Shown piece after piece: positions 1-64,000 of a stretch of DNA of 64,000 nt (the stretch's first letter is position 1; every line of letters begins with the position of its first letter). Location of the stretch: assembly GCF_035621355.1 (NCBI RefSeq), contig NZ_CP141769.1, positions 992,001 to 1,056,000 of the forward strand, read 5' to 3'. The position numbers were made by a program, and so were the translations under genes. The notes beneath the pieces were generated by a model, which saw only the letters and a list, made by a program, of their open reading frames with translations, had not been told where the DNA came from and ran no database searches. This DNA is from Thiobacillus sp. SCUT-2. Lineage in GTDB: Bacteria; Pseudomonadota; Gammaproteobacteria; Burkholderiales; Thiobacillaceae.

Positions 1-1
1 C

Positions 2-361
2 GTCATCGACCTGCTGAACCGGGTGCGCCATCCGTTCAACGTCAACGCGCCCGCGCTCGCCGCGGCCGAGGCCGCGCTCGACGACGTCGAGTTCCTGCTG
101 CGCAGCTATGCGCTGAACAGCGCCGGCATGGCGCAGCTGAAGGCGGGGCTGGCCGACTTGACGATCGAGACGGTGCCGTCGAAGGGCAATTTCCTGCTGG
201 CGAAGGTCGGCGACGCCGCGCGCATCAACCAGGAACTGCTGAAGCGCGGCGTGATCGTGCGTCCGGTCGCGAACTACGGCCTGCCCGAATTCCTGCGCGT
301 CTCGGTCGGTCTCGCCGGACAGAACGCACGTTTCCTGGAAGCGTTGAAAGCGTGCCTGTGA
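2..361 (+). CDS. hisC: Histidinol-phosphate aminotransferase, C-terminal part (cut by window edge)
   Basis: The reading frame is open from base 2 and ends at the TGA at 359-361, so only the last ~119 residues are visible. The sequence matches the C-terminal small domain of HisC-type, PLP-dependent aminotransferases: the stretch '[11 protein letters not shown]' followed by '[22 protein letters not shown]' residues is the usual end of the fold, including the substrate-binding Arg of the 'LRVSVG' motif. The enzyme transfers an amino group to imidazole-acetol phosphate, and in this gene context often also acts on phenylpyruvate or 4-hydroxyphenylpyruvate. Its stop overlaps the start of tyrA, as in many betaproteobacterial aromatic amino acid operons. 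The catalytic Lys lies outside the window. Confidence 0.85.
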
Positions 362-1224
362 TCGTCGATACCCTGGCCGTCGTCGGCACCGGCCTGATCG
401 GCGGCTCGTTCGCGCTGGCCCTGAAGCAGGCTGGCGCGGTGCGCGAGGTGCTCGGCGTCGGCCGCAACCCCGCGCGCCTCGCGCTCGCGCGCGAACTCGG
501 CGTGATCGACCGCGCCGCCGACTGGGCCGAGGCGGCGCAGGCCGATTGCGTCCTGCTGGCCCTGCCGGTCGGCGAAACCGAGGCGGCGTTGAAGCAGCTG
601 TTGCCCCACCTCAAGCCCGGCGCCGTCGTCACCGACGCCGGCAGCACCAAGGCCGAGGTCGTCGCCGCCGCGCGCGCCGTGCTCGGCGCGCGCTCCGCCG
701 ACTTCGTGCCGGGCCATCCGATCGCGGGTTCCGAGCGGAGCGGCCCGGGTGCGGCGCGCGCGGACCTCTACCACGGCAAGCGCGTGGTGCTGACGCCGCT
801 GGCCGAGACGCGTGCCGACGCCGCGGCGACCGTGCGCGCGCTGTGGGAGGCGGCGGGTGCGGAGGTCGAGACGCTCGACGCCGCGCAGCACGACCGCATC
901 TTCGCGGCGGTGAGCCATCTGCCGCACCTCGCCGCGTTCGCGCTGGTCGACGACCTCGCGCAGCGCGCCGACCGCGACACCTTCTTCCGCTTCGCCGCGA
1001 GCGGCTTCCGCGATTTCACCCGCATCGCCGGCTCCTCGCCCGACATGTGGCGCGACATTGCGCTGGCCAACCGCGAGGCGCTGCTGGCCGAGCTCGACGC
1101 CTACGTGGACGCCCTGCAAACGCTGCGCGCGGCGGTCGACGCACGCGACGGACAAGCCCTGCACACGATTTTCTCGCGTGCCCGCGAAGCGCGCGAAAAC
1201 TGGTTGAAGCAACAGGATTCCTGA
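352..1224 (+). CDS. tyrA: Prephenate dehydrogenase
   Basis: Converts prephenate to 4-hydroxyphenylpyruvate with NAD(P)+ in tyrosine synthesis. The N-terminus has a Rossmann nucleotide-binding motif, VGTGLIGGS, at residues 11-19. The '[11 protein letters not shown]' segment near residues 120-130 and '[11 protein letters not shown]' near 187-197 are family signatures for substrate binding and catalysis. Length 290 aa is normal for a monofunctional TyrA without a fused chorismate mutase. Two GTG starts are possible, at 352 and 358; both overlap hisC, and the second gives a 4-base GTGA overlap typical of translational coupling. The next gene, aroA, starts on the last base of the stop codon. Confidence 0.93.
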
Positions 1225-2510
1225 TGGATTTTCTCGATCTGCCCGCCTGCAGCCACGCCGAAGGCACGGTGCGGCTGCCCGGCTCCAAGAGCATCTCCAA
1301 CCGCGTGCTGCTGCTGGCCGCGCTCGCCGACGGCGTGACCGAGGTGCGCGACCTGCTCGATTCCGACGATACGCGGCACATGCTGGCGGCGCTGAAGACG
1401 CTGGGCGTCGGCGTCGAGGATCGCGGCGACAACCACTGGCGCATCACCGGCGTCGGCGGGGCTTTCCCGGTGAAGCAGGCCGAACTCTTCCTCGGCAACG
1501 CCGGCACCGCGTTCCGGCCGCTGACCGCCGCACTCGCGCTGTCCGGCGGCGACTACGTGCTGAAGGGCGTGGCACGCATGCATGAGCGGCCGATCGGCGA
1601 TCTGGTCGACGCGCTCAAGCAGCTTGGCGCGCAGGTCGATTACCTCGGCAATCCCGGTTACCCGCCGCTGCACGTTCATCCAGCCCGGCTTGCCGGCGAT
1701 CGTGCCCAGGTGCGCGGCAACGTGTCGAGCCAGTTCCTCACCGGCCTGCTGATGGCGCTGCCGCTGCGGCGCATGGCGACGACGGTCGAGGTCGTCGGCG
1801 AGCTGATTTCCAAGCCCTACATCGGCATCACGCTGGCAATGCTGCGCCGCTTCGGCGTCGACGTGGCGCAGGACGGCTGGGCAGGCTTCACGGTCGCGGC
1901 CGACGCGCGCTATAAGACGCCGGGCGAAATCTACGTCGAGGGCGACGCCTCGTCGGCCTCGTATTTCCTCGCCGCCGGCGCCATCGGCGGCGGTCCGGTG
2001 CGGGTCGAGGGCGTCGGCGCCGACAGCGTTCAGGGCGACGTGCGCTTCGCCGACGCGCTGGCGCTGATGGGCGCGCGGATCGCGATGGGGCCGAACTGGA
2101 TCGAGGCGCGCGCGCCCGAATCCGGCCGCCTGAAGGCGATCGACCTCGACTGCAACCACATTCCGGACGCCGCGATGACGCTGGCAGTCGCTGCGCTGTT
2201 CGCCGACGGCACCACGACGCTCACCAATATCGCCAGCTGGCGGGTGAAGGAGACCGACCGCATCGCCGCGATGGCGACCGAGCTGCGCAAGGTCGGTGCG
2301 ACGGTGGCAGAGGGGGCGGACTTCATCCGCATCACGCCGCCCGCCCGGCTCTTACCCGATGCCGTGATCGACACCTACGACGACCACCGCATGGCGATGT
2401 GCCTGTCGCTCGCGTCGCTCGGCGGCGTGCCGGTGCGCATCAACGACCCTGGGTGCGTGGCCAAGACCTTCCCGACCTATTTCGACGCATTCGCGCGCAT
2501 TGTCCGATGA
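1224..2510 (+). CDS. aroA: 3-phosphoshikimate 1-carboxyvinyltransferase (EPSP synthase)
   Basis: Joins shikimate-3-phosphate and phosphoenolpyruvate, the sixth step of the shikimate pathway, in the cytoplasm. The 428-residue protein shows the family motifs in order: [10 protein letters not shown] at 18-27 with the PEP-contacting Lys22, [10 protein letters not shown] at 91-100, and [11 protein letters not shown] in the C-terminal half. The ATG at 1224 shares its A with the tyrA stop; the frame stays open far upstream but the protein similarity begins here. The end overlaps the cmk start (ATGA), so tyrA, aroA and cmk are probably translated as one coupled unit. Confidence 0.96.
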
Positions 2511-3211
2511 AGAACGACTCGCCCCTCGCGGCTCACCGCTCACCCGTCATCACCATCGACGGCCCCTCGGCCTCGGGCAAGGGGACGGTGGCCGAGCGCG
2601 TCGCCCGCGTGCTGGGCTTCCATTTTCTCGACAGCGGCGCGCTCTATCGACTGACGGCGCTGTCAGCGATGAAAGCGGGCGCGAGCCTGGACGACGAGGC
2701 GGCGGTCGCGGCCCTCGCGGCGGCGCTGCCGGCACGCTTTCGCGACGGTCGGGTCTGGCTCGCCGACGAGGACGTGACCGACGCGATTCGCGCCGAGGCG
2801 GTGGGCGAGGGCGCGTCGAAGGTCGCCGCACTGCCTGCGGTGCGTGCGGCCCTGCTCGAGCGTCAGCGCGCCTACCGGCAGGCCCCCGGGCTGGTGGCCG
2901 ACGGGCGCGACATGGGCACGGTCATCTTCCCCGACGCGCCGGCCAAGGTCTTCCTCACCGCGAGCGCCGAGGCGCGTGCTGAAAGGCGCTATAAGCAGTT
3001 GATCGAAAAGGGGAACTCTGCTAGTCTTGCTGATCTTGTTGCGGACATGCAGGCCCGCGACGCGCGCGATACCGCGCGTGCCGTCGCCCCGCTGAAACCC
3101 GCGCCGGATGCGCTGCTGCTCGACACGACCCATATGGGCATCGAGACGGCGGTGCAGGCGGTGCTGGCCCACTATGCGTCCTGCGAAGGGCGCGCGCAAC
3201 AGGGAAACTGA
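2507..3211 (+). CDS. cmk: Cytidylate kinase
   Basis: Phosphorylates CMP and dCMP with ATP to supply CTP and dCTP. The P-loop [10 protein letters not shown] is at residues 18-27, followed by the 'LDSGALYR' segment that contacts the nucleotide, and a '[15 protein letters not shown]' stretch typical of Cmk in the middle. At 234 aa it has the normal length. The ATG at 2507 overlaps the aroA stop by four bases and leaves a 16-residue tail before the first beta strand; longer in-frame starts would lie inside aroA and are unlikely. The aroA-cmk-rpsA-ihfB order is widely conserved in Proteobacteria. Confidence 0.95.
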
Positions 3212-3283
3212 GTGCCGGCCCCGCGCCCGCGGACCGGCGATGTGCAACCAACCCCGTCCTCACCGACGGACTGAAGGTTTTTA

Positions 3284-5002
3284 ATGTCTACTGCTACCGC
3301 TTCCTCCACCCCCTCTGCCATGGAAAGCTTTGCCGCCCTGTTCGAGGAGTCCCTGTCGCATCAGGAAATGCGCCAGGGCGAAGTCATCACCGCCGAGATT
3401 GTCGCCGTCGACAACAACTTCGTGACGGTGAACGCCGGCCTCAAGTCCGAGAGCCTCATCCCCCTCGAGGAATTCAAGAACGACCAGGGTGAGATCGAAG
3501 CCAAGATCGGCGATTTCGTTTCCGTCGCCATCGAGTCGATCGAAGACGGCTTCGGCGCGACCAAGCTGTCGCGCGAGCGCGCCAAGAAGCTGGCCGCGTG
3601 GCTGGATCTGGAAGCGGCCATGAACGAAGGCCGTGTCGTCAAGGGCATGGTGCAGGGCAAGGTCAAGGGCGGCCTGACGGTGCTGGTGGGCGGGCTGCGC
3701 GCCTTCCTGCCGGGCTCGCTGGTCGACATGCGCCCGGTCAAGGACACCACCCCCTACGAATACAAGGAAATGGAGTTCAAGGTCATCAAGCTCGACCGCA
3801 AGCGCAACAACGTCGTCGTGTCGCGCCGTGCCGTGCTGGAAGAGACCATGGGCGCCGACCGCGAAGCGCTGATGGAAAGCCTGAAGGAAGGCTCCATCGT
3901 CAAGGGCGTGGTCAAGAACATCACCGACTACGGCGCGTTCGTCGACCTCGGCGGCATCGACGGCCTGCTGCACATCACCGACATGGCCTGGCGCCGCGTC
4001 AAGCATCCTTCCGAAGTGGTGCACGTCGGCCAGGAACTCGAAGCCAAGATCCTGCGCTACGACACCGAGAAGAACCGCGTTTCGCTCGGCATCAAGCAGC
4101 TGGGTGACGATCCGTGGGTCGGCATCGCCCGCCGCTACCCGCAGGGCACCCGCATGTTCGGCAAGGTCGCCAACCTCACCGACTACGGCGCGTTCGTCGA
4201 GATCGAGGAAGGCATCGAAGGCCTGGTGCACGTGTCCGAAATGGACTGGACCAACAAGAACGTCAGCCCCTCCAAGATCGTCCAGCTGGGCGACGAGGTC
4301 GAAGTCATGGTGCTCGACATCGACGAGGACAAGCGCCGCATCTCGCTGGGCATGAAGCAGTGCAAGTCGAACCCGTGGGAAGACTTCTCGATGAACCACA
4401 AGAAGGGCGACAAGGTCAGCGGCGCGATCAAGTCGATCACCGATTTCGGCGTGTTTATCGGCCTGCCGGGCGGCATCGACGGCCTCGTCCACCTGTCCGA
4501 CCTGTCGTGGAGCGTGCCGGGCGAAGAGGCCGTGCGCAACTTCCGCAAGGGCCAGGACGTGGAAGCCGTGGTGCTCGGCATCGACCTCGAGCGCGAGCGC
4601 ATCTCGCTCGGCATCAAGCAGCTTGAAGGCGATCCGCTTTCCAGCTACGCGTCGGGCCACGAGAAGGGCAGCATCGTCAAGGGCACCATCAAGACCATCG
4701 AAGCCAAGGGCGCCACCGTCCAGCTCGACGGCGACATGGAAGGCTACCTGCGTGCCTCCGAAGTCTCGCGCGACCGCGTCGAGGACATGCGCAGCCACTT
4801 CAAGGAAGGCGACGAGATCGAAGCCATGATCATCAACGTCGACCGCAAGAACCGCGTCATCAACCTCTCGATCAAGGCCAAGGACATGAACGAGCAGGAT
4901 GCGGCGATGAAGAAGCTGGCCGCCGAGTCGGCCGCTTCCAGCGGCTCGACCAACCTCGGTGCGCTGCTGAAGGCCAAGCTCGACAACAAGAACGCCGAGT
5001 AA
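3284..5002 (+). CDS. rpsA: 30S ribosomal protein S1
   Basis: Binds mRNA on the small ribosomal subunit and helps initiation on structured or weak-SD messages. The 572-residue protein consists of six S1/OB-fold repeats; the repeated hallmark '[18 protein letters not shown]' is clear at about residues 210-230 and recurs around 300, 385 and 470 with decay in the last repeat. The length matches the betaproteobacterial norm. The codon use is strongly biased, as expected for a highly expressed gene. The 72-base leader from cmk contains a short imperfect hairpin (CCGTC...GACGG) just before the start; autoregulation of the leader, known in E. coli, cannot be judged from sequence. Confidence 0.97.
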
Positions 5003-5005
5003 TCC

Positions 5006-5290
5006 ATGACCAAATCCGAGCTGATCGCCCAGCTGGCGTCGCGGCATTCGCAATTCTCCGTTGCGGATATCGAAATGGCGGTGAAGACGATCCTCGACGC
5101 GCTGGCGAAGAACCTGTCGCGCGGCGAGCGCATCGAAATCCGCGGTTTCGGCAGCTTCAGCCTGAGCTTCCGGCCGGCCCGTCTCGGCCGCAATCCCAAG
5201 TCGGGCGAGCGCGTCCACGTGCCGGCCAAGTACGTGCCGCACTTCAAGGCGGGCAAGGAGTTGCGCGACCGGGTGGATTTTCCGCTCTGA
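5006..5290 (+). CDS. ihfB: Integration host factor, beta subunit
   Basis: DNA-bending protein of the HU/IHF family that pairs with IHF-alpha (encoded elsewhere) and shapes promoters, replication origins and recombination sites. The 94-residue sequence begins [11 protein letters not shown], has the central '[11 protein letters not shown]' strand pair, and the beta-arm segment [14 protein letters not shown] with the DNA-intercalating Pro. It begins three bases after the rpsA stop, the conserved arrangement, so it is co-transcribed with rpsA and closed by the hairpin terminator downstream. Confidence 0.95.
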
Positions 5291-5366
5291 GTGGGACCGC
5301 AGCCGGCTCGCCGGCTGACGGCGCGGGAATGCCCCCGCAACATGGATGCCATGTCCTGGCATGAGG

Positions 5367-5396
5367 AAAACGGCGCGTCATGCGCCGTTTTCTTTT
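5367..5396 (+). terminator. Rho-independent terminator after rpsA-ihfB
   Basis: A 10-bp perfect stem, AAAACGGCGC (5367-5376) and GCGCCGTTTT (5382-5391), encloses a 5-base loop and is followed by CTTTT. It lies 76 bases after ihfB and before lapA, and so separates the ribosomal unit from the LPS-control genes. Confidence 0.75.
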
Positions 5397-5406
5397 GCCC
5401 ATGCGC

Positions 5407-5435
5407 TTTTTGAAGCGCGTCGCCGACGGTAGAAT
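5407..5435 (+). promoter_or_regulatory. Possible sigma-70 promoter for lapAB
   Basis: A good -10 hexamer TAGAAT (5430-5435) stands 26 bases before lapA, just after the ihfB terminator. The hexamer 17 bases upstream, TTTTTG (5407-5412), is a poor -35. A promoter is expected here because the terminator would otherwise silence lapAB, but the match is weak. Confidence 0.3.
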
Positions 5436-5460
5436 GGAAGGCAACGACACCCGACGACCC

Positions 5461-5760
5461 ATGAAAAATCTCACACGCTACCTGGGGCTGGCGCTCAAAC
5501 TGCTGGTGTTCCTGCTGGTGCTGGGGTTCGCCCTCAAGAACAGCCACACGGTAACGTTCTACTCCTATCTCGGCTATGTGTGGCAGGCGCCGCTGATCGT
5601 CATGCTTGGCCTGGCGTTCGTCATAGGCGCGCTGTTCGGCCTCGCCGCCCTGCTTCCCACGGTGTTCCGCCAGCGACGCGAGATCGCGCGCAGGCCGTTG
5701 CCGGAAGAGGCGGAGACCACCATGCAGACCGACTTGCTGCCGCCGCATCATGGAATTTGA
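5461..5760 (+). CDS. lapA: Lipopolysaccharide assembly protein A (DUF1049 membrane protein)
   Basis: Small inner-membrane protein that works with LapB in LPS biosynthesis control. From the ATG at 5461 it is 99 residues with two hydrophobic segments, about 8-25 and 38-62, separated by the conserved 'KNSHTVTFYSYLG' type turn of DUF1049, and a basic cytoplasmic tail. An upstream in-frame ATG at 5380 would run through the terminator hairpin and is rejected. The gene overlaps lapB by 11 bases, which fits coupled translation. Confidence 0.88.
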   Translation: MKNLTRYLGLALKLLVFLLVLGFALKNSHTVTFYSYLGYVWQAPLIVMLGLAFVIGALFGLAALLPTVFRQRREIARRPLPEEAETTMQTDLLPPHHGI

Positions 5761-6916
5761 GTACTGGTGGCTGCTGGTCTTTCCGCTGTTCTTCGCCCTG
5801 GGCTGGCTCGCTGCGCGGGTCGACATCCGTCAGGTGGTGACGGAATCGCGCGCGCTGCCCAATTCCTACTTCCGCGGCCTGAATTTCCTGCTCAACGAGC
5901 AGCCGGACAAGGCAATCGAAGCCTTCCTCGAGGTCGTCAAGCTCGAACCGGAGACGATCGACCTCCACTTCGCGCTGGGCGGCCTGTTCCGCCGGCGCGG
6001 TGAACTCGATCGCGCGATCCGCATGCACGAGAACCTGCTCGAGCGCGAAGGCCTCGCCGAGGAGCAGCGCCTGCGCGCGATGGCCGAGCTCGGGCAGGAC
6101 TACCTGAAGGCCGGCCTGCTCGACCGGGCGGAGCAGGTGTTCGGCAAGCTCCTGGAAACCTCGCGGCACGGCCTCGCGCGGACCTACCTGCTGGAAATCT
6201 ACGTGCAGGAAAAGGACTGGCAGAAGGCGATCGACGCTGCCCGCGTGCTGGAAAAGGACACCAGCAAGCCGCTCAACGCGGACATTGCGCATTTCCACTG
6301 CGAGCTGGCACTGCTGGAGGCGGCCAGGGGCAATGCCGACGCGGCCGCCGATCACCTGAAGCAGTCCCTCGCCGCCAATCGCCAGTCGGTGCGCGCCAAC
6401 ATGATGGCCGGCGACCTCGATGCGGCAGCGGGCCGGCACGAGGCGGCGATTGCCGACTGGCGCCTCGTCGAGACGCAGAGCGCGGTGCACATGGCGCTCG
6501 TGGTCGACCGCGTGCTCGCCAGCTATCGCCAGCTGGGCCGGCTCGCCGAAGGCGTGCAGTGGCTGCGCGCGCTGTATGGCCGGCAACCGTCGCCCGACCT
6601 GTTCAATGCGCTCTACCTCGCGGTGTCGGAGACCGAAGGCGCGGCCGCGGCCAGCCAGCTTGCCCGCGAGGAGTTGCGCCGCAACCCTAGCCTGCGCACG
6701 CTCGATCGCCTGCTCGAGGCCGAGCTCGTCAACGCGCCGCCTGAGGCGCGTGAACTGCTGCAGGTGGAGAAGAATCTCGTGGCCTCGCACAGCCAGCGCA
6801 TGATGCGCTACCAGTGCGGCAGCTGCGGCTTCAAGGCCGCGCAGTTCTTCTGGCGCTGCCCGGCGTGCGGACGCTGGGACAGCTTCGATCCGGAGCGACG
6901 CGAGGGCGAAGGCTGA
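5750..6916 (+). CDS. lapB: Lipopolysaccharide assembly protein B (TPR and rubredoxin-like metal-binding)
   Basis: Adaptor that in E. coli couples LpxC degradation by FtsH to LPS transport and so limits LPS synthesis. The 388 residues match the family length. An N-terminal membrane anchor at about 5-21 is followed by roughly nine TPR helices pairs and a C-terminal rubredoxin-type knuckle with Cys356, Cys359, Cys370 and Cys373 (CGSC...CPAC). The start overlaps lapA, confirming the lapAB pair. Downstream ugd and heptose genes share the LPS theme. Confidence 0.93.
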   Translation: MEFEYWWLLVFPLFFALGWLAARVDIRQVVTESRALPNSYFRGLNFLLNEQPDKAIEAFLEVVKLEPETIDLHFALGGLFRRRGELDRAIRMHENLLEREGLAEEQRLRAMAELGQDYLKAGLLDRAEQVFGKLLETSRHGLARTYLLEIYVQEKDWQKAIDAARVLEKDTSKPLNADIAHFHCELALLEAARGNADAAADHLKQSLAANRQSVRANMMAGDLDAAAGRHEAAIADWRLVETQSAVHMALVVDRVLASYRQLGRLAEGVQWLRALYGRQPSPDLFNALYLAVSETEGAAAASQLAREELRRNPSLRTLDRLLEAELVNAPPEARELLQVEKNLVASHSQRMMRYQCGSCGFKAAQFFWRCPACGRWDSFDPERREGEG

Positions 6917-6952
6917 GATGCAGGATTCACGTTGCAGGTTGCGGGGAAAGCG

Positions 6953-7651
6953 ATGAATTCAACCAAGATCATCGTGGCGCTGGACTTTCCGGATGCCGCC
7001 TCGGCGCTGGCGCTGGCGGGCCGGCTCGATCCGGCGCTGTGCCGGCTGAAGGTGGGCAAGGAGCTGTTCACCGCGGCGGGGCCGGAACTGGTGCGTGCGC
7101 TGGTGGCGCGCGGCTTCGAGGTCTTCCTCGACCTCAAGTTCCACGACATCCCCAACACCGTGGCGGCGGCGTGCCGCGCGGCGGCGGGGCTGGGGGTGTG
7201 GATGATGAACGTGCACGCCTCGGGCGGGCGCCGCATGCTGGCGGCCGCGCGCGAGGCGCTCGCTGACCTGCCGCATCCGCCGCTGCTGATCGCGGTGACG
7301 GTGCTGACCAGCATGAGCGCCGAGGACCTGAGCGAGGTCGGCGTGGCGGACGCGCCGGCCGATCAGGTACTGCGGCTCGCGCGGCTGACGCACGACTGCC
7401 TGCTCGACGGTGTCGTGTGCTCCGCGCAGGAGGCGACGATGCTGCGTGCCAGCCTGGGGACCGATTTCCGGCTCGTGACGCCGGGCATCCGGCCGGCGGG
7501 CGCCGATCGCGGCGACCAGCGGCGCGTGATGACGCCGGTCGAAGCGCTGCGCGCCGGCGCGACGGACCTGGTGATCGGCCGGCCCATCACGGGCGCCGTC
7601 GATCCGCTCGTCGCGCTGAAGGCCATTCAGTCCGACATTCATAATGCTTGA
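6953..7651 (+). CDS. pyrF: Orotidine 5'-phosphate decarboxylase
   Basis: Decarboxylates OMP to UMP, the last step of pyrimidine synthesis. The type I active-site motif is complete: Asp11 in 'VALDFPD' and the Asp60-Lys62-Asp65 triad in '[11 protein letters not shown]', with the phosphate-binding '[20 protein letters not shown]' loop near the C-terminus. The 232-residue form from the ATG at 6953 has a GGGGAAAG ribosome site seven bases upstream and is preferred over a TTG at 6932. Confidence 0.95.
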
Positions 7652-7663
7652 AGGGAGTATGTT

Positions 7664-8986
7664 GTGAAAATCACCGTGATCGGTACCGGCTACGTCGGCC
7701 TGGTGACCGGAACCTGCCTGGCCGAGGTCGGCAACGAGGTGCTGTGCCTCGATGTCGACCCCACCAAGATCGAGATCCTCAAGGCGGGCGGCATTCCGAT
7801 CTACGAGCCGGGGCTGGAGGACATGGTGAAGCGCAACGTCGCAGCAGGCCGCCTGTTCTTCACCACCGATATCGAGGAGTCGGTGAAGTTCGGCCAGATC
7901 CAGTTCATTGCGGTCGGCACGCCGCCCGACGAGGATGGCTCGGCGGATCTGCAGTACGTGGTCGCGGCCGCACGCAACATCGGCCGCCACATGAGTGAAT
8001 ACAGGCTGGTCGTCGACAAGTCGACCGTGCCGGTCGGCACCGCCGACAAGGTCAAGGCCGCGCTCACCGAGGAGCTTGCGAAGCGTGGCGCGGCGATCGA
8101 ATTCGATGTCGCCTCCAACCCGGAATTCCTCAAGGAGGGTGCGGCGGTCGACGACTTCATGAAGCCCGACCGCATCGTCATCGGCACCGAGAGCGAACGC
8201 GCGACCCAGCTGCTGCGGCAACTCTACGCGCCGTTCCAGCGCAACCACGACCGCCTGACCGTGATGGACGTGAAGAGCGCCGAGCTCACCAAGTACGCGG
8301 CCAACGCCATGCTGGCGACGCGCATCTCCTTCATGAACGAGCTCGCGGTGCTGGCGGAAAGACTCGGCGCCGACATCGAGCAGGTGCGCCACGGCATCGG
8401 CTCCGACCCGCGCATCGGCTACCACTTCCTCTACGCGGGTTGCGGCTACGGCGGCTCGTGCTTCCCCAAGGACGTGCAGGCCTTGCGCCGCACCGCGCAG
8501 GAAAACGGCGTGCCGCTGCGCGTGCTCGATGCGGTCGAGGAGGCCAACGACGCGCAGAAGCACATCCTGATCGACAAGCTGACGGCGCGCTTCGGCAAGG
8601 ATCTGAAAGGCAAGCGCTTCGCCATGTGGGGCCTGGCGTTCAAGCCCAACACCGACGACATGCGCGAGGCGCCCAGCCGCACCATGCTGGAAGCGCTGTG
8701 GGCGATGGGCGCGACCGTGTCGGCCTACGATCCGGCGGCGATGGAGGAAACGCGCCGCATCTACGGCGAGCGCGCCGACCTGCTGCTGGTCGACAGCCCG
8801 ATGGACGCGCTCAAGGGGGCCGACGCGCTCCTGATCGTCACCGAATGGAAGGTCTTCCGCAGCCCGAACTTCGACACCATGAAGGCGCTGCTGAAGACGC
8901 CGCTGATCTTCGACGGCCGCAATCTCTACGAGCCCCAGGCGATGCGCGGGATGGGCTTCGATTACCTGCCGATCGGCCGTCCGTGA
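7664..8986 (+). CDS. ugd: UDP-glucose 6-dehydrogenase
   Basis: Oxidises UDP-glucose twice with NAD+ to UDP-glucuronate, a precursor for surface polysaccharides and for LPS modification. The 440-residue protein has the NAD-binding [10 protein letters not shown] at 6-15, the '[24 protein letters not shown]' block, and the catalytic Cys266 in GGSCFPKD. The start is a GTG at 7664 preceded by GAAGGGAG. The stop overlaps the start of the heptose kinase gene by one base. Confidence 0.95.
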
Positions 8987-9921
8987 TGGCCTTGCGCGAC
9001 GCCATCCGCGGCGCCCGCATCCTCGTGGTGGGCGACGTGATGCTGGACCGCTACTGGTTCGGCGAGGTCTCGCGCATCTCGCCCGAGGCGCCGGTGCCGG
9101 TCGTGCACGTCACCCGCAACGAGGATCGCATCGGCGGCGCCGGCAACGTCGCGCGCAACGCGGCCGCGCTTGGTGCGCAGGTGAGCCTGCTGTCGGTGGT
9201 CGGTTGCGACGAGGCCGGGCAGGCGCTGCGGTCGCTGCTCGGGGCCGAGCCGTTCGCCGTCCACCTGCACGAGGATCCCGCCTTCTCGACCATCACCAAG
9301 CTGCGCATCATCGGTAGACAGCAGCAGCTGCTGCGCGTCGACTTCGAGACCCAGCCCGGCCACGAGGTGCTGGCGGCCAAGCTGGAGGAGTATTCCAGGC
9401 TGCTCGCCGACTGCGACGCGGTGATCCTGTCGGACTACGGCAAGGGCGGGCTCACCCACGTCACGCGCATGATCGAACTGGCGCGCGCGGCTGGCAAGCC
9501 CATCCTCGTCGACCCCAAGGGCGACGACTGGGCGCGCTACGCCGGCGCCACGCTGGTCACGCCCAATCGCAGCGAATTCCGCGAGGTGGCCGGCAGCTGG
9601 AAGAGCGAGGCCGAGCTGGCCGACAAGGCGCGCGCGGTGCGCCAGAGCTTCCAGGTGGAGGCGCTGCTCGTGACCCGCAGCGAGGAGGGCATGAGCCTCT
9701 TCGACGCGACGGGCGCGCACCACGAGGCCACGCGGGCGCAGGAAGTATTCGACGTCTCCGGTGCCGGCGACACCGTGATCGCGGCGTTTGCGGTCGCGCT
9801 GGCCGCGGGGGCGGACGGCATCGAGGCCATGCGGCTGGCGAACCGCGCCGCGGGCATCGTGGTCGGCAAGTTCGGCACGGCGGTGGCTACCGCCGCAGAG
9901 GTTTTTGGAGACGCAGCATGA
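8986..9921 (+). CDS. rfaE1: D-glycero-beta-D-manno-heptose-7-phosphate kinase (stand-alone kinase domain)
   Basis: PfkB-family sugar kinase that makes heptose 1,7-bisphosphate for the LPS inner core. At 311 residues it covers only the kinase half of HldE; there is no C-terminal nucleotidyltransferase, so a separate adenylyltransferase (RfaE2/HldC) must be encoded elsewhere, as is usual in betaproteobacteria. The N-terminus '[15 protein letters not shown]' and the C-terminal 'DVSGAGDTV' anion hole with the catalytic base Asp262 are intact. The start ATG uses the last base of the ugd stop; a GTG three bases earlier is also possible. Confidence 0.92.
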
Positions 9922-10916
9922 GCCAGTACACCGTCGTTACCGGCGCCGCCGGATTCATCGGATCGAACATCGTCAAGGCGCTGAACGAACGCGGCGAGAC
10001 CAACATCATCGCCGTCGACAACCTGACCCGCGCGGACAAGTTCAGGAACCTGACCGACTGCGAGATCGCCGACTACCTCGACAAGGCCGAATTCCTCGAC
10101 TTCGTCGAGCAGGGCGTGCTCGACGGCAGCGTGGCGGCGATCTTCCACGAGGGGGCATGCTCCGACACCATGGAGACCGACGGCCGTTACATGATGGAGA
10201 ACAACTACCGCTACTCCGGCGCGCTGCTGAAGTTCTGCCAGGACGAGGGTGCGCAGTTCCTCTACGCCTCGTCGGCGAGCGTCTACGGGGCCGGGCGCGT
10301 GTTCTCCGAATCGCGCGAGTTCGAGTCGCCGCTCAACGTCTACGGCTACTCCAAGTTCCTGTTCGACCAGAGCGTGCGCCGCCTGTGGGCCGACCGCACC
10401 GCGCAGATCGTCGGCTTCCGCTACTTCAACGTCTACGGCCCGCGCGAACAGCACAAGGGGCGCATGGCCTCGGTCGCCTTCCACTTTTTCAACCAGTACC
10501 GCGCCGAAGGCCGCGTGAAGCTGTTCGAAGGCTGCGACGGCTACCCGAATGGCGAGCAGCGCCGCGACTTCGTCTCGATCGAGGACGTGGTGCGCGTCAA
10601 TTTGTGGTTCCTCGACCATCCCGAGTCCTCGGGCATCTTCAACGTCGGCACCGGCCGCTGCCAGAGCTTCAACGACGTGGCGGTGGCGGCGGTCAACGCC
10701 TGCCGCGCCGCCGATGGCCAGCCGGCGCTCAGCCTGGCCGAGTTGCAGGCGCAGGGCATCGTCAGCTATATCGCCTTTCCCGATGCCTTGAAGGGCAAGT
10801 ACCAGAGCTATACGGAAGCGGACATTTCGGCACTGCGCGGCGCGGGGTATGATGCGCCGTTCTACAGCGTCGAAGAAGGCACCGCGCGCTACATCGAACA
10901 CCTGCTGAAGAAATGA
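9918..10916 (+). CDS. hldD: ADP-L-glycero-D-manno-heptose 6-epimerase
   Basis: Epimerises ADP-D-glycero-manno-heptose to the L-glycero form used by heptosyltransferases. It is an extended short-chain dehydrogenase: the NADP motif GAAGFIGSN is at 9-17 and the catalytic Tyr142-xxx-Lys146 pair sits in '[12 protein letters not shown]'. The 332-residue length is normal. It overlaps the kinase gene and cysM by four bases each (ATGA), so the heptose genes and cysM are one translational chain. Confidence 0.95.
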
Positions 10917-11806
10917 GCACCTACAAGACCATCGAGGATACCGTCGGCAACACCCCGCTGGTGCGCCTCAAGCGCATGCCGGGCGACACGACCAACACGA
11001 TCCTGGTCAAGCTCGAGGGCAACAACCCGGCCGGCTCGGTGAAGGACCGGCCGGCGCTGTCGATGATCGAGCGCGCCGAGGCGCGCGGCGAGATCAAGCC
11101 GGGCGACACCCTGATCGAGGCGACCAGCGGCAACACCGGCATCGCGCTGGCGATGGCGGCGGCAATGCGCGGCTACAAGATGATCCTCATCATGCCGGAG
11201 CACCTGTCGATCGAACGGCGCCAGACCATGCGCGCCTTCGGCGCGGAGCTGCAGCTCGTCAGCAGGGAGGCGGGCATGGAAGGCGCGCGCGACCTGGCAG
11301 TGGCGATGGAGAAGCAGGGCATCGGCAAGATCCTCGACCAGTTCTCCAACCCCGACAACCCGGAGGCGCACTATCGCACCACCGGCCCCGAGATCTGGCG
11401 CGACACGCAGGGCAGGATCACGCATTTCGTCTCCAGCATGGGCACGACCGGCACCATCATGGGCTGCTCGCGCTACCTCAAGGAACAGAACCCCAACATC
11501 CAGATCGTCGGCGTGCAGCCGACCGAAGGCGCGCAGATTCCCGGCATCCGCAAATGGCCGGCCGAATACGTGCCGAAGATCTGCGATACGAGCCGCGTCG
11601 ACCGCATGATCTACGTCAGCCAGCAGGACGCCGAGGAGACCACCCGCCGGCTCGCGCGCGAGGAGGGCATCTTCGCCGGCATCTCGTCGGGCGGCGCGCT
11701 GTGGGCCGCGCTGCAGCTGTCGAAGGAAGTCGAGCACGCGGTGATCGTCTCCATCGTCTGCGACCGCGGCGACCGCTACCTGTCGACCGGCGTCTTCCCC
11801 GCGTAA
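10913..11806 (+). CDS. cysM: Cysteine synthase B (O-acetylserine sulfhydrylase)
   Basis: PLP enzyme that makes cysteine from O-acetylserine and sulfide or thiosulfate. Lys44 in '[12 protein letters not shown]' is the PLP Schiff-base residue, '[13 protein letters not shown]' at 69-81 is the substrate loop and 'GTTGTIMG' binds the phosphate. Length 297 aa and the '[12 protein letters not shown]' region fit CysM rather than the longer CysK. Use of thiosulfate would suit a sulfur oxidiser, but that is inference. Confidence 0.93.
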
Positions 11807-11808
11807 GC

Positions 11809-13164
11809 GTGGCCAAAGCCAAGACGATCTACACTTGCACCGAGTGCGGCGGGCAGTCGCCCAAGTGGCAGGGGCAGTGCCCGGCCTGCGGCGCCTGGAA
11901 CACGCTGGTCGAAACGGTCGCTGAATCCGCCAGGCCACGCTTCGCCGCGCTCGCTGCGACGAGCCAGGTCCAGCTGCTGCATGACGTCGAGGCCTCCGAG
12001 GAAAGCCGCATCGCGACCGACATCGGCGAACTCGACCGCGTGCTCGGCGGCGGCCTGGTGCCAGGCGGCGTCACGCTGATCGGCGGCGACCCCGGCATCG
12101 GCAAGTCCACGCTTCTTTTGCAGGCGCTCGCCGGATTGTCGGGGCGACTGAAGACGCTCTACGTCAGCGGCGAGGAATCGGCGCGCCAGGTCGCGCTGCG
12201 CGCGCGGCGCCTTTCGCTGCCCGAGACGAATCTCCCGGTGCTGCCGGAAATCCGGCTCGAGGCCATCCTCGCGCAGCTCGAATCGATGAAGCCCGCGGTC
12301 GCCGTGATCGACTCGATCCAGACCCTGTATTCCGAGGCGCTGACCTCGGCGCCCGGCTCGGTCGCGCAGGTGCGCGAATGCGCGGCGCAGCTCACGCGCC
12401 ATGCCAAGCAGAGCGGCTGCGCGATCATCCTCGTCGGCCATGTCACCAAGGAAGGCGCGATCGCCGGGCCGCGCGTGCTCGAGCACATCGTCGACACCGT
12501 ACTGTATTTCGAAGGCGACACCGGCTCCTCGTTCAGGCTGGTGCGCGCGTTCAAGAACCGCTTCGGCGCGGTCAACGAGATCGGCGTGTTCGCGATGACC
12601 GAGAAGGGCCTCAAGGGCGTGTCCAATCCATCGGCCATCTTTCTCTCGCGCCACGGCGAGCCGGTGCCGGGTTCGTGCGTGCTGGTGACGCAGGAAGGCA
12701 CGCGGCCGCTGCTGGTCGAGATCCAGGCGCTGGTCGATTCCAGCCATGCGCCGAGCCCGCGCCGCCTCTCGGTGGGCCTGGAGCAGAACCGGCTCGCCAT
12801 GCTGCTTGCCGTGCTGCACCGCCACGCCGGCATCGCCTGCTTCGACCAGGACGTGTTCGTGAATGCGGTCGGCGGGGTGAAGATCAGCGAACCGGCCGCC
12901 GACCTCGCCGTGCTGGCGGCGATCGTCTCGTCGCTCCGGAGCCAGCCCTTGCCCGACAAGCTCGTGATGTTCGGCGAGGTCGGCCTGGCCGGCGAGATCC
13001 GCCCGGTGCAGCGCGGCCAGGAGCGCCTCAAGGAAGCGGCCAAGCTCGGCTTCACGCAGGCCATCGTGCCGGCCGCCAACCAGCCGAAGCAGAAGATCGC
13101 CGGCATGACGGTGCACGCAGTGCATCGCCTCGACGAGGCGATTCGCCTGTTCCGGGAAGGCTGA
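11809..13164 (+). CDS. radA: DNA repair protein RadA
   Basis: RecA-like ATPase that drives branch migration during recombinational repair. The domain order is complete in 451 residues: a zinc finger with Cys10, Cys13, Cys24 and Cys27; a RecA core with Walker A GGDPGIGKST at about 92-101; the diagnostic KNRFG motif in the 'AFKNRFGAVNEIG' segment; and a C-terminal Lon-protease-like domain beginning 'NAVGGVKISEPAADLA'. The start is the GTG at 11809, two bases after cysM; the open frame continues upstream inside cysM but the zinc finger fixes the N-terminus. Confidence 0.95.
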   Translation: MAKAKTIYTCTECGGQSPKWQGQCPACGAWNTLVETVAESARPRFAALAATSQVQLLHDVEASEESRIATDIGELDRVLGGGLVPGGVTLIGGDPGIGKSTLLLQALAGLSGRLKTLYVSGEESARQVALRARRLSLPETNLPVLPEIRLEAILAQLESMKPAVAVIDSIQTLYSEALTSAPGSVAQVRECAAQLTRHAKQSGCAIILVGHVTKEGAIAGPRVLEHIVDTVLYFEGDTGSSFRLVRAFKNRFGAVNEIGVFAMTEKGLKGVSNPSAIFLSRHGEPVPGSCVLVTQEGTRPLLVEIQALVDSSHAPSPRRLSVGLEQNRLAMLLAVLHRHAGIACFDQDVFVNAVGGVKISEPAADLAVLAAIVSSLRSQPLPDKLVMFGEVGLAGEIRPVQRGQERLKEAAKLGFTQAIVPAANQPKQKIAGMTVHAVHRLDEAIRLFREG

Positions 13165-13199
13165 CGCCCGCCTGTGTCGGCGGACGTCTCCAGGCCGCG

Positions 13200-13775
13200 C
13201 TACGTGGCGCGGCGCGCGTTGTAGATCGGGCCGCCGGCCGCCTGATAGGCGCGCAGGACTTCGCGGGCCTCGTCCCGCAGCACGTCTCCATGGACCTCGA
13301 TGCCGCGGTGGCGCAGTTCGCCGACCCAGTCGGCGGGCTTCGGGCCCTCGTCGAAGCCCTGCGCGGTGACGTCTTCGCCGCGCGCGCCGACACTCAGGAT
13401 TCGTACCCCCGACCAGAGCACGGCACCCAGGCACATCAGGCAGGGCTCGGCGCTGCTGACCAGTTCGCAGGTCGGAAAGGACGCCGCGCCGAGGTCGTAA
13501 TGCCGGAGGCGGCGCTGCGCGAGGGTCAGCGCGATCATCTCCGCGTGCGCGCAGGAATAGCCCGAGCTCACCACGCGGTTTGCGCCGGCGGCCAGGAGGC
13601 GGCCGCTTGCGTGCTCGAAGACGGCGGCGGCGAAGGGGCCGCCGCCGGCGGCAACGTTCTCGCGGGCCAGGTCGAGCACGAAGCGCATGCGTTCGTCGCC
13701 CGGCGGCAAGAAGAGCTCGCGGGCGTTGGCGCGCACGAGGAAGTCCGGCAATTCAAATTCGAGGGCGGTGCTCAT
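13200..13775 (-). CDS. Cytidine/nucleoside deaminase family protein
   Basis: Zinc hydrolase of the cytidine/deoxycytidylate deaminase fold. The zinc site is intact: His77-Ala-Glu79 in 'CAHAEMIAL' and Pro111-Cys112-x-x-Cys115 in 'SAEPCLMCLGAVLWSG'. The 191-residue length and the 'PCLMCLGA' context are closer to guanine deaminase-like nucleoside deaminases than to TadA, but the substrate cannot be fixed from sequence. The CAT at 13773-13775 is the start; the frame remains open behind it because it runs antisense through prfC. It is convergent with radA and follows prfC by 53 bases. Confidence 0.85.
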   Translation of the reverse strand: MSTALEFELPDFLVRANARELFLPPGDERMRFVLDLARENVAAGGGPFAAAVFEHASGRLLAAGANRVVSSGYSCAHAEMIALTLAQRRLRHYDLGAASFPTCELVSSAEPCLMCLGAVLWSGVRILSVGARGEDVTAQGFDEGPKPADWVGELRHRGIEVHGDVLRDEAREVLRAYQAAGGPIYNARRAT

Positions 13776-13828
13776 CGCGGCATCGTAGCATCTGCGCGCA
13801 AGCGCCGCGCCGCCCCTGAATCCCGCGT

Positions 13829-15460
13829 CTAGCTGAGCTGCTGGCCGTGTTCCCGCGTGTCGTGGAACGCGACCTTGGGCCAGCGCTCCTGCGCCAGTTG
13901 CAGATTCACCCGCGTATCCGCCAGGTAGACCAGGTTGCCGTCGACGTCCTTCGCCAGCCGCAGCGAATTCGCCTTGGTGAACTCGGCGAGATGCTGCGCA
14001 TCGGGACAGGTGACCCAGCGTGCGGTGTGGATGCCGGCATTCTCGAACGTCGCGTCGACGCCGTATTCGGTCTTGAGCCGGTGCGCGACGATCTCGAACT
14101 GCAGCGGGCCGACTGCGCCGATCAGCAGCGTGTTGTCGGCGAAGGGCTCGAAAACCTGCACCGCGCCTTCCTCGCCGAGCTCCAGCAGGCCCTTGTTGAG
14201 CTGCTTGGCGCGTAGGGGATCCCTGAGGCGCGGCTTGGAAAACAGTTCCGGGGCGAAGTAGGGAATGCCCTTGAACTGCAGCGCTTCGCCCTCGGTCAAC
14301 GTGTCGCCGATCTGCAGCTGGCCGTGGTTGTGGATGCCGATGATGTCGCCGGCGACGGCATCCTCCGAGCGCTGCCGCTCGTTGGCCATGAACACGACCG
14401 CGTTGGCGATCTTCATCTCCTTGCCGGTGCGGCGGTGGCGGACCTTCATGCCGGGGCTGTAGCGGCCCGAGCAGATGCGGAAGAAGGCGATGCGGTCGCG
14501 GTGCTGCGGGTCCATGTTGGCCTGGATCTTGAACACGAAGCCGGTGAACTTGGGTTCGGTCGGCTCGACCGTGCGCTGGACGGCCTCGCGCGGCAGCGGC
14601 GGCGGCGCCCAGTCGGACAGCGCGCGCAGCACTTCGCGCACGCCGAAGTTGTTGATCCCGGAACCGAAGAACACCGGCGTCTGCCTGCCGGCGAGGAAAT
14701 CGTCGATCTGGAAGGTGGCGCCGGCGCCGCGCACGAGTTCGATCTCGCCGAGCAGCGTGTCGGCTTCGAGCGGAAACAGCTCGCGCAGCTTCGCCTCGCC
14801 CAGGCCCTGCAGCGACTCGAACTGCTGGCCGGCGTTCTCCTCGCCGGCCTTGAAGCGCAGGATCTCGTCGTGGATCAGGTGGTAGACGCCCTGGAAGCGC
14901 TTGCCCATGCCGATCGGCCAGGTCACCGGCGCGCAGTGGATCTGCAGGATCGACTCGATCTCGTCGAGGAGTTCCAGCGGCTCGCGCACCTCGCGGTCGA
15001 GCTTGTTGATGAAGGTGATGATGGGCGTATTGCGCATCCGGCACACTTCCAGCAGCTTGATCGTCTGCTCCTCGACGCCCTTGGCGGCGTCGACCACCAT
15101 GATCGCGGCATCGACCGCGGTCAGCACGCGGTAGGTGTCTTCCGAGAAGTCCTTGTGGCCGGGCGTATCGAGCAGGTTGAACACGCAGTCGCCGTAGGCG
15201 AACTGCATCACCGAGCTCGCCACCGAGATGCCGCGCTCCTGCTCGACCGCCATCCAGTCGGAGGTGGCGAACTTGCCGCTCTTCTTGGCCTTGACCGTGC
15301 CGGCCATCTGGATCGCGCCGCCGAACAGCAGCAGCTTCTCCGTCAGCGTCGTTTTACCCGCGTCGGGGTGGGAGATGATCGCGAAGGTGCGGCGCTTCTT
15401 GACGTCGCGCGCCAAGGCGGGATCGCCGGTTTGGGCCGGCGCGGTCTGGGTGGATTCCAT
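13829..15460 (-). CDS. prfC: Peptide chain release factor 3
   Basis: Translational GTPase that removes RF1/RF2 from the ribosome after termination. The 543-residue protein has the G1 motif HPDAGKTT near residues 32-39, the switch II '[18 protein letters not shown]', G4 'FINKLDRE', and the RF3-specific '[17 protein letters not shown]' insert. Length is normal for RF3 rather than EF-G. No strong Shine-Dalgarno is seen before the ATG at 15460; a TAAAAT -10-like element lies 28 bases upstream. Confidence 0.96.
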
Positions 15461-15487
15461 CGGGGAGGTGAAGCAGGAAAACTTGGC

Positions 15488-15516
15488 ATTTTACCGGAGC
15501 GCACGGGCTTGGCGAA
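15488..15516 (-). promoter_or_regulatory. Possible sigma-70 promoter for prfC
   Basis: Read on the minus strand, TAAAAT (15488-15493) is one mismatch from the -10 consensus. Seventeen bases upstream lies TTCGCC (15511-15516), a weak -35. Position is suitable for prfC, but only the -10 is convincing. Confidence 0.3.
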
Positions 15517-15655
15517 ACGTGGTAATGGCATGCCTGAACCCTGGCGCACCCGACATCCTGCGGCGCTGCATTGCGTCGGAAATTCTTACACCTGGGCGCT
15601 CGGGCCTCCACGGCGCGGTCTCCAAGCGATTGAAACGGCACGGAAAGCCTAGACG

Positions 15656-15671
15656 AGGAATGCTAATTGCT
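15656..15671 (+). promoter_or_regulatory. Sigma-54 type -24/-12 promoter element before the PEP-CTERM gene
   Basis: The bases AGGAATGCTAATTGCT carry GG at 15657-15658 and GC at 15669-15670 with the required 10 bases between them, and a perfect TTGC-T -12 half. The -24 half matches less well (AGGAATG against TGGCACG). Initiation about 12 bases downstream would give a leader of about 49 bases to the ATG at 15731. RpoN with the PrsK/PrsR system is known to control PEP-CTERM genes in related bacteria. Confidence 0.5.
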
Positions 15672-15730
15672 TGCCAGGGGCGGCCATCGGCATCGCACAG
15701 CGAACCACGACAATGAGGAAGGAGAGAGGC

Positions 15731-16720
15731 ATGGCAGGGCAGGCAAGCAAACCGGGTATTCGGGGCAGACGGACATGGATGGGCGTCGCCCTGGCGGTGG
15801 CACTTCTCGCGTCGGCGAATGCGCACGCCGCGTACAGCTACACGACGATCGACTACCCGGGGACGACCGGAGTGACCGGGCTGTCCGGTATCACCAACTC
15901 GGGGCAGATGGTCGGGACGTTCGGCCCCTTTCTGGGGACCAGCGGCCTCGGAACGGGCTTCCTGTTCAACGCGGGAACCTTCACGCCGATCGATGTGCCG
16001 GCTGGCTCGCTGGGCCCCTCCGCGGCCGCATCGGGCATCAATGACCTGGGCCAGATCGTCGGCAGCTACCAGGACAGTGCCGGCTTCCGCCACGGATTCC
16101 TCGCCAGTGGCGGCAGCATCACGATCATCGACGCGCCCGGAGCGAGCTTGACGATTGCGAACGGAATCAATCGCGCCGGTCAGGTTGTCGGATCCTACTT
16201 CTCGAGCCTCGGGGGCGGGCATGGTTTCATCGAAACCGCTGGAGACTTCGCAACCATCGATATTCCCGGTGCGCTTCTCACCAACGCGGTTGGCATCAAC
16301 ACCGCTGGGCAAGTCGTTGGTACTTACCAGGACGGTGCCGGACTCCACGGCTTCCTCGACATGGGCGGCAGCTTCAGCACGATTGATGCGCCCGGTGCAG
16401 TCAATACTTCTGTCATGGGCATCAACGATTTGGGTCAAATTGTCGGTTCGTTCGAGGACAGTGCCGGCATCCACCACGGATTCCTTGCCAATGGCGGAAG
16501 CTTCATCACGCTCGATGTTCCGGGGGCCAGCGCGACAGGCGCCGCCGGCATCAACATGTCTGGCCAGATCGTCGGCACTTACCAGGACAGCACCGGCCAG
16601 TTCCATGGTTTCCTCGCGGCGCCGGTTCCCGAACCGGGGACCGGCGTGCTGTGGATCGCCGGCTGCATCGTCCTGGCGGCCGGCGTCCGCCGCCGCACGG
16701 CGGAGCGGTTGCGCGGATAG
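15731..16720 (+). CDS. Secreted HAF-repeat protein with PEP-CTERM sorting signal
   Basis: A 329-residue exported protein. Residues about 1-37 form a signal peptide (basic start, then 'VALAVALLASANAHA'). The body is six imperfect repeats of 42-49 residues, each with 'GIN..GQIVG.YQD..G..HGF' and a '..IDAPGA' end, the HAF extracellular repeat. The C-terminus is a PEP-CTERM signal: VPEPG, a hydrophobic helix, then an Arg-rich tail (VRRRTAERLRG). Such proteins are cleaved and anchored by exosortase EpsH-type systems and accompany exopolysaccharide. The ATG at 15731 has AGGAAGGAGAG just upstream and lies downstream of the sigma-54 element; earlier starts at 15671 and 15713 are less likely. The specific role is unknown. 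Confidence 0.82.
   Translation: MAGQASKPGIRGRRTWMGVALAVALLASANAHAAYSYTTIDYPGTTGVTGLSGITNSGQMVGTFGPFLGTSGLGTGFLFNAGTFTPIDVPAGSLGPSAAASGINDLGQIVGSYQDSAGFRHGFLASGGSITIIDAPGASLTIANGINRAGQVVGSYFSSLGGGHGFIETAGDFATIDIPGALLTNAVGINTAGQVVGTYQDGAGLHGFLDMGGSFSTIDAPGAVNTSVMGINDLGQIVGSFEDSAGIHHGFLANGGSFITLDVPGASATGAAGINMSGQIVGTYQDSTGQFHGFLAAPVPEPGTGVLWIAGCIVLAAGVRRRTAERLRG
15887..16613 (+). repeat. Six tandem HAF-repeat units in the PEP-CTERM gene
   Basis: Units begin at 15887, 16034, 16163, 16292, 16418 and 16547. The last five are spaced 129, 129, 126 and 129 bases apart; the first is longer (147). Each codes for a Gly-Ile-Asn/Thr start and a Gly-Gln-Ile/Val/Met-Val-Gly core. DNA similarity is visible between units as well as protein similarity, so the array is fairly young or homogenised. 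Confidence 0.75.
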
Positions 16721-17023
16721 GCTGACCCTCCGGCGCGCGACGCCTCGTCGAGCGGGCGATGCCGGCCGGCGACCGGCGCTGCGCCATGTTGTCGTGCCTT
16801 TGCGATCCGCGTCGGTGCGCAGGCACGGCTCAAACATTTCCTCTTATTCCGGCATAGAAAACTTCGATTGAGATTGCGCACTTGCGCGTGGCGGCGCGAG
16901 CGGCGTTCGGAGTACCATTTCGGAGGTTTGAATCCGGGTTCGAAACCGGCTATCTGGGAGGATTCAAGGCCTTCACTCCCGGGTACTTCGAAATGGCTTT
17001 GCATCCATCGGATGGAGGAAACA
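16721..17023 (+). other. Intergenic region upstream of qmoA
   Basis: About 300 bases without a supported gene. It must carry the start signals of the qmo-hdr unit, but no clear sigma-70 pair is visible. An imperfect inverted repeat, GGTTTGAATCC then GGGTTCGAAACC (16925-16947), and a GGGAGG...CTCCC pair (around 16950-16980) could form leader structure or a protein site. A GATGGAGGAA ribosome site precedes qmoA. Confidence 0.4.
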
Positions 17024-18307
17024 ATGACGGAGCATGTTGCAACCAACGAGACCATACTCGTGGTGGGCGGCGGGATTTCCGGCATGACCGCCGCGCTCGA
17101 AGCGGCCGAAACCGGCAAGAACGTCGTTCTGGTTGAGAAGAATCCCGCACTGGGCGGACGCACCTCCCAGCTGTATCGCTACTTTCCCAAGCTGTGCCAT
17201 CCGGTGTGCGGGCTGGAAATCAACCTGCGCCGTCTGAAGAACAATCCGCGCGTGCGCGTGCTGACGCTGGCCGAGGTCACCGGCATCGAAGGCAGCGCCG
17301 GCAACTACACGGTCGCCGTCAAGGTCAAGCCGCGCTACGTGAACGAGAACTGCACCGCCTGCGGCGACTGCGGCCGCGCAGTCGAGACCGAGGTCGACGA
17401 CCCGTTCAACTACAACCTCGGCAAGCACAAGGCAGCCTTCCTGCCGAACGCGATGGCCTATCCGCAGCGCTACGTGCTCGATCCCTCGATCATCGGCACG
17501 GCCGACGCGGAGAAGGCGAAGGCCGCGTGCAAGTACGGCGCGATCGATCTCGACATGAAGGAGGAGACGATCCAGGTGAAGGCCGGCGCGGTGGTGTGGG
17601 CGACCGGCTGGCAGCCGTACGATGCGGCGAAGATCCAGCCCTACGGCTACGGACGCTTCAAGAACGTCATCACCAGTGTCGAATTCGAGCGTCTCGCCGA
17701 CATCCACGGTCCGACCGGCGGCAAGATCCTGCGTCCGTCCGACGGCAAGGAAGCGAAGAACATCGCCTTCATCCAGTGCGCCGGCTCGCGCGACGAGAAC
17801 CACCTGCGCCACTGCTCGCGGATCTGCTGCATGGCCTCGCTCAAGCAGACGCACTACGTGCGCGAAAAGTATCCGGAAGACGGCAAGTCGACCATCTACT
17901 ACATCGACATCCGCGCCATCGACCGCTTCGAGGACTTCTACCAGAAGGTGCAGGCCGACCCGTCGGTGACCTTCGTCAAGTCCAAGGTCGCGCGCATTTC
18001 GGAAGACGAGAACGGCAACCCGGTGTGCTGGGGCGTCAACACCGAGGGCTACAAGCGCTACACGACCGCGCATGACCTCGTGGTGCTGGCGGTCGGCATG
18101 GAGCCCTCGGTCAAGGGCGTCAACATCCCCGGCCACATCGTCGCGGATTCCTCCGGCTTCATCGAGGCCGATCCGGCCAACGGCGCGGTGTTCGGCGCCG
18201 GCTGCGCGTCGAATGCGTTCGATGTGAACCGTGCAGTGCAATCGGCCACCGCTGCCGCGTTGCGCGCGATCCAGGTGGTGAACAAAGTAGCGAAGGCGGA
18301 GGCTTAA
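17024..18307 (+). CDS. qmoA: Quinone-interacting membrane-bound oxidoreductase subunit A (HdrA-like flavoprotein)
   Basis: FAD protein of the HdrA family that exchanges electrons between APS reductase and the quinone pool through the Qmo complex. Residues 13-20 (VVGGGISG) form the dinucleotide fold. The cysteines Cys58 and Cys62 in 'FPKLCHPVCGLEIN', Cys110/113/116 and the 'IQCAGSRDENHLRHCSRICC' block are QmoA/HdrA features. The 427-residue length suits QmoA, which lacks the ferredoxin domains of full HdrA. The ATG at 17024 follows GGAGG by six bases; a longer upstream frame is unsupported. It is the first gene of qmoA-qmoB-hdrC-hdrB. Confidence 0.9.
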   Translation: MTEHVATNETILVVGGGISGMTAALEAAETGKNVVLVEKNPALGGRTSQLYRYFPKLCHPVCGLEINLRRLKNNPRVRVLTLAEVTGIEGSAGNYTVAVKVKPRYVNENCTACGDCGRAVETEVDDPFNYNLGKHKAAFLPNAMAYPQRYVLDPSIIGTADAEKAKAACKYGAIDLDMKEETIQVKAGAVVWATGWQPYDAAKIQPYGYGRFKNVITSVEFERLADIHGPTGGKILRPSDGKEAKNIAFIQCAGSRDENHLRHCSRICCMASLKQTHYVREKYPEDGKSTIYYIDIRAIDRFEDFYQKVQADPSVTFVKSKVARISEDENGNPVCWGVNTEGYKRYTTAHDLVVLAVGMEPSVKGVNIPGHIVADSSGFIEADPANGAVFGAGCASNAFDVNRAVQSATAAALRAIQVVNKVAKAEA

Positions 18308-18310
18308 ACC

Positions 18311-20542
18311 ATGGCGGATATCAAAGTCGCAGCATACATCTGCAAGGGCTGCGGACTGGGCGAGCGTCTCGACACCGACGCGCTGGTCAAGATCGCGCAG
18401 AAGGACGGCAAGGTGCCGATGGCCAAGACGCACGATTTCCTGTGCTCGGCCGACGGCGTCGCGATGATCAAGAACGACATCGCCAACGAGGGCGTCACCC
18501 ATCTCATGATCGGCGCCTGCTCGCGCCGCGCCAAGACCGAGGCATTCTACTTTCCGGCCAACGCGGTGGCGCGCGCCAACCTGCGCGAGGGCGTGATCTG
18601 GATCCGCCCCGATACCGACGAGGCGCGCGAAACCACGCAGGACATGGCGGAAGATTACATCCGCATGGGCTGCGCCGAAGTGAAGGCGATGACCGCGCCC
18701 GGCGGCAACCCCAACACCGGCAGCAGCAAGACCCTGCTGGTCGTCGGCGGCGGCGTCACCGGCATGACCGCTGCGATCGAGGCCTCGAAGACCGGCTATC
18801 CGGTCGTGCTGGTGGAGAAGACCGGCGAACTCGGCGGCATGGCGGGCAAGCTCTACAAGCGCATCCCGGTGCACGAGCCGTTCAAGTCGCCCGCCGACAC
18901 CGGCGTCGCGGATCTCGTCGCGCAGGTGATGGGCGACAGCAACATCAAGGTGTACCTCAATGCGACCGTCGCCAAGACCGACGGCGCGCCCGGCCGCTTC
19001 GTCGTCGAAATCGCGACCGAATCGGGCGCGACGCACACCGAGGACATCGGCGCCATCGTGCAGGCCTCCGGCTTCACGCTCTACGACATGAACAAGCTGC
19101 CCGAGCTCGGCGGCGGGCAGTCGCCCAACGTGGTCGACCAGCTCGGCCTCGAGGCGCTGGCAAAGGCCGCCGCGGCCGCTGACGGCGTGATCCGCCGCCC
19201 CAGCGACAACCAGCCGGTCAAGTCCGTCGTCTTCGTGCAGTGCGCCGGCCAGCGCGATTCCTCCGGCACCCACCTTGCGTATTGCTCGGGCTCCTGCTGC
19301 AACACCAGCATCAAGCAGGCGATGTACTTCAAGGACGCGAATCCTGCGGTCGACACGACCGTCATCTACACCGACCTGCGCACCCCCGGCAACGGCGAGG
19401 ACTTCTACCGCAGCGCGCAGGAAAAGGGCGTGATCTTCACCAAGGGCAAGGTGTCCCAGGTCGTGCCGGGCGGCGCGACCAGCACGGTGAAGTTCCACGA
19501 CCTGATCCTCGACGACAAGGACGCCGCGGTGGCCGACGTCGACCTGGTGGTGCTCGCCACCGGCCAGGTGCCGAACTCCGGCGTCGACATCTTCGCCGCG
19601 CCCAAGGAAGCGGTCGAAGGCGAGGTCGAGGTCAAGCCGATCTCCATCCTCAACCTGAACTATCGCCAGGGCCCGGACGTGCCGCAGCTGAAGCAGGGTT
19701 TCACCGACTCGCACTTCATCTGCTTCCCCTACGAGACCCGCCGCACCGGCATCTACACGGCCGGCCCGGTGCGCCGTCCGATGGACATCGCGCAGGCGCG
19801 CGAGGATGCCACCGGCGCTGCGCTGAAGGCAATCCAGGCGCTGGAGAACGCCGAGCTTGGCCGTGCCGCGCATCCGCGTTCGGGCGACCTGTCGTTCCCG
19901 AAGGTGCGCCTGGAGGGCTGCACCCAGTGCAAGCGCTGCACGGTCGAATGCCCGTTCGGCGCGATCGACGAGGATGAAAAGCGCTTCCCGGTGTTCAACG
20001 AGTCGCGCTGCCGCCGCTGCGGCACCTGCATGGGCGCGTGCCCGGTGCGCGTGATCTCGTTCGAGAACTACTCGGTCAACACCGTCGGCGCGCAGGTCAA
20101 GGCGGTCGACATCCCCGACGAGTTCAGCGAGAAGCCGCGCATCCTGATCCTGGCGTGCGAGAACGACGCCTACCCGGCGCTCGACATGGCCGGCATGAAC
20201 CACAACGAGTACTCGGCCTTCGTGCGCATCATCCCGATCCGCTGCCTGGGCTCGGTCAACACGATCTGGGTGACCGACGCGCTGAACGCCGGCTACGACG
20301 GCGTGATGATGATGGGCTGCAAGCACGGCGACGAGTACCAGTGCCACTTCGTCAAGGGTTCCGAGCTCGGCCGCGTGCGCATGTCGAAGATCGACGACAC
20401 GCTGAAGACGCTGAACCTCGAGTCGCAGCGCGTGCGTGACCTCGAGGTCGCGATCACCGACATCGAGCGCGTGCCCGAGATGATCAACAAGTACGTTGAA
20501 GAGCTGGTCGCCATCGGCCCCAGCCCGTTCAAAGGCTTCTAA
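18311..20542 (+). CDS. qmoB: Qmo subunit B (HdrA-like flavoprotein fused to ferredoxin and MvhD-like domains)
   Basis: Large HdrA-related subunit, 743 residues. An N-terminal Cys-containing domain (Cys11, Cys14, Cys45, Cys70) precedes an FAD site, GGGVTG at 146-151. From residue 537 come two 4Fe-4S ferredoxin motifs (CTQCKRCTVECP and CRRCGTCMGACP). The tail from about 610 resembles the MvhD [2Fe-2S] delta subunit that delivers electrons to HdrA, with several Cys. This architecture is diagnostic for QmoB. It starts three bases after qmoA and is followed at 14 bases by hdrC. Confidence 0.9.
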   Translation: MADIKVAAYICKGCGLGERLDTDALVKIAQKDGKVPMAKTHDFLCSADGVAMIKNDIANEGVTHLMIGACSRRAKTEAFYFPANAVARANLREGVIWIRPDTDEARETTQDMAEDYIRMGCAEVKAMTAPGGNPNTGSSKTLLVVGGGVTGMTAAIEASKTGYPVVLVEKTGELGGMAGKLYKRIPVHEPFKSPADTGVADLVAQVMGDSNIKVYLNATVAKTDGAPGRFVVEIATESGATHTEDIGAIVQASGFTLYDMNKLPELGGGQSPNVVDQLGLEALAKAAAAADGVIRRPSDNQPVKSVVFVQCAGQRDSSGTHLAYCSGSCCNTSIKQAMYFKDANPAVDTTVIYTDLRTPGNGEDFYRSAQEKGVIFTKGKVSQVVPGGATSTVKFHDLILDDKDAAVADVDLVVLATGQVPNSGVDIFAAPKEAVEGEVEVKPISILNLNYRQGPDVPQLKQGFTDSHFICFPYETRRTGIYTAGPVRRPMDIAQAREDATGAALKAIQALENAELGRAAHPRSGDLSFPKVRLEGCTQCKRCTVECPFGAIDEDEKRFPVFNESRCRRCGTCMGACPVRVISFENYSVNTVGAQVKAVDIPDEFSEKPRILILACENDAYPALDMAGMNHNEYSAFVRIIPIRCLGSVNTIWVTDALNAGYDGVMMMGCKHGDEYQCHFVKGSELGRVRMSKIDDTLKTLNLESQRVRDLEVAITDIERVPEMINKYVEELVAIGPSPFKGF

Positions 20543-20556
20543 CAGGAGAGTTCCAA

Positions 20557-21189
20557 GTGAGCGCAGATACCGCAATGGCGGCGAAGTACCGCAACAACTT
20601 CCTGAAGGAGATCGAAGAACAGGTCGAGATGGGCGACTGGGTCAAGATGTGCATGCAATGCGGCGTCTGCTCCGGTTCCTGCCCGACCAACTTCCAGAGC
20701 GCCTGGGAGCATCCGCCGCAGGAGCTCTTCATGATGATCCGCGCCGGCAAGCGCGAGGAGGTGCTGACCACGACCTCGATGTGGAACTGCACGTCCTGCT
20801 ACAACTGCATCGTGCGCTGCCCGCGCAAGCTGCCGATCACCCACATCATGCACGGCATCGCCGAGTACGCGCACCGCCTCGGCAAGGCGCCGAAGATGCA
20901 GCCGACCCGGTTCTTCTCCGGCCTGTTCTGGAAGAACGCGACCAAGACCGGGCGCGTCAACGAGCTGAAGCTGTCGATGGGGCTCTACTTCAAGGACGGC
21001 TTCGGTGCCGGCATCAAGGAAGGCATGAAGATGAAGGACGTCGCGCTCGGCCTGATGAAGGCCAAGCGGCTCAACCCCTTCGAGCTGCTGGGCGGCCACA
21101 AGTGCAAGGACCAGAAGGGCATCCAGGCGATGCTGAAGAAGGCCTACGAAATCGAGCGCGCCCGCAAGGCCGCCAAGATGGCGGGCTGA
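20557..21189 (+). CDS. hdrC: HdrC-like iron-sulfur subunit of the Qmo complex
   Basis: A soluble 210-residue protein with two complete 4Fe-4S motifs, Cys32-35-38-42 and Cys78-81-84-88 (C-x2-C-x2-C-x3-CP), as in heterodisulfide reductase subunit C. In sulfate reducers this domain is the N-terminal part of membrane protein QmoC; here there is no cytochrome b-like membrane part, and the partner is a separate HdrB. It begins at a GTG (20557) with AGGAGAG nine bases ahead. The protein is expected to relay electrons between QmoAB and HdrB. Confidence 0.88.
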   Translation: MSADTAMAAKYRNNFLKEIEEQVEMGDWVKMCMQCGVCSGSCPTNFQSAWEHPPQELFMMIRAGKREEVLTTTSMWNCTSCYNCIVRCPRKLPITHIMHGIAEYAHRLGKAPKMQPTRFFSGLFWKNATKTGRVNELKLSMGLYFKDGFGAGIKEGMKMKDVALGLMKAKRLNPFELLGGHKCKDQKGIQAMLKKAYEIERARKAAKMAG

Positions 21190-21199
21190 GGAGAGAAAT

Positions 21200-22111
21200 A
21201 TGGCCAAACATGAATACGCGTTTTACCCTGGCTGCTCGTCGCAGAAGGGCGCTTCCGCCTCCAACTACCTGACCTCGGTCGAGTCGATGTGCAAGACGCT
21301 CGACGTCAAGCTGACCGAGATCCCCGACTGGAACTGCTGCGGCGCCTCGATCGGCTACGCCGAGGCGGGCGAGCTGCCGCGCCACGTGATGAACGCGCGC
21401 AACTTCGCGCTGGCCGAGCAGAACCTCCCCGGCCAGGAAATGGTCGCCACCTGCGCCGCCTGCTGGCTGGGCGCGCGCGAGACCCGCGAGCGCCTGACAC
21501 ACTCCGATACGCTGATGGCGGACACCCGCGAGGCGCTGAAGGAGGCCGGCCTCACGATCAACGAGATGCCCGAGATCCGCCACATGGTCGAGGTGCTGAT
21601 CGAGGACCTCGGCTTCGACGAGATGGCCAAGCACGTCGTGCGTCCGCTCGAAGGCGTGAAGATCGCCGGCTACGTCGGCTGCCAGACCAACCGTCCGTTC
21701 GGCGTCGCCGGCGAGTCGTTCGAGAACCCCAAGTACCTCGACAAGATGGTCGAGATGGTCGGCGCCGAGTCGATCCCCGAATACGACATGAAGGTGACCT
21801 GCTGCGGCGGCGCGCTGGCGTTCTCCGAGCCGGAGAAGGCGCAGGCGCAGATCAAGGATATCGTCGAGTCGGCCTACGACCACGGCGCCGAGATGATCGT
21901 CACGCCGTGCCCGCTGTGCCAGGCCAACGTCGAAATCTACCAGGGGCAGATCAACCAGCGCTACGGCACCAAGTTCAACATCCCGGTGCTGTACTACAGC
22001 CAGCTGATGGTCGTGGCCTACGGCGGCAGCGCCAAGGAAGCCGCGCTGAACGGCCAGGTGATCAAGGCGCGCAGGCTGGAGGAAATCGCCGCCAAGCCGG
22101 TCAAGCGCTGA
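21200..22111 (+). CDS. hdrB: HdrB-like CCG-domain protein of the Qmo complex
   Basis: 303 residues with two CCG domains, each C-xn-CCG-xn-C-x2-C: Cys12, Cys46-Cys47, Cys85, Cys88, and Cys161, Cys201-Cys202, Cys237, Cys240. In HdrB these bind non-cubane 4Fe-4S clusters that cleave disulfides. All cysteines are kept, so the clusters should form. With HdrC it takes the place of QmoC in Thiobacillus-type sulfur oxidisers and some Gram-positive sulfate reducers. A GAGGAGAG ribosome site precedes the ATG; a strong terminator follows 24 bases after the stop. Confidence 0.88.
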   Translation: MAKHEYAFYPGCSSQKGASASNYLTSVESMCKTLDVKLTEIPDWNCCGASIGYAEAGELPRHVMNARNFALAEQNLPGQEMVATCAACWLGARETRERLTHSDTLMADTREALKEAGLTINEMPEIRHMVEVLIEDLGFDEMAKHVVRPLEGVKIAGYVGCQTNRPFGVAGESFENPKYLDKMVEMVGAESIPEYDMKVTCCGGALAFSEPEKAQAQIKDIVESAYDHGAEMIVTPCPLCQANVEIYQGQINQRYGTKFNIPVLYYSQLMVVAYGGSAKEAALNGQVIKARRLEEIAAKPVKR

Positions 22112-22134
22112 CCCGTTCCGGCTGCGAAGACGAG

Positions 22135-22159
22135 ACAGGGGCCGAGGCCCCTGTTTTTC
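22135..22159 (+). terminator. Rho-independent terminator after hdrB
   Basis: ACAGGGGC (22135-22142) pairs with GCCCCTGT (22147-22154) over a 4-base loop and is followed by TTTTCT, the T run starting within the stem. It ends the qmoAB-hdrCB unit. Confidence 0.8.
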
Positions 22160-22224
22160 TTGGCGAGATTGGGGTAGAAATGGGCAGGCGATGCGCCGCG
22201 AATTTTCTTGAGACACGCACGAAC

Positions 22225-22533
22225 ATGAAACGAGCCAAAGACTTCGAGCAACTGATCGACCTGGTCCACGAAGCCGTCTACGAGGTCGACGAGCTGCGCG
22301 CCTGCCTGGAGCACGACGACGACGAGGCATCGACCTACACGCCGTATCTCGACAGCCTGGACAAGATGCTGCGCGAGCTGCACGAGTCGATGGTGTCGGG
22401 CAAGTACGGCGGCGTCGGGCAGGGCGAGGACCTGTCCTACATGCCGCTGTTCAAGAAGCACGAGCGCGACATCCCGTTCCGCGAACTGCTGCGCACCATC
22501 AACGCGACGCACCGCGAGGGCTACGAGCCCTGA
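22225..22533 (+). CDS. Small acidic protein of unknown function
   Basis: A 102-residue protein starting MKRAKDFEQLIDLVHEAVYEVDELRA. It is rich in Asp and Glu in the first half, predicted mostly helical, with no Cys, no signal peptide and no membrane segment. I do not recognise the family. It lies just after the hdrB terminator, so it either has its own promoter or depends on read-through. Codon use is like that of its neighbours and the N-terminal helix is well formed, which supports a real gene. Link to the Qmo complex is only positional. Confidence 0.65.
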   Translation: MKRAKDFEQLIDLVHEAVYEVDELRACLEHDDDEASTYTPYLDSLDKMLRELHESMVSGKYGGVGQGEDLSYMPLFKKHERDIPFRELLRTINATHREGYEP

Positions 22534-22631
22534 CGGCAGCGGGGCGGTCGATCGCGCCGGGCGTCGTCGCGGCTGGCCGATGAAGCGGGAGGACCCGCGG
22601 TATGCCGCGGAAGGTTCGGAGGGAGCCCGGT

Positions 22632-23357
22632 ATGAGAGCCAGCAAGTTGCTCAGCTACGAGTGGGATGCCGTCGCCGGAATTCTGGCGGCGGTGGCGGCC
22701 ATCGTCCTGCATTTCCTGCACGTCGTGGACGAGCCGGTCATCCTGTCCATCGTGCTCGCCCTGCTGGCCCTCCTGTTCGTGAATTTCCTGCGCCATGCGC
22801 GCAGCAACGAACGGACCGCGGAGCAGGTCGAACGGACGGAGCATGCCATCCGCAGGATCCAGGCGACGTTGAAGGCGCCCGACGTGATGCTGGTCGGGCC
22901 GCGCCAGATCCGCTCGGTGAGCGAGACCTTCGCCCGTCACATGAAGGGCGACGCCATCTGGTTCAACGTCTGCCTGTCGATGTACAAGCCGCAGCCGCTG
23001 TTCGATGCACTGCTGCGTCCTGCGGTGGAGAACCCGATGGTCGCGTCGATCCAGTTCGTCCTGGACGAAAGCCAGAAGGAATTGTGGGAGTCGGAGGTGC
23101 AGCCGAAGATCGCCGCGTGCATCGGCGCGTCCAAGGTGAGGGAGCCGCGCTGGTGCGCGCTGGCCGAGAACGTGTCGTTCATCCTCGCGGACAGCCAGCA
23201 TAGCGGGGGTGCGGAGGCGCTGCTGAGTTTCTGGGGCGAGCCGTTCATGGCGCAATCCACCGATCGGGAGGTGCCCCGCTACATCTTCCACGTCCAGAAG
23301 CATTCCGAGCTCCTGTCGCACCTGGTGGAGCTGGAGCGCGGCTGCGGCCATCATTAG
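22632..23357 (+). CDS. Membrane-anchored protein of unknown function
   Basis: 241 residues from the ATG at 22632, which has GGAGGGAG six bases upstream; another in-frame ATG at 22602 has a similar but weaker site. Two adjacent hydrophobic segments (about 12-30 and 35-53) form a hairpin in the membrane, followed by a basic coiled segment (RHARSNERTAEQVERTEHAIRR) and a cytoplasmic alpha/beta domain of about 160 residues. That domain loosely recalls phospholipase D-like folds but lacks an HKD motif, so no enzymatic role is claimed. It stands alone between the small acidic gene and the convergent exporter genes. Confidence 0.65.
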   Translation: MRASKLLSYEWDAVAGILAAVAAIVLHFLHVVDEPVILSIVLALLALLFVNFLRHARSNERTAEQVERTEHAIRRIQATLKAPDVMLVGPRQIRSVSETFARHMKGDAIWFNVCLSMYKPQPLFDALLRPAVENPMVASIQFVLDESQKELWESEVQPKIAACIGASKVREPRWCALAENVSFILADSQHSGGAEALLSFWGEPFMAQSTDREVPRYIFHVQKHSELLSHLVELERGCGHH

Positions 23358-23404
23358 GCACAGGCCTGCATGCCGGGGACCGGAGCCGCCCCGCGCTGCG
23401 CCGA

Positions 23405-24604
23405 CTATTCCGCCCGCAGTGCGTCGACCGGGTTGAGCCGCGCGGCCCGCATCGCCGGGACGACGCCGGCCGCGAGCCCGATCAGCACGGATACCGCAAG
23501 GGCGCCGAATGCGTAGTCCCATGGCGTATTGACCGGCAGGCCGCTCACCGTGGCCTTCAGCAGCCAGGCGATGCCGATGCCGACCGCCAGCCCGCCGACG
23601 CCGCCGAGCGTGGAGAGCACGGTCGATTCCATCAGGAACAGCGTGCGGATGCGCGCGCGCGTCGCGCCGAGCGCGGTGAGCAGGCCGATCTCGGCGACGC
23701 GCTCGGCCACCGCGATGTGCATCAGCGTGACCATGCCGACCGCACCGACCAGCAGCGAAATGCCGCCGAGCGCGGCGACCGCGAAGGTCAGCACGTCGAG
23801 CACCGTGGAGAGCGTGTCGAGCATCTGCTGCTGCGGCGTGACCGTGAAATCCTCGCGGCCGTGGCGCGCAACGAGGATGCGCTTGATGTCGGCGACCACC
23901 GCCGGCACCGGTGATCCCGGCTTGTAGGCGACGTGGATCTCCATCACGCCTTCGCGGTTGAATACCTCCAGCGCGCGTGCGGTGGGGATGTAGACGGTGT
24001 CGTCGAGGTCGAAGCCGAGCACCTGGCCCTTGGGCGCCATGACGCCGACGATGCGGAAGCGGGTCGCGCCGACCTGCAGGACGGCGCCAAGCGGGTTGGC
24101 GTGGCCGAACAGTTCGCTGCGGACCTTCGATCCCAGCACGGCGTAGGCGCGCGGGTTGCGCGGATCGTCGGGCGGCAGGAACTGGCCGACCGCGACGTGC
24201 ATGCTGAAGGCACGCGAGAAATCCGGCCCTTCGCCGTAGACGGTCACGCGCCGGCTGCGGCCGTGGGCGCGGATTTCCGCGTTGCCCATGACGCCGGCGT
24301 TGGTGTATTGCGCGAAGCGCGACGCCTTGAGGGCGAGCTCGTCGTCGATCGTCAGCAGCCGCACGCTGCCGATGGCGCCGACCGAGGCGCCGTGGGTCAT
24401 CGTCTTGCCCGGGCTGATGTTGACGATGTTGGTGCCGAACTGGGTGAATTCGGCGAGCACGAAGCGGTGGATGCCGTGGCCGATCGAGGTCAGCAGGATC
24501 ACCGCGGCTATGCCGACGGCGATCCCCGATGCGGACAGGAAGGTGCGCAGCCGGTGGGCGGTGAGCGCGTGCAGGGCGAAGCGCAGGGTGTCGGCGGCGC
24601 TCAT
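23405..24604 (-). CDS. MacB-type ABC transporter permease (second copy)
   Basis: 399-residue permease of the FtsX/MacB family. One transmembrane helix near residues 20-40 is followed by a large periplasmic MacB_PCD domain and three C-terminal helices within the FtsX domain; the 'ERVAEIGLLTALGATRARI' loop is the coupling segment to the ATPase. The start overlaps the stop of the upstream permease by four bases (ATGA). Type VII ABC systems usually use a permease dimer; two different permease genes here suggest a heterodimer. No fused ATPase domain is present. Substrate unknown. Confidence 0.85.
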   Translation of the reverse strand: MSAADTLRFALHALTAHRLRTFLSASGIAVGIAAVILLTSIGHGIHRFVLAEFTQFGTNIVNISPGKTMTHGASVGAIGSVRLLTIDDELALKASRFAQYTNAGVMGNAEIRAHGRSRRVTVYGEGPDFSRAFSMHVAVGQFLPPDDPRNPRAYAVLGSKVRSELFGHANPLGAVLQVGATRFRIVGVMAPKGQVLGFDLDDTVYIPTARALEVFNREGVMEIHVAYKPGSPVPAVVADIKRILVARHGREDFTVTPQQQMLDTLSTVLDVLTFAVAALGGISLLVGAVGMVTLMHIAVAERVAEIGLLTALGATRARIRTLFLMESTVLSTLGGVGGLAVGIGIAWLLKATVSGLPVNTPWDYAFGALAVSVLIGLAAGVVPAMRAARLNPVDALRAE

Positions 24605-25799
24605 TTTCCGGAGAGGGCGAGCACGGGGTCGAGCCGCGCGGCGCGCGCGGCGGGCAGCAGGCTGGCGACGACGCCGGTCAGCAGCGCCGTGGCGACGGCA
24701 GCGATGCTTGCCCAGGCCGGCGGATAGGCCGGCAGCTGCGGATAGGCCACGCGGATGAAATAGCTGCCGGCGTGACCGAGCGCGAAGCCGATCGCGCTGC
24801 CGGCCAGCGACAGCCACAGCGCCTCGGCGAAGAACAGGCGGCGGATGTCGGCCGCCGGCGCGCCGATCGCCTTCAGCAGGCCGATCTCCGCCGTGCGCTG
24901 GGCGACCGCGACCAGCATCACGTTCATCACCAGGATGCCGGCCACGGCCAGGCTGATCGCGGCGATGCCCGCCACCCCCAGCGTCAGTGCACGCAGGATG
25001 CGGTCGAAGGTGGCGAGCACGGCGTCCTGGGTGATGACGGTGACGTCCTCCTCGCCTTCGTGGCGCAGCGTGAGGAGATGGGTGACCGCGGCCTTGGCCG
25101 GCTCGATCGCGGCGCGGCTCTTCGCCTCGACCAGGATGCGGAACAGCGTCGAGGTGTTGAACAGCTCCTGCGCGTAGTCGACCGGGATGATGACGATCTC
25201 GTCGGAGTTGAATCCCATCGACTCGCCCTGCGGCGCGAGCACGCCGGTCACCAGGAAGCGGCTGGCGCCGAGCCGCACGCGCTGGCCGACCGCGTGTCCG
25301 TCGGGAAAGAATTCGCGCGCCAGCACGCTGCCCAGCACGATCTGCGCGCGCTCGGTGCCGCCGCCCGCGAGGAAGCGGCCCTGCGCCAGTTTCATGTGGC
25401 GGATCGGCAGCAGGTCGGCGGTGCTGCCGAGCACGGTCACCTCGCGCAGCCGCCCGCCGGCGGCGAGTTCGGCGACGCCGACGTTGAGCGGCGCCATCCG
25501 GCGCACCTGCGGCAGGTGGGTGAGCGAGACGGCGTCATCGAGGGTGAGATCGCGCGGCGTCTGGCCGAGCGCGGCGCCGGGGAAGCCGCCCGCGGTTTCG
25601 GCGCGGCCCGGCAGCACGATGACGAGGTTGGTGCCGAGCGAGGAGAACTGTCCGACGACATAGCGCCGTGCGCCGTCGCCAAGCGCGGTCAGGACCACCA
25701 CCGCCGCCACGCCGAGCGACATCGCCAGCACGATCAGCAGCGAGCGGGTGCGATAGCTCGCGACCGTCGCGAACGAGAGCTTCAGGGTGTCGAGCGCGG

Positions 25800-25803
<4 letters not shown>
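24601..25803 (-). CDS. MacB-type ABC transporter permease (first copy)
   Basis: 400 residues with the same plan as the next gene: helix at about 20-42, periplasmic domain, three C-terminal helices, and the 'QRTAEIGLLKAIGAPAADIR' coupling loop. The two permeases are clearly homologous but diverged through the periplasmic part. Overlaps the ATPase gene by four bases. It is expected to pair with the downstream permease and to transmit ATPase motion to the periplasm rather than to form a channel, as known for MacB. Confidence 0.87.
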
Positions 25804-26467
<664 letters not shown>

Positions 26468-26471
<4 letters not shown>

Positions 26472-27619
26472 GGCGCGGCCTTCGGGGTGACTTTCACCCC
26501 GGCCTTCACGCCTTCCTGGTCGAACGACAGCAGGACGCGGTCGCCGGCCGCGAGGCCGTCCGTCACCTCCGTGTACGCCCAGTTGGCGAGCCCGGTCTTG
26601 ATGCGGCGCGTCTCGAGCCGGTCGTCCTTGCCGAGGACCAGCACCGTCCCGTCCTGCTGGATCGCCTGGGTCGGCACGCGCAGCGCGTCGTCGTGGCGCG
26701 CGACGATGGCTTCGACGTCGGCGCTGTAGCCGACCAGCAGGGCTTGCCGCGGCGGCGCGTCGAAGTCGACCTCGACGTCGACCGTGCGCGCCTGCTTCTC
26801 GACCTCGGTCACATAGGGCGCGAGGCGCCGCACGTGCCCCGGGAAGGTCTTGCCCGGCAGCGCGTCGAGCGTGATACGGGCAGCCTGGCCGGGCTGCAGG
26901 CGCGGCGCGTCGACCTCGTCCATCGGTGCGCTGACGTAGAGGCAGCTGTCGTCGATCAGGTCGACCGCGGGTGGCGTCGGGATGCCGGGCGGCGAAGGCG
27001 TGGTGAACTCGCCAACTTCGCCGGTGACCTTGGCGACGATGCCGGCGAACGGCGCGGTCAGCGTGGTGCGCTCCAGCCCGGCGAGCGCGACGCGGACCTG
27101 GGCCTGGGCACGCTTGACGTCGGCGGCGAGCGCATCGCAGCTGGCGCGGCGCGAGCGCGCATCGGCGCGCGCATCCTCGGCGCGCTGCGGGCTGACGAAG
27201 CCCTGCGCGGCGAGCTGCTGCGTGCGGTCGGCATCGCGCTGCGCATTGTCGGCGAGAATGCAGGCCTCGCGGCGCCGTTCCTCGCTGGTGGCGAGCTGGC
27301 GGTTGGCCAGTTCGCGCTGCGCCGCCAGGTCGCGGTTCCACAGTTCCAACAGGGGCTGGCCGGCCTTGACGCGCTCGCCTTCCTTGACTTCCATCTTCAC
27401 GATCTGGCCACCCGCGACCGGCGCGAGCTTGGCGCGCCGGCAGGCCTTGACCGTGCCGGCACGCGTGTTGACCACGGTCGATTCGACGGGGCCGCGCGCA
27501 ATCGTCGCCACCTCGACCTCGGGTGGCTTGGGGCGCGTGAGGCGCCAGCCGGCAAAGACGAGGGCGGCGGCGACAAGGGTGAAGACGACGAGTCGAAGCC
27601 CGGTTTTCGGTTTGATCAT
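26468..27619 (-). CDS. Periplasmic adaptor subunit (HlyD/MacA family)
   Basis: 383 residues. A membrane anchor at about 8-27 leads to a lipoyl-like half ('KMEVKEGERVKAGQPLLELWNRD'), a helical hairpin at about 95-165 and the second lipoyl half ('LTAPFAGIVAKVTGEVGEF'), then beta-barrel and membrane-proximal domains. This is the normal plan of MacA-like adaptors that bridge the inner-membrane ABC transporter to an outer-membrane channel. No outer-membrane factor gene lies nearby. Confidence 0.88.
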
Positions 27620-27694
27620 GAGCGGGAGAAGACGGCAGGCGATCGGCTCAATTTAACATTTCCGCAGGCGGGCGCGTGCCGTGCACCGCGCTGT

Positions 27695-29026
27695 TCACTG
27701 CTTGAGCACGCACTTCTGGTAGAGATCCTTCGCCCGGCCCTCGGGGTCGTATTTCGCCTTCAGCGCCCGGTAGGCCGGCCCGCCGTAGAGCGTCCAGAAG
27801 CGCGCCTCGTCGAAGTACGCGTCCGAATACAGCGACTTGATGCCGCCGAGTTCGGTGACCTTGCCTTCGACGAGGCGGTTGTGGTGGCCGGGCGCGAAGG
27901 GGTGGCGCCGTCGCACCACGTCCCAGAAGCCGAAGTTCACGTGGAGCGCGTCCCGCATCGGAAACAGGGTGAAGCGGACGTCGCTGCGGTAAGGCCGCAC
28001 CGGGCAGCTCCAGATCGGCAGGATGCCGATCTCGCGGTGGAAGAAATCGAGGAAGGCGACCGCGTGAGCCAGCGGAATGTCCACGTCCTGGATCACCGAC
28101 TCGCGCTGCACGCCGAGCAGCCGGTCGAGCCGGCCGGTGACACCCCACTTGCTGTTCCAGCGCATGACCTGGGTGTAGAAGACCGAGTTCAGCCGCTCGC
28201 GGCCCAGCAGGCGGCGGACGAGCGGATTCTGCGCGCCGAGGTTCTTCGAACACCAGAACCAGTCCGTGTCCCAGCGCCAGAGGTAGTCGCGGACGGTGAG
28301 ATAGTCGGTCGCGCGCTCGCGCAGGCTGCGGTAATAGATCCGCTTGTACGTGTAGTCGCTGGTCCAGGGCGCCGTGTCGACGAAGTGCCCCTGGCTCAGG
28401 ATCAATTCGTCGGGCGCGAACACCACGCCGTCGACGAAGTCGGCATCGCCCTCGCAGGCCGCTTCGAGCGCGGCGAAGAAGGCGGCGGGCTCGGCGAAGC
28501 GCGCGTGGGTCACCTGGACGAACGGCTTGACCGGAACGGCCAGCGCCTTCAGCTTCAGCGCATAGCCCAGCGTCCCGTAGGAATTGGGAAAGCCGTAGAA
28601 CAGATCGCGGTGTTCGTTGTCCGGCGTCGCGAGCACGACGCGGCCGTCGGGCAGCAGGATTTCCAGCTCCTGCAGCGTCTCGTGCACCAGGCCGTAGCGG
28701 AACGACGTCGCCTCGATGCCGACGCCCGCCGCCGCGCCGCCGATCGTGATCGATTTCAGCTGCGGCACCACCGCCGGCATCAGGCCGTGCGGCAGCAGCG
28801 CGTCGACCAGCCTGGCGTAGGGCGTCATGCCCTCGACGGTGAACTCGCGCGCATCGCGGTCGATGTCGAGCACCTCGTTGAAGGCGCGCACGTCGAGCCG
28901 CTGCTTCGCCTGCCGCGCGCGGTCGCGGAACAGGTTGGACGTGTCCTTGGCAAGCCCAAGCGGCGCGCTGCCGCCGGTCGCGCGCAGCTGCGCGGCGAGC
29001 TTCCGGAGCTTGTCTTCGTGGCTCAT
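27695..29026 (-). CDS. FAD-binding oxidoreductase, DHCR24/TmsA-like
   Basis: 443-residue flavoprotein of the FAD_binding_4 (VAO/PCMH) type. The N-terminal FAD domain includes 'QLKSITIGGAAAGVGIEATSFRYGLVHE', the pyrophosphate-binding loop of sterol-reductase (DHCR24)-like proteins, and a C-terminal substrate domain rich in aromatic residues. It starts on a CAT that overlaps the stop of the Cfa-like methyltransferase gene. In actinobacteria a homologous flavoprotein (TmsA) reduces the methylene intermediate made by a Cfa-like methyltransferase (TmsB), giving 10-methyl fatty acids. The same pairing here suggests a similar role, by inference. Confidence 0.8.
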   Translation of the reverse strand: MSHEDKLRKLAAQLRATGGSAPLGLAKDTSNLFRDRARQAKQRLDVRAFNEVLDIDRDAREFTVEGMTPYARLVDALLPHGLMPAVVPQLKSITIGGAAAGVGIEATSFRYGLVHETLQELEILLPDGRVVLATPDNEHRDLFYGFPNSYGTLGYALKLKALAVPVKPFVQVTHARFAEPAAFFAALEAACEGDADFVDGVVFAPDELILSQGHFVDTAPWTSDYTYKRIYYRSLRERATDYLTVRDYLWRWDTDWFWCSKNLGAQNPLVRRLLGRERLNSVFYTQVMRWNSKWGVTGRLDRLLGVQRESVIQDVDIPLAHAVAFLDFFHREIGILPIWSCPVRPYRSDVRFTLFPMRDALHVNFGFWDVVRRRHPFAPGHHNRLVEGKVTELGGIKSLYSDAYFDEARFWTLYGGPAYRALKAKYDPEGRAKDLYQKCVLKQ

Positions 29027-30246
29027 CGGTAGAGGAAGGCGCGGCTCATCGGATAGCGCTCGCGGTCGACGTTGCCCTTGCTGAACACGATCTGGAACAG
29101 GTGCGTCATGCCGCACGGCGAACGGAACATTTCGGCGCAGGACCACAGGTAGGTGCGCCAGGTGCGGCGGAAGCGCTCGTCGAAGCGCTGCGGGTCGAGC
29201 GCGTGGATCGCGTCCCAGCGCGCGTCGAAGCGGGTCGCCCAGGCGTCGAGCGTGAGCGCGTAGTGGCGGCGCAGGTTCTCGATGTCGACGATCTCCAGAC
29301 CGCATGCATCCATGGCCTCGATCGTCTGCGCCAGGCTGGGGATCCAGCCGCCCGGAAAGATGTGCTTGCGGATGTAGAACTCGGTGTCGAACACGCCGGC
29401 GTGGCCGATGAAATGCAGCATGCCGAGGCCGCCGGGCTTCAGCGCGTCGGCGTGGGCGCGCACCACCGCATGCAGCTGGTCGCGGCCGGCATGCTCCAGC
29501 ACGCCGATCGACACGAGCTTGTCGTACTGGCCGGGAATCTCGCGGAAGTCGGCCTCGATTACCGCGATCTGCTCGCCCAGCCCGCGCCGCGCGATCTCGC
29601 CCTGCAGCCACTGCACCTGTTCGGTCGTCGTGTTGATGCCGGTTCCGTACGCGCCGTAGTGCTCCCGGGCATGGAACAGGAAGCCGCCGAAGCCGCAGCC
29701 GATATCGACGAAGCGCTCGCCCGCCTCGAGGCGGATCTTCTGCGCGACGTGATCCATCTTGTTGCGCTGCGCCTCCTCGACGGTTTGCGTGCCTTCCTTC
29801 CAGTAGCCGCAGGTGTACATCATCGACGGCAGGTCGAGCCACTGGCGATAGAAATCGGTGCCGAGTCCGTAGTGGAAGCGTGCATTGGCCTTGGCCTGGG
29901 CAAGGCTGGCATTGCCGAAGCGCACTTCGTGCCACGCGTTGCGCAGCCGCAGCAGGCCTGCCGGCGGGCCGTCGAGTCCCATGTCCATGCCGGTTCGGAA
30001 GGCCAGCTGCAGGTTGCCTTCGATGTCGACGTCGCCGGCGAAATACGATTCCAGCAGGCCGACGTGCCGGAACACGGCGGTGCGCCACTCGGCGCGGCGA
30101 TTGCGGAAGACGAGGGTGAACGAGGGTTCGCCCTCGCGGCTCCGGCAGGTGCGGCCGTCGGCGAACACGATGCGGAAGGTCGCGCCGGCCCGGCCGGCGT
30201 CCCGGGTCAGCAGCGTGCGTATCGTGCGGAGCATCGCGGACATCAT
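29023..30246 (-). CDS. SAM-dependent lipid methyltransferase, cyclopropane-fatty-acyl-phospholipid synthase family
   Basis: 407 residues. A 100-residue N-terminal segment ('VFRHVGLLESYFAGDVDIEGNL') is the lipid-binding part typical of Cfa. The SAM site is 'FVDIGCGFGGFLFHA' and the family signature 'HYGLGTDFYRQWLD...MMYTCGYW' is complete, as is the 'SIGVLEHAG' bicarbonate-site segment. It methylates acyl-chain double bonds of membrane phospholipids. The product is a cyclopropane if it acts alone, or a methyl branch if the following flavoprotein reduces the intermediate. The start may be the ATG at 30246, 30243 or 30234; none has a strong ribosome site. Confidence 0.87.
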   Translation of the reverse strand: MMSAMLRTIRTLLTRDAGRAGATFRIVFADGRTCRSREGEPSFTLVFRNRRAEWRTAVFRHVGLLESYFAGDVDIEGNLQLAFRTGMDMGLDGPPAGLLRLRNAWHEVRFGNASLAQAKANARFHYGLGTDFYRQWLDLPSMMYTCGYWKEGTQTVEEAQRNKMDHVAQKIRLEAGERFVDIGCGFGGFLFHAREHYGAYGTGINTTTEQVQWLQGEIARRGLGEQIAVIEADFREIPGQYDKLVSIGVLEHAGRDQLHAVVRAHADALKPGGLGMLHFIGHAGVFDTEFYIRKHIFPGGWIPSLAQTIEAMDACGLEIVDIENLRRHYALTLDAWATRFDARWDAIHALDPQRFDERFRRTWRTYLWSCAEMFRSPCGMTHLFQIVFSKGNVDRERYPMSRAFLYR

Positions 30247-30407
30247 GCCGTCCGCCGTTACGGGGCCGCAGGGATGCGCCGGTGCCGGGCGACGCGCGCT
30301 GCGCCGCCCGTCGTGCGATCCTGATGGTCCGCGCCCGGAAAAGAAGCCATGCTCCCAGCATAGACAACCGGCCGCCGGCGCGCGGGCGGCCAAGGTAACA
30401 TTCGCCC

Positions 30408-32225
30408 ATGCTGAAGACCATCGTGCCGGCGCGCCTCGAATACCGCGAGGGCGTGCCGTATTCCGCCGCCTACGGCGACATCTACCATTCCGCCGACGGC
30501 GGCCTCGGCCAGGCGCGCCACGTGTTCCTGCAGGGCTGCGGCCTGCCGCAGGCGTGGGCGGGCCGTGCGTGCTTCGTGGTGCTCGAAACCGGCTTCGGCA
30601 CCGGGCTCAATTTCCTGGCCACCTGGGCGGCCTGGCGCGCCGATCCGGCGCGTCCCGCGCGCCTGCATTTCCTGTCGGTGGAGAAGCATCCCTTCGTCGC
30701 CGAGGACCTGGCGGTGCTGCACGCGCAATGGCCCGAGTTCGCCGCGCTGTCGCAGGAACTGCGCGCCGGCTGGCCGATGCTGACGCCGGGCTTCCACCGC
30801 ATCGCGCTCGACGGCGGGCGGGTGCAGCTGACGCTGATGCTGGGCGATGCGCTCGACTGCCTGCCGCAGGTCGAGGCCGAGGTGGACGCGTTCTACCTCG
30901 ACGGCTTCGCCCCCGATTGCAATGCCGACCTGTGGCAGCCGCCGCTCTTCGACGTGCTGGCGCGGCTGGCGCGTCCCGGTGCGACGGCGGCGACCTATAC
31001 GGTGGCGGCGCCGGTTCGCGAGGGGCTGGCGCGCGCTGGCTTCGCCTGCGAGAAGCGCAGCGGCTTCGGCCGCAAGCGGCATTGCCTTGCGGCACGATTC
31101 GCTGGGGAAGGCCGCCGCACGAGGCCGCGCGTGCCGCAGCACGTCGCGGTCGTCGGCGCCGGCGTGGCCGGCTGCGCGACGGCCCACGCGCTGGCGTGGC
31201 ACGGGATCGCCGTCACGGTGCTGGAGCGGGCCGCAGGGATCGGGCAGGGCGCGTCCGGCAATCCGGTCGCGGTGTTCCGCCCGCTGGTCTCGCGCGACGA
31301 CAACCCCGCCAGCCGCCTGACGCGTGCGGCCTTCCTGCACGACCTGCGGGCCTGGCCCGCGCTCGGCGAGCGCCTGGACTGGTCGGCGTGCGGCGTGCTG
31401 CACCTGGCGCGCGACGCCGACGCTGCGCTCAAGCAGCGGCAGGCGCTCGCCGCAACCGCGCCGCCGGCCGGATATGCACGCTGGGTCGAGCGCGACGAAG
31501 CGCGGCAGCTGGCGAACTGGCCGGTCGACGCCGCAGGCGTGTTCTATCCGGCCGCGGGATGGGTGGTGCCGGCAAGCCTGGCGCGCGCCTGGCTCGACCA
31601 TCCGGCGATCAAGTTGCGCGCCGGCTGCGGCGTCGCACGGCTCGCACCGGGTGGATCGGGCTGGCAGCTGCATGCGGCCGACGGGGACGTGCTGGCCGAG
31701 GCCGATGCGGTGGTGCTGGCGAACGCGCGCGACGCGGCGGCGCTCGCTCCGGGGCAGGACTGGCCGCTGCACACGGTGCGGGGGCAGATCACCGAGCTGC
31801 CGCCGGGCTGCCTGCCGGAGCTCACCCGGGTGGTCTCGCGCGAGGGCTACGTGGCGCCCGGCACGCGGCCGCTGGTCGGCGCGACCTACGAGCATGACGA
31901 CGACGACACGGCGCCGCGCGCGGCGAGCGACCAGGCCAACCTGGCGCGCCTGGAGGCGATCCTGCCGGGAGGCCGAAGCCGCGTGGCGATCGAGGCCGTG
32001 CGCGGCCGCGCATCCTTGCGCGCGACGCTGCCGGACCGGCTGCCGCTGGTCGGCGCGGTGGCGGAATGCTCGGGGGTCTATGTCGCGGCAGGCTATGCCT
32101 CGCGCGGCGTGGTGTGGGCCGGCTTGCTGGGCGAGGCCCTGGCGGACCGCATGAGCGGGCAGCCGTTGCCGCTGGAGAACGATCTGATGGGGGTGCTTGC
32201 GCCCGAGCGCTTCAGGCGGCGGTGA
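30408..32225 (+). CDS. mnmC: Bifunctional tRNA 5-methylaminomethyl-2-thiouridine synthesis enzyme MnmC
   Basis: Finishes mnm5s2U at tRNA wobble position 34. The N-terminal methyltransferase half has the SAM motif ETGFGTGLNF near residue 49 and 'DAFYLDGFAP' around 163; the C-terminal half is an FAD oxidoreductase beginning 'VAVVGAGVAGCATAHAL' near 246 that removes carboxymethyl from cmnm5s2U. The 605-residue length fits the fused form. The gene is divergent from the lipid methyltransferase gene across 161 bases and its 3' end overlaps flgN, on the other strand, by 14 bases. Confidence 0.93.
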   Translation: MLKTIVPARLEYREGVPYSAAYGDIYHSADGGLGQARHVFLQGCGLPQAWAGRACFVVLETGFGTGLNFLATWAAWRADPARPARLHFLSVEKHPFVAEDLAVLHAQWPEFAALSQELRAGWPMLTPGFHRIALDGGRVQLTLMLGDALDCLPQVEAEVDAFYLDGFAPDCNADLWQPPLFDVLARLARPGATAATYTVAAPVREGLARAGFACEKRSGFGRKRHCLAARFAGEGRRTRPRVPQHVAVVGAGVAGCATAHALAWHGIAVTVLERAAGIGQGASGNPVAVFRPLVSRDDNPASRLTRAAFLHDLRAWPALGERLDWSACGVLHLARDADAALKQRQALAATAPPAGYARWVERDEARQLANWPVDAAGVFYPAAGWVVPASLARAWLDHPAIKLRAGCGVARLAPGGSGWQLHAADGDVLAEADAVVLANARDAAALAPGQDWPLHTVRGQITELPPGCLPELTRVVSREGYVAPGTRPLVGATYEHDDDDTAPRAASDQANLARLEAILPGGRSRVAIEAVRGRASLRATLPDRLPLVGAVAECSGVYVAAGYASRGVVWAGLLGEALADRMSGQPLPLENDLMGVLAPERFRRR

Positions 32226-32700
32226 GCGGCTTGCCGCGAGGCGTGGCGACCGACTGTCCGGCCTGGTCGTAGAGACCGGTGCGGTTGGTGGCGGCGTGGA
32301 CCAGGACATTCAGCGCCTGGCGCGTCGCCGTGAGGCGCATCTCGATCAAGGTGCCGATACGCTGGTTCATGGCCTGCGCCTCCTGTTCCAGGCCGCACAA
32401 TTCCTGCCAGTGCGCGCGGTGCTCCGCGTTGCCGTGCTGCGCCAGCCAGGCCGCCATGCCGGTGTGGTCGGCGGCGTGGCCGGCGGCCCGCAGCGCATCC
32501 TGGCGCGCACGCACGAGATTGCCGAGCGTCTGCACCTGGGCCAGCTTGGATGCGTTGAGCTGCGGCAGGCGGTCGGCGTCGCCCGCCACCAGCGCGCGTT
32601 CTTCGTCGGCGAGAACGTTCAGCAAGGCCTTCCAGGCGGCCAGTTCCATCCCGAGCCGGGCGCCGAGGGCCGGCTCGCGCGATGCGTCACTTGGCGACAT
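32212..32700 (-). CDS. flgN: Flagellar export chaperone FlgN
   Basis: Cytoplasmic chaperone for the hook-filament junction proteins FlgK and FlgL. The 162-residue, mainly helical sequence has the FlgN-type N-terminal helices ('AWKALLNVLADEERALVAGDADRLPQL') and a helical C-terminal part for client binding. It lies directly after flgM, overlapping by 14 bases, in the conserved flgA-flgM-flgN order. Identity rests on position as much as on sequence, since FlgN is poorly conserved. Confidence 0.85.
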   Translation of the reverse strand: MSPSDASREPALGARLGMELAAWKALLNVLADEERALVAGDADRLPQLNASKLAQVQTLGNLVRARQDALRAAGHAADHTGMAAWLAQHGNAEHRAHWQELCGLEQEAQAMNQRIGTLIEMRLTATRQALNVLVHAATNRTGLYDQAGQSVATPRGKPLTAA

Positions 32701-32983
32701 GGAGCATTTCCTTGACCGAGTTCAGCAGGCTCTCGGCGATGTTGTCGGTATGGATCGTGTACTGCCCGCTGGCGATCGCGGCCTTGATGCTGTCGACGCG
32801 GGCACGGTCGACGACCGGGATGGCGGCCAGCTGGGACTCCAGTTGCTTCAACTGGGTCGCGCGCGGGCTCAGCGTGACGTCGGCCGGGGTGGCATCGGCC
32901 GCTGCCTTCGCGCCGGCCTTGCCCGAGCGCGTCTCGGCAGGGGGGGGCGAAGGGATGGGCTTGAGGCTGGGATCGATTTTCAT
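32687..32983 (-). CDS. flgM: Anti-sigma-28 factor FlgM
   Basis: Holds FliA (sigma-28) inactive until the hook is finished, then leaves the cell through the flagellar export apparatus. The 98-residue protein has a disordered N-terminal half rich in Pro and Ala and a C-terminal sigma-binding part, 'VVDRARVDSIKAAIASGQYTI', with the family motif 'IA..LL'. The ATG at 32983 is preferred. Its targets in this window would be the sigma-28-like promoters before flgK, the receptor genes and cheY. Confidence 0.9.
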   Translation of the reverse strand: MKIDPSLKPIPSPPPAETRSGKAGAKAAADATPADVTLSPRATQLKQLESQLAAIPVVDRARVDSIKAAIASGQYTIHTDNIAESLLNSVKEMLHVAK

Positions 32984-33032
32984 GGCAGCTTCCTGATCGG
33001 ATGGGCGTGGACGAACGCGCCTTGCAGTCTCG

Positions 33033-33060
33033 ATAACGTCATATTGGCACGATTTCTGTA
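33033..33060 (-). promoter_or_regulatory. Weak sigma-28-like promoter before flgM
   Basis: On the minus strand TACAGAAA is followed after 12 bases by GACGTTAT, five of eight matches to the sigma-28 -10 consensus. flgM often has its own FliA promoter, and the site is 50 bases upstream of the start, but the match is poor. Confidence 0.25.
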
Positions 33061-33075
33061 GCGTGTCCGCGCCGG

Positions 33076-33792
33076 CTAGAAGGCGACCACCACCTGCTGG
33101 CCGTCCTGCGCGACGCCGCTGACCACTTCGCCCGAAGCGGTTCTGACCCGGACGCGCTCGCCGCGGCCGGCGTTGGCGAGCGCCTGGCCCTCGCTCTGGA
33201 CGGAAAAGCCGGGGCCCTTGATGAGGAGGCGGGTCGTCTGCCCCTGCTGGACGGCGAGCGGGGCGTGCAGCACGGCGCTGCGCAGCGGGGCGCCGGCCGC
33301 CACGCCCGAGACGGTCCGATAGCCGACCAGGGCGGCGGCATCGGTCGCGACGTCGGCCGGAAGGGCGCCGAGGTCGCCCTCGCGCAGGGCGAGGTCGGCG
33401 GCAGCGAGAACGTGGTTGGCGGGCAGCGCCTCGCGGCTGACGACGTAGGATCCCACGACATGCACCTGGGCCGGCAGGTAGACCGTCCACCGCACCGGGG
33501 CAAGGCAGCGCACGCCGACCGTGGTGCGTCCGATGCTGCGGCTGCCGGCGGGCTGGAATGCCTCGAGCGCCGAACACGCGGGCATCGCGGCGCGCGGTGC
33601 GCCGACCTGCAGCGTCACCTTGCCGGGCAGGCCACCGGCCTGCGTTTTCAGGAAGCGTTCGGCCTGCGCCTGCACGGCGGCCGGGTCCTGGCGGTCCACC
33701 GCTTGGGCGGCGCCGGCCCCGGTGAGGCAGGCGAGGACCGCAAGGCCGCGCGCGAAGCGGCTGCCGGCGGCGCGGATGCGTTGGGCGATCAT
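33076..33792 (-). CDS. flgA: Flagellar basal body P-ring formation chaperone FlgA
   Basis: Periplasmic protein needed for P-ring (FlgI) assembly. From the ATG at 33792, which has AAGGAG seven bases upstream, the protein is 238 residues with a signal peptide (about 1-28, ending 'GAGAAQA'). The C-terminal SAF-like domain shows 'VVSREALPANHVLAAADLALREGDL' and 'VRVRTASGEVVSGVAQDGQQVVV', the family signature. It leads a flgA-flgM-flgN unit divergent from flgB. Confidence 0.9.
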   Translation of the reverse strand: MIAQRIRAAGSRFARGLAVLACLTGAGAAQAVDRQDPAAVQAQAERFLKTQAGGLPGKVTLQVGAPRAAMPACSALEAFQPAGSRSIGRTTVGVRCLAPVRWTVYLPAQVHVVGSYVVSREALPANHVLAAADLALREGDLGALPADVATDAAALVGYRTVSGVAAGAPLRSAVLHAPLAVQQGQTTRLLIKGPGFSVQSEGQALANAGRGERVRVRTASGEVVSGVAQDGQQVVVAF

Positions 33793-33892
33793 GTCGACTC
33801 CTTGGCTCGACTTAGCACAGTGCCGCATTGTAGGGACGGGCGGCCGATCCTAAACGCCGAAATGAGCCGCCTTTCTCCCCTTTATCGTTCGA

Positions 33893-33919
33893 TTGACTGG
33901 ACAGGCGCGTGCCTAGGAT
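33893..33919 (+). promoter_or_regulatory. Possible promoter of the flgB operon
   Basis: TTGACT (33893-33898) and TAGGAT (33914-33919) are separated by only 15 bases and stand 46 bases before flgB. A promoter is required in the 172-base flgA-flgB gap; this is the best sigma-70-like pair there. Activation by a flagellar master regulator is likely but its site is not visible. Confidence 0.25.
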
Positions 33920-33964
33920 GCAGTCATCGCAAAAGGCCTTTGCGGCACGAGAAAGGACAGGACC

Positions 33965-34372
33965 ATGCTGAACCGGCTGGACGACATGCTGAATTTCCAC
34001 GCCCAGGCGCTGCGCATCCGCGAGCAGCGCCAGCAGGTACTGGCATCCAACATCGCCAACGCGGACACGCCCAACTACAAGGCGCGCGACCTCGATTTCC
34101 GGGCGGCGCTCCAGGGTGCGCTGCAGGGCGCGTCGGCGTCCGCCGCGGGCGCGCTGGCGACGACCTCGCCGCGGCATCTCGAAGGCCCGTCCGGCCCGGC
34201 GTCCGAGCCCGGCCTGCTGTACCGCACGCCGGCGCAGGGCAGCGTCGATGGCAACACGGTGAACATGGACGCCGAGCGCGCCGCGTTCGCCGACAACGCC
34301 GTCCATTATGAATTCGACCTGACCCGGATCACCCAGCAGATCAAGACCATGCTGGCGGCGATCCAGGGCTGA
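33965..34372 (+). CDS. flgB: Flagellar basal body rod protein FlgB
   Basis: Proximal rod subunit exported by the flagellar type III system. 135 residues with the N-terminal rod-family motif 'QQVLASNIANADTPNYKARDLDF' at about 25-45 and a C-terminal amphipathic helix that forms the D0 coiled coil. Length matches the family. First gene of flgBCDEFGHIJKL; a GGACAGGA ribosome site precedes the ATG. Confidence 0.95.
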   Translation: MLNRLDDMLNFHAQALRIREQRQQVLASNIANADTPNYKARDLDFRAALQGALQGASASAAGALATTSPRHLEGPSGPASEPGLLYRTPAQGSVDGNTVNMDAERAAFADNAVHYEFDLTRITQQIKTMLAAIQG

Positions 34373-34384
34373 GGAGGCTAGGCC

Positions 34385-34789
34385 ATGTCCCTTTCCAACA
34401 TCTTCAACGTGGCCGGATCGGCCATGAACGCGCAGGCGCAGCGGCTCAACACCGTCGCCAGCAACCTCGCCAACGCCGACAGCGCGACCAGCGCCAACGG
34501 CACCCCCTACAAGGCGAAGCAGGTCGTGTTCGCCGCCACGCCGATGGGCGAGGGCGGCGCGACCGGCGTCAACGTCGCGGCCGTCGTCGACGATCCGTCG
34601 CCGATGAAGCAGGTCTACGACCCGAAGAACCCGCTCGCCGACGAAAAGGGCTACGTGACCATGCCGAACGTCAACGTGGTCGAGGAGATGGTCAACATGA
34701 TCTCCGCCTCGCGGGCCTACCAGTCGAACGTCGACATGATGAACACCACCAAGACCCTGCTGCTCAAGACCCTGAGCCTGGGCCAGTGA
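34385..34789 (+). CDS. flgC: Flagellar basal body rod protein FlgC
   Basis: Second rod subunit, 134 residues. Starts [17 protein letters not shown], has the '[22 protein letters not shown]' ANLANT-type motif, and ends '[19 protein letters not shown]', the conserved C-terminal D0 helix. Begins 12 bases after flgB with a GAGGAGGC-like site. Confidence 0.95.
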
Positions 34790-34814
34790 CGGCGACCGCC
34801 AACGAGGACAGACC

Positions 34815-35477
34815 ATGAGCACCGTACAAGACGCAAGCAGCGCCAGCAGCCTGTTGGGCGCCACCGCCGCCGCATCGAAGGGCAGCACCGCCGACACGCA
34901 GAACCGCTTCCTGAGCCTGCTGGTGGCGCAGATGAAGAACCAGGATCCGCTCAATCCGCTCGACAACGCGCAGGTGACGAGCCAGATGGCGCAACTGTCG
35001 ACCGTGCAGGGCATCGAGGAGATGAACAGCAAGCTCGCCGCGCTGGCCTCCAGCCTCGGCACCAACCAGATGTCGCAGGCCGCGGCGCTGATCGGACGCG
35101 ACGTGCTGGTCCCCGGCAACCGGGTCGGCCCCTCCCAGCCCGACAACCTGATGGGCATGGAGCTGTCGCGCCCCGCCGACAAGGTCACCCTGACCATCCA
35201 CGACGCGTCCGGCCAGGCCGTGCGCACGCTCAATCTCGGCCCGCGCGACGTCGGCGTGGGCATGGTGGCGTGGGACGGCATGACCGATGCGGGCACCCCG
35301 GCGCCCGCCGGCGCCTACAGCTTCCAGATCGACGCCGTCCAGGGCGGACAGGCAGTCGGCAACACGGCCCTCAACCTGGGCGTGGTGAACAGCGTTTCGC
35401 AAAACGCCCAGGGAGTGCAGCTCAACCTGGCGGGCAGCACCAGCGTCGGATATGCCGATATCCGGCAGATCTTCTGA
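34815..35477 (+). CDS. flgD: Flagellar hook capping protein FlgD
   Basis: Scaffold that caps the growing hook. 220 residues with the signature 'FLSLLVAQMKNQDPLNPLDNAQ' at about 36-57, a following 'QMAQLSTVQGIEEMN' helix, and a C-terminal Ig-like/tudor part of 'GAYSFQIDA' type. Normal length and position. Confidence 0.95.
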   Translation: MSTVQDASSASSLLGATAAASKGSTADTQNRFLSLLVAQMKNQDPLNPLDNAQVTSQMAQLSTVQGIEEMNSKLAALASSLGTNQMSQAAALIGRDVLVPGNRVGPSQPDNLMGMELSRPADKVTLTIHDASGQAVRTLNLGPRDVGVGMVAWDGMTDAGTPAPAGAYSFQIDAVQGGQAVGNTALNLGVVNSVSQNAQGVQLNLAGSTSVGYADIRQIF

Positions 35478-35521
35478 ATGGCCGGAACGGGCAAGGCAGC
35501 AATCATTACAAGGAGCACGAC

Positions 35522-36733
35522 ATGAGTTTTCAGCAAGGCTTGAGCGGACTCAACGCCGCCGCAAAGAACCTGGACGTCATCGGCAACAACGTGTCGAACG
35601 CGAACACGGTCGGTTTCAAGCAGTCCCAGGCGCAGTTCGCCGACGTCTACGCGAATTCGCTGACGGGATCCGGCGGATCCAACGTCGGCATCGGCACCAA
35701 GGTGGCCGCCGTCGTCCAGCAGTTCACCCAGGGCAACATCACGTCGACCAACAATCCGCTCGACATCGCGATCAACGGCAACGGTTTCTTCCGGGTCGAC
35801 AACAACGGCGAGATCAACTACCAGCGCAACGGCCAGTTCCAGCTCGACAAGAACGGCTTCATCGTCACCTCGGGCGGCGCCAAGCTGACCGGCTACACGG
35901 CCAGCGCCAGCGGCGTGCTGTCGACCGGCTCTCCGCAGCCCATCAGCATCAACACCGCCGACCTGTCGCCGAGCGCGACGTCCAAGGTCAACGCGGTCAT
36001 GAACCTGGATTCCAGCGCCGGCGTGAAAACGGCCGCGTTCGACATGAACGATCCCACCACCTTCAACAACTCGATGTCGGTGTCGGTGTACGACAGCCTG
36101 GGCAACCAGCACACGCTGCAGACCTACTACGTGAAGACGGCCCCCGGTTCGTGGGACGTGTATGCCTCCAACGACGGCACGCTCATCCAGGCCACTCCGG
36201 TCGGCACGCTGGCGTTCAACAACACCGGCAGCCTGACCTCGGGTTCGCCGATCACGATCGCCGGCCTCGCGGTGACGACCGGCGCCTCGGCGCTCAACTT
36301 CTCGATCGACTACACCGGCAGCACCCAGTTCGGCTCGCCGTTCAGCGTGAACACGCTGAACCAGGACGGCTACACCTCGGGCCGCCTGGCCGGCTTCAAC
36401 GTCGGTGCGGACGGCATCGTCCTCGGCCGCTACACCAACGGCCAGGCCGCGGTGCTGGGGCAGGTGGTGCTCGCCAGCTTTTCCAACCCGAACGGCCTGC
36501 AGCCGATGGGCAACAACATGTGGTCCGAATCGTCGACCTCCGGTGCACCGCTGGTGGGCGCGCCCGATTCCGGCGGCCTCGGCGTGCTGCAGTCGTCTGC
36601 GACGGAGGACTCCAACGTCGACCTCACCGCCGAGCTGGTCAACATGATCACCGCCCAGCGCGTATACCAGGCCAACGCCCAGACCATCAAGACCCAGGAC
36701 GCGGTGATGCAGACCCTGGTCAACCTGCGTTGA
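35522..36733 (+). CDS. flgE: Flagellar hook protein FlgE
   Basis: Main subunit of the hook. 403 residues starting MSFQQGLSGLNAAAKNLDVIG, with the 'NNVSNANTVGFKQSQAQFADVY' motif and the C-terminal 'ELVNMITAQRVYQANAQTIKTQD' helix. The central variable domains carry many Asn, Thr and Ser, as usual for hook proteins. The ATG at 35522 follows the AAGGAGCACGAC site; the upstream open frame lies in flgD. Confidence 0.95.
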   Translation: MSFQQGLSGLNAAAKNLDVIGNNVSNANTVGFKQSQAQFADVYANSLTGSGGSNVGIGTKVAAVVQQFTQGNITSTNNPLDIAINGNGFFRVDNNGEINYQRNGQFQLDKNGFIVTSGGAKLTGYTASASGVLSTGSPQPISINTADLSPSATSKVNAVMNLDSSAGVKTAAFDMNDPTTFNNSMSVSVYDSLGNQHTLQTYYVKTAPGSWDVYASNDGTLIQATPVGTLAFNNTGSLTSGSPITIAGLAVTTGASALNFSIDYTGSTQFGSPFSVNTLNQDGYTSGRLAGFNVGADGIVLGRYTNGQAAVLGQVVLASFSNPNGLQPMGNNMWSESSTSGAPLVGAPDSGGLGVLQSSATEDSNVDLTAELVNMITAQRVYQANAQTIKTQDAVMQTLVNLR

Positions 36734-36758
36734 TGCCGTAGGGCACTAAGGAGGCCGC

Positions 36759-37499
36759 ATGGACCGTCTCATCTACACCGCCATGACCGGCGCGAAGCAC
36801 GCGCTGGAGCAGCAGGCGACGACGACGCACAACCTCGCGAACGCGACGACCACCGGCTTCCGTGCGCAGATCGACCAGTTTCGCGCGGTGCCGGTGCAGG
36901 GCGCGATCCTGCCCACCCGCGCGTTCGTCGTCGATTCCACCACCGGCAGCGATTTTCGCGCCGGTTCGATCCAGCAGACCGGGCGCGCGCTCGACGTCGC
37001 GGTGCAGGGCGAGGGCTGGATCGTGGTGCAGGCGGCCGACGGCAGCGAGGCCTACACCCGCAACGGCAGCCTCAAGCTCGATGAGAACGGCGTGCTGCAG
37101 ACCCACGACGGCCTCAACGTCCTGGGCGACGGCGGCCCGCTGTCGATCCCGCCCGGCCGCAACGTCGCGATCGGCAAGGACGGCACGATTTCGCTGGTGC
37201 CCGACGGCTCGACCGCGACCGGCCTGACTTCGGTCGGCCGCCTGAAGCTGGTCAACCCGCCGGCCGCCGACCTCGTGCGCGGCGACGACGGCCTGTTCCG
37301 CCTCAAGGACGGGCAGGCGGCCGAAGCCGACCCCAAGGTCTCGGTGGTGGGCGGGGCGCTGGAATCGTCCAACGTCAACGTCGTCGAGGCCATGGTCAAC
37401 ATGATCTCGCTGGCACGCCAGTTCGACATGAACATGAAGCTGCTGCAGCAGGCCGAGAACAACGACAGCAAGGCCGGCCAGCTGCTGGCCATGAACTGA
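36759..37499 (+). CDS. flgF: Flagellar basal body rod protein FlgF
   Basis: Rod subunit, 246 residues: 'MDRLIYTAMTGAKHALEQQ' start, 'HNLANATTTGFRAQIDQF' motif and C-terminal 'NVVEAMVNMISLARQFDMNMK'. The MDRLIY start distinguishes FlgF from FlgG. AAGGAGGC lies upstream of the ATG. Confidence 0.95.
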   Translation: MDRLIYTAMTGAKHALEQQATTTHNLANATTTGFRAQIDQFRAVPVQGAILPTRAFVVDSTTGSDFRAGSIQQTGRALDVAVQGEGWIVVQAADGSEAYTRNGSLKLDENGVLQTHDGLNVLGDGGPLSIPPGRNVAIGKDGTISLVPDGSTATGLTSVGRLKLVNPPAADLVRGDDGLFRLKDGQAAEADPKVSVVGGALESSNVNVVEAMVNMISLARQFDMNMKLLQQAENNDSKAGQLLAMN

Positions 37500-37525
37500 C
37501 CCCCGTATTCGATTAAGGAGCCGAC

Positions 37526-38308
37526 ATGATTCGCTCACTGTGGATTGCCAAGACCGGCCTGGATGCGCAGCAGACGCAGATGGACGTGATTTCCAACAAC
37601 CTCGCCAACGTCAGCACCAGCGGCTTCAAGCGCGCGCGTGCCGTGTTCGAGGATCTGCTGTACCAGACCCTCCGCCAGCCCGGCGCGCAATCGTCCGAGC
37701 AGACGCAGCTGCCTTCCGGCCTGCAGATCGGCACCGGCGTGCGCACCGTCGCGACCGAGCGCATCTTCACCCAGGGCAACCTGCAGCAGACCGGCAACGC
37801 CAAGGACGTGGCCATCCAGGGCAACGGCTTCTTCCAGGTGCTGATGCCGGACGGCACCACCGCCTACACGCGCGACGGCTCGTTCCAGAGCGACGCCAAC
37901 GGGCAGCTGGTGACCTCCAGCGGCTACCCGGTGCAGCCGGCCATCACGATTCCGCCCGATGCCCAGAGCATCACCATCGCCCGCGACGGCACGGTGTCGG
38001 TGCAGCAGGCCGGCGCCACCGCCCCGGTGACGGTCGGCACGCTGCAGCTGGCGATGTTCGTCAACCCGGCCGGCCTGCAGAGCCTGGGCGAGAACCTCTA
38101 CGCGGAAACCGCCGCATCCGGCACGGCGAGCTCGAACGCCCCCGGCAGCAACGGCGCGGGCCTGCTCAACCAGGGCTATGTCGAGACCTCGAACGTCAAC
38201 GTCGTCGAGGAGATGGTCAACATGATCCAGACCCAGCGCGCGTACGAAATCAACAGCAAGGCGATCACGACATCCGACCAGATGCTGCAGCGCCTGACGC
38301 AGCTCTGA
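37526..38308 (+). CDS. flgG: Flagellar distal rod protein FlgG
   Basis: Distal rod subunit, 260 residues, starting [20 protein letters not shown] with '[26 protein letters not shown]', which contains the FlgG-specific insert that stiffens the rod, and ending in a D0 helix '[23 protein letters not shown]'. Length matches FlgG of enteric bacteria exactly. Confidence 0.96.
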
Positions 38309-38316
38309 GACCGGCC

Positions 38317-38985
38317 ATGAACATCGCGCGCGCCATCGGGATCGCAGGCCTGCTGATCGGACTGGCCGGCTGCGGCACCACGCCGTCGTCCATCGTCGAC
38401 CAGCCGACCACCGCGCGTCCGAAGCCGTTGCCCGCGCAGACGGCGGGCAACGGCGCGATCTACCAGACGAACGCCTACCGCCCGCTGTTCGAGGACCGGC
38501 GCGCCCGCCAGGTCGGCGACATCCTCACCATCGTGATCAACGAGAACACCCAGGCCGGCAAGAAGGCGGCGTCCAACGGCTCGAAGACCGGCGCGGTCGA
38601 TTCGTCGATCAGCGCCGTCGCAGGCCTGCCGCTCAAGACCTTCCAGGGCATCGGCGTGAAGGCCGATTCGTCGACCCAGTACGACGACAAGTCGGCGCTC
38701 AATTCGAGCAACACCTTCAGCGGCACGATCACCGTGACCGTCACCGAGGTGCTGCCGAACGGCAACCTGGTCGTGGCCGGCGAGAAGCAGGTCGCGTTCG
38801 ACAAGGGCACCGAATACATCCGCCTGTCCGGCGTGGTGCAGCCCGACACGATCCTGTCCGGCAACACGGTGTCGTCGGCGAAGGTGGCCGACGCGCGCAT
38901 CGAATACCGCAGCAGCAGCAAGCTCGACTCGGCCGAGGTCATGAACTGGCTGGCGCGCTTCTTCCTCAGCTTCGTTCCCCTCTGA
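38317..38985 (+). CDS. flgH: Flagellar L-ring lipoprotein FlgH
   Basis: Outer-membrane ring lipoprotein. 222 residues from the ATG at 38317; the signal peptide ends in a lipobox LAGC with lipid-modified Cys19. The motif 'RPLFEDRRARQVGDILTIVINENTQAGKKA' and the C-terminal 'VADARIEYRSSSKLDSAEVMNWLARFFLS' are family signatures. Confidence 0.95.
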   Translation: MNIARAIGIAGLLIGLAGCGTTPSSIVDQPTTARPKPLPAQTAGNGAIYQTNAYRPLFEDRRARQVGDILTIVINENTQAGKKAASNGSKTGAVDSSISAVAGLPLKTFQGIGVKADSSTQYDDKSALNSSNTFSGTITVTVTEVLPNGNLVVAGEKQVAFDKGTEYIRLSGVVQPDTILSGNTVSSAKVADARIEYRSSSKLDSAEVMNWLARFFLSFVPL

Positions 38986-38997
38986 ACGGTGGGCATC

Positions 38998-40095
38998 ATG
39001 AAACTCCCGCACCTGTTCCTGCTCGCCGCGCTCGCCCTGAGCGGCGGCGCCCAGGCCGAACGCATCAAGGACATCGCGTCCATCCAGGGCGTGCGCAACA
39101 ACCAGCTGGCCGGCTACGGCCTCGTCGTCGGCCTCGACGGTACCGGCGACCAGACGACGCAGACGCCGTTCACCACCCAGAGCATCGCCAACATGCTGAT
39201 GCAGATGGGCGTCACCCTGCCGCCCGGCATCAACATGCAGCTGAAGAACGTGGCGGCGGTCATGGTCACCGCCGACCTGCCGCCGTTCGCGCAGGCGGGG
39301 CAGGCCATCGACATCACCGTGTCGTCGATCGGCAACGCCAAGAGCCTGCGCGGCGGCACCCTCGTGATGACGCCGCTGAAGGGCGCCGACGGCCAGGTCT
39401 ACGCGATGGCCCAGGGCAACCTCGTGGTCAGCGGCGCCGGCGCCTCGGCCAGCGGCAGCAAGGTCCAGGTCAATCACCTGTCGGTGGGACGCATCCCGAG
39501 CGGCGCGACCGTCGAGCGCAGCGTCGCGACCGCGCTGGGCGTGTCCGGCAGCATCAACCTCGAGCTGCAGGACGCCGACTTCACCACCGCCAGCCGCGTC
39601 GTCGACGCCGTCAACGCGCGCTTCGGCAAGGACACCGCGCGCGCGCTGAACGGGCGGGTGATCCAGGTGCGGACGCCGGTGGGCGACGACGCCCGGGTGG
39701 CCTTCCTCGGCGCGATCGAGAGCCTCGACGTCAGCCCGGCGCAGGGCATGGCCAAGGTGATTCTCAACGCCCGTACCGGCTCCGTCGTGATGAACCAGGT
39801 CGTCATGCTCGACGCCTGTGCCGTGTCACACGGCAATCTTTCGGTGATCATCAACACCCAGCCCGTCATCAGCCAGCCCGCGCCCTTCTCCAAGGGCGAG
39901 ACGGTGGTGACGTCGCAGTCGCAGATCGAGATCCGCCAGCAGCCGGGCGAGGTCATGCACCTCAAGGGCGGCGCCTCGCTCGCCGACGTCGTCAAGGCGC
40001 TGAATTCGATCGGCGCGACGCCGCAGGACCTGCTGGCGATCCTGCAGGCGCTGAAGGCCTCGGGCGCGCTGCACGCGGAGCTGGAGGTGATCTGA
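38998..40095 (+). CDS. flgI: Flagellar P-ring protein FlgI
   Basis: Periplasmic ring protein, 365 residues. Signal peptide about 1-20 ([19 protein letters not shown]), then 'RIKDIASIQGVRNNQLAGYGLVVGLDGTGDQ', the hallmark FlgI start. The ATG at 38998 suits the signal peptide; a GTG at 38989 is also open. Stop and flgJ start overlap by one base (TGATG). Confidence 0.95.
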   Translation: MKLPHLFLLAALALSGGAQAERIKDIASIQGVRNNQLAGYGLVVGLDGTGDQTTQTPFTTQSIANMLMQMGVTLPPGINMQLKNVAAVMVTADLPPFAQAGQAIDITVSSIGNAKSLRGGTLVMTPLKGADGQVYAMAQGNLVVSGAGASASGSKVQVNHLSVGRIPSGATVERSVATALGVSGSINLELQDADFTTASRVVDAVNARFGKDTARALNGRVIQVRTPVGDDARVAFLGAIESLDVSPAQGMAKVILNARTGSVVMNQVVMLDACAVSHGNLSVIINTQPVISQPAPFSKGETVVTSQSQIEIRQQPGEVMHLKGGASLADVVKALNSIGATPQDLLAILQALKASGALHAELEVI

Positions 40096-40985
40096 TGGCG
40101 ATCGGCAGTGCAGATCTCGCGTCGCGCTTCGCGCTCGACGTCCAGAGCGTCGGCCAGCTGAAGCTGGAGGCGAAGCAGTCCTCGCCCGAGGCCCTGCGCG
40201 CGGCGGCGCAGCAGTTCGAAGCCGTGTTCCTGAACATGATGATGAAGAGCATGCGCGAGGCGACGCCGCAGGACGGCATGCTCGACAGCGAGCAGACCCG
40301 CATGTACACGTCCATGCTCGACCAGCAGCTGACCCAGAAGCTGGCGACCCGCGGCATCGGCCTTGCCGACGTCATGGTGCGCCAGCTCTCGCGCACGCTG
40401 AACCTGGCGGCGCCGGGCGCCGCGGCGCAGCTCGGGGAAGGGCCGGCAGCGGCGCTTCCGCCGGGAACCGTCGCGCCATCGGCAGTGCCGCAGGCAGCCG
40501 ATGCCCCGCGGAGCGGCGACGTGCCGGCCCACGTCGGCGCGTTCGTGCGCAAGCTGCTGCCGCACGCCGAGGCGGCAAGCGCCGCGAGCGGCATCCCGGC
40601 ACGCTTCATGGTCGGTCAGGCGGCGCTGGAAACCGGCTGGGGCCGCAGCGAAATCCGCGGTCCGGACGGCCGGAACAGCCACAACCTGTTCGGCATCAAG
40701 GCCGGCCCGAGCTGGAAGGGCCGCACGGTCGACGTCGTCACCACCGAATACGTCAACGGCAGGCCGCAGAAGCAGGTGGCGAGCTTCCGCGCCTACGATT
40801 CCTACGCCGATGCGTTCCGCGACTACGCCAACCTGCTGCGCGGGCAGGCGCGCTACCAGAACGCGATCGCCGGCGGACAGGACGCCGCCGGCTTCGCCCA
40901 GGGCCTGCAGCAGGCCGGCTACGCCACCGACCCGGCCTATGCGAACAAGCTGATGGGGGCGATCCGCCTGGTCGAGACCGCCTGA
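40095..40985 (+). CDS. flgJ: Flagellar rod assembly protein / peptidoglycan hydrolase FlgJ
   Basis: Dual-domain protein of 296 residues. Residues about 30-100 are the rod-cap domain ('LRAAAQQFEAVFLNMMMKSMREATP'); about 145-296 is a glucosaminidase domain ('RFMVGQAALETGWGRSEIRGPDG..SHNLFGIKAG') with catalytic Glu in ALETGWG. This two-domain form occurs in beta- and gammaproteobacteria. It makes room for the rod in the cell wall. Confidence 0.95.
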   Translation: MAIGSADLASRFALDVQSVGQLKLEAKQSSPEALRAAAQQFEAVFLNMMMKSMREATPQDGMLDSEQTRMYTSMLDQQLTQKLATRGIGLADVMVRQLSRTLNLAAPGAAAQLGEGPAAALPPGTVAPSAVPQAADAPRSGDVPAHVGAFVRKLLPHAEAASAASGIPARFMVGQAALETGWGRSEIRGPDGRNSHNLFGIKAGPSWKGRTVDVVTTEYVNGRPQKQVASFRAYDSYADAFRDYANLLRGQARYQNAIAGGQDAAGFAQGLQQAGYATDPAYANKLMGAIRLVETA

Positions 40986-40986
40986 C

Positions 40987-41013
40987 TCAAGAAAATCCCC
41001 GGCCGGCCGATTC
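40987..41013 (+). promoter_or_regulatory. Sigma-28 (FliA) promoter of flgKL
   Basis: TCAAGAAA (40987-40994), 11 bases, then GCCGATTC (41006-41013): six of eight matches in the -10 and the standard spacing. It lies in the 80-base flgJ-flgK gap, where a class III promoter is expected because FlgK and FlgL are late proteins. Confidence 0.62.
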
Positions 41014-41065
41014 AGCCATCAAGCGTATTTGTATGCACCCCCACGGAACCCTTGCGAGCGGATAG

Positions 41066-43003
41066 ATGGCAACCAACATTCTCAGTATCGGACAGAGCGC
41101 CCTTGCTGCCGCGCAGGTGGGGATCAGCGTAACGGGCCACAACATCGCCAATGCCGCGACGCCCGGCTACAGCCGGCAGGTCGTGATCCAGGGCGCGGCG
41201 CTGGCGCAGAATTTCGGCTTCGGCTTCATCGGGCAGGGTGCCGAGATCTCGTCGATCCAGCGCGTCTACAACGAATACCTCGCCACCCAGGTGCAGACCT
41301 CCCAGGCGTCGAAGAGCAGCCTCGATGCCCATTACACCCAGATCCAGCAGATCGACAACATGCTCGCCGACCCGCAGGCCGGGCTGTCTCCGGCGTTGCA
41401 GGACTTCTTCAGCGGCGTCCAGGCCATGGCGTCGAACCCGGCCTCGATTCCGGCGCGCCAGGCCACCCTGTCGTCCGCCGACGCGCTCGTCGCGCGCTTC
41501 CAGAGCCTCGCGGGCCGTCTCGACGAGATCAACCAGGGCGTCAACAGCCAGGTCCAGTCGAGCGTCACGGCGATCAACAGCTACGCGCAGCAGATCGCGA
41601 CCCTGAACGACGCCATCAGCAAGGCGCAGCGCGCCACCGGCCAGCCGCCGAACGACCTGCTCGACCAGCGCGATCAGCTGGTCCTCGACCTGAACAAGGA
41701 GATCAAGGCCACCGTCGTCAAGCAGGGCGACGGCGGCTACAACATCTTCATCGGCAACGGCCAGCCGCTGGTCGTCGGCAACAGCACGACCCGGCTGGTC
41801 AACGTGACCTCGCCGACCGACCCGCAGAAGATCGAGGTGGCCTACCAGGCCAGCAACGGCAGTACCGTGATCGTCGGCGATTCCGGCTTCGCGGGCGGCA
41901 GGCTCGGCGGCCTGATCGAGTTCCGCAGCAACACGCTCGAGCCGGCGCAGAACGCGCTCGGGCGGGTCGCCATCGGGCTCGCCAGCACGGTCAACGCGCA
42001 GCATCGCCTGGGTCAGGACCTCAACGGCGCCCTCGGCGGCGATCTCTTCACGTTGCCGACGCCGGTGGTGAATGCGAGCGCAAACAATGCCAGCACCGCC
42101 ACGGTGACCGCCAGCATCAGCAACGCCAACGCGCTCACCACCAGCGACTACCAGCTCAAATACGACGGCAGCCAGTACACGCTGACCCGGCTGTCCGACA
42201 ACACGACGAGCACGTTCGCCGGCCTGCCGCAAACGGTCGACGGCGTGACCCTGAACATCTCGACGACGCCCGCAGCGGGCGACACTTTCCTGATCCGGCC
42301 GACCGCCAACGGCGCCTCGGGCCTGGCACTCGCCATCACCGACCCGACCAAGCTCGCCGCCGCCGCACCGATTCGCACCGCTGCCGGTGCCAACTCCGGA
42401 TCGGGAACGATCAGCGCGGGCGCCGTGGACTCGACCTACCCGGCGTCGCCCCTGGCCGCGCCGGTCACGCTGACCTACAGCACCGGTACGCCCGACGTGT
42501 TGAACGTGTCGCCCGCCACGGCGGTGACGGTGACGAGCGGCGGCACGTCGACGACCTACCCGGCCGGTACGCCGGTGCCGTATACCGCCGGTGCGACCTA
42601 CAGCTTCGGCGGCGTCAGCTTCACGCTGAGCGGTGCGCCGAACAATCTGGACACTTTCACCGTGGGGCCCAACACCGGCGGCGTGGGGGACAACCGCAAT
42701 GCCTTGCTGCTGGCGGACCTGCAGACCGCGCACACGCTGGGGAACGGCACCGCCACGTACCAGGACGCCTATGCGCAACTGGTCAGCGACATCGGCAACA
42801 AGACCCGCGAACTCGACGTCACCAGCAGTGCGGCCGGCAAGATGCTGGCCTCGGCGACGCAGTCGGTGCAGAACGAATCGGGCGTCAACCTCGACGAGGA
42901 GGCGGCGAACCTGCTGCGCTACCAGCAGGCCTACCAGGCGGCGGGCAAGGTCATGCAGATCGCCAGCCAGCTGTTCAATGTGCTGCTCACGATAGGACAG
43001 TAA
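41066..43003 (+). CDS. flgK: Flagellar hook-associated protein 1, FlgK
   Basis: First hook-filament junction protein. 645 residues, starting MATNILSIGQSALAAAQVGISVTGHNIANAATPGYSRQ, and ending with 'NLDEEAANLLRYQQAYQAAGKVMQIASQLFNVLL', both conserved D0/D1 ends. The middle (about 300-550) is an enlarged Thr/Ser/Ala-rich variable region exposed on the surface, which makes it longer than enteric FlgK (about 550). Confidence 0.95.
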   Translation: MATNILSIGQSALAAAQVGISVTGHNIANAATPGYSRQVVIQGAALAQNFGFGFIGQGAEISSIQRVYNEYLATQVQTSQASKSSLDAHYTQIQQIDNMLADPQAGLSPALQDFFSGVQAMASNPASIPARQATLSSADALVARFQSLAGRLDEINQGVNSQVQSSVTAINSYAQQIATLNDAISKAQRATGQPPNDLLDQRDQLVLDLNKEIKATVVKQGDGGYNIFIGNGQPLVVGNSTTRLVNVTSPTDPQKIEVAYQASNGSTVIVGDSGFAGGRLGGLIEFRSNTLEPAQNALGRVAIGLASTVNAQHRLGQDLNGALGGDLFTLPTPVVNASANNASTATVTASISNANALTTSDYQLKYDGSQYTLTRLSDNTTSTFAGLPQTVDGVTLNISTTPAAGDTFLIRPTANGASGLALAITDPTKLAAAAPIRTAAGANSGSGTISAGAVDSTYPASPLAAPVTLTYSTGTPDVLNVSPATAVTVTSGGTSTTYPAGTPVPYTAGATYSFGGVSFTLSGAPNNLDTFTVGPNTGGVGDNRNALLLADLQTAHTLGNGTATYQDAYAQLVSDIGNKTRELDVTSSAAGKMLASATQSVQNESGVNLDEEAANLLRYQQAYQAAGKVMQIASQLFNVLLTIGQ

Positions 43004-43006
43004 ACC

Positions 43007-43906
43007 ATGCGCATCAGCACCCAGACCTTCTTCGACAACGGCGCGCAGCGCATCACCGACGCGCAGGCGAGCCTCTCCAGGACGCAGCAGCAGATTGCCA
43101 GCGGGCGCCGCATCCTGTCGCCTTCCGACGATCCGGTCGCCGCGGCGCGCGCGCTCGTCGTCACGCAGTCGCAGGCGCTCAACACGCAATACGGCACCAA
43201 CCGGGGCTACGCAAAGGATGCGCTGACGTCGATCGACGGTACGCTGTCGAGCGTCACCAGCCTGATCCAGGACGTCAGGACGACGGCCATTTCCGCGGGC
43301 AACGGGCTGCTGAACGATGCCGAGCGCGCATCGATGGCGACCGAACTGCAGGGCCGCCTCGACCAGTTGATCGGACTGGCGAACGCCACGGACGGGCAGG
43401 GTAACTACCTGTTCTCCGGCTTCCAGACGGCGACCCCGCCATTCGTCCAGACCGCCGGCGGCGTGCAGTACCAGGGTGATCAGGGCCAGCGCCAGATCCA
43501 GGTCGATGCCGCACGCAAGATGACCGTCGGCGTCCCGGGGCAGGCGATCTTCCAGGGCGGCGGCCAGGACCTGTTCAAGACCCTGAACGACCTCATCACC
43601 CAACTGAATACGCCCGGCACGGCCGGGCTGAGCGCCGCGCTCAACACGGCCACCGGCAATCTCGACCTCGCGCTGAACAACGTGTCTTCGGTGCGCGCCG
43701 CCGTCGGCACGCGCATGCAGGAGCTCGACAGCCTCGACAGCGCCGGCGCCGACAAGGGGCTCCAGTACAGCCAGACCCTGTCGACCCTGCAGGATGTCGA
43801 CTACACGCAGGCGGTGACCGAGCTCTCCAAGCAGCAGCTGACACTGGAGGCCGCGCAGAAATCGTTCGCGCAGACCTCGAGCCTGTCGCTCTTCCAGTAT
43901 CTGTAA
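43007..43906 (+). CDS. flgL: Flagellar hook-associated protein 3, FlgL
   Basis: Second junction protein, 299 residues, with the flagellin-like N-terminus 'MRISTQTFFDNGAQRITDAQASLSRTQQQIASGRRI' and C-terminus 'LEAAQKSFAQTSSLSLFQYL'. Starts three bases after flgK and ends eight bases before the CheZ-like gene, so flagellar and chemotaxis genes are joined in one run. Confidence 0.94.
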   Translation: MRISTQTFFDNGAQRITDAQASLSRTQQQIASGRRILSPSDDPVAAARALVVTQSQALNTQYGTNRGYAKDALTSIDGTLSSVTSLIQDVRTTAISAGNGLLNDAERASMATELQGRLDQLIGLANATDGQGNYLFSGFQTATPPFVQTAGGVQYQGDQGQRQIQVDAARKMTVGVPGQAIFQGGGQDLFKTLNDLITQLNTPGTAGLSAALNTATGNLDLALNNVSSVRAAVGTRMQELDSLDSAGADKGLQYSQTLSTLQDVDYTQAVTELSKQQLTLEAAQKSFAQTSSLSLFQYL

Positions 43907-43913
43907 GGCGACG

Positions 43914-44468
43914 ATGTTGCCCCGCGAAGCGCCTCCCGACGAGTCGATGAACGCGCAGGTGCTGCGCCTGCTGTCGGGCGTGTCGGCGCATGGCGACCAG
44001 CACCTGGCCGAGGTGGAGCGCGACCTGGTGCAGATGGATGTCCTGCTGCAGGAGGCGATCAAGAAGCTGTGCGCCAGCTTCCTTGCGATCCATCAATCCC
44101 TCGATCAGCAGCAGGCTGCGATCCGCGAGGTGCTCGCCGGGGCACCCGAGCAGGCGGCGCGCCTGGAGGCCTTGCGCGACGCCGTCAACGAGCACATCGG
44201 CGCCGCGGTGACCGGCCTGCAGTTCCAGGACATGACCAGCCAGCTGATCGGGCGGATGGCGCGCCACCTGGCCGGGCTGCGCGACGTCTTCGGCGCGCTG
44301 GCGGGGGATGGCGAGGACGCCATGCCGCAGAGCGGCAGCACCGAAATGGTCACGACGCTCGACCGGCTCAGCGAGCGGGTCGGCGCGCGCTGCAGCGAAA
44401 TGGCGGTGTCGGTCCGCAGCACGGTGAACCAGCGTCACATGGAAAGTGGCGACGTCGAACTATTTTGA
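43914..44468 (+). CDS. CheZ-like chemotaxis phosphatase-family protein
   Basis: 184 residues, almost all helical. Residues 105-110 are QDMTSQ inside 'VTGLQFQDMTSQLIGRM', which keeps the spacing and the acidic and Gln residues (Asp106, Gln110) of the CheZ active site (Asp143/Gln147 in E. coli, in QDLTGQ). It lacks the C-terminal CheY-binding helix typical of CheZ. The next gene, 48 bases on, is a CheY-like receiver, which would be its natural substrate. The true CheZ is encoded at 60250, so this is a second, divergent member. Phosphatase activity is inferred from the motif alone. Confidence 0.7.
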   Translation: MLPREAPPDESMNAQVLRLLSGVSAHGDQHLAEVERDLVQMDVLLQEAIKKLCASFLAIHQSLDQQQAAIREVLAGAPEQAARLEALRDAVNEHIGAAVTGLQFQDMTSQLIGRMARHLAGLRDVFGALAGDGEDAMPQSGSTEMVTTLDRLSERVGARCSEMAVSVRSTVNQRHMESGDVELF

Positions 44469-44516
44469 GCATGCAACGCGGGCGAGCCGCGATTGATGAA
44501 GGCAGCAGGAGCAGAA

Positions 44517-44882
44517 ATGACGAAAACAATATTGGCGGTGGATGACTCGGGTTCGCTCCGGCAGATGGTCGCGTTCAGCCTGAAGGCCGCGGGCTACGGC
44601 GTGATCGAGGCGATCGACGGCGAGGACGGGCTGAAGAAAGCGAAGCAGCAGACCGTTGACCTGGTGCTGACCGACCAGAACATGCCCGGCATGGATGGCC
44701 TGAGCCTGATCAAGGCGCTGCGTGCGCTGAAAACCTACCAGAGCGTCCCGATCCTGATGCTGACGACCGAATCGGGCGACGACATCAAGGCGATGGGCCG
44801 GGCCGCGGGCGCCAACGGCTGGCTGGTCAAGCCCTTCGATCCGGCGCGCCTGACCGAAGTGGTGAAGAAGCTGATCGGCTGA
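44517..44882 (+). CDS. cheY: CheY-like response regulator (first)
   Basis: Stand-alone receiver of 121 residues: acidic pair Asp9-Asp10, phospho-acceptor Asp53 in 'VLTDQNMPGMDG', Thr83/84 switch region in 'LMLTTES' and Lys105 in 'WLVKPFDP'. Position 102 is Trp where E. coli CheY has Tyr106, so its FliM binding may differ. ATG at 44517 with AGGAG upstream is preferred over an earlier ATG at 44496. Sits between the CheZ-like gene and cheA; it may signal to the motor or act as a phosphate sink. Confidence 0.88.
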   Translation: MTKTILAVDDSGSLRQMVAFSLKAAGYGVIEAIDGEDGLKKAKQQTVDLVLTDQNMPGMDGLSLIKALRALKTYQSVPILMLTTESGDDIKAMGRAAGANGWLVKPFDPARLTEVVKKLIG

Positions 44883-44929
44883 GCCATGTGGCCATCGGAC
44901 CTGCTGCAAGACTTTGACGGAGTTGAACA

Positions 44930-47005
44930 ATGACGATTGACATGAGCCAGTTCTACCAGGTGTTCTTCGACGAAGCCGATGAACTGCTCGCCGAAATGGA
45001 GAAGCTGCTGCTGGCGGTCGACGTGAGTGCGCCTGACAGCGAGGATCTCAACGCGATCTTCCGTGCCGCGCATTCGATCAAGGGGGGGGCCGCGACCTTC
45101 GCGTTCACCGACATCACCGAGGTGACCCACATCCTGGAGTCGCTGCTCGACCGCATCCGCAAGGGCGAGATGGCGCTGACCCCCGAGCACGTGGACGCGT
45201 TCCTGGCCGCCAAGGATGTCCTCGCGATGCTGATGGATGGCCATCACCACGGCACCAGCGTCGACCAGGGCGCCGTCGACGGCATCTGCCAGCGCCTCAA
45301 GCTGCTGTCGCAGGGCGCGGTGGCGGAACCGCACGCCGCCACGGCGGCGCCCGAGCCCGCGCCTGCCCCCGCACCCGTCGCGGCGCCCGTCGCGGATGCG
45401 GACGGCAACTTCCGCTACCGGATCGAACTGCCCGTCGTGCCGCAGAAGGACGTCGACGCGCTGGCCACCGAGCTGGGCCTCCTCGGCACGATCACGCGGG
45501 ACACGCTGCCCGACCAGCGCGCCGTGTTTACCTTGAGCACCGGCGAGAGCCAGGACAACATCGTCGCGATCTGCTCCTTCGTGCTCGATCCCGACGATCT
45601 CAAGATCACGTACGCCGAGGCGGGCACGCCGGCGGCTTCGCCGGCCGCCGCCGATCCGGGCTACGGGCTGTTCGAGCCCGAGACGCCGGCACCCGCCGAG
45701 AAGCCGGTCGCGGCAGCCGACGCGTCGGCCCCGAATGCTGCGCAGGCCCCGGCCACGCCCGCCGGCGAGGTCAAGAACTGGGGGCGGCGTGCAACCGACA
45801 AGGAGGGCGCCAGCCAGGAATCGTCGTCGATCCGCGTCGGCGTCGAGAAGGTCGACCAGCTCATCAACCTCGTCGGCGAGCTGGTGATCACGCAGGCCAT
45901 GATCGAACAGCGCATCGCCGCGCTCGACCCCATCGTCCACGAGCGCCTGCTCAACAGCGCCAGCCAGCTGGCGCGCAACACGCGCGATCTGCAGGAAGCC
46001 GTCATGTCGATCCGCATGATGCCGATGGATTACGTGTTCTCGCGCTTCCCGCGCATGGTCCGCGATCTCGCCGGCAAGCTGGGCAAGAAGGTCGAATTCG
46101 CCACCCGCGGCGCCGCGACCGAGCTCGACAAGGGGCTGATCGAGCGCATCGTCGACCCGCTCACCCACCTGGTGAGAAACAGCGTCGATCACGGCATCGA
46201 GATGCCCGAGAAGCGCCGCGCCGCCGGCAAGAGCGAAACCGGCAAGCTCACGCTGTCGGCCGCGCACCAGGGCGGCAACATCGTGATCGAGGTGACCGAC
46301 GACGGCGGCGGCCTGAACCGCGAGAAGATTCTTGCCAAGGCGCGGCAGCAGGGCATGACCGTGTCGGACAGCCTGCCGGATGCCGATGTCTGGCAGCTCA
46401 TCTTCGCGCCGGGCTTCTCGACCGCCGAGGTCGTGACCGACGTCTCCGGCCGCGGCGTCGGCATGGACGTGGTCAAGCGCAACATCACCGCGATGGGCGG
46501 CAACGTCGACATCCGCTCGACCCCGGGTACCGGCACGACGATTGCGATCTCGCTGCCGCTGACGCTGGCGATCCTCGACGGCATGTCGGTCAAGGTCGGC
46601 GAGGAGATCTACATCCTGCCGCTGGGGTATGTCGTCGAGTCGTTGCAGCCGGCGGCGATCGACGTCAAGGAAGTCGCGGGCCAGGGCAAGGTCGTCAAGG
46701 TCCGCGAGGAGTACCTGCCGCTGATCCCGCTGTATCAGATCTTCGCAATCGAGCCGCGCGTCGAAGACCCCTCGCAGGGCATCATCGTGATCCTCGAGAC
46801 CGAAGGCAAGAAGGCGGCCCTGCTGGTCGACAGCCTCGTCGGGCAGCAGCAGGTCGTGGTCAAGAACCTGGAGTCCAACTTCCGCAAGGTGGCGGGAATT
46901 TCCGGCGCCACCATCCTGGGCGACGGCGGCGTGTCGCTGATCCTCGACGTATCCGCCCTGCTGCGCTCCAGCCGCCAGCTGAACGCCAGCACCGTATTTT
47001 TCTGA
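44930..47005 (+). CDS. cheA: Chemotaxis histidine kinase CheA
   Basis: 691 residues with the full domain set: P1 HPt with phosphorylated His48 in '[14 protein letters not shown]'; a Pro/Ala linker near 140-160 followed by a small alpha/beta domain (about 160-225); P3 dimerisation ('[21 protein letters not shown]'); P4 ATPase with N box '[17 protein letters not shown]', '[11 protein letters not shown]' and '[13 protein letters not shown]'; and P5, the CheW-like receptor coupling domain. It phosphorylates CheY and CheB on receptor command. Upstream spacing to cheY is 47 bases. Confidence 0.96.
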
Positions 47006-47014
47006 GACGACCCC

Positions 47015-47040
47015 GGCCCGCGGCGGTTCACCCGCGGGCC
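47015..47040 (+). other. Intra-operon hairpin between cheA and cheW
   Basis: A 9-bp perfect stem, GGCCCGCGG and CCGCGGGCC, spans an 8-base loop within the 55-base gap. No T tract follows, so it is not a standard terminator; it could slow read-through or protect mRNA ends. Confidence 0.4.
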
Positions 47041-47060
47041 CATCTGAAAGGACGCGCACC

Positions 47061-47564
47061 ATGTCATACACCACCCAGACGCAGACCCTCAGTGCGGCGG
47101 CGGGAGACGCCGCCGGAACCGAGTACCTCGCGTTCACCCTCGGGCGCGAGGAATACGGCATCGACATCCTGCGGGTACAGGAAATCCGCGGCTACGAGCC
47201 GGTGACCCGGATCGCGAACGCGCCCGACTTCATCAAGGGCGTGGTCAACCTGCGCGGCACCATCGTTCCCGTCGTCGACATGCGCATCAAGTTCAACCTG
47301 GGCACGCCGACCTACGACCAGTTCACCGTCGTGATCATCCTCAGCATCGGCGGCCGCGTCGTCGGCATGGTGGTCGACAGCGTGTCGGACGTCACGACGC
47401 TCACGGCGGAGCAGATCAAGCCGGCGCCGGAGATCGGCACCGCGTTCGACACCGACTATCTGATCGGTCTCGGCACCCTCGACACCCGGATGCTGATCCT
47501 CGTGGACATCGAGAAGCTGATGTCGAGCGAGGAAATGGGCCTGATCGAGAAGATGGCGGCGTGA
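47061..47564 (+). CDS. cheW: Chemotaxis coupling protein CheW
   Basis: Adaptor joining CheA to receptors. 167 residues with the SH3-like CheW fold: '[22 protein letters not shown]' start, '[24 protein letters not shown]' core and '[11 protein letters not shown]' end. An AAAGGACGC site lies upstream of the ATG. Confidence 0.95.
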
Positions 47565-47614
47565 GCGGCCGCCAAACGAATTACGCACAACACAAATCAA
47601 TCGGGGAGTAGGAA

Positions 47615-49336
47615 TTGTTTAGAGATCTGACAATCAAGTCGCGCCTGATCTTCATGCTTGTCTTCATGGCGATCATGCTGATCGTCGGCAGCTTCATGGG
47701 CCTCGGTGGCATGGCCGCGAACGAAGAAGGGCTCAGGACCGTCTACGAGGACCGCACGATCCCGCTCGGCGAGATCAGCGCGATCGAGTCGATGCTGATG
47801 CAGAACCGCCTGGCGATTACCGCCGCCGTGGCAGACGCCACCCCCGAGATGATCGCTGCGGCGAGCGCCACGGTCGAGCGGAACATTGCGACGATCACCC
47901 AAACGTGGGAAGCGTACATGGCCGCGTCGCACACGCCGGAGGAGAAGGCGCTGGCCGACAAGTTCACAGCTGACCGCAAGCGTTTCGTCGTCGAGGGACT
48001 TCAGCCTGCCGTCGCGGCCTTGAAGGCCAACGATGTGGAGGGCGCCAAGCAGGTCATCGTGACCAAGATCCGGCCGCTGTTCGATCCCGTCGCAGAGGGG
48101 ATCCGCAGCCTCAACGCCCTGCAACTGAAGGTGGCGAAGCAGGAGTATCAGACGGCGCACGAACGCAGCGTGAACACGCGCAATCTGGCGCTCGTCGGCA
48201 CGATCGGTGGCCTTGCGCTGCTGGCATGGATCGGCTTCATGCTGATCCGCTCGATCACCCGTCCGCTGAACGCGGCGGTGAAGCTGGCGCGCAGCGTCGC
48301 CGAGGGTGACCTGACGCAGCGCATCGAGGCTCATTCGACCAATGAAGTCGGCCAGCTGATGCAGGCGCTGAAGGACATGAACGACAACCTCGTCAAGGTC
48401 GTCGGCCAGGTGCGCGTGGGGACCGATACGGTCGCAACCGCCTCGACCCAGATCGCGGCCGGCAACCTCGATCTTTCGTCGCGGACCGAGGAACAGGCCT
48501 CCAGCCTCGAGGAGACCGCCTCCTCGATGGAAGAGCTGACCAGCACCGTCAAGCAGAACGCCGAGAACGCGCGGCAGGCGAACCAGCTGGTGGTTTCCAC
48601 CGCCGACGTCGCGGCCAAGGGCGGCGCCGTCGTCGGGCAGGTCGTCGACACCATGGCCTCCATCAAGGACAGCTCGCGCAAGATCGCCGACATCATCGGC
48701 GTCATCGACGGCATCGCCTTCCAGACCAACATCCTCGCGCTCAACGCCGCGGTCGAGGCCGCACGCGCCGGCGAACAGGGACGCGGCTTCGCCGTCGTCG
48801 CCAGCGAGGTGCGCAGCCTCGCGCAGCGCAGCGCGAGCGCCGCCAAGGAGATCAAGACCCTGATCGAGGACTCCGTCGGCAAGGTCGACGCCGGCAGCGA
48901 ACTCGTCGACGAAGCCGGCAAGACCATGGACGAGATCGTCACCTCGGTGAAGCGGGTGACCGACATCATGAGCGAGATTGCGGCGGCGAGCCAGGAGCAG
49001 AGCGCCGGGATCGAGCAGGTCAACCAGGCCATCGCGCAGATGGACGAAGTGACGCAGCAGAACGCTGCGCTGGTCGAAGAGGCGGCCGCGGCCTCGGAGA
49101 GCCTGCAGGACCAGGCGGCCAAGCTGGCCGAGGCGGTGGCCGTGTTCAAGGTCGCGGCGGGCGCCACCAGCGCTCCGGCCAGCGTCGCCGCCCGGGCCGA
49201 GGCCGTCGTGGCCTTGCCCGCCGCGCGCAAGTCTGGCAGGGCGGCATCGCGCGCCGCGACGGTCGTGCCGATGGAACGGCCGAAGAAGGTGGCTGCTGCG
49301 GCCGGTGGCGGCAACGAGGAGTGGGAAGAGTTCTGA
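47615..49336 (+). CDS. Methyl-accepting chemotaxis protein with 4-helix-bundle sensor and CheR docking tail
   Basis: 573 residues: TM1 about 11-32, periplasmic four-helix-bundle sensor to about 190, TM2 about 193-214, HAMP, then the coiled-coil signalling domain with the tip '[37 protein letters not shown]'. It ends NEEWEEF, a flexible-tether docking tail of the type bound by CheR/CheB. The start is a TTG at 47615 with GGGGAGTAGG upstream. Ligand unknown. It follows cheW by 50 bases and has no clear own promoter. Confidence 0.93.
48494..49137 (+). repeat. Signalling-module repeat, copy 1
   Basis: About 644 bases almost identical, without gaps, to the second copy 1878 bases downstream. Covers the CheA/CheW-contact and methylation helices of the first receptor. 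Divergence begins sharply on both sides. Confidence 0.85.
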
Positions 49337-49401
49337 GGGGTCGCGCAAGCGCCGGCGGTGCGCGCCGCATGCACGTGCCGAGTGCCGTGGCGGCCGTACC
49401 T

Positions 49402-49428
49402 TCAGGTCAGCGATCGCAATGCCGCTAA
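49402..49428 (+). promoter_or_regulatory. Sigma-28 promoter of the second receptor gene
   Basis: TCAGGTCA (49402-49409), 11 bases, then GCCGCTAA (49421-49428), seven of eight matches to the -10 consensus. Located 46 bases before the ATG at 49475. Confidence 0.62.
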
Positions 49429-49474
49429 CGTGGTAAGCCTCGGAGTTTCAGGCATCAGCAAGAAAGGGCATGAA

Positions 49475-51202
49475 ATGTTAGCGAACCTGAGCATCAAGTC
49501 GCGGCTGGTCTTCGTGATCGGCTTTCTTTCCGTGCTTCTCGTAGGCGTCGGGATCATGGGCCTCGCCAGCCTGTCGTCGACCAATGCGGCGCTGCGGAGC
49601 GTCTATCACGACAGGACGGTCGCTCTGGGGCAGCTCGACCGGATTTCGATGCTGGTCAACCAGAACCAGATCACCCTTGCCGAAGTGACGGCCGGGCAGC
49701 TGTCGGCCTTTCCCGACGATGTGTCGGCGGTCGACGGCAAGGTCACCGCCGTCACCGACACGATCCAGACGATCGAAAGCCTCTGGAAATCCTATCTCGC
49801 CACCTCGCTGACGCCGGAGGAGAAGAAGCTGGCCGACCAGTTCGATGCGAACCGGCGCCACTACGGCCGCTCCGGCATGATCCCCGCAGTGGCGGCGCTG
49901 CGCGCCCACGATTTCCAGCAAGCCAGCGAGCTGCTGCAGGGGCCGCTCACCGAAACCTATCCGGCGGTCCGCAAGAGCATGGAGGCGCTGACGGCGCTGC
50001 AGATGGAGGTCGCCCGCAAGGAATTCGCGGCCGCGGAAGCACGCTACGCGCTGGTGCGAAACGTCTCGATCGCCGTCATCGCCTTCGGCGTGCTGCTTGC
50101 GGGCATCATCGGCGCCTGGCTGGTCCGGGCGATTGCGCGGCCGCTCAAGGAGGCGGTGCGGATTGCCGAGGCCGTGGCCGCGGGGGACCTGACGCAGACC
50201 GTCGAGGTGCGCAGCCATGACGAGACCGGCCAGCTGCTGCAGGCGCTGAAGAACATGAACGCCGCCCTCGTCGGCATCGTCGGCCAGGTGCGGACCGGCA
50301 CCGACACCATTGCGGTTGCCTCGCGCGAGATCGCCTCCGGCAACGCCGACCTGTCGAGCCGCACCGAATCGCAGGCCTCCAGCCTCGAGGAGACCGCCTC
50401 CTCGATGGAGGAACTGACCAGCACCGTCAAGCAGAACGCCGAGAACGCGCGGCAGGCGAACCAGCTGGTCGTCTCCACCGCCGACGTCGCGGCCAAGGGC
50501 GGCGCCGTCGTCGGCCAGGTCGTCGACACCATGGCCTCCATCAAGGACAGCTCGCGCAAGATCGCCGACATCATCGGCGTCATCGACGGCATCGCCTTCC
50601 AGACCAACATCCTCGCGCTCAACGCCGCGGTCGAGGCCGCGCGCGCCGGCGAACAGGGACGCGGCTTCGCCGTCGTCGCCAGCGAGGTGCGCAGCCTCGC
50701 GCAGCGCAGCGCGAGCGCCGCCAAGGAGATCAAGACCCTGATCGAGGACTCCGTCGGCAAGGTCGACGCCGGCAGCGAACTCGTCGACGAAGCCGGCAAG
50801 ACCATGGACGAGATCGTCACCTCGGTGAAGCGGGTGACCGACATCATGAGCGAGATTGCGGCGGCGAGCCAGGAGCAGAGCGCCGGGATCGAGCAGGTCA
50901 ACCAGGCGGTGGGGCAGATGGACGAGATGACGCAGCAGAACGCTGCGCTGGTGGAGGAGGCGGCGGCTGCGGCCGAGAGCCTGCAGGACCAGGCGGCCAA
51001 GCTCGCCGAGGCGGTCAGCGTGTTCCGCCTGGGGGACGTCGCCGGCGCTGCGCCGGCCGCGCTTCCGGTGCTGACCGAGCGCGTCGTGGCCATGCCGGCC
51101 GCGCGCAAGCCGGCCGCCAGGCCGCCGGCCGTACCGGCGGCGCGGCCCGCGAGGCAGGCCGTCGCGGCGGGCGGTGGCGGGGAAGAGTGGGAGGAATTCT
51201 GA
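49475..51202 (+). CDS. Methyl-accepting chemotaxis protein with 4-helix-bundle sensor and CheR docking tail
   Basis: 575 residues with the same plan as the receptor before it: TM1 about 10-30, four-helix-bundle periplasmic sensor ('STNAALRSVYHDRTVALGQLD'), TM2 about 190-212, HAMP, signalling domain, and the tail GGEEWEEF. The sensor half is clearly related to but diverged from that of the first receptor, while the signalling half is nearly identical in DNA. The ATG at 49475 fits the TM1 position; a longer frame would add an unlikely 39-residue extension. Driven by the sigma-28 site upstream. Confidence 0.93.
   Translation: MLANLSIKSRLVFVIGFLSVLLVGVGIMGLASLSSTNAALRSVYHDRTVALGQLDRISMLVNQNQITLAEVTAGQLSAFPDDVSAVDGKVTAVTDTIQTIESLWKSYLATSLTPEEKKLADQFDANRRHYGRSGMIPAVAALRAHDFQQASELLQGPLTETYPAVRKSMEALTALQMEVARKEFAAAEARYALVRNVSIAVIAFGVLLAGIIGAWLVRAIARPLKEAVRIAEAVAAGDLTQTVEVRSHDETGQLLQALKNMNAALVGIVGQVRTGTDTIAVASREIASGNADLSSRTESQASSLEETASSMEELTSTVKQNAENARQANQLVVSTADVAAKGGAVVGQVVDTMASIKDSSRKIADIIGVIDGIAFQTNILALNAAVEAARAGEQGRGFAVVASEVRSLAQRSASAAKEIKTLIEDSVGKVDAGSELVDEAGKTMDEIVTSVKRVTDIMSEIAAASQEQSAGIEQVNQAVGQMDEMTQQNAALVEEAAAAAESLQDQAAKLAEAVSVFRLGDVAGAAPAALPVLTERVVAMPAARKPAARPPAVPAARPARQAVAAGGGGEEWEEF
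50318..51015 (+). repeat. Signalling-module repeat, copy 2
   Basis: About 698 bases matched, at a constant offset of 1945 bases, by copy 3, with only scattered substitutions. Shares its last 644 bases with copy 1. Confidence 0.87.
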
Positions 51203-51290
51203 GCGGATATCCAGCCAGCCGCGAAAACGCCCGGGGCGCGCGACGGATGACGTGAATGGTCCATTCGTGCACGTTAAGAGTCCGGGAATC

Positions 51291-51323
51291 GAGCCGTAGT
51301 CTCCACTACGGCTCTGTTTTTTT
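51291..51323 (+). terminator. Rho-independent terminator after the second receptor gene
   Basis: GAGCCGTAG (51291-51299) pairs with CTACGGCTC (51306-51314) over a 6-base loop and is followed by TG and seven T. Lies 88 bases after the stop. Confidence 0.82.
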
Positions 51324-51455
51324 GGGGGGCCGTGGAGGCCGCAGCACTGAGGTTGCGCGGAAGACGCGACAGACCCGGCGCCGGCAGTGCCTGAAGGCAC
51401 GCGATCGGATCGCCCTGTGTCGCGTTTACTGAATGAATTCGAGAAGGTTGGCAAC

Positions 51456-53141
51456 ATGAAGCTTAAGTCAAAAATCCTATTGAGCATGGGATCGGTTTTT
51501 GTGCTCTTCGGCATCGCCATTGCCGTTGCGCTGACCGGCATGCAGAGCAACCGCGCGCGGTTCGAGCATTTCCTCGCGCAGGACCTGGCGATTTCGCAGG
51601 AGGCGACCAATCTCTATGCCCACGGGCTGCAGATGGGCCAGGCGCTGCGCAACATCGTGATGGATCCGAGCAACCAGGCGGCCCACAAGAACCTCGAGGC
51701 GTCGGCGGGCGAATTCAAGAAGGCGAGCGATCACGCGCTGGCGCTGGCGGCCGACCCGGCCGACCGCAAGGTGCTCGACGAAGTGGTCGCGCTGCGCGAA
51801 ACGCAGATTCCGCTGCAGTCGAAGGTCGTATCGCTGGCGTCCACGGACCAGGCTGCGGCGATCGCCGTGATCAGCAAGGAAGAAACGCCGGTCTGGCGAG
51901 GCATCCGCACGCGGCTGATGGATTTCATCAAGCTCAAGCGCGAGGCCGTCGAGAAGACCAAGTCCGACATGGCCGCCTTCAGCCAGCGCATGCTGACGAT
52001 CACCCTGGTCCTGGTCGGGCTGGCGGTGGTCGTGGCAGGTGGAATCGTCTTCTGGCTCGTCCGGCACATCATGAAGCAACTGGGCGGCGAGCCGGCCTAC
52101 GCGGTCGAGGTGGCGCGCGCGATCTCGGCCGGCGACTTTTCCCGCGCCGTCGTGCTGGAGAAAGGCGACACGTCCAGCCTGCTGCATGCGATCAACGCGA
52201 TGCGCCAGAACCTGACGGGAACGGTGGGCGAGATTCGCCACTCGGCGGAAACCATTGCCGTGGCCTCGCGCGAGATCGCCTCCGGCAACGCCGACCTGTC
52301 GAGCCGCACCGAATCGCAGGCCTCCAGCCTCGAGGAGACCGCCTCCTCGATGGAAGAGCTGACCAGCACCGTCAAGCAGAACGCCGAGAACGCGCGGCAG
52401 GCGAACCAGCTGGTCGTCTCCACCGCCGACGTCGCGGCCAAGGGCGGCGCCGTCGTCGGCCAGGTCGTCGACACCATGGCCTCCATCAAGGACAGCTCGC
52501 GCAAGATCGCCGACATCATCGGCGTCATCGACGGCATCGCCTTCCAGACCAACATCCTCGCGCTCAACGCCGCGGTCGAGGCCGCGCGCGCCGGCGAACA
52601 GGGACGCGGCTTCGCCGTCGTCGCCAGCGAGGTGCGCAGCCTCGCGCAGCGCAGCGCGAGCGCCGCCAAGGAGATCAAGACCCTGATCGAGGACTCCGTC
52701 GGCAAGGTCGACGCCGGCAGCGAACTCGTCGACGAAGCCGGCAAGACCATGGACGAGATCGTCACCTCGGTGAAGCGGGTGACCGACATCATGAGCGAGA
52801 TTGCGGCGGCGAGCCAGGAGCAGAGCGCCGGGATCGAGCAGGTCAACCAGGCAGTGGGTCAGATGGACGAGATGACGCAGCAGAACGCTGCGCTGGTGGA
52901 GGAGGCGGCGGCTGCGGCCGAGAGCCTGCAGGACCAGGCGGCCAAGCTCGCCGAGGCGGTGGCCGCGTTCAAGCTCGAGGCCGGGGGCGGCGGCGGGTAC
53001 CTGGTGGCATCCGCTCCGAGGCCGAAAGCCGAGGTGCGCCCGATCTCCAGGGCGCGGCCCAGCGCGGGGGCGCCGGCCGAGCGGCCGGCCAGGAAGCGGG
53101 CGGCCGCCGGCGGCCACAACGAGGAGTGGGAGGAGTTCTGA
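51456..53141 (+). CDS. Methyl-accepting chemotaxis protein with CheR docking tail
   Basis: 561 residues: TM1 about 7-27, periplasmic helical sensor of about 160 residues with a different sequence from the two previous receptors, TM2 about 186-207, a HAMP-like linker that begins 'LGGEPAYAVEVARAISAGDFSR', then the signalling domain almost identical in DNA to that of the previous gene. Ends HNEEWEEF. The 'LGGEP..' HAMP variant is typical of a distinct receptor class, so an unrelated sensor has been joined to a shared signalling module. The promoter is not clear; it must lie after the terminator at 51291. Confidence 0.92.
   Translation: MKLKSKILLSMGSVFVLFGIAIAVALTGMQSNRARFEHFLAQDLAISQEATNLYAHGLQMGQALRNIVMDPSNQAAHKNLEASAGEFKKASDHALALAADPADRKVLDEVVALRETQIPLQSKVVSLASTDQAAAIAVISKEETPVWRGIRTRLMDFIKLKREAVEKTKSDMAAFSQRMLTITLVLVGLAVVVAGGIVFWLVRHIMKQLGGEPAYAVEVARAISAGDFSRAVVLEKGDTSSLLHAINAMRQNLTGTVGEIRHSAETIAVASREIASGNADLSSRTESQASSLEETASSMEELTSTVKQNAENARQANQLVVSTADVAAKGGAVVGQVVDTMASIKDSSRKIADIIGVIDGIAFQTNILALNAAVEAARAGEQGRGFAVVASEVRSLAQRSASAAKEIKTLIEDSVGKVDAGSELVDEAGKTMDEIVTSVKRVTDIMSEIAAASQEQSAGIEQVNQAVGQMDEMTQQNAALVEEAAAAAESLQDQAAKLAEAVAAFKLEAGGGGGYLVASAPRPKAEVRPISRARPSAGAPAERPARKRAAAGGHNEEWEEF
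52263..52960 (+). repeat. Signalling-module repeat, copy 3
   Basis: Third copy of the receptor signalling module, matching copy 2 over 698 bases without gaps. The match begins 5' of the methylation helix and stops before the variable linker to the docking tail. Confidence 0.87.
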
Positions 53142-53206
53142 CCCCGGACGCGCCGCAGGGCGCTTCGGCGCAAGCGCGGATGCTCCCGCCATGTGCGCAC
53201 CACCGG

Positions 53207-53240
53207 AACCCGCGGCCGCGAGGCTCGCGGGTTTTCTTTT
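53207..53240 (+). terminator. Rho-independent terminator after the third receptor gene
   Basis: AACCCGCG (53207-53214) pairs with CGCGGGTT (53226-53233) over an 11-base loop, followed by TTCTTTT. A second hairpin without T tract, CCTGCGC...GCGCAGG (53242-53261), follows. The rest of the 405-base gap up to 53546 holds the sigma-28 site and no gene. Confidence 0.7.
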
Positions 53241-53296
53241 GCCTGCGCTCCCCGGCGCAGGCGTTCTTCCCATAAGGGCAATTTTCGTTCCAGGCC

Positions 53297-53324
53297 TCAA
53301 GACATAAGCAAAACGCGCCGATAT
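53297..53324 (+). promoter_or_regulatory. Sigma-28 promoter of the first Aer-like receptor gene
   Basis: TCAA (53297-53300), 16 bases, then GCCGATAT (53317-53324), seven of eight matches to the -10. The spacer is one base longer than at the other sites. It leaves a long leader of about 215 bases to the ATG at 53547. Confidence 0.5.
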
Positions 53325-53546
53325 CGACTCTGACGGAAGCGTTCGGGCGGGCCGGGGAGATCCGGGTCAGGCGAACGCCGGTGGAACGTTGCAGCCGGGG
53401 GCGGCTGCGAGGGGCACGAACCAGAAGAATGTCGAGGGACAAGCATCCCCCGCACAGTGCTCGTATGGAGGCCTGATCGCCGCGGATGGGCGGAATGCGG
53501 ACTGCAGGCCGGTATCACCGAATGGCGGAATACTGAAGGAATCAGC

Positions 53547-55226
53547 ATGCGATCCAATCTACCCGTGACGAATGTCGAGTACGTCCTCGAGGACACCGAC
53601 GTCATCGTCTCCAGGACCGACCTCCACGGCAACATCACCTACGTCAACCGCGATTTCGTCAAGATCAGCGGATTCGGCGAGGACGAACTGATGGGTTCGC
53701 CGCAGAACATCGTGCGGCACCCCGACATGCCGGTCGAGGCGTTCGCCGACTTCTGGCGCACGCTCCGCGCCGGCAAGGCCTGGACCGGCCTCGTGAAGAA
53801 CCGCTGCAAGAACGGCGACCATTACTGGGTCGAGGCGAACGCGGCGCCGGTCTACGAGAACGGCCAGATCAGCGGCTACGCCTCGATCCGGCTGAAGCCG
53901 AGCCGCGAGCAGGTGCAGGCGGCGGAGGCCGCCTACCGGGCGATCAAGGGCGGCGACGCCTCGCTCGACATCGTCGAGGGGCAGGCGGTCCGGCGTTCCT
54001 TCGGCCAGCGCAGCGGGAAGCTCGGGAATCTGTCGCTGAAGACGCTGCTGGCGATCGCCGCCGGCTCGGTCGGCGCGCTCTTCGTCGCGATGGGCCTGCT
54101 CGCCTGGCTGGCCAGGTCCACCGGCGGCCAGGGCTATGTCTACGCCCTGATGGCGATCGCGGTGCTGGGTGTCCCGATGGCGGTGGTGTTCGGCGTGCTG
54201 GCCTACCGCAGCGTGGTGAAGCCGCTGGAGTGCGCGCGCAAGGAAGTCGAGCAGATGAGCTCGGGCGATCTGACCGCGCGCATCCAGGCCAGGGGCCTCG
54301 CGGAGTTTGCCCACCTGATGCAGGCGCTGCGGGTGCTGCAGATCAACCTCAAGCTGCTGGTCGGCCAGATCAAGGAAAGCACCGAAGTGGTGAACGCCGG
54401 CGCGAGCGAGATCGCGTCGGGCAACGCCGACCTGTCGGCGCGCACCGAGTCGCAGGCCTCGAGCCTCGAGGAGACGGCGAGCTCGATGGAGGAACTCACC
54501 AGCACCGTCAAGCAGAATGCGGATAGCGCGCACCAGGCGAGCAAGCTGGTGTCGTCGACCGCGGAAATCGCGGCGAACGGCGGTGAACTCGTCAGCCAGG
54601 TCGTGGCGACGATGGGCTCGATCAAGGCGAGCTCCGGCAAGATCTCCGACATCATCGGCGTCATCGACGGCATTGCCTTCCAGACCAACATCCTCGCGCT
54701 CAACGCCGCGGTCGAAGCCGCGCGTGCGGGCGAGCAGGGGCGGGGTTTTGCGGTGGTGGCGGCGGAAGTGCGCAGCCTGGCCCAGCGCAGCGCCAGCGCG
54801 GCGAAGGAAATCAAGGCCCTGATCGAGGATTCGGTCGGCAAGGTCGAAGCGGGCGGCAAGCTCGTCGACGAGGCCGGCGAGGCGATGGAGGACATCGTGA
54901 CCTCGGTCCAGCTGGTTGCCGACATCCTCGCCGGAACGGCGTCGGCGAGCCAGGAACAGAGCCTCGGCATCGAACAGGTCAACCAGGCCGTGGCCCAGAT
55001 GGACGAGATGACGCAGCAGAACGCCGCGCTGGTCGAACAGGCGGCGGCGGCGGCCGAGAGCCTGCAGGAGCACGCGGTGAAGCTCGCGGACCTGGTCGGC
55101 AGCTTCAAGCTGATCGGCGGGCGCGCGGCACCGTCGCTCGGCGTCACCGCCGGCACGACGCCGGCCGCCCGGGCGGAACCGGTGCGGAGCGAGGCGCTGC
55201 GGGCCGCAGCCGCGGGCAGCCATTGA
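53547..55226 (+). CDS. Aer-like PAS-domain chemoreceptor (first)
   Basis: 559 residues. A cytoplasmic N-terminal PAS domain (about 20-130) contains the Aer hallmark '[20 protein letters not shown]' and '[14 protein letters not shown]'. Two close membrane helices at about 168-190 and 196-218 carry no periplasmic sensor. A HAMP segment and signalling domain follow. Aer-type receptors bind FAD in the PAS domain and guide cells by redox state. There is no EEWEEF tail. The ATG at 53547 gives an N-terminus ([14 protein letters not shown]) identical to that of the next gene, which fixes the start. Confidence 0.92.
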
Positions 55227-55273
55227 GCTGCCGGAGGCCTTTGCCGGCGGCAAAAATGGTCCTTCCGGATGCT

Positions 55274-55300
55274 TCAGGAATGCGGGCTGCGCGCCGATAC
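55274..55300 (+). promoter_or_regulatory. Sigma-28 promoter of the second Aer-like receptor gene
   Basis: TCAGGAAT (55274-55281), 11 bases, then GCCGATAC (55293-55300), seven of eight matches to the -10. Located 45 bases before the ATG. Confidence 0.62.
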
Positions 55301-55345
55301 AGCACTTAGCTGTCCGTCTAAACCTTGAACGAAACGATAACCAAA

Positions 55346-57010
55346 ATGCGGTCGAACTTGCCTGTCACGAATGTCGAATACGTCCTGAAGGATCACGAGG
55401 CGCCCACGTCGAAGACCGACGTCCACGGCAACATCACCTACGTCAACCGGGACTTCGTCAACGTCAGCGGATACAGCGAAGCCGAGCTGATCGGTTCGCC
55501 GCAGAACATCGTGCGGCACCCCGACATGCCGGCCGAGGCCTTCGCCGACCTGTGGCACACGATCCAGAGCGGCCGGCCCTGGACCGGACTGGTGAAGAAC
55601 CGCAGCAAGAACGGCGACCATTACTGGGTCGAGGCGAGCGTGGCCCCGATCACCGAGAACGGCCGCATCGTCGGCTACACGTCCGTGCGCAACAAGCCGT
55701 CGCGCGAGCAGGTGCAGGCGGCGGAGGCCGCCTACCGCGCGATCCGCGCCGGCGACAAGCGCATTGCGGTGGTAGAGGGGCAGGCCGTCAAGTGCTCCGT
55801 CCTGCAGCGCTGCCGGCAGGTCAGGAATCTCTCCCTGAAGACGCTGCTGGCGATCGCCGCCGGCTCGGTCGGCAGCCTGTTCGCGGGGATGGCTGCGCTG
55901 GCGTGGCTGGCGACGACGGGCGACAGCGCCGCCTACCTCGACTGGCTGATGGGCATTGCCATCGTCGGCGTGCCGATGGCCGTGGTGTTCGGCGTGCTGT
56001 CCTACCGCAGCGTGGTGATGCCGCTCGAGCGCGTCGGCCAGGCGATCGACCAGATGAGCGCCGGCGACCTCACCGGCCGCATCGAGACCAAGGGCGTCGC
56101 GGAACTCGCCCGCCTGATGCGATCCCTGCTGGTGCTGCAGATCAATATTCGCTGGCTGGTCGGCCAGATCAAGGAGAGCACCGACCTGGTCAACTCCGGC
56201 GCGGGCGAGATCGCGTCGGGCAACGCCGACCTCTCGGCGCGGACCGAGTCGCAGGCCTCCAGCCTCGAGGAGACCGCCTCCTCGATGGAAGAGCTGACCG
56301 GTACCGTCAAGCAGAACGCCGAGAGCGCGCACCATGCGAGCAAACTGGTGTCGTCGACCGCGGAGATCGCGGCCAACGGCGGCGACGTCGTCGGCCAGGT
56401 GATCACCACCATGGGCGCGATCAAGGCGAGTTCGCGCAAGATCGCCGACATCATCGGCGTCATCGACGGCATTGCCTTCCAGACCAACATCCTCGCGCTC
56501 AACGCCGCGGTCGAGGCCGCGCGCGCCGGCGAGCAGGGACGCGGCTTCGCCGTCGTCGCTTCCGAAGTCCGCAGCCTGGCGCAGCGTTCCGCAAGCGCGG
56601 CCAAGGAGATCAAGGCCCTGATCGGTGATTCGGTCGAGAAGGTCGAGGCGGGCCGCAAGCTCGTGGACGAGGCGGGCGACGCGATGGAGGACATCGTGAC
56701 CTCGGTGCAGCTGGTTGCCGACATCATCGGTGGAACGGCGACCGCGAGCCAGGAGCAGAGTGCCGGAATCGAGCAGGTCAACCAGGCGGTGGGGCAGATG
56801 GACGAGATGACGCAGCAGAACGCCGCGCTGGTCGAGCAGGCCGCGGCGGCGGCCGAGAGCCTGCAGGAGCAGGCCGCCAAGCTGGCCGCGCTGGTGAAGA
56901 CGTTCAGGCTGGTGCGCAACCCGGCCGCGCCGGCCTTCGGTCAGGCGCGGATCGGCTCGGCGAAAGCGAAGCCCGCGCCGGGAGCGACACGGGAGCGCAT
57001 GGCGGCGTAG
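55346..57010 (+). CDS. Aer-like PAS-domain chemoreceptor (second)
   Basis: 554 residues, a tandem paralogue of the preceding gene: the same N-terminus, PAS domain with '[20 protein letters not shown]', two adjacent membrane helices (about 168-218), HAMP and signalling domain. The PAS core differs at many positions, so the two may sense at different redox potentials. No docking tail. A TTG at 55325 is open but the match to the neighbour favours the ATG at 55346. Two hairpins without T tracts follow before cheR. Confidence 0.92.
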
Positions 57011-57128
57011 ACGCCCGAGGCGGGCGAGGGGCGGCCGTGCCGGTGCACGGCGCCCGGCCGGCGAAAGGGTATGGAATGATGCAGCACCGTTTGAACGGGC
57101 TTGACTGGATGGCCGTGTGCCTTGACGG

Positions 57129-58034
57129 ATGCGGCTGTGGATGGATACCGATTTCGACATGAAGCCCGCAGCAAGAATGCCCGTTCCGGGCGACAGCACC
57201 AAGATATTCGAATTCACGCCGCGCGATTTCGCGCGCGTCCGCGCGCTGATCTACAAGCAGGCCGGCATCTCGCTGTCCGAGAGCAAGCAGGAAATGGTCT
57301 ACAGCCGGCTCGCCCGCCGGCTGCGTGCCAAGGGGCTGAATTCCTTCGAGGCCTATCTCGACGCCCTCGAATCGGGGCGCGACAGCGACGAGTGGGAAGC
57401 CTTCACCAACGCGCTGACGACCAATCTCACCTCGTTCTTCCGCGAAGCGCACCATTTCCCGATTCTTCAAGAGCACCTGCGCGTGGGAAAGACGCCCCTG
57501 TCGATCTGGTGCTCCGCCAGTTCGACCGGCGAGGAGCCCTATTCGATCGCGATGACGGCCTGCGAGGCCTTCGGCACGCTCACGCCGCCGGTCAGCATCG
57601 TGGCAACCGACATCGACACGAACGTCCTCCAGACTGCCGCCAACGGCGTCTACCCGCTCGACCGGATCGAGAAGATGCCGCAGGAGCGGCTGAAGCGCTT
57701 CTTCCTGCGCGGCAAGGGCGAGCGCGCCGGCTTCGTGCGCGTCCGGCCGGAGCTGCGCCAGCTGATCACGTTCAAGCCGCTCAATCTGCTGGCGGCCAGC
57801 TGGCCCGTGAGCGGGCCGTTCGATGCGATCTTCTGCCGCAACGTCATGATCTACTTCGACAAGCCGACGCAGGGCCGGATCCTGGAGCGCTTCGTCCCCT
57901 TGATGAAGCCGGAAGGCCTGCTGTTCGCCGGCCATTCGGAGAACTTCATGTATGCTTCCGATGCCTTCAGATTGCGCGGCAAGACGGTGTACGAGCTCGA
58001 TCCCCGTCACGCGCGCGCCAGGACGACTGCATGA
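57129..58034 (+). CDS. cheR: Chemotaxis protein methyltransferase CheR
   Basis: Methylates receptor glutamates with SAM for adaptation. The N-terminal helical domain ('[41 protein letters not shown]') and the SAM site '[15 protein letters not shown]' with '[14 protein letters not shown]' are complete, as is '[17 protein letters not shown]'. Starts at 57129, 57141 and 57159 are all possible; none has a strong ribosome site. It overlaps cheD by four bases. Confidence 0.94.
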
Positions 58035-58639
58035 ACCCGGAGATCGAAGAGCATCTGGCGACCAACCTGTACTACGACCGCACCTTCGATTGCGAGGCTG
58101 CGAAGATCCTGCCGGGCGAGTACTACTTCACCAACCGTCCCATGCTCATCGTCACCGTGCTCGGCTCCTGCGTCGCCGCGTGCCTGAGGGACCGCGTTTC
58201 CGGCATCGGCGGCATGAACCACTTCATGCTGCCGGATGGCGGCGGCGACGCCGGCAGCCCCGCCTCGGCATCGATGCGGTACGGCGCCTACGCGATGGAG
58301 GTGCTGATCAACCAGCTGCTCAAGGCCGGGGCGCGCCGGGATAACCTCGAGGCCAAGGTGTTCGGCGGCGGCAACGTGCTGCGGGGATTCACTGCGATGA
58401 ACGTTGGCGAGCGCAACGCGAAGTTCGTGCGCGACTTCCTGCGCGCGGAAAATATCCGGGTCGTCGCGGAGGATCTCAACGACGTGCATCCGCGCAAGGT
58501 GTATTTCTTCCCCGAGACCGGCAAGGTGCTGGTGAAGAAGCTCAAGCAGCTCAACAACTACACGCTGGTGAAGCGCGAGCAGGACTACGCGAGCCGGCTC
58601 AAGAGCAGTGCCGTAGCGGGCGATATCGACCTGTTCTGA
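58031..58639 (+). CDS. cheD: Chemoreceptor glutamine deamidase CheD
   Basis: Deamidates receptor glutamines and tunes adaptation. 202 residues with the catalytic Cys in '[14 protein letters not shown]', the His in '[11 protein letters not shown]' and the Thr/Gly-rich 'KVFGGGNVL' loop. The last part ('[19 protein letters not shown]') is a C-terminal extension seen in betaproteobacterial CheD. Lies between cheR and cheB, its adaptation partners. Confidence 0.94.
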
Positions 58640-58672
58640 TTCCCGGCACGCGCACGAAGCTGAAAGACTAGC

Positions 58673-59746
58673 ATGACGAAAATCAAGGTTCTGATCGTAG
58701 ACGACTCGGCGCTGATCCGCAGCCTGATGAAGGAGATCGTCGCCGGCCAGCCGGACATGGAAGTGGTCGGGGTCGCCCCGGACCCGCTGGTGGCACGCGA
58801 CCTGATCAAGCAGACCAATCCCGACGTCCTGACGCTGGACGTGGAGATGCCGAAGATGGACGGGCTCGACTTCCTCGAGCGGCTGATGCGGCTGCGCCCG
58901 ATGCCGGTCGTCATGGTGTCGTCGCTGACCGAACGGGGCTCCGAAATCACGATGCGGGCGCTGGAGCTCGGCGCCGTCGATTTCGTCACCAAGCCCAAAC
59001 TCTCGATCCAGAGCGGGTTGCTCGAATCCACCGATGTGATCGCCGAGAAGATCCGCATTGCGTCGCGCGCCCGGATCAAGCAGCGCTCGGCCGCTACCCC
59101 GGCTGTTCCCCCGGGCGGCGCGCTGGCCCCCTTGCGCAATCCGCTCACCAGCAGCGAAAAGCTCATCATCATCGGGGCCTCCACCGGCGGCACCGAGGCG
59201 ATCAAGGATTTCCTGATCCAGCTTCCCTCCGATTGCCCGGGCATCCTGATCACGCAGCACATGCCGGAAGGCTTCACGCGCTCCTTCGCCAACCGCCTCG
59301 ACAAGCTCTGCAAGATCTCGGTGAAGGAGGCCGAGGGCGGCGAACGCGTGCTGCCGGGGCACGCGTATCTCGCGCCCGGCCACTCGCACCTGCAGCTGGT
59401 GCGCAGCGGCGCCAACTACATGACCCGGCTCGACCAGGGGCCGCCGGTCAACCGGCACCGCCCGTCGGTCGACGTCCTGTTCCACTCCGCCGCGGTCGCG
59501 GCGGGCAAGAACGCGGTAGGGGTGATCCTCACCGGCATGGGGCGCGACGGCGCGGCGGGCATGCTGGAAATGCGCCAGGCGGGCGCCTACAACCTGGCGC
59601 AGGACGAGGCGACGTGCGTGGTCTTCGGGATGCCGAAGGAAGCGATCGCCTGCGGCGCCACCCACGAGGTCGCGCCGCTTCACGAATTGCCCGGGCGCGT
59701 GATGGCATTCTTCGCCGCCCACGGCAACCGCGCGATGCGCGTGTGA
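58673..59746 (+). CDS. cheB: Chemotaxis methylesterase/response regulator CheB
   Basis: 357 residues: receiver with Asp10-Asp11 and phospho-acceptor Asp56 ('[13 protein letters not shown]'), linker, and methylesterase with the Ser of '[11 protein letters not shown]', the His of '[10 protein letters not shown]' and the Asp of '[10 protein letters not shown]'. It removes methyl groups added by CheR. Starts 33 bases after cheD and closes the cheRDB unit; a strong GC hairpin follows at 59761-59783. Confidence 0.95.
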
Positions 59747-59760
59747 CGCGGCAGCCCGGG

Positions 59761-59783
59761 CGGCCGGCCGCGCAGGCCGGCCG
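59761..59783 (+). other. Strong GC hairpin after cheB
   Basis: CGGCCGGCC (59761-59769) and GGCCGGCCG (59775-59783) form a 9-bp stem with a 5-base loop. It stands four bases before the sigma-28 -35 element. There is no T tract, so termination would have to rely on the stem alone. Confidence 0.45.
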
Positions 59784-59786
59784 TGC

Positions 59787-59813
59787 TTAAGTTTGGCGCC
59801 GCGATGCCGATTA
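59787..59813 (+). promoter_or_regulatory. Sigma-28 promoter of cheYZ
   Basis: TTAAGTTT (59787-59794), 11 bases, then GCCGATTA (59806-59813): each half is one mismatch from TAAAGTTT and GCCGATAA. The best FliA site in the window, 36 bases before cheY. Confidence 0.72.
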
Positions 59814-59849
59814 ATTGAATGACGATGAATTGCACCACTGGAGTACTGC

Positions 59850-60248
59850 ATGGCCGATCCGAATACCAAATTCCTGGTTGTTGACGATTTCTCCACGATG
59901 CGCCGCATCGTGCGGAACCTGCTCAAGGAACTGGGCTATTCCAACGTCGAGGAAGCGGAGGACGGCGCCGACGGCCTCGCCAAGCTGCGCGCGGGCAATT
60001 TCGACTTCGTCGTCTCCGACTGGAACATGCCCAACATGGACGGCCTGACGATGCTGCAGAACATCCGCGCCGACGCGGCGCTGTCGAAGCTGCCGGTGCT
60101 GATGGTGACGGCCGAGGCGAAGAAGGAGAACATCATCGCCGCGGCCCAGGCGGGCGCCAGCGGCTACGTCGTCAAGCCCTTCACCGCGGCCACGCTGGAC
60201 GAGAAGCTTACGAAGATATTCGAGAAAATGGACAAAGCGGGAGGCTGA
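59850..60248 (+). CDS. cheY: Chemotaxis response regulator CheY (motor type)
   Basis: 132 residues aligning without gaps to E. coli CheY: acidic pair Asp12-Asp13, phospho-acceptor Asp57 ('[12 protein letters not shown]'), Thr87, Tyr106 and Lys109 are all at the standard numbers. This is the regulator that binds FliM to change rotation. Coupled with cheZ at one-base spacing. Confidence 0.96.
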
Positions 60249-60249
60249 C

Positions 60250-60924
60250 GTGGATAGCCAATTCGCCACCTCGGCCGTGGCCGTCGGCGCGTCCCAGGTT
60301 CCCGCCGCCCCGGCGTGCGAACAGGAGGAAATGCTCGCCCGCGTCGGCCAGATCACCCGCACCCTGCACGACAGCCTGCGCGAGCTCGGCCTCGACAAGG
60401 CGCTGGAAAAGGCCACCGCCGAGATCCCGGACGTGCGCGAGCGGCTCAACTACGTCGCGCGCATGACCGAGCAGGCCGCCCAGCGCGTGCTGAACGCCAC
60501 CGACGCCGCGATTCCGCTGCAGGAGCGGATCGACGCCGGCGCCGACGAGATTCTCCAGGGCTGGCACGCTGCGCTGAAGGCGCCGTTTTCCGAGGCGAAC
60601 TACCGTGACATGGCGACCCTGACCATGCAGTGCCTGGTCGACATGCGCAACGATACCAGCGCCACCAAGCAGCAGCTGCTCGACATCATGATGGCGCAGG
60701 ACTTCCAGGATCTCACCGGCCAGGTGATCCGCAAGGTCACCGAACTGGCCCATGGACTGGAGCAGCAGCTGGTGCAGCTCCTGCTCGACTACTCGCCGGC
60801 CGAGGTGCGCCGCGAGGTCGGCAGCGGCCTGCTGAACGGCCCGCAGATCAACCCCGCCAACAAGAGCGACGTCGTCGCCGACCAGAGCCAGGTCGACGAC
60901 CTGCTCGACAGCCTCGGCTTCTGA
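60250..60924 (+). CDS. cheZ: CheY-P phosphatase CheZ
   Basis: 224 residues of helices with the active site in 'AQDFQDLTGQVIRK' (Asp154 and Gln158 correspond to E. coli Asp143 and Gln147) and the C-terminal CheY-binding helix 'SQVDDLLDSLGF'. The start is a GTG at 60250 behind GGGAGGCTGAC. It ends the chemotaxis run just before the terminator. Confidence 0.95.
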   Translation: MDSQFATSAVAVGASQVPAAPACEQEEMLARVGQITRTLHDSLRELGLDKALEKATAEIPDVRERLNYVARMTEQAAQRVLNATDAAIPLQERIDAGADEILQGWHAALKAPFSEANYRDMATLTMQCLVDMRNDTSATKQQLLDIMMAQDFQDLTGQVIRKVTELAHGLEQQLVQLLLDYSPAEVRREVGSGLLNGPQINPANKSDVVADQSQVDDLLDSLGF

Positions 60925-60945
60925 CCCACGCGCCATTCCATAGAG

Positions 60946-60981
60946 AGCCCCCGGATGCAAGGCTTGCATCCGGGGGCTTTT
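60946..60981 (+). terminator. Hairpin terminator between convergent cheZ and fliR
   Basis: A perfect 15-bp stem, AGCCCCCGGATGCAA (60946-60960) and its complement (60964-60978), has a 3-base loop and is followed by TTTTCC on the plus strand. It serves cheZ; the stem lies after fliR on the other strand and may stop that transcript too, though without a T run. Confidence 0.85.
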
Positions 60982-60987
60982 CCGTTG

Positions 60988-61773
60988 CTAGGGGTGCAGG
61001 GCCCGCACTACCGTTGCCGTCGTCTCGAAGCCGTTCTGCAGCACGCGCGCGAACTGCGGCGCGAGATAGGGCAGCGTGACGTCGAGCGCGATCAGGCCGA
61101 CGCCGAGCGTGATCGGAAAGCCGATCGCGAAGATGTTGAGCTGCGGCGCGGAGCGGGTCAGGATCCCCAGCGCCAGGTTGGTCATGAGCAGGATCGCGAC
61201 CAGCGGCAGCGCGAGCTGCAGGCCGACCGCGAATACCGTTGCGCCGTAGCTGGCGATGCTGAAGAAGCCGGCGGCGGCCAGTGGCTCGGCGCTGATCGGC
61301 AGGCTGCGGAAGCTGTCGGCGAGGATGCCGAGCAGCAGCAGGTGGGCGTTCACGGCGAGCACCAGCAGCGTGGCCAGCAGGTTGAAGAACTGTGCGATGA
61401 CCAGCGTCTGTCCGGCACTCTGGGGATCGAAGAACGACGCGAATCCGAGGCCCATCTGCAGGCCGATGATCTCGCCGGCCGCCTCGACGGCGGCGAAGAT
61501 GACGCGCATGACGAAGCCGATGGCCATGCCGATCAGGAACTGCTGGATCAGGATGAGCAGGCCCTGCCACGAGCCCAGCCCGACCTCGGGCATGGGGGGG
61601 AGGGTGGGCGCGACGATCAGCGCGATGAACACGCCCAGGCCGATCTTGACGCGCTGGGGAACCGACACATGGCCGAACACCGGCGCCAGCATCAGCAGGC
61701 CCAGGATGCGGGTGAGCGGCCAGAGGAAGCTGATCAGCCAGCCGTTGAGCTGCGCGTCGGTGAGGCTGATCAT
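60988..61773 (-). CDS. fliR: Flagellar export gate protein FliR
   Basis: 261-residue membrane protein of the flagellar type III export gate with several transmembrane segments ('LISFLWPLTRILGLLMLAPVFG', 'LLLLGILADSFRSLPI' and others). Ends about seven bases before the hairpin terminator. Order fliM-N-O-P-Q-R on the minus strand is the conserved one. Confidence 0.93.
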   Translation of the reverse strand: MISLTDAQLNGWLISFLWPLTRILGLLMLAPVFGHVSVPQRVKIGLGVFIALIVAPTLPPMPEVGLGSWQGLLILIQQFLIGMAIGFVMRVIFAAVEAAGEIIGLQMGLGFASFFDPQSAGQTLVIAQFFNLLATLLVLAVNAHLLLLGILADSFRSLPISAEPLAAAGFFSIASYGATVFAVGLQLALPLVAILLMTNLALGILTRSAPQLNIFAIGFPITLGVGLIALDVTLPYLAPQFARVLQNGFETTATVVRALHP

Positions 61774-61789
61774 GGCCGCCCGGACGGAG

Positions 61790-62059
61790 TCAGCCGATGA
61801 CGCCCGGCAGGTCGGTCAGCACGCGCCGCATGTAGTCGGTCATCATCGTCAGCATCCACGGGCCCGCAAGCGCGAACGTCGCCAGCACCGCGATGATCTT
61901 GGGGATGAACGAGAGGCTGGCGTCGTTGATCTGCGTGGCTGCCTGGAACACGCTGACCAGCAGGCCGACGACCAGGGTGACCAGGAGGACCGGCGAGGCG
62001 ACGAGGATGGTCATCTCCATTGCCGTGCGGCCGATGGTCATTACGCTTTCGGGCGTCAT
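61790..62059 (-). CDS. fliQ: Flagellar export gate protein FliQ
   Basis: 89 residues, two transmembrane helices (about 15-38 and 50-75) joined by 'FQAATQINDASLSFIPKI', the family signature. Forms the export gate with FliP and FliR. Confidence 0.94.
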   Translation of the reverse strand: MTPESVMTIGRTAMEMTILVASPVLLVTLVVGLLVSVFQAATQINDASLSFIPKIIAVLATFALAGPWMLTMMTDYMRRVLTDLPGVIG

Positions 62060-62070
62060 GGGGTCCTCTC

Positions 62071-62829
62071 TCAGTAGAAGCTCTGGGCGAGCGAGCCCAG
62101 CAGCAGGTTCCAGCCGTCCACCAGGACGAACAGGATGATCTTGAACGGCAGCGACACGATTGCCGGCGACACCATCATCATGCCCATCGCCATCAGGATG
62201 CTGGCGACGACCATGTCGATGATCAGGAAGGGGATGAAGACGGTGAAGCCGATCTGGAACGCCGTCTTGAGCTCGCTCGTGATGTAGGCGGGAATCAGGA
62301 CCCGCATCGGCACGTCGGCGGCGGTCTTCAAGGGGGCCGACCGGGACAGCTTGACGAACAGGGCAAGGTCGGTCTCGCGCGTCTGCTTGAGCATGAAGGC
62401 GCGCAGCGGCACGGCGCCCTTGTCGAGCGCCTCGCCCATCTGGATGCGGTTTTCGGCGAGCGGCTGGTAGGCCTCGACGTAGATCTTGTCGAGCGTGGGG
62501 CCCATCACGAACAGGGTGAGGAATAGCGCGAGGCCGATCAGCACCTGGTTGGGGGGCGACGACTGCGTGCCCAGTGCATGGCGCAGCAGCGACAGCACGA
62601 TGATGATGCGGGTGAAGCTCGTCATCATCAGCAGCGCGGCAGGGAGGAAGGACAGCGAGGTCAGCAGCAGCAGCGTCTGCAGGCTCAGCGTGTAGGTCTG
62701 GCCGCCGCCGCTGGGCGTGCTGGTGAACGCCGGCAGGCCGGCAGCCTGGGCGAACGCCAGCGACGGCAGCGCGAGCGCGGCGAGCGCCAGCAGGACGGCA
62801 GGCGCGCGCGAACGGACGTTACGTGCCAC
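62071..62829 (-). CDS. fliP: Flagellar export gate protein FliP
   Basis: 252 residues from a GTG at 62829: cleavable signal peptide (about 1-23, ending 'LPSLAFAQ'), then '[54 protein letters not shown]' and the C-terminal helices. The start overlaps the fliO stop by 11 bases; a longer frame lies within fliO and is not used. Confidence 0.93.
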
Positions 62830-63256
62830 GGCGCTTGTCCCCGAACGGCGGCTTCTCGAGCAGGGTGTGCAGACTGGCGGCGAAGCTGCCGCTGGGCGCG
62901 GCCGGCGGCGGCACCTGTCCGCGCGGCAGCGTCGCCAGGGCATTCACGCTGCCGGGCGCCACGCCGACGACCAGCCACGATTCGCCGATCTCGACCACGA
63001 CCACGCGCTCGCGCGCACCGACCGACGCGCTGCCGACGACCTGCAGCAGGTGGGAGCCGCCGCCCCGCATGACGCCGAAGCGCTTGGCCACCCAGGCCGT
63101 CGCGGCGATCAGCAGCAGCACCGCGACGAGGCCGACGAACACCTGCAGCAGGCTGCCGGCGGGCGAAATCGCCGGTGCCGGCGCGGCAGCGGGCGCGGCC
63201 GCGGCGTGGGCCAGCAGCGGGAGCGCCAGCATCATGCCGGCAAGGGTGCGTCTCAT
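62819..63256 (-). CDS. fliO: Flagellar assembly protein FliO
   Basis: 145 residues, less conserved than its neighbours. N-terminal signal-like segment, one transmembrane helix (about 37-58, '[22 protein letters not shown]') and a small cytoplasmic domain '[29 protein letters not shown]', the FliO signature. Helps FliP assemble. Overlaps fliN by four bases. Confidence 0.9.
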
Positions 63257-63648
63257 TTGTTCAGCTTCCGGATCCGCTCGGCCGGCGTGATGATGTCGGT
63301 GAGGCGCACGCCGAACTTGTCGTTCACCACGACGACCTCGCCCTGTGCGATCAGGCAGCCGTTGACGAGCACGTCCATCGGTTCGCCGGCCAGGCCGTCG
63401 AGCTCGACCACCGAGCCCTGCGCCAGCTGCAGCAGGTTCTTGATCGCGATCTTGGTGCGGCCGAGTTCGACCGTCATCATCACGGGGATGTCCAGGATGA
63501 TGTCGATGTCCTTGGCCAGGCCGGCTGTCGCGCTGTTGTCGGACAGCTCCTGGAACACGGCCGGGGTCGGCGTGGCGGATGAGGTCTGCTCGGCGAGCGC
63601 GGCGGCCCAGTCGTCTTCGGCGATGGTTTGGGTGAGGTCTTCAGACAT
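63253..63648 (-). CDS. fliN: Flagellar motor switch protein FliN
   Basis: 131 residues: a variable N-terminal part and the C-terminal SpoA/surface-presentation domain 'IDIILDIPVMMTVELGRTKIAIKNLLQLAQGSVVELDGLAGEPMDVLVNG'. Part of the C ring. Overlaps fliM by eight bases. Confidence 0.94.
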   Translation of the reverse strand: MSEDLTQTIAEDDWAAALAEQTSSATPTPAVFQELSDNSATAGLAKDIDIILDIPVMMTVELGRTKIAIKNLLQLAQGSVVELDGLAGEPMDVLVNGCLIAQGEVVVVNDKFGVRLTDIITPAERIRKLNK

Positions 63649-64000
63649 GCTGATCTCCTGTTTGCGGCTCGCTCGGGCTGATCGAGAGCAGTTTCTCGAC
63701 GCGCAGCGTGTATTGGCCGTTGAATTTTCCGTAGGCGCATTCCATGACCGGCACGCCGTCGACCTTGGCCTCGATCGTTTCCGGGATGTCGAGCGGGATG
63801 ATGTCGCCCACCTTCATGTCGACGATGTCGCGCAGGCTGACGCTGGCGGTGCCGAGGTCGGCGACGATCTCGACCTCCGCCAGCTGGATCTGCTGGCGCA
63901 TCAGGCGCAGCCAGCGCTTGTCGACCTCGAGGTTCTCCGCCTGCAGGGCGCTGGTCAGCAGGTCCTTGATCGGCTCGATCATCGAATAAGGCATGCACAT
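63641..64000 (-). CDS. fliM: Flagellar motor switch protein FliM, C-terminal part (cut by window edge)
   Basis: The last ~119 residues of FliM: 'CMPYSMIEPIKDLLTS' followed by the SpoA domain that packs with FliN. The Met at 64000 is internal; the CheY-binding N-terminus and middle domain lie beyond the window. Confidence 0.9.
   Translation of the reverse strand: MCMPYSMIEPIKDLLTSALQAENLEVDKRWLRLMRQQIQLAEVEIVADLGTASVSLRDIVDMKVGDIIPLDIPETIEAKVDGVPVMECAYGKFNGQYTLRVEKLLSISPSEPQTGDQHV

Follow-up and report, generated by a model that had tools for sequence, protein, structure and literature searches.

A BfaA-family flavoprotein gene coupled to a Cfa-family methyltransferase gene in Thiobacillus sp. 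SCUT-2 and its predicted role in methyl-branched fatty acid synthesis

Mid-chain methyl-branched fatty acids such as 10-methyl-16:0 serve as signature lipids by which particular microbes are recognized, and they are targets for bio-lubricants. Both the chemistry and the reductase family are already known: in the characterized relatives, a delta-9 chain is methylated from SAM to a 10-methylene chain, which is then reduced with NADPH (PMC7791843). The known bfa genes come from actinobacteria, and the known tmp genes from Desulfobacteraceae and two gammaproteobacteria (PMC5660069; PMC7791843). The window analyzed here, a stretch of 64,000 nucleotides from Thiobacillus sp. SCUT-2, carries a Cfa-family methyltransferase gene followed by a flavoprotein gene, which raises the question of whether the pair makes methyl-branched acids or whether the methyltransferase is one more cyclopropane synthase. 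The evidence set out below makes it very probable that the pair turns unsaturated membrane fatty acids into methyl-branched, not cyclopropane, acids via a methylene intermediate.

Both genes lie on the minus strand. The first encodes a Cfa-family SAM-dependent methyltransferase of 407 aa (P0002; 29023..30246; Pfam CMAS, 227 bits with a cut-off of 27 bits), and the second a BfaA/TmsA-family FAD flavoprotein of 443 aa (P0001; 27695..29026; FAD_binding_4, 54 bits with a cut-off of 26 bits). The stop codon of P0002 and the start codon of P0001 share the 4 nt ATGA (29023..29026, minus strand) within the junction CTCTACCGATGAGCC (CTC TAC CGA TGA / ATG AGC CAC), and sequence and Pfam agree with the initial annotation on the coordinates, the four-base overlap and the description of the two genes. 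The start of P0002 is ambiguous between M1, M2 and M5, with most homologues aligning from about residue 5. Around the pair, no sigma-70 promoter match was found, and terminator matches were near chance level only. Outside the module, a gene for a HlyD-family adaptor lies to the left (26468..27619, minus strand; Pfam) and mnmC to the right (30408..32225, plus strand; NCBIfam equivalog, 736 bits). The adaptor gene, an ABC ATPase gene and two genes for MacB-like permeases (23405-27619, minus strand) begin 75 bp downstream of the flavoprotein gene, and they may now receive read-through from the pair.

Of the 29 genus relatives inspected, 22 lack the pair and have hlyD and mnmC side by side in divergent orientation, about 45 bp apart; a single box, CAATGTAACATTCG, is conserved before mnmC in the relatives with this gap. 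In the window, the pair occupies 2.8 kb between hlyD and mnmC, with the insert flanked on both sides by a diverged copy of the box (CTCAATTTAACATTTCC at 27648..27666 on the left and CCAAGGTAACATTCG at 30389..30407 on the right). The simplest reading would be an insertion at the box, with duplication of the box. No recombinase gene was found within the inserted stretch, its GC content (67.6%) equals the window mean and gives no foreign mark, and mnmC does not stand beside the related pairs of the family within the flank read. The flavoprotein is carried by 11 of 117 genomes of the family and, among 56 of the genus, by the window genome alone. Because P0001 and P0002 group with the same Thiobacillaceae/Hydrogenophilaceae relatives in both protein trees, the two genes appear to have moved together.

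The flavoprotein is the more easily placed of the two enzymes. P0001 aligns over its full length with actinobacterial BfaA (=TmsA)-type proteins (43-55% identity) and with plasmid-borne actinobacterial copies (43-48%). An alignment of 17 flavoproteins contains long invariant blocks, e.g., WRWDTDWFWCS and NSYGxLGY, and the reductase residues are strongly conserved. A contig scan gave at least 595 relatives, the best 80 of which come from Thiobacillaceae, Burkholderiales, several gammaproteobacterial groups, Nitrospira, Amycolatopsis, Saccharopolyspora, Geminicoccaceae and candidate phyla. In the tree, these proteins form one family (SH-aLRT 98, starred) with the actinobacterial BfaA type nested inside, and other FAD_binding_4 proteins are the outgroup, a long branch away; P0001 did not fall among unrelated FAD oxidases, the placement named in advance as contrary to a TmsA assignment. 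The BfaA anchors were assigned by synteny and genus and are not the assayed proteins themselves; in the Tsukamurella anchor, a divergent SRPBCC/polyketide-cyclase gene is followed by the FAD gene and then the methyltransferase gene, which agrees with the published bfaAB layout (PMC5660069). The AF2 model of P0001 (pLDDT 89) has a flavoprotein fold like that of cytokinin dehydrogenase and DprE1. Judged by sequence, P0001 is thus a member of the BfaA/TmsA family, as had been proposed from the gene pair. BfaA of T. curvata converts 10-methylene to 10-methyl chains with NADPH and not NADH (PMC7791843), and P0001 is a putative NADPH-dependent methylene-fatty-acyl reductase.

The methyltransferase had been likened to TmsB, and this part of the proposal fails. 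P0002 sits on its own Cfa branch of proteobacterial enzymes (“beta-type”; support 100/100), is 29-31% identical to actinobacterial BfaB and is about equally far from BfaB and Cfa-like enzymes (28-35% identity). An exclusive grouping of its clade with BfaB is rejected by the AU test (p-AU 0.003), and METHYLTRANSFERASE (P0002) was accordingly rejected as a BfaB/TmsB orthologue. Identity to the TmpB-like methyltransferases is 33-40%, with a sister placement supported at only 48/45. P0002 does not cluster with E. coli Cfa either, and that place is occupied by another gene of the window genome, L199 (484 bits to E. coli Cfa). The sister of BfaB in the tree is L198, an unpaired Cfa paralogue of the window genome (G000:C1:1593831-1594652), which adjoins a pirin-like gene and also occurs in a second genus member. 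The AF2 model of P0002 (pLDDT 92) matches the Cfa structures 7qos, 5z9o and 6bqc, and the Cfa bicarbonate site is complete (C146, E251, H278, I280 and Y329 conserved), conservation of these residues being the published criterion for BfaB candidates (PMC7791843). In certain columns, the window type, BfaB and TmpB share residues that Cfa lacks (e.g., E323, R326 and H328); because the unpaired L198 has them as well, they may mark ancestry and not product. Comparison of the alignment columns established no residue signature by which methylene-forming members can be told from cyclopropane-forming ones, and it is from the partner P0001 that we infer a methylene rather than a cyclopropane as the product of P0002.

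The pairing of the two genes is not chance. The flavoprotein and methyltransferase genes are adjacent in every one of the nine other family members whose locus is unbroken, and -4 overlaps recur in the pairs of relatives. Among 78 named loci with enough flank, 60 show adjacency (42 in the order methyltransferase-flavoprotein, 18 in the reverse) and 18 have no such neighbor. In 29 window-type pairs the divergence of the two proteins is correlated (Spearman 0.60, with none of 5000 permutations as high), and the tight coupling suggested by the overlap is borne out by these counts. One BfaA-type reductase is found with several METHYLTRANSFERASES, the partners falling into at least four deep branches of the tree: the window type, BfaB, a TmpB-like type (L079, L049) and an E. 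coli-Cfa-like type (Nitrospira, Myxococcota and candidate phyla). Four genomes were searched whole, three in which the flavoprotein gene stands alone and one in which its only neighbor is broken; each has a TmpB-like gene elsewhere, without a TmpA neighbor. The broken neighbor (G229, L054:5135-7027) is a window-type methyltransferase in two frames beside an intact flavoprotein gene, and reflects either an ongoing exchange of partners or a fault in the assembly. On a 38-kb plasmid of Prescottella sp. R16 (L041:988-6684), two inverted bfa-like copies are present, and in each of them the FAD gene is broken into two frames. Methyltransferase and BfaA-type pairs in both gene orders also appear on contigs of Magasanikbacteria/Patescibacteria and Woesearchaeota (L116, L121, L127, L132), where binning error could be the cause.

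A further line of evidence comes from TmpA, the partner of TmpB. If the BfaA type does TmpA’s job in proteobacteria, a genome with a TmpB-like methyltransferase is expected to encode one of these two proteins but not the other. A TmpB-like methyltransferase is present in 47 of 369 genomes of the class. TmpA, called by similarity to one protein (33-64%, the low end of which may include relatives of other function), is present in 34 of the 47 (adjacent in 29, elsewhere in 5), and none of these 34 carries a BfaA-type flavoprotein. Ten of the 47 have the BfaA-type protein without TmpA, the two most divergent of these ten flavoproteins being only 36-39% identical to P0001, and three have neither: one genome that is 72% complete, and two with only a distant FAD relative. 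In the latter two (G144 and G290; L290, L293), the TmpB-like gene is accompanied in the genome by 28%-identical FAD_binding_4 relatives (L033, L035), possibly a third reductase. The exclusion has a Fisher value of 5.5e-8 by genome and 1.8e-5 by family, counts that include the four solitary or broken cases from which the idea arose and which were not blind. Within genus g26, TmpA is found in one genome and a flavoprotein 39% identical to P0001 in another. Conversely, 13 of the 14 flavoprotein genomes of the sample, as against 37 of the 355 without it, have a TmpB-like or window-type methyltransferase (p 1.5e-11), and the 14th has a linked Cfa-type gene. The window-type methyltransferase occurs in four other sample genomes, with the flavoprotein adjacent in all four. 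The window genome itself has neither TmpB nor TmpA (TmpA cut-off E 1e-20), and no TmpA-like protein that could be the true reductase of the host was found at this cut-off. The exclusion points to methylene reduction by the flavoprotein, hence to methyl-branched fatty acids, and in this respect the initial annotation, which had suggested that the product may be branched rather than a cyclopropane, gains in strength. TmpB yields 10-methylene-palmitate in E. coli, and the argument is partly indirect because TmpA itself is inactive in E. coli and yeast (PMC7791843).

In the proposed reaction, P0002 would transfer the SAM methyl group to a double-bond carbon of a cis-monounsaturated phospholipid acyl chain, and the outcome would be an exo-methylene instead of cyclopropane closure, so that 16:1 delta-9 would give 10-methylene-palmitate. 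P0001, charged by NADPH, would then reduce the methylene to a methyl group. The product would be 10-methyl-palmitate (10-methyl-16:0) under the position rule of BfaB and TmpB, and 18:1 delta-11 would by analogy possibly give 12-methyl-stearate (12-methyl-18:0); chemistry, branch position and substrate of the window pair are thus all predicted from relatives. When the genome itself was searched for a source of unsaturation, FabA fell below the cut-off and one desaturase scored above it. When the literature was searched for 10-methyl acids of Thiobacillus or other Betaproteobacteria, nothing beyond lumped MIDI features came up; MIDI profiles pool 10-methyl-16:0 with iso-17:1. Thioalkalivibrio versutus, a member of the Gammaproteobacteria, makes 10-Me-16:0 according to the literature.

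Three other products have to be weighed. P0002 could be an ordinary cyclopropane synthase paralogue and P0001 act elsewhere, with the operon coincidental or a loose stress-response link; the Cfa fold, the complete bicarbonate site and the lack of an established residue signature between the two kinds of enzyme would all fit. This is nevertheless very improbable, given that the flavoprotein has partners from four separate Cfa-family branches, is paired in either gene order and excludes TmpA, that the window-type methyltransferase never occurs without the flavoprotein in the class sample, and that L199 already supplies an E. coli-type Cfa for cyclopropanes, which counts for the methyl-branched reading of the pair.

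A second alternative holds that the pair oxidizes, methylation being followed by desaturation by the flavoprotein toward furan or methyl-unsaturated fatty acids, along the lines of the UfaM/UfaD route of Rhodobacter. Most FAD_binding_4 proteins are indeed oxidases or dehydrogenases (such as cytokinin dehydrogenase and DprE1), but the characterized members of the BfaA flavoprotein family are reductases, and a separate cluster of a Cfa-type and a NAD/FAD amine-oxidase-like gene exists elsewhere in the genus, its methyltransferase belonging to another branch, which leaves oxidation by the window pair highly unlikely. That cluster is seen in L201, L205, L206 and other genus members, where the further Cfa-type gene lies near genes for the NAD/FAD amine-oxidase-like protein and a MerR-like regulator, an arrangement that resembles the furan-fatty-acid (Ufa) cluster of Rhodobacter. 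That methylene-branched acids are the end product, with a weak or only conditionally used reductase, would agree with the frequent accumulation of methylene chains in heterologous tests (PMC7791843), but the second gene would then be unneeded, and the strong conservation of the reductase residues and the keeping together of the genes leave this reading next to no probability.

With reduction to methyl-branched acids as the preferred reading, the wider distribution suggests a mix-and-match trait, in which a mobile BfaA-type reductase has been independently coupled to at least four Cfa-family branches (in Actinomycetota, Pseudomonadota, Nitrospirota and candidate phyla) and can be exchanged for the unrelated TmpA; this view is favored here, with some reserve. 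In Nitrospira, a BfaA-type gene directly follows an E. coli-Cfa-like methyltransferase gene (L110:1383-4841; also L114, L131 and L096), and in L110 a fatty-acid-desaturase-like gene lies ahead of the pair. To our knowledge, no enzymes are known for the Nitrospira marker lipid 11-methyl-hexadecanoate. The desaturase-Cfa-BfaA cluster is a candidate source of this acid, reported as a Nitrospira lipid (PMC5516240), and would account for it if the mix-and-match view is true.

In the literature searched, mostly papers available without subscription, no report of a BfaA-type reductase in Proteobacteria was found. As far as that literature goes, the BfaA-type branch in Proteobacteria is new, as are its pairing with methyltransferases other than BfaB and the exclusion with TmpA. 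The BfaA-type reductase is common to many unrelated bacteria, and the trait is predicted, with named genes, for Thiobacillaceae, many Burkholderiales, several gammaproteobacterial groups and Nitrospira. Zeimonas arvi CC-CFT501 and Variovorax paradoxus VAI-C are among the carriers in culture. The candidate genes make the question of the methylene-chain reductase of proteobacteria directly testable, offer a possible reason why some TmpB-like methyltransferases go without TmpA, and provide alternative enzyme pairs ready for expression.

Among known systems, bfaAB/tmsAB of Mycobacterium, Thermomonospora and Thermobifida resembles the window pair in its BfaA-family reductase and Cfa-family partner, its overlapping or touching genes and its full bicarbonate site (PMC5660069; PMC7791843). 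The order there is bfaA then bfaB, whereas in the window the methyltransferase comes first, lies outside the BfaB clade, and is found in a Gram-negative host without an SRPBCC neighbor. The tmpBA genes of Desulfobacter, Marinobacter and Thiohalospira (PMC7791843) share with the window the order methyltransferase-reductase and a proteobacterial host, and TmpB-like methyltransferases are possibly sister to P0002; TmpA, however, is geranylgeranyl-reductase-like and without homology to BfaA, whereas the second gene of the window encodes a FAD_binding_4 protein. The E. coli-type Cfa has its fold and bicarbonate site in common with P0002 but forms a separate branch. DHCR24, DprE1 and cytokinin dehydrogenase have the same type of FAD fold as P0001 and differ in substrate; P0001 is 13-17% identical to its solved flavoprotein relatives, with no DHCR24 structure among the matches. 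DHCR24 also reduces isolated C=C bonds with NADPH, and the label “DHCR24-like” given to P0001 is a reasonable one.
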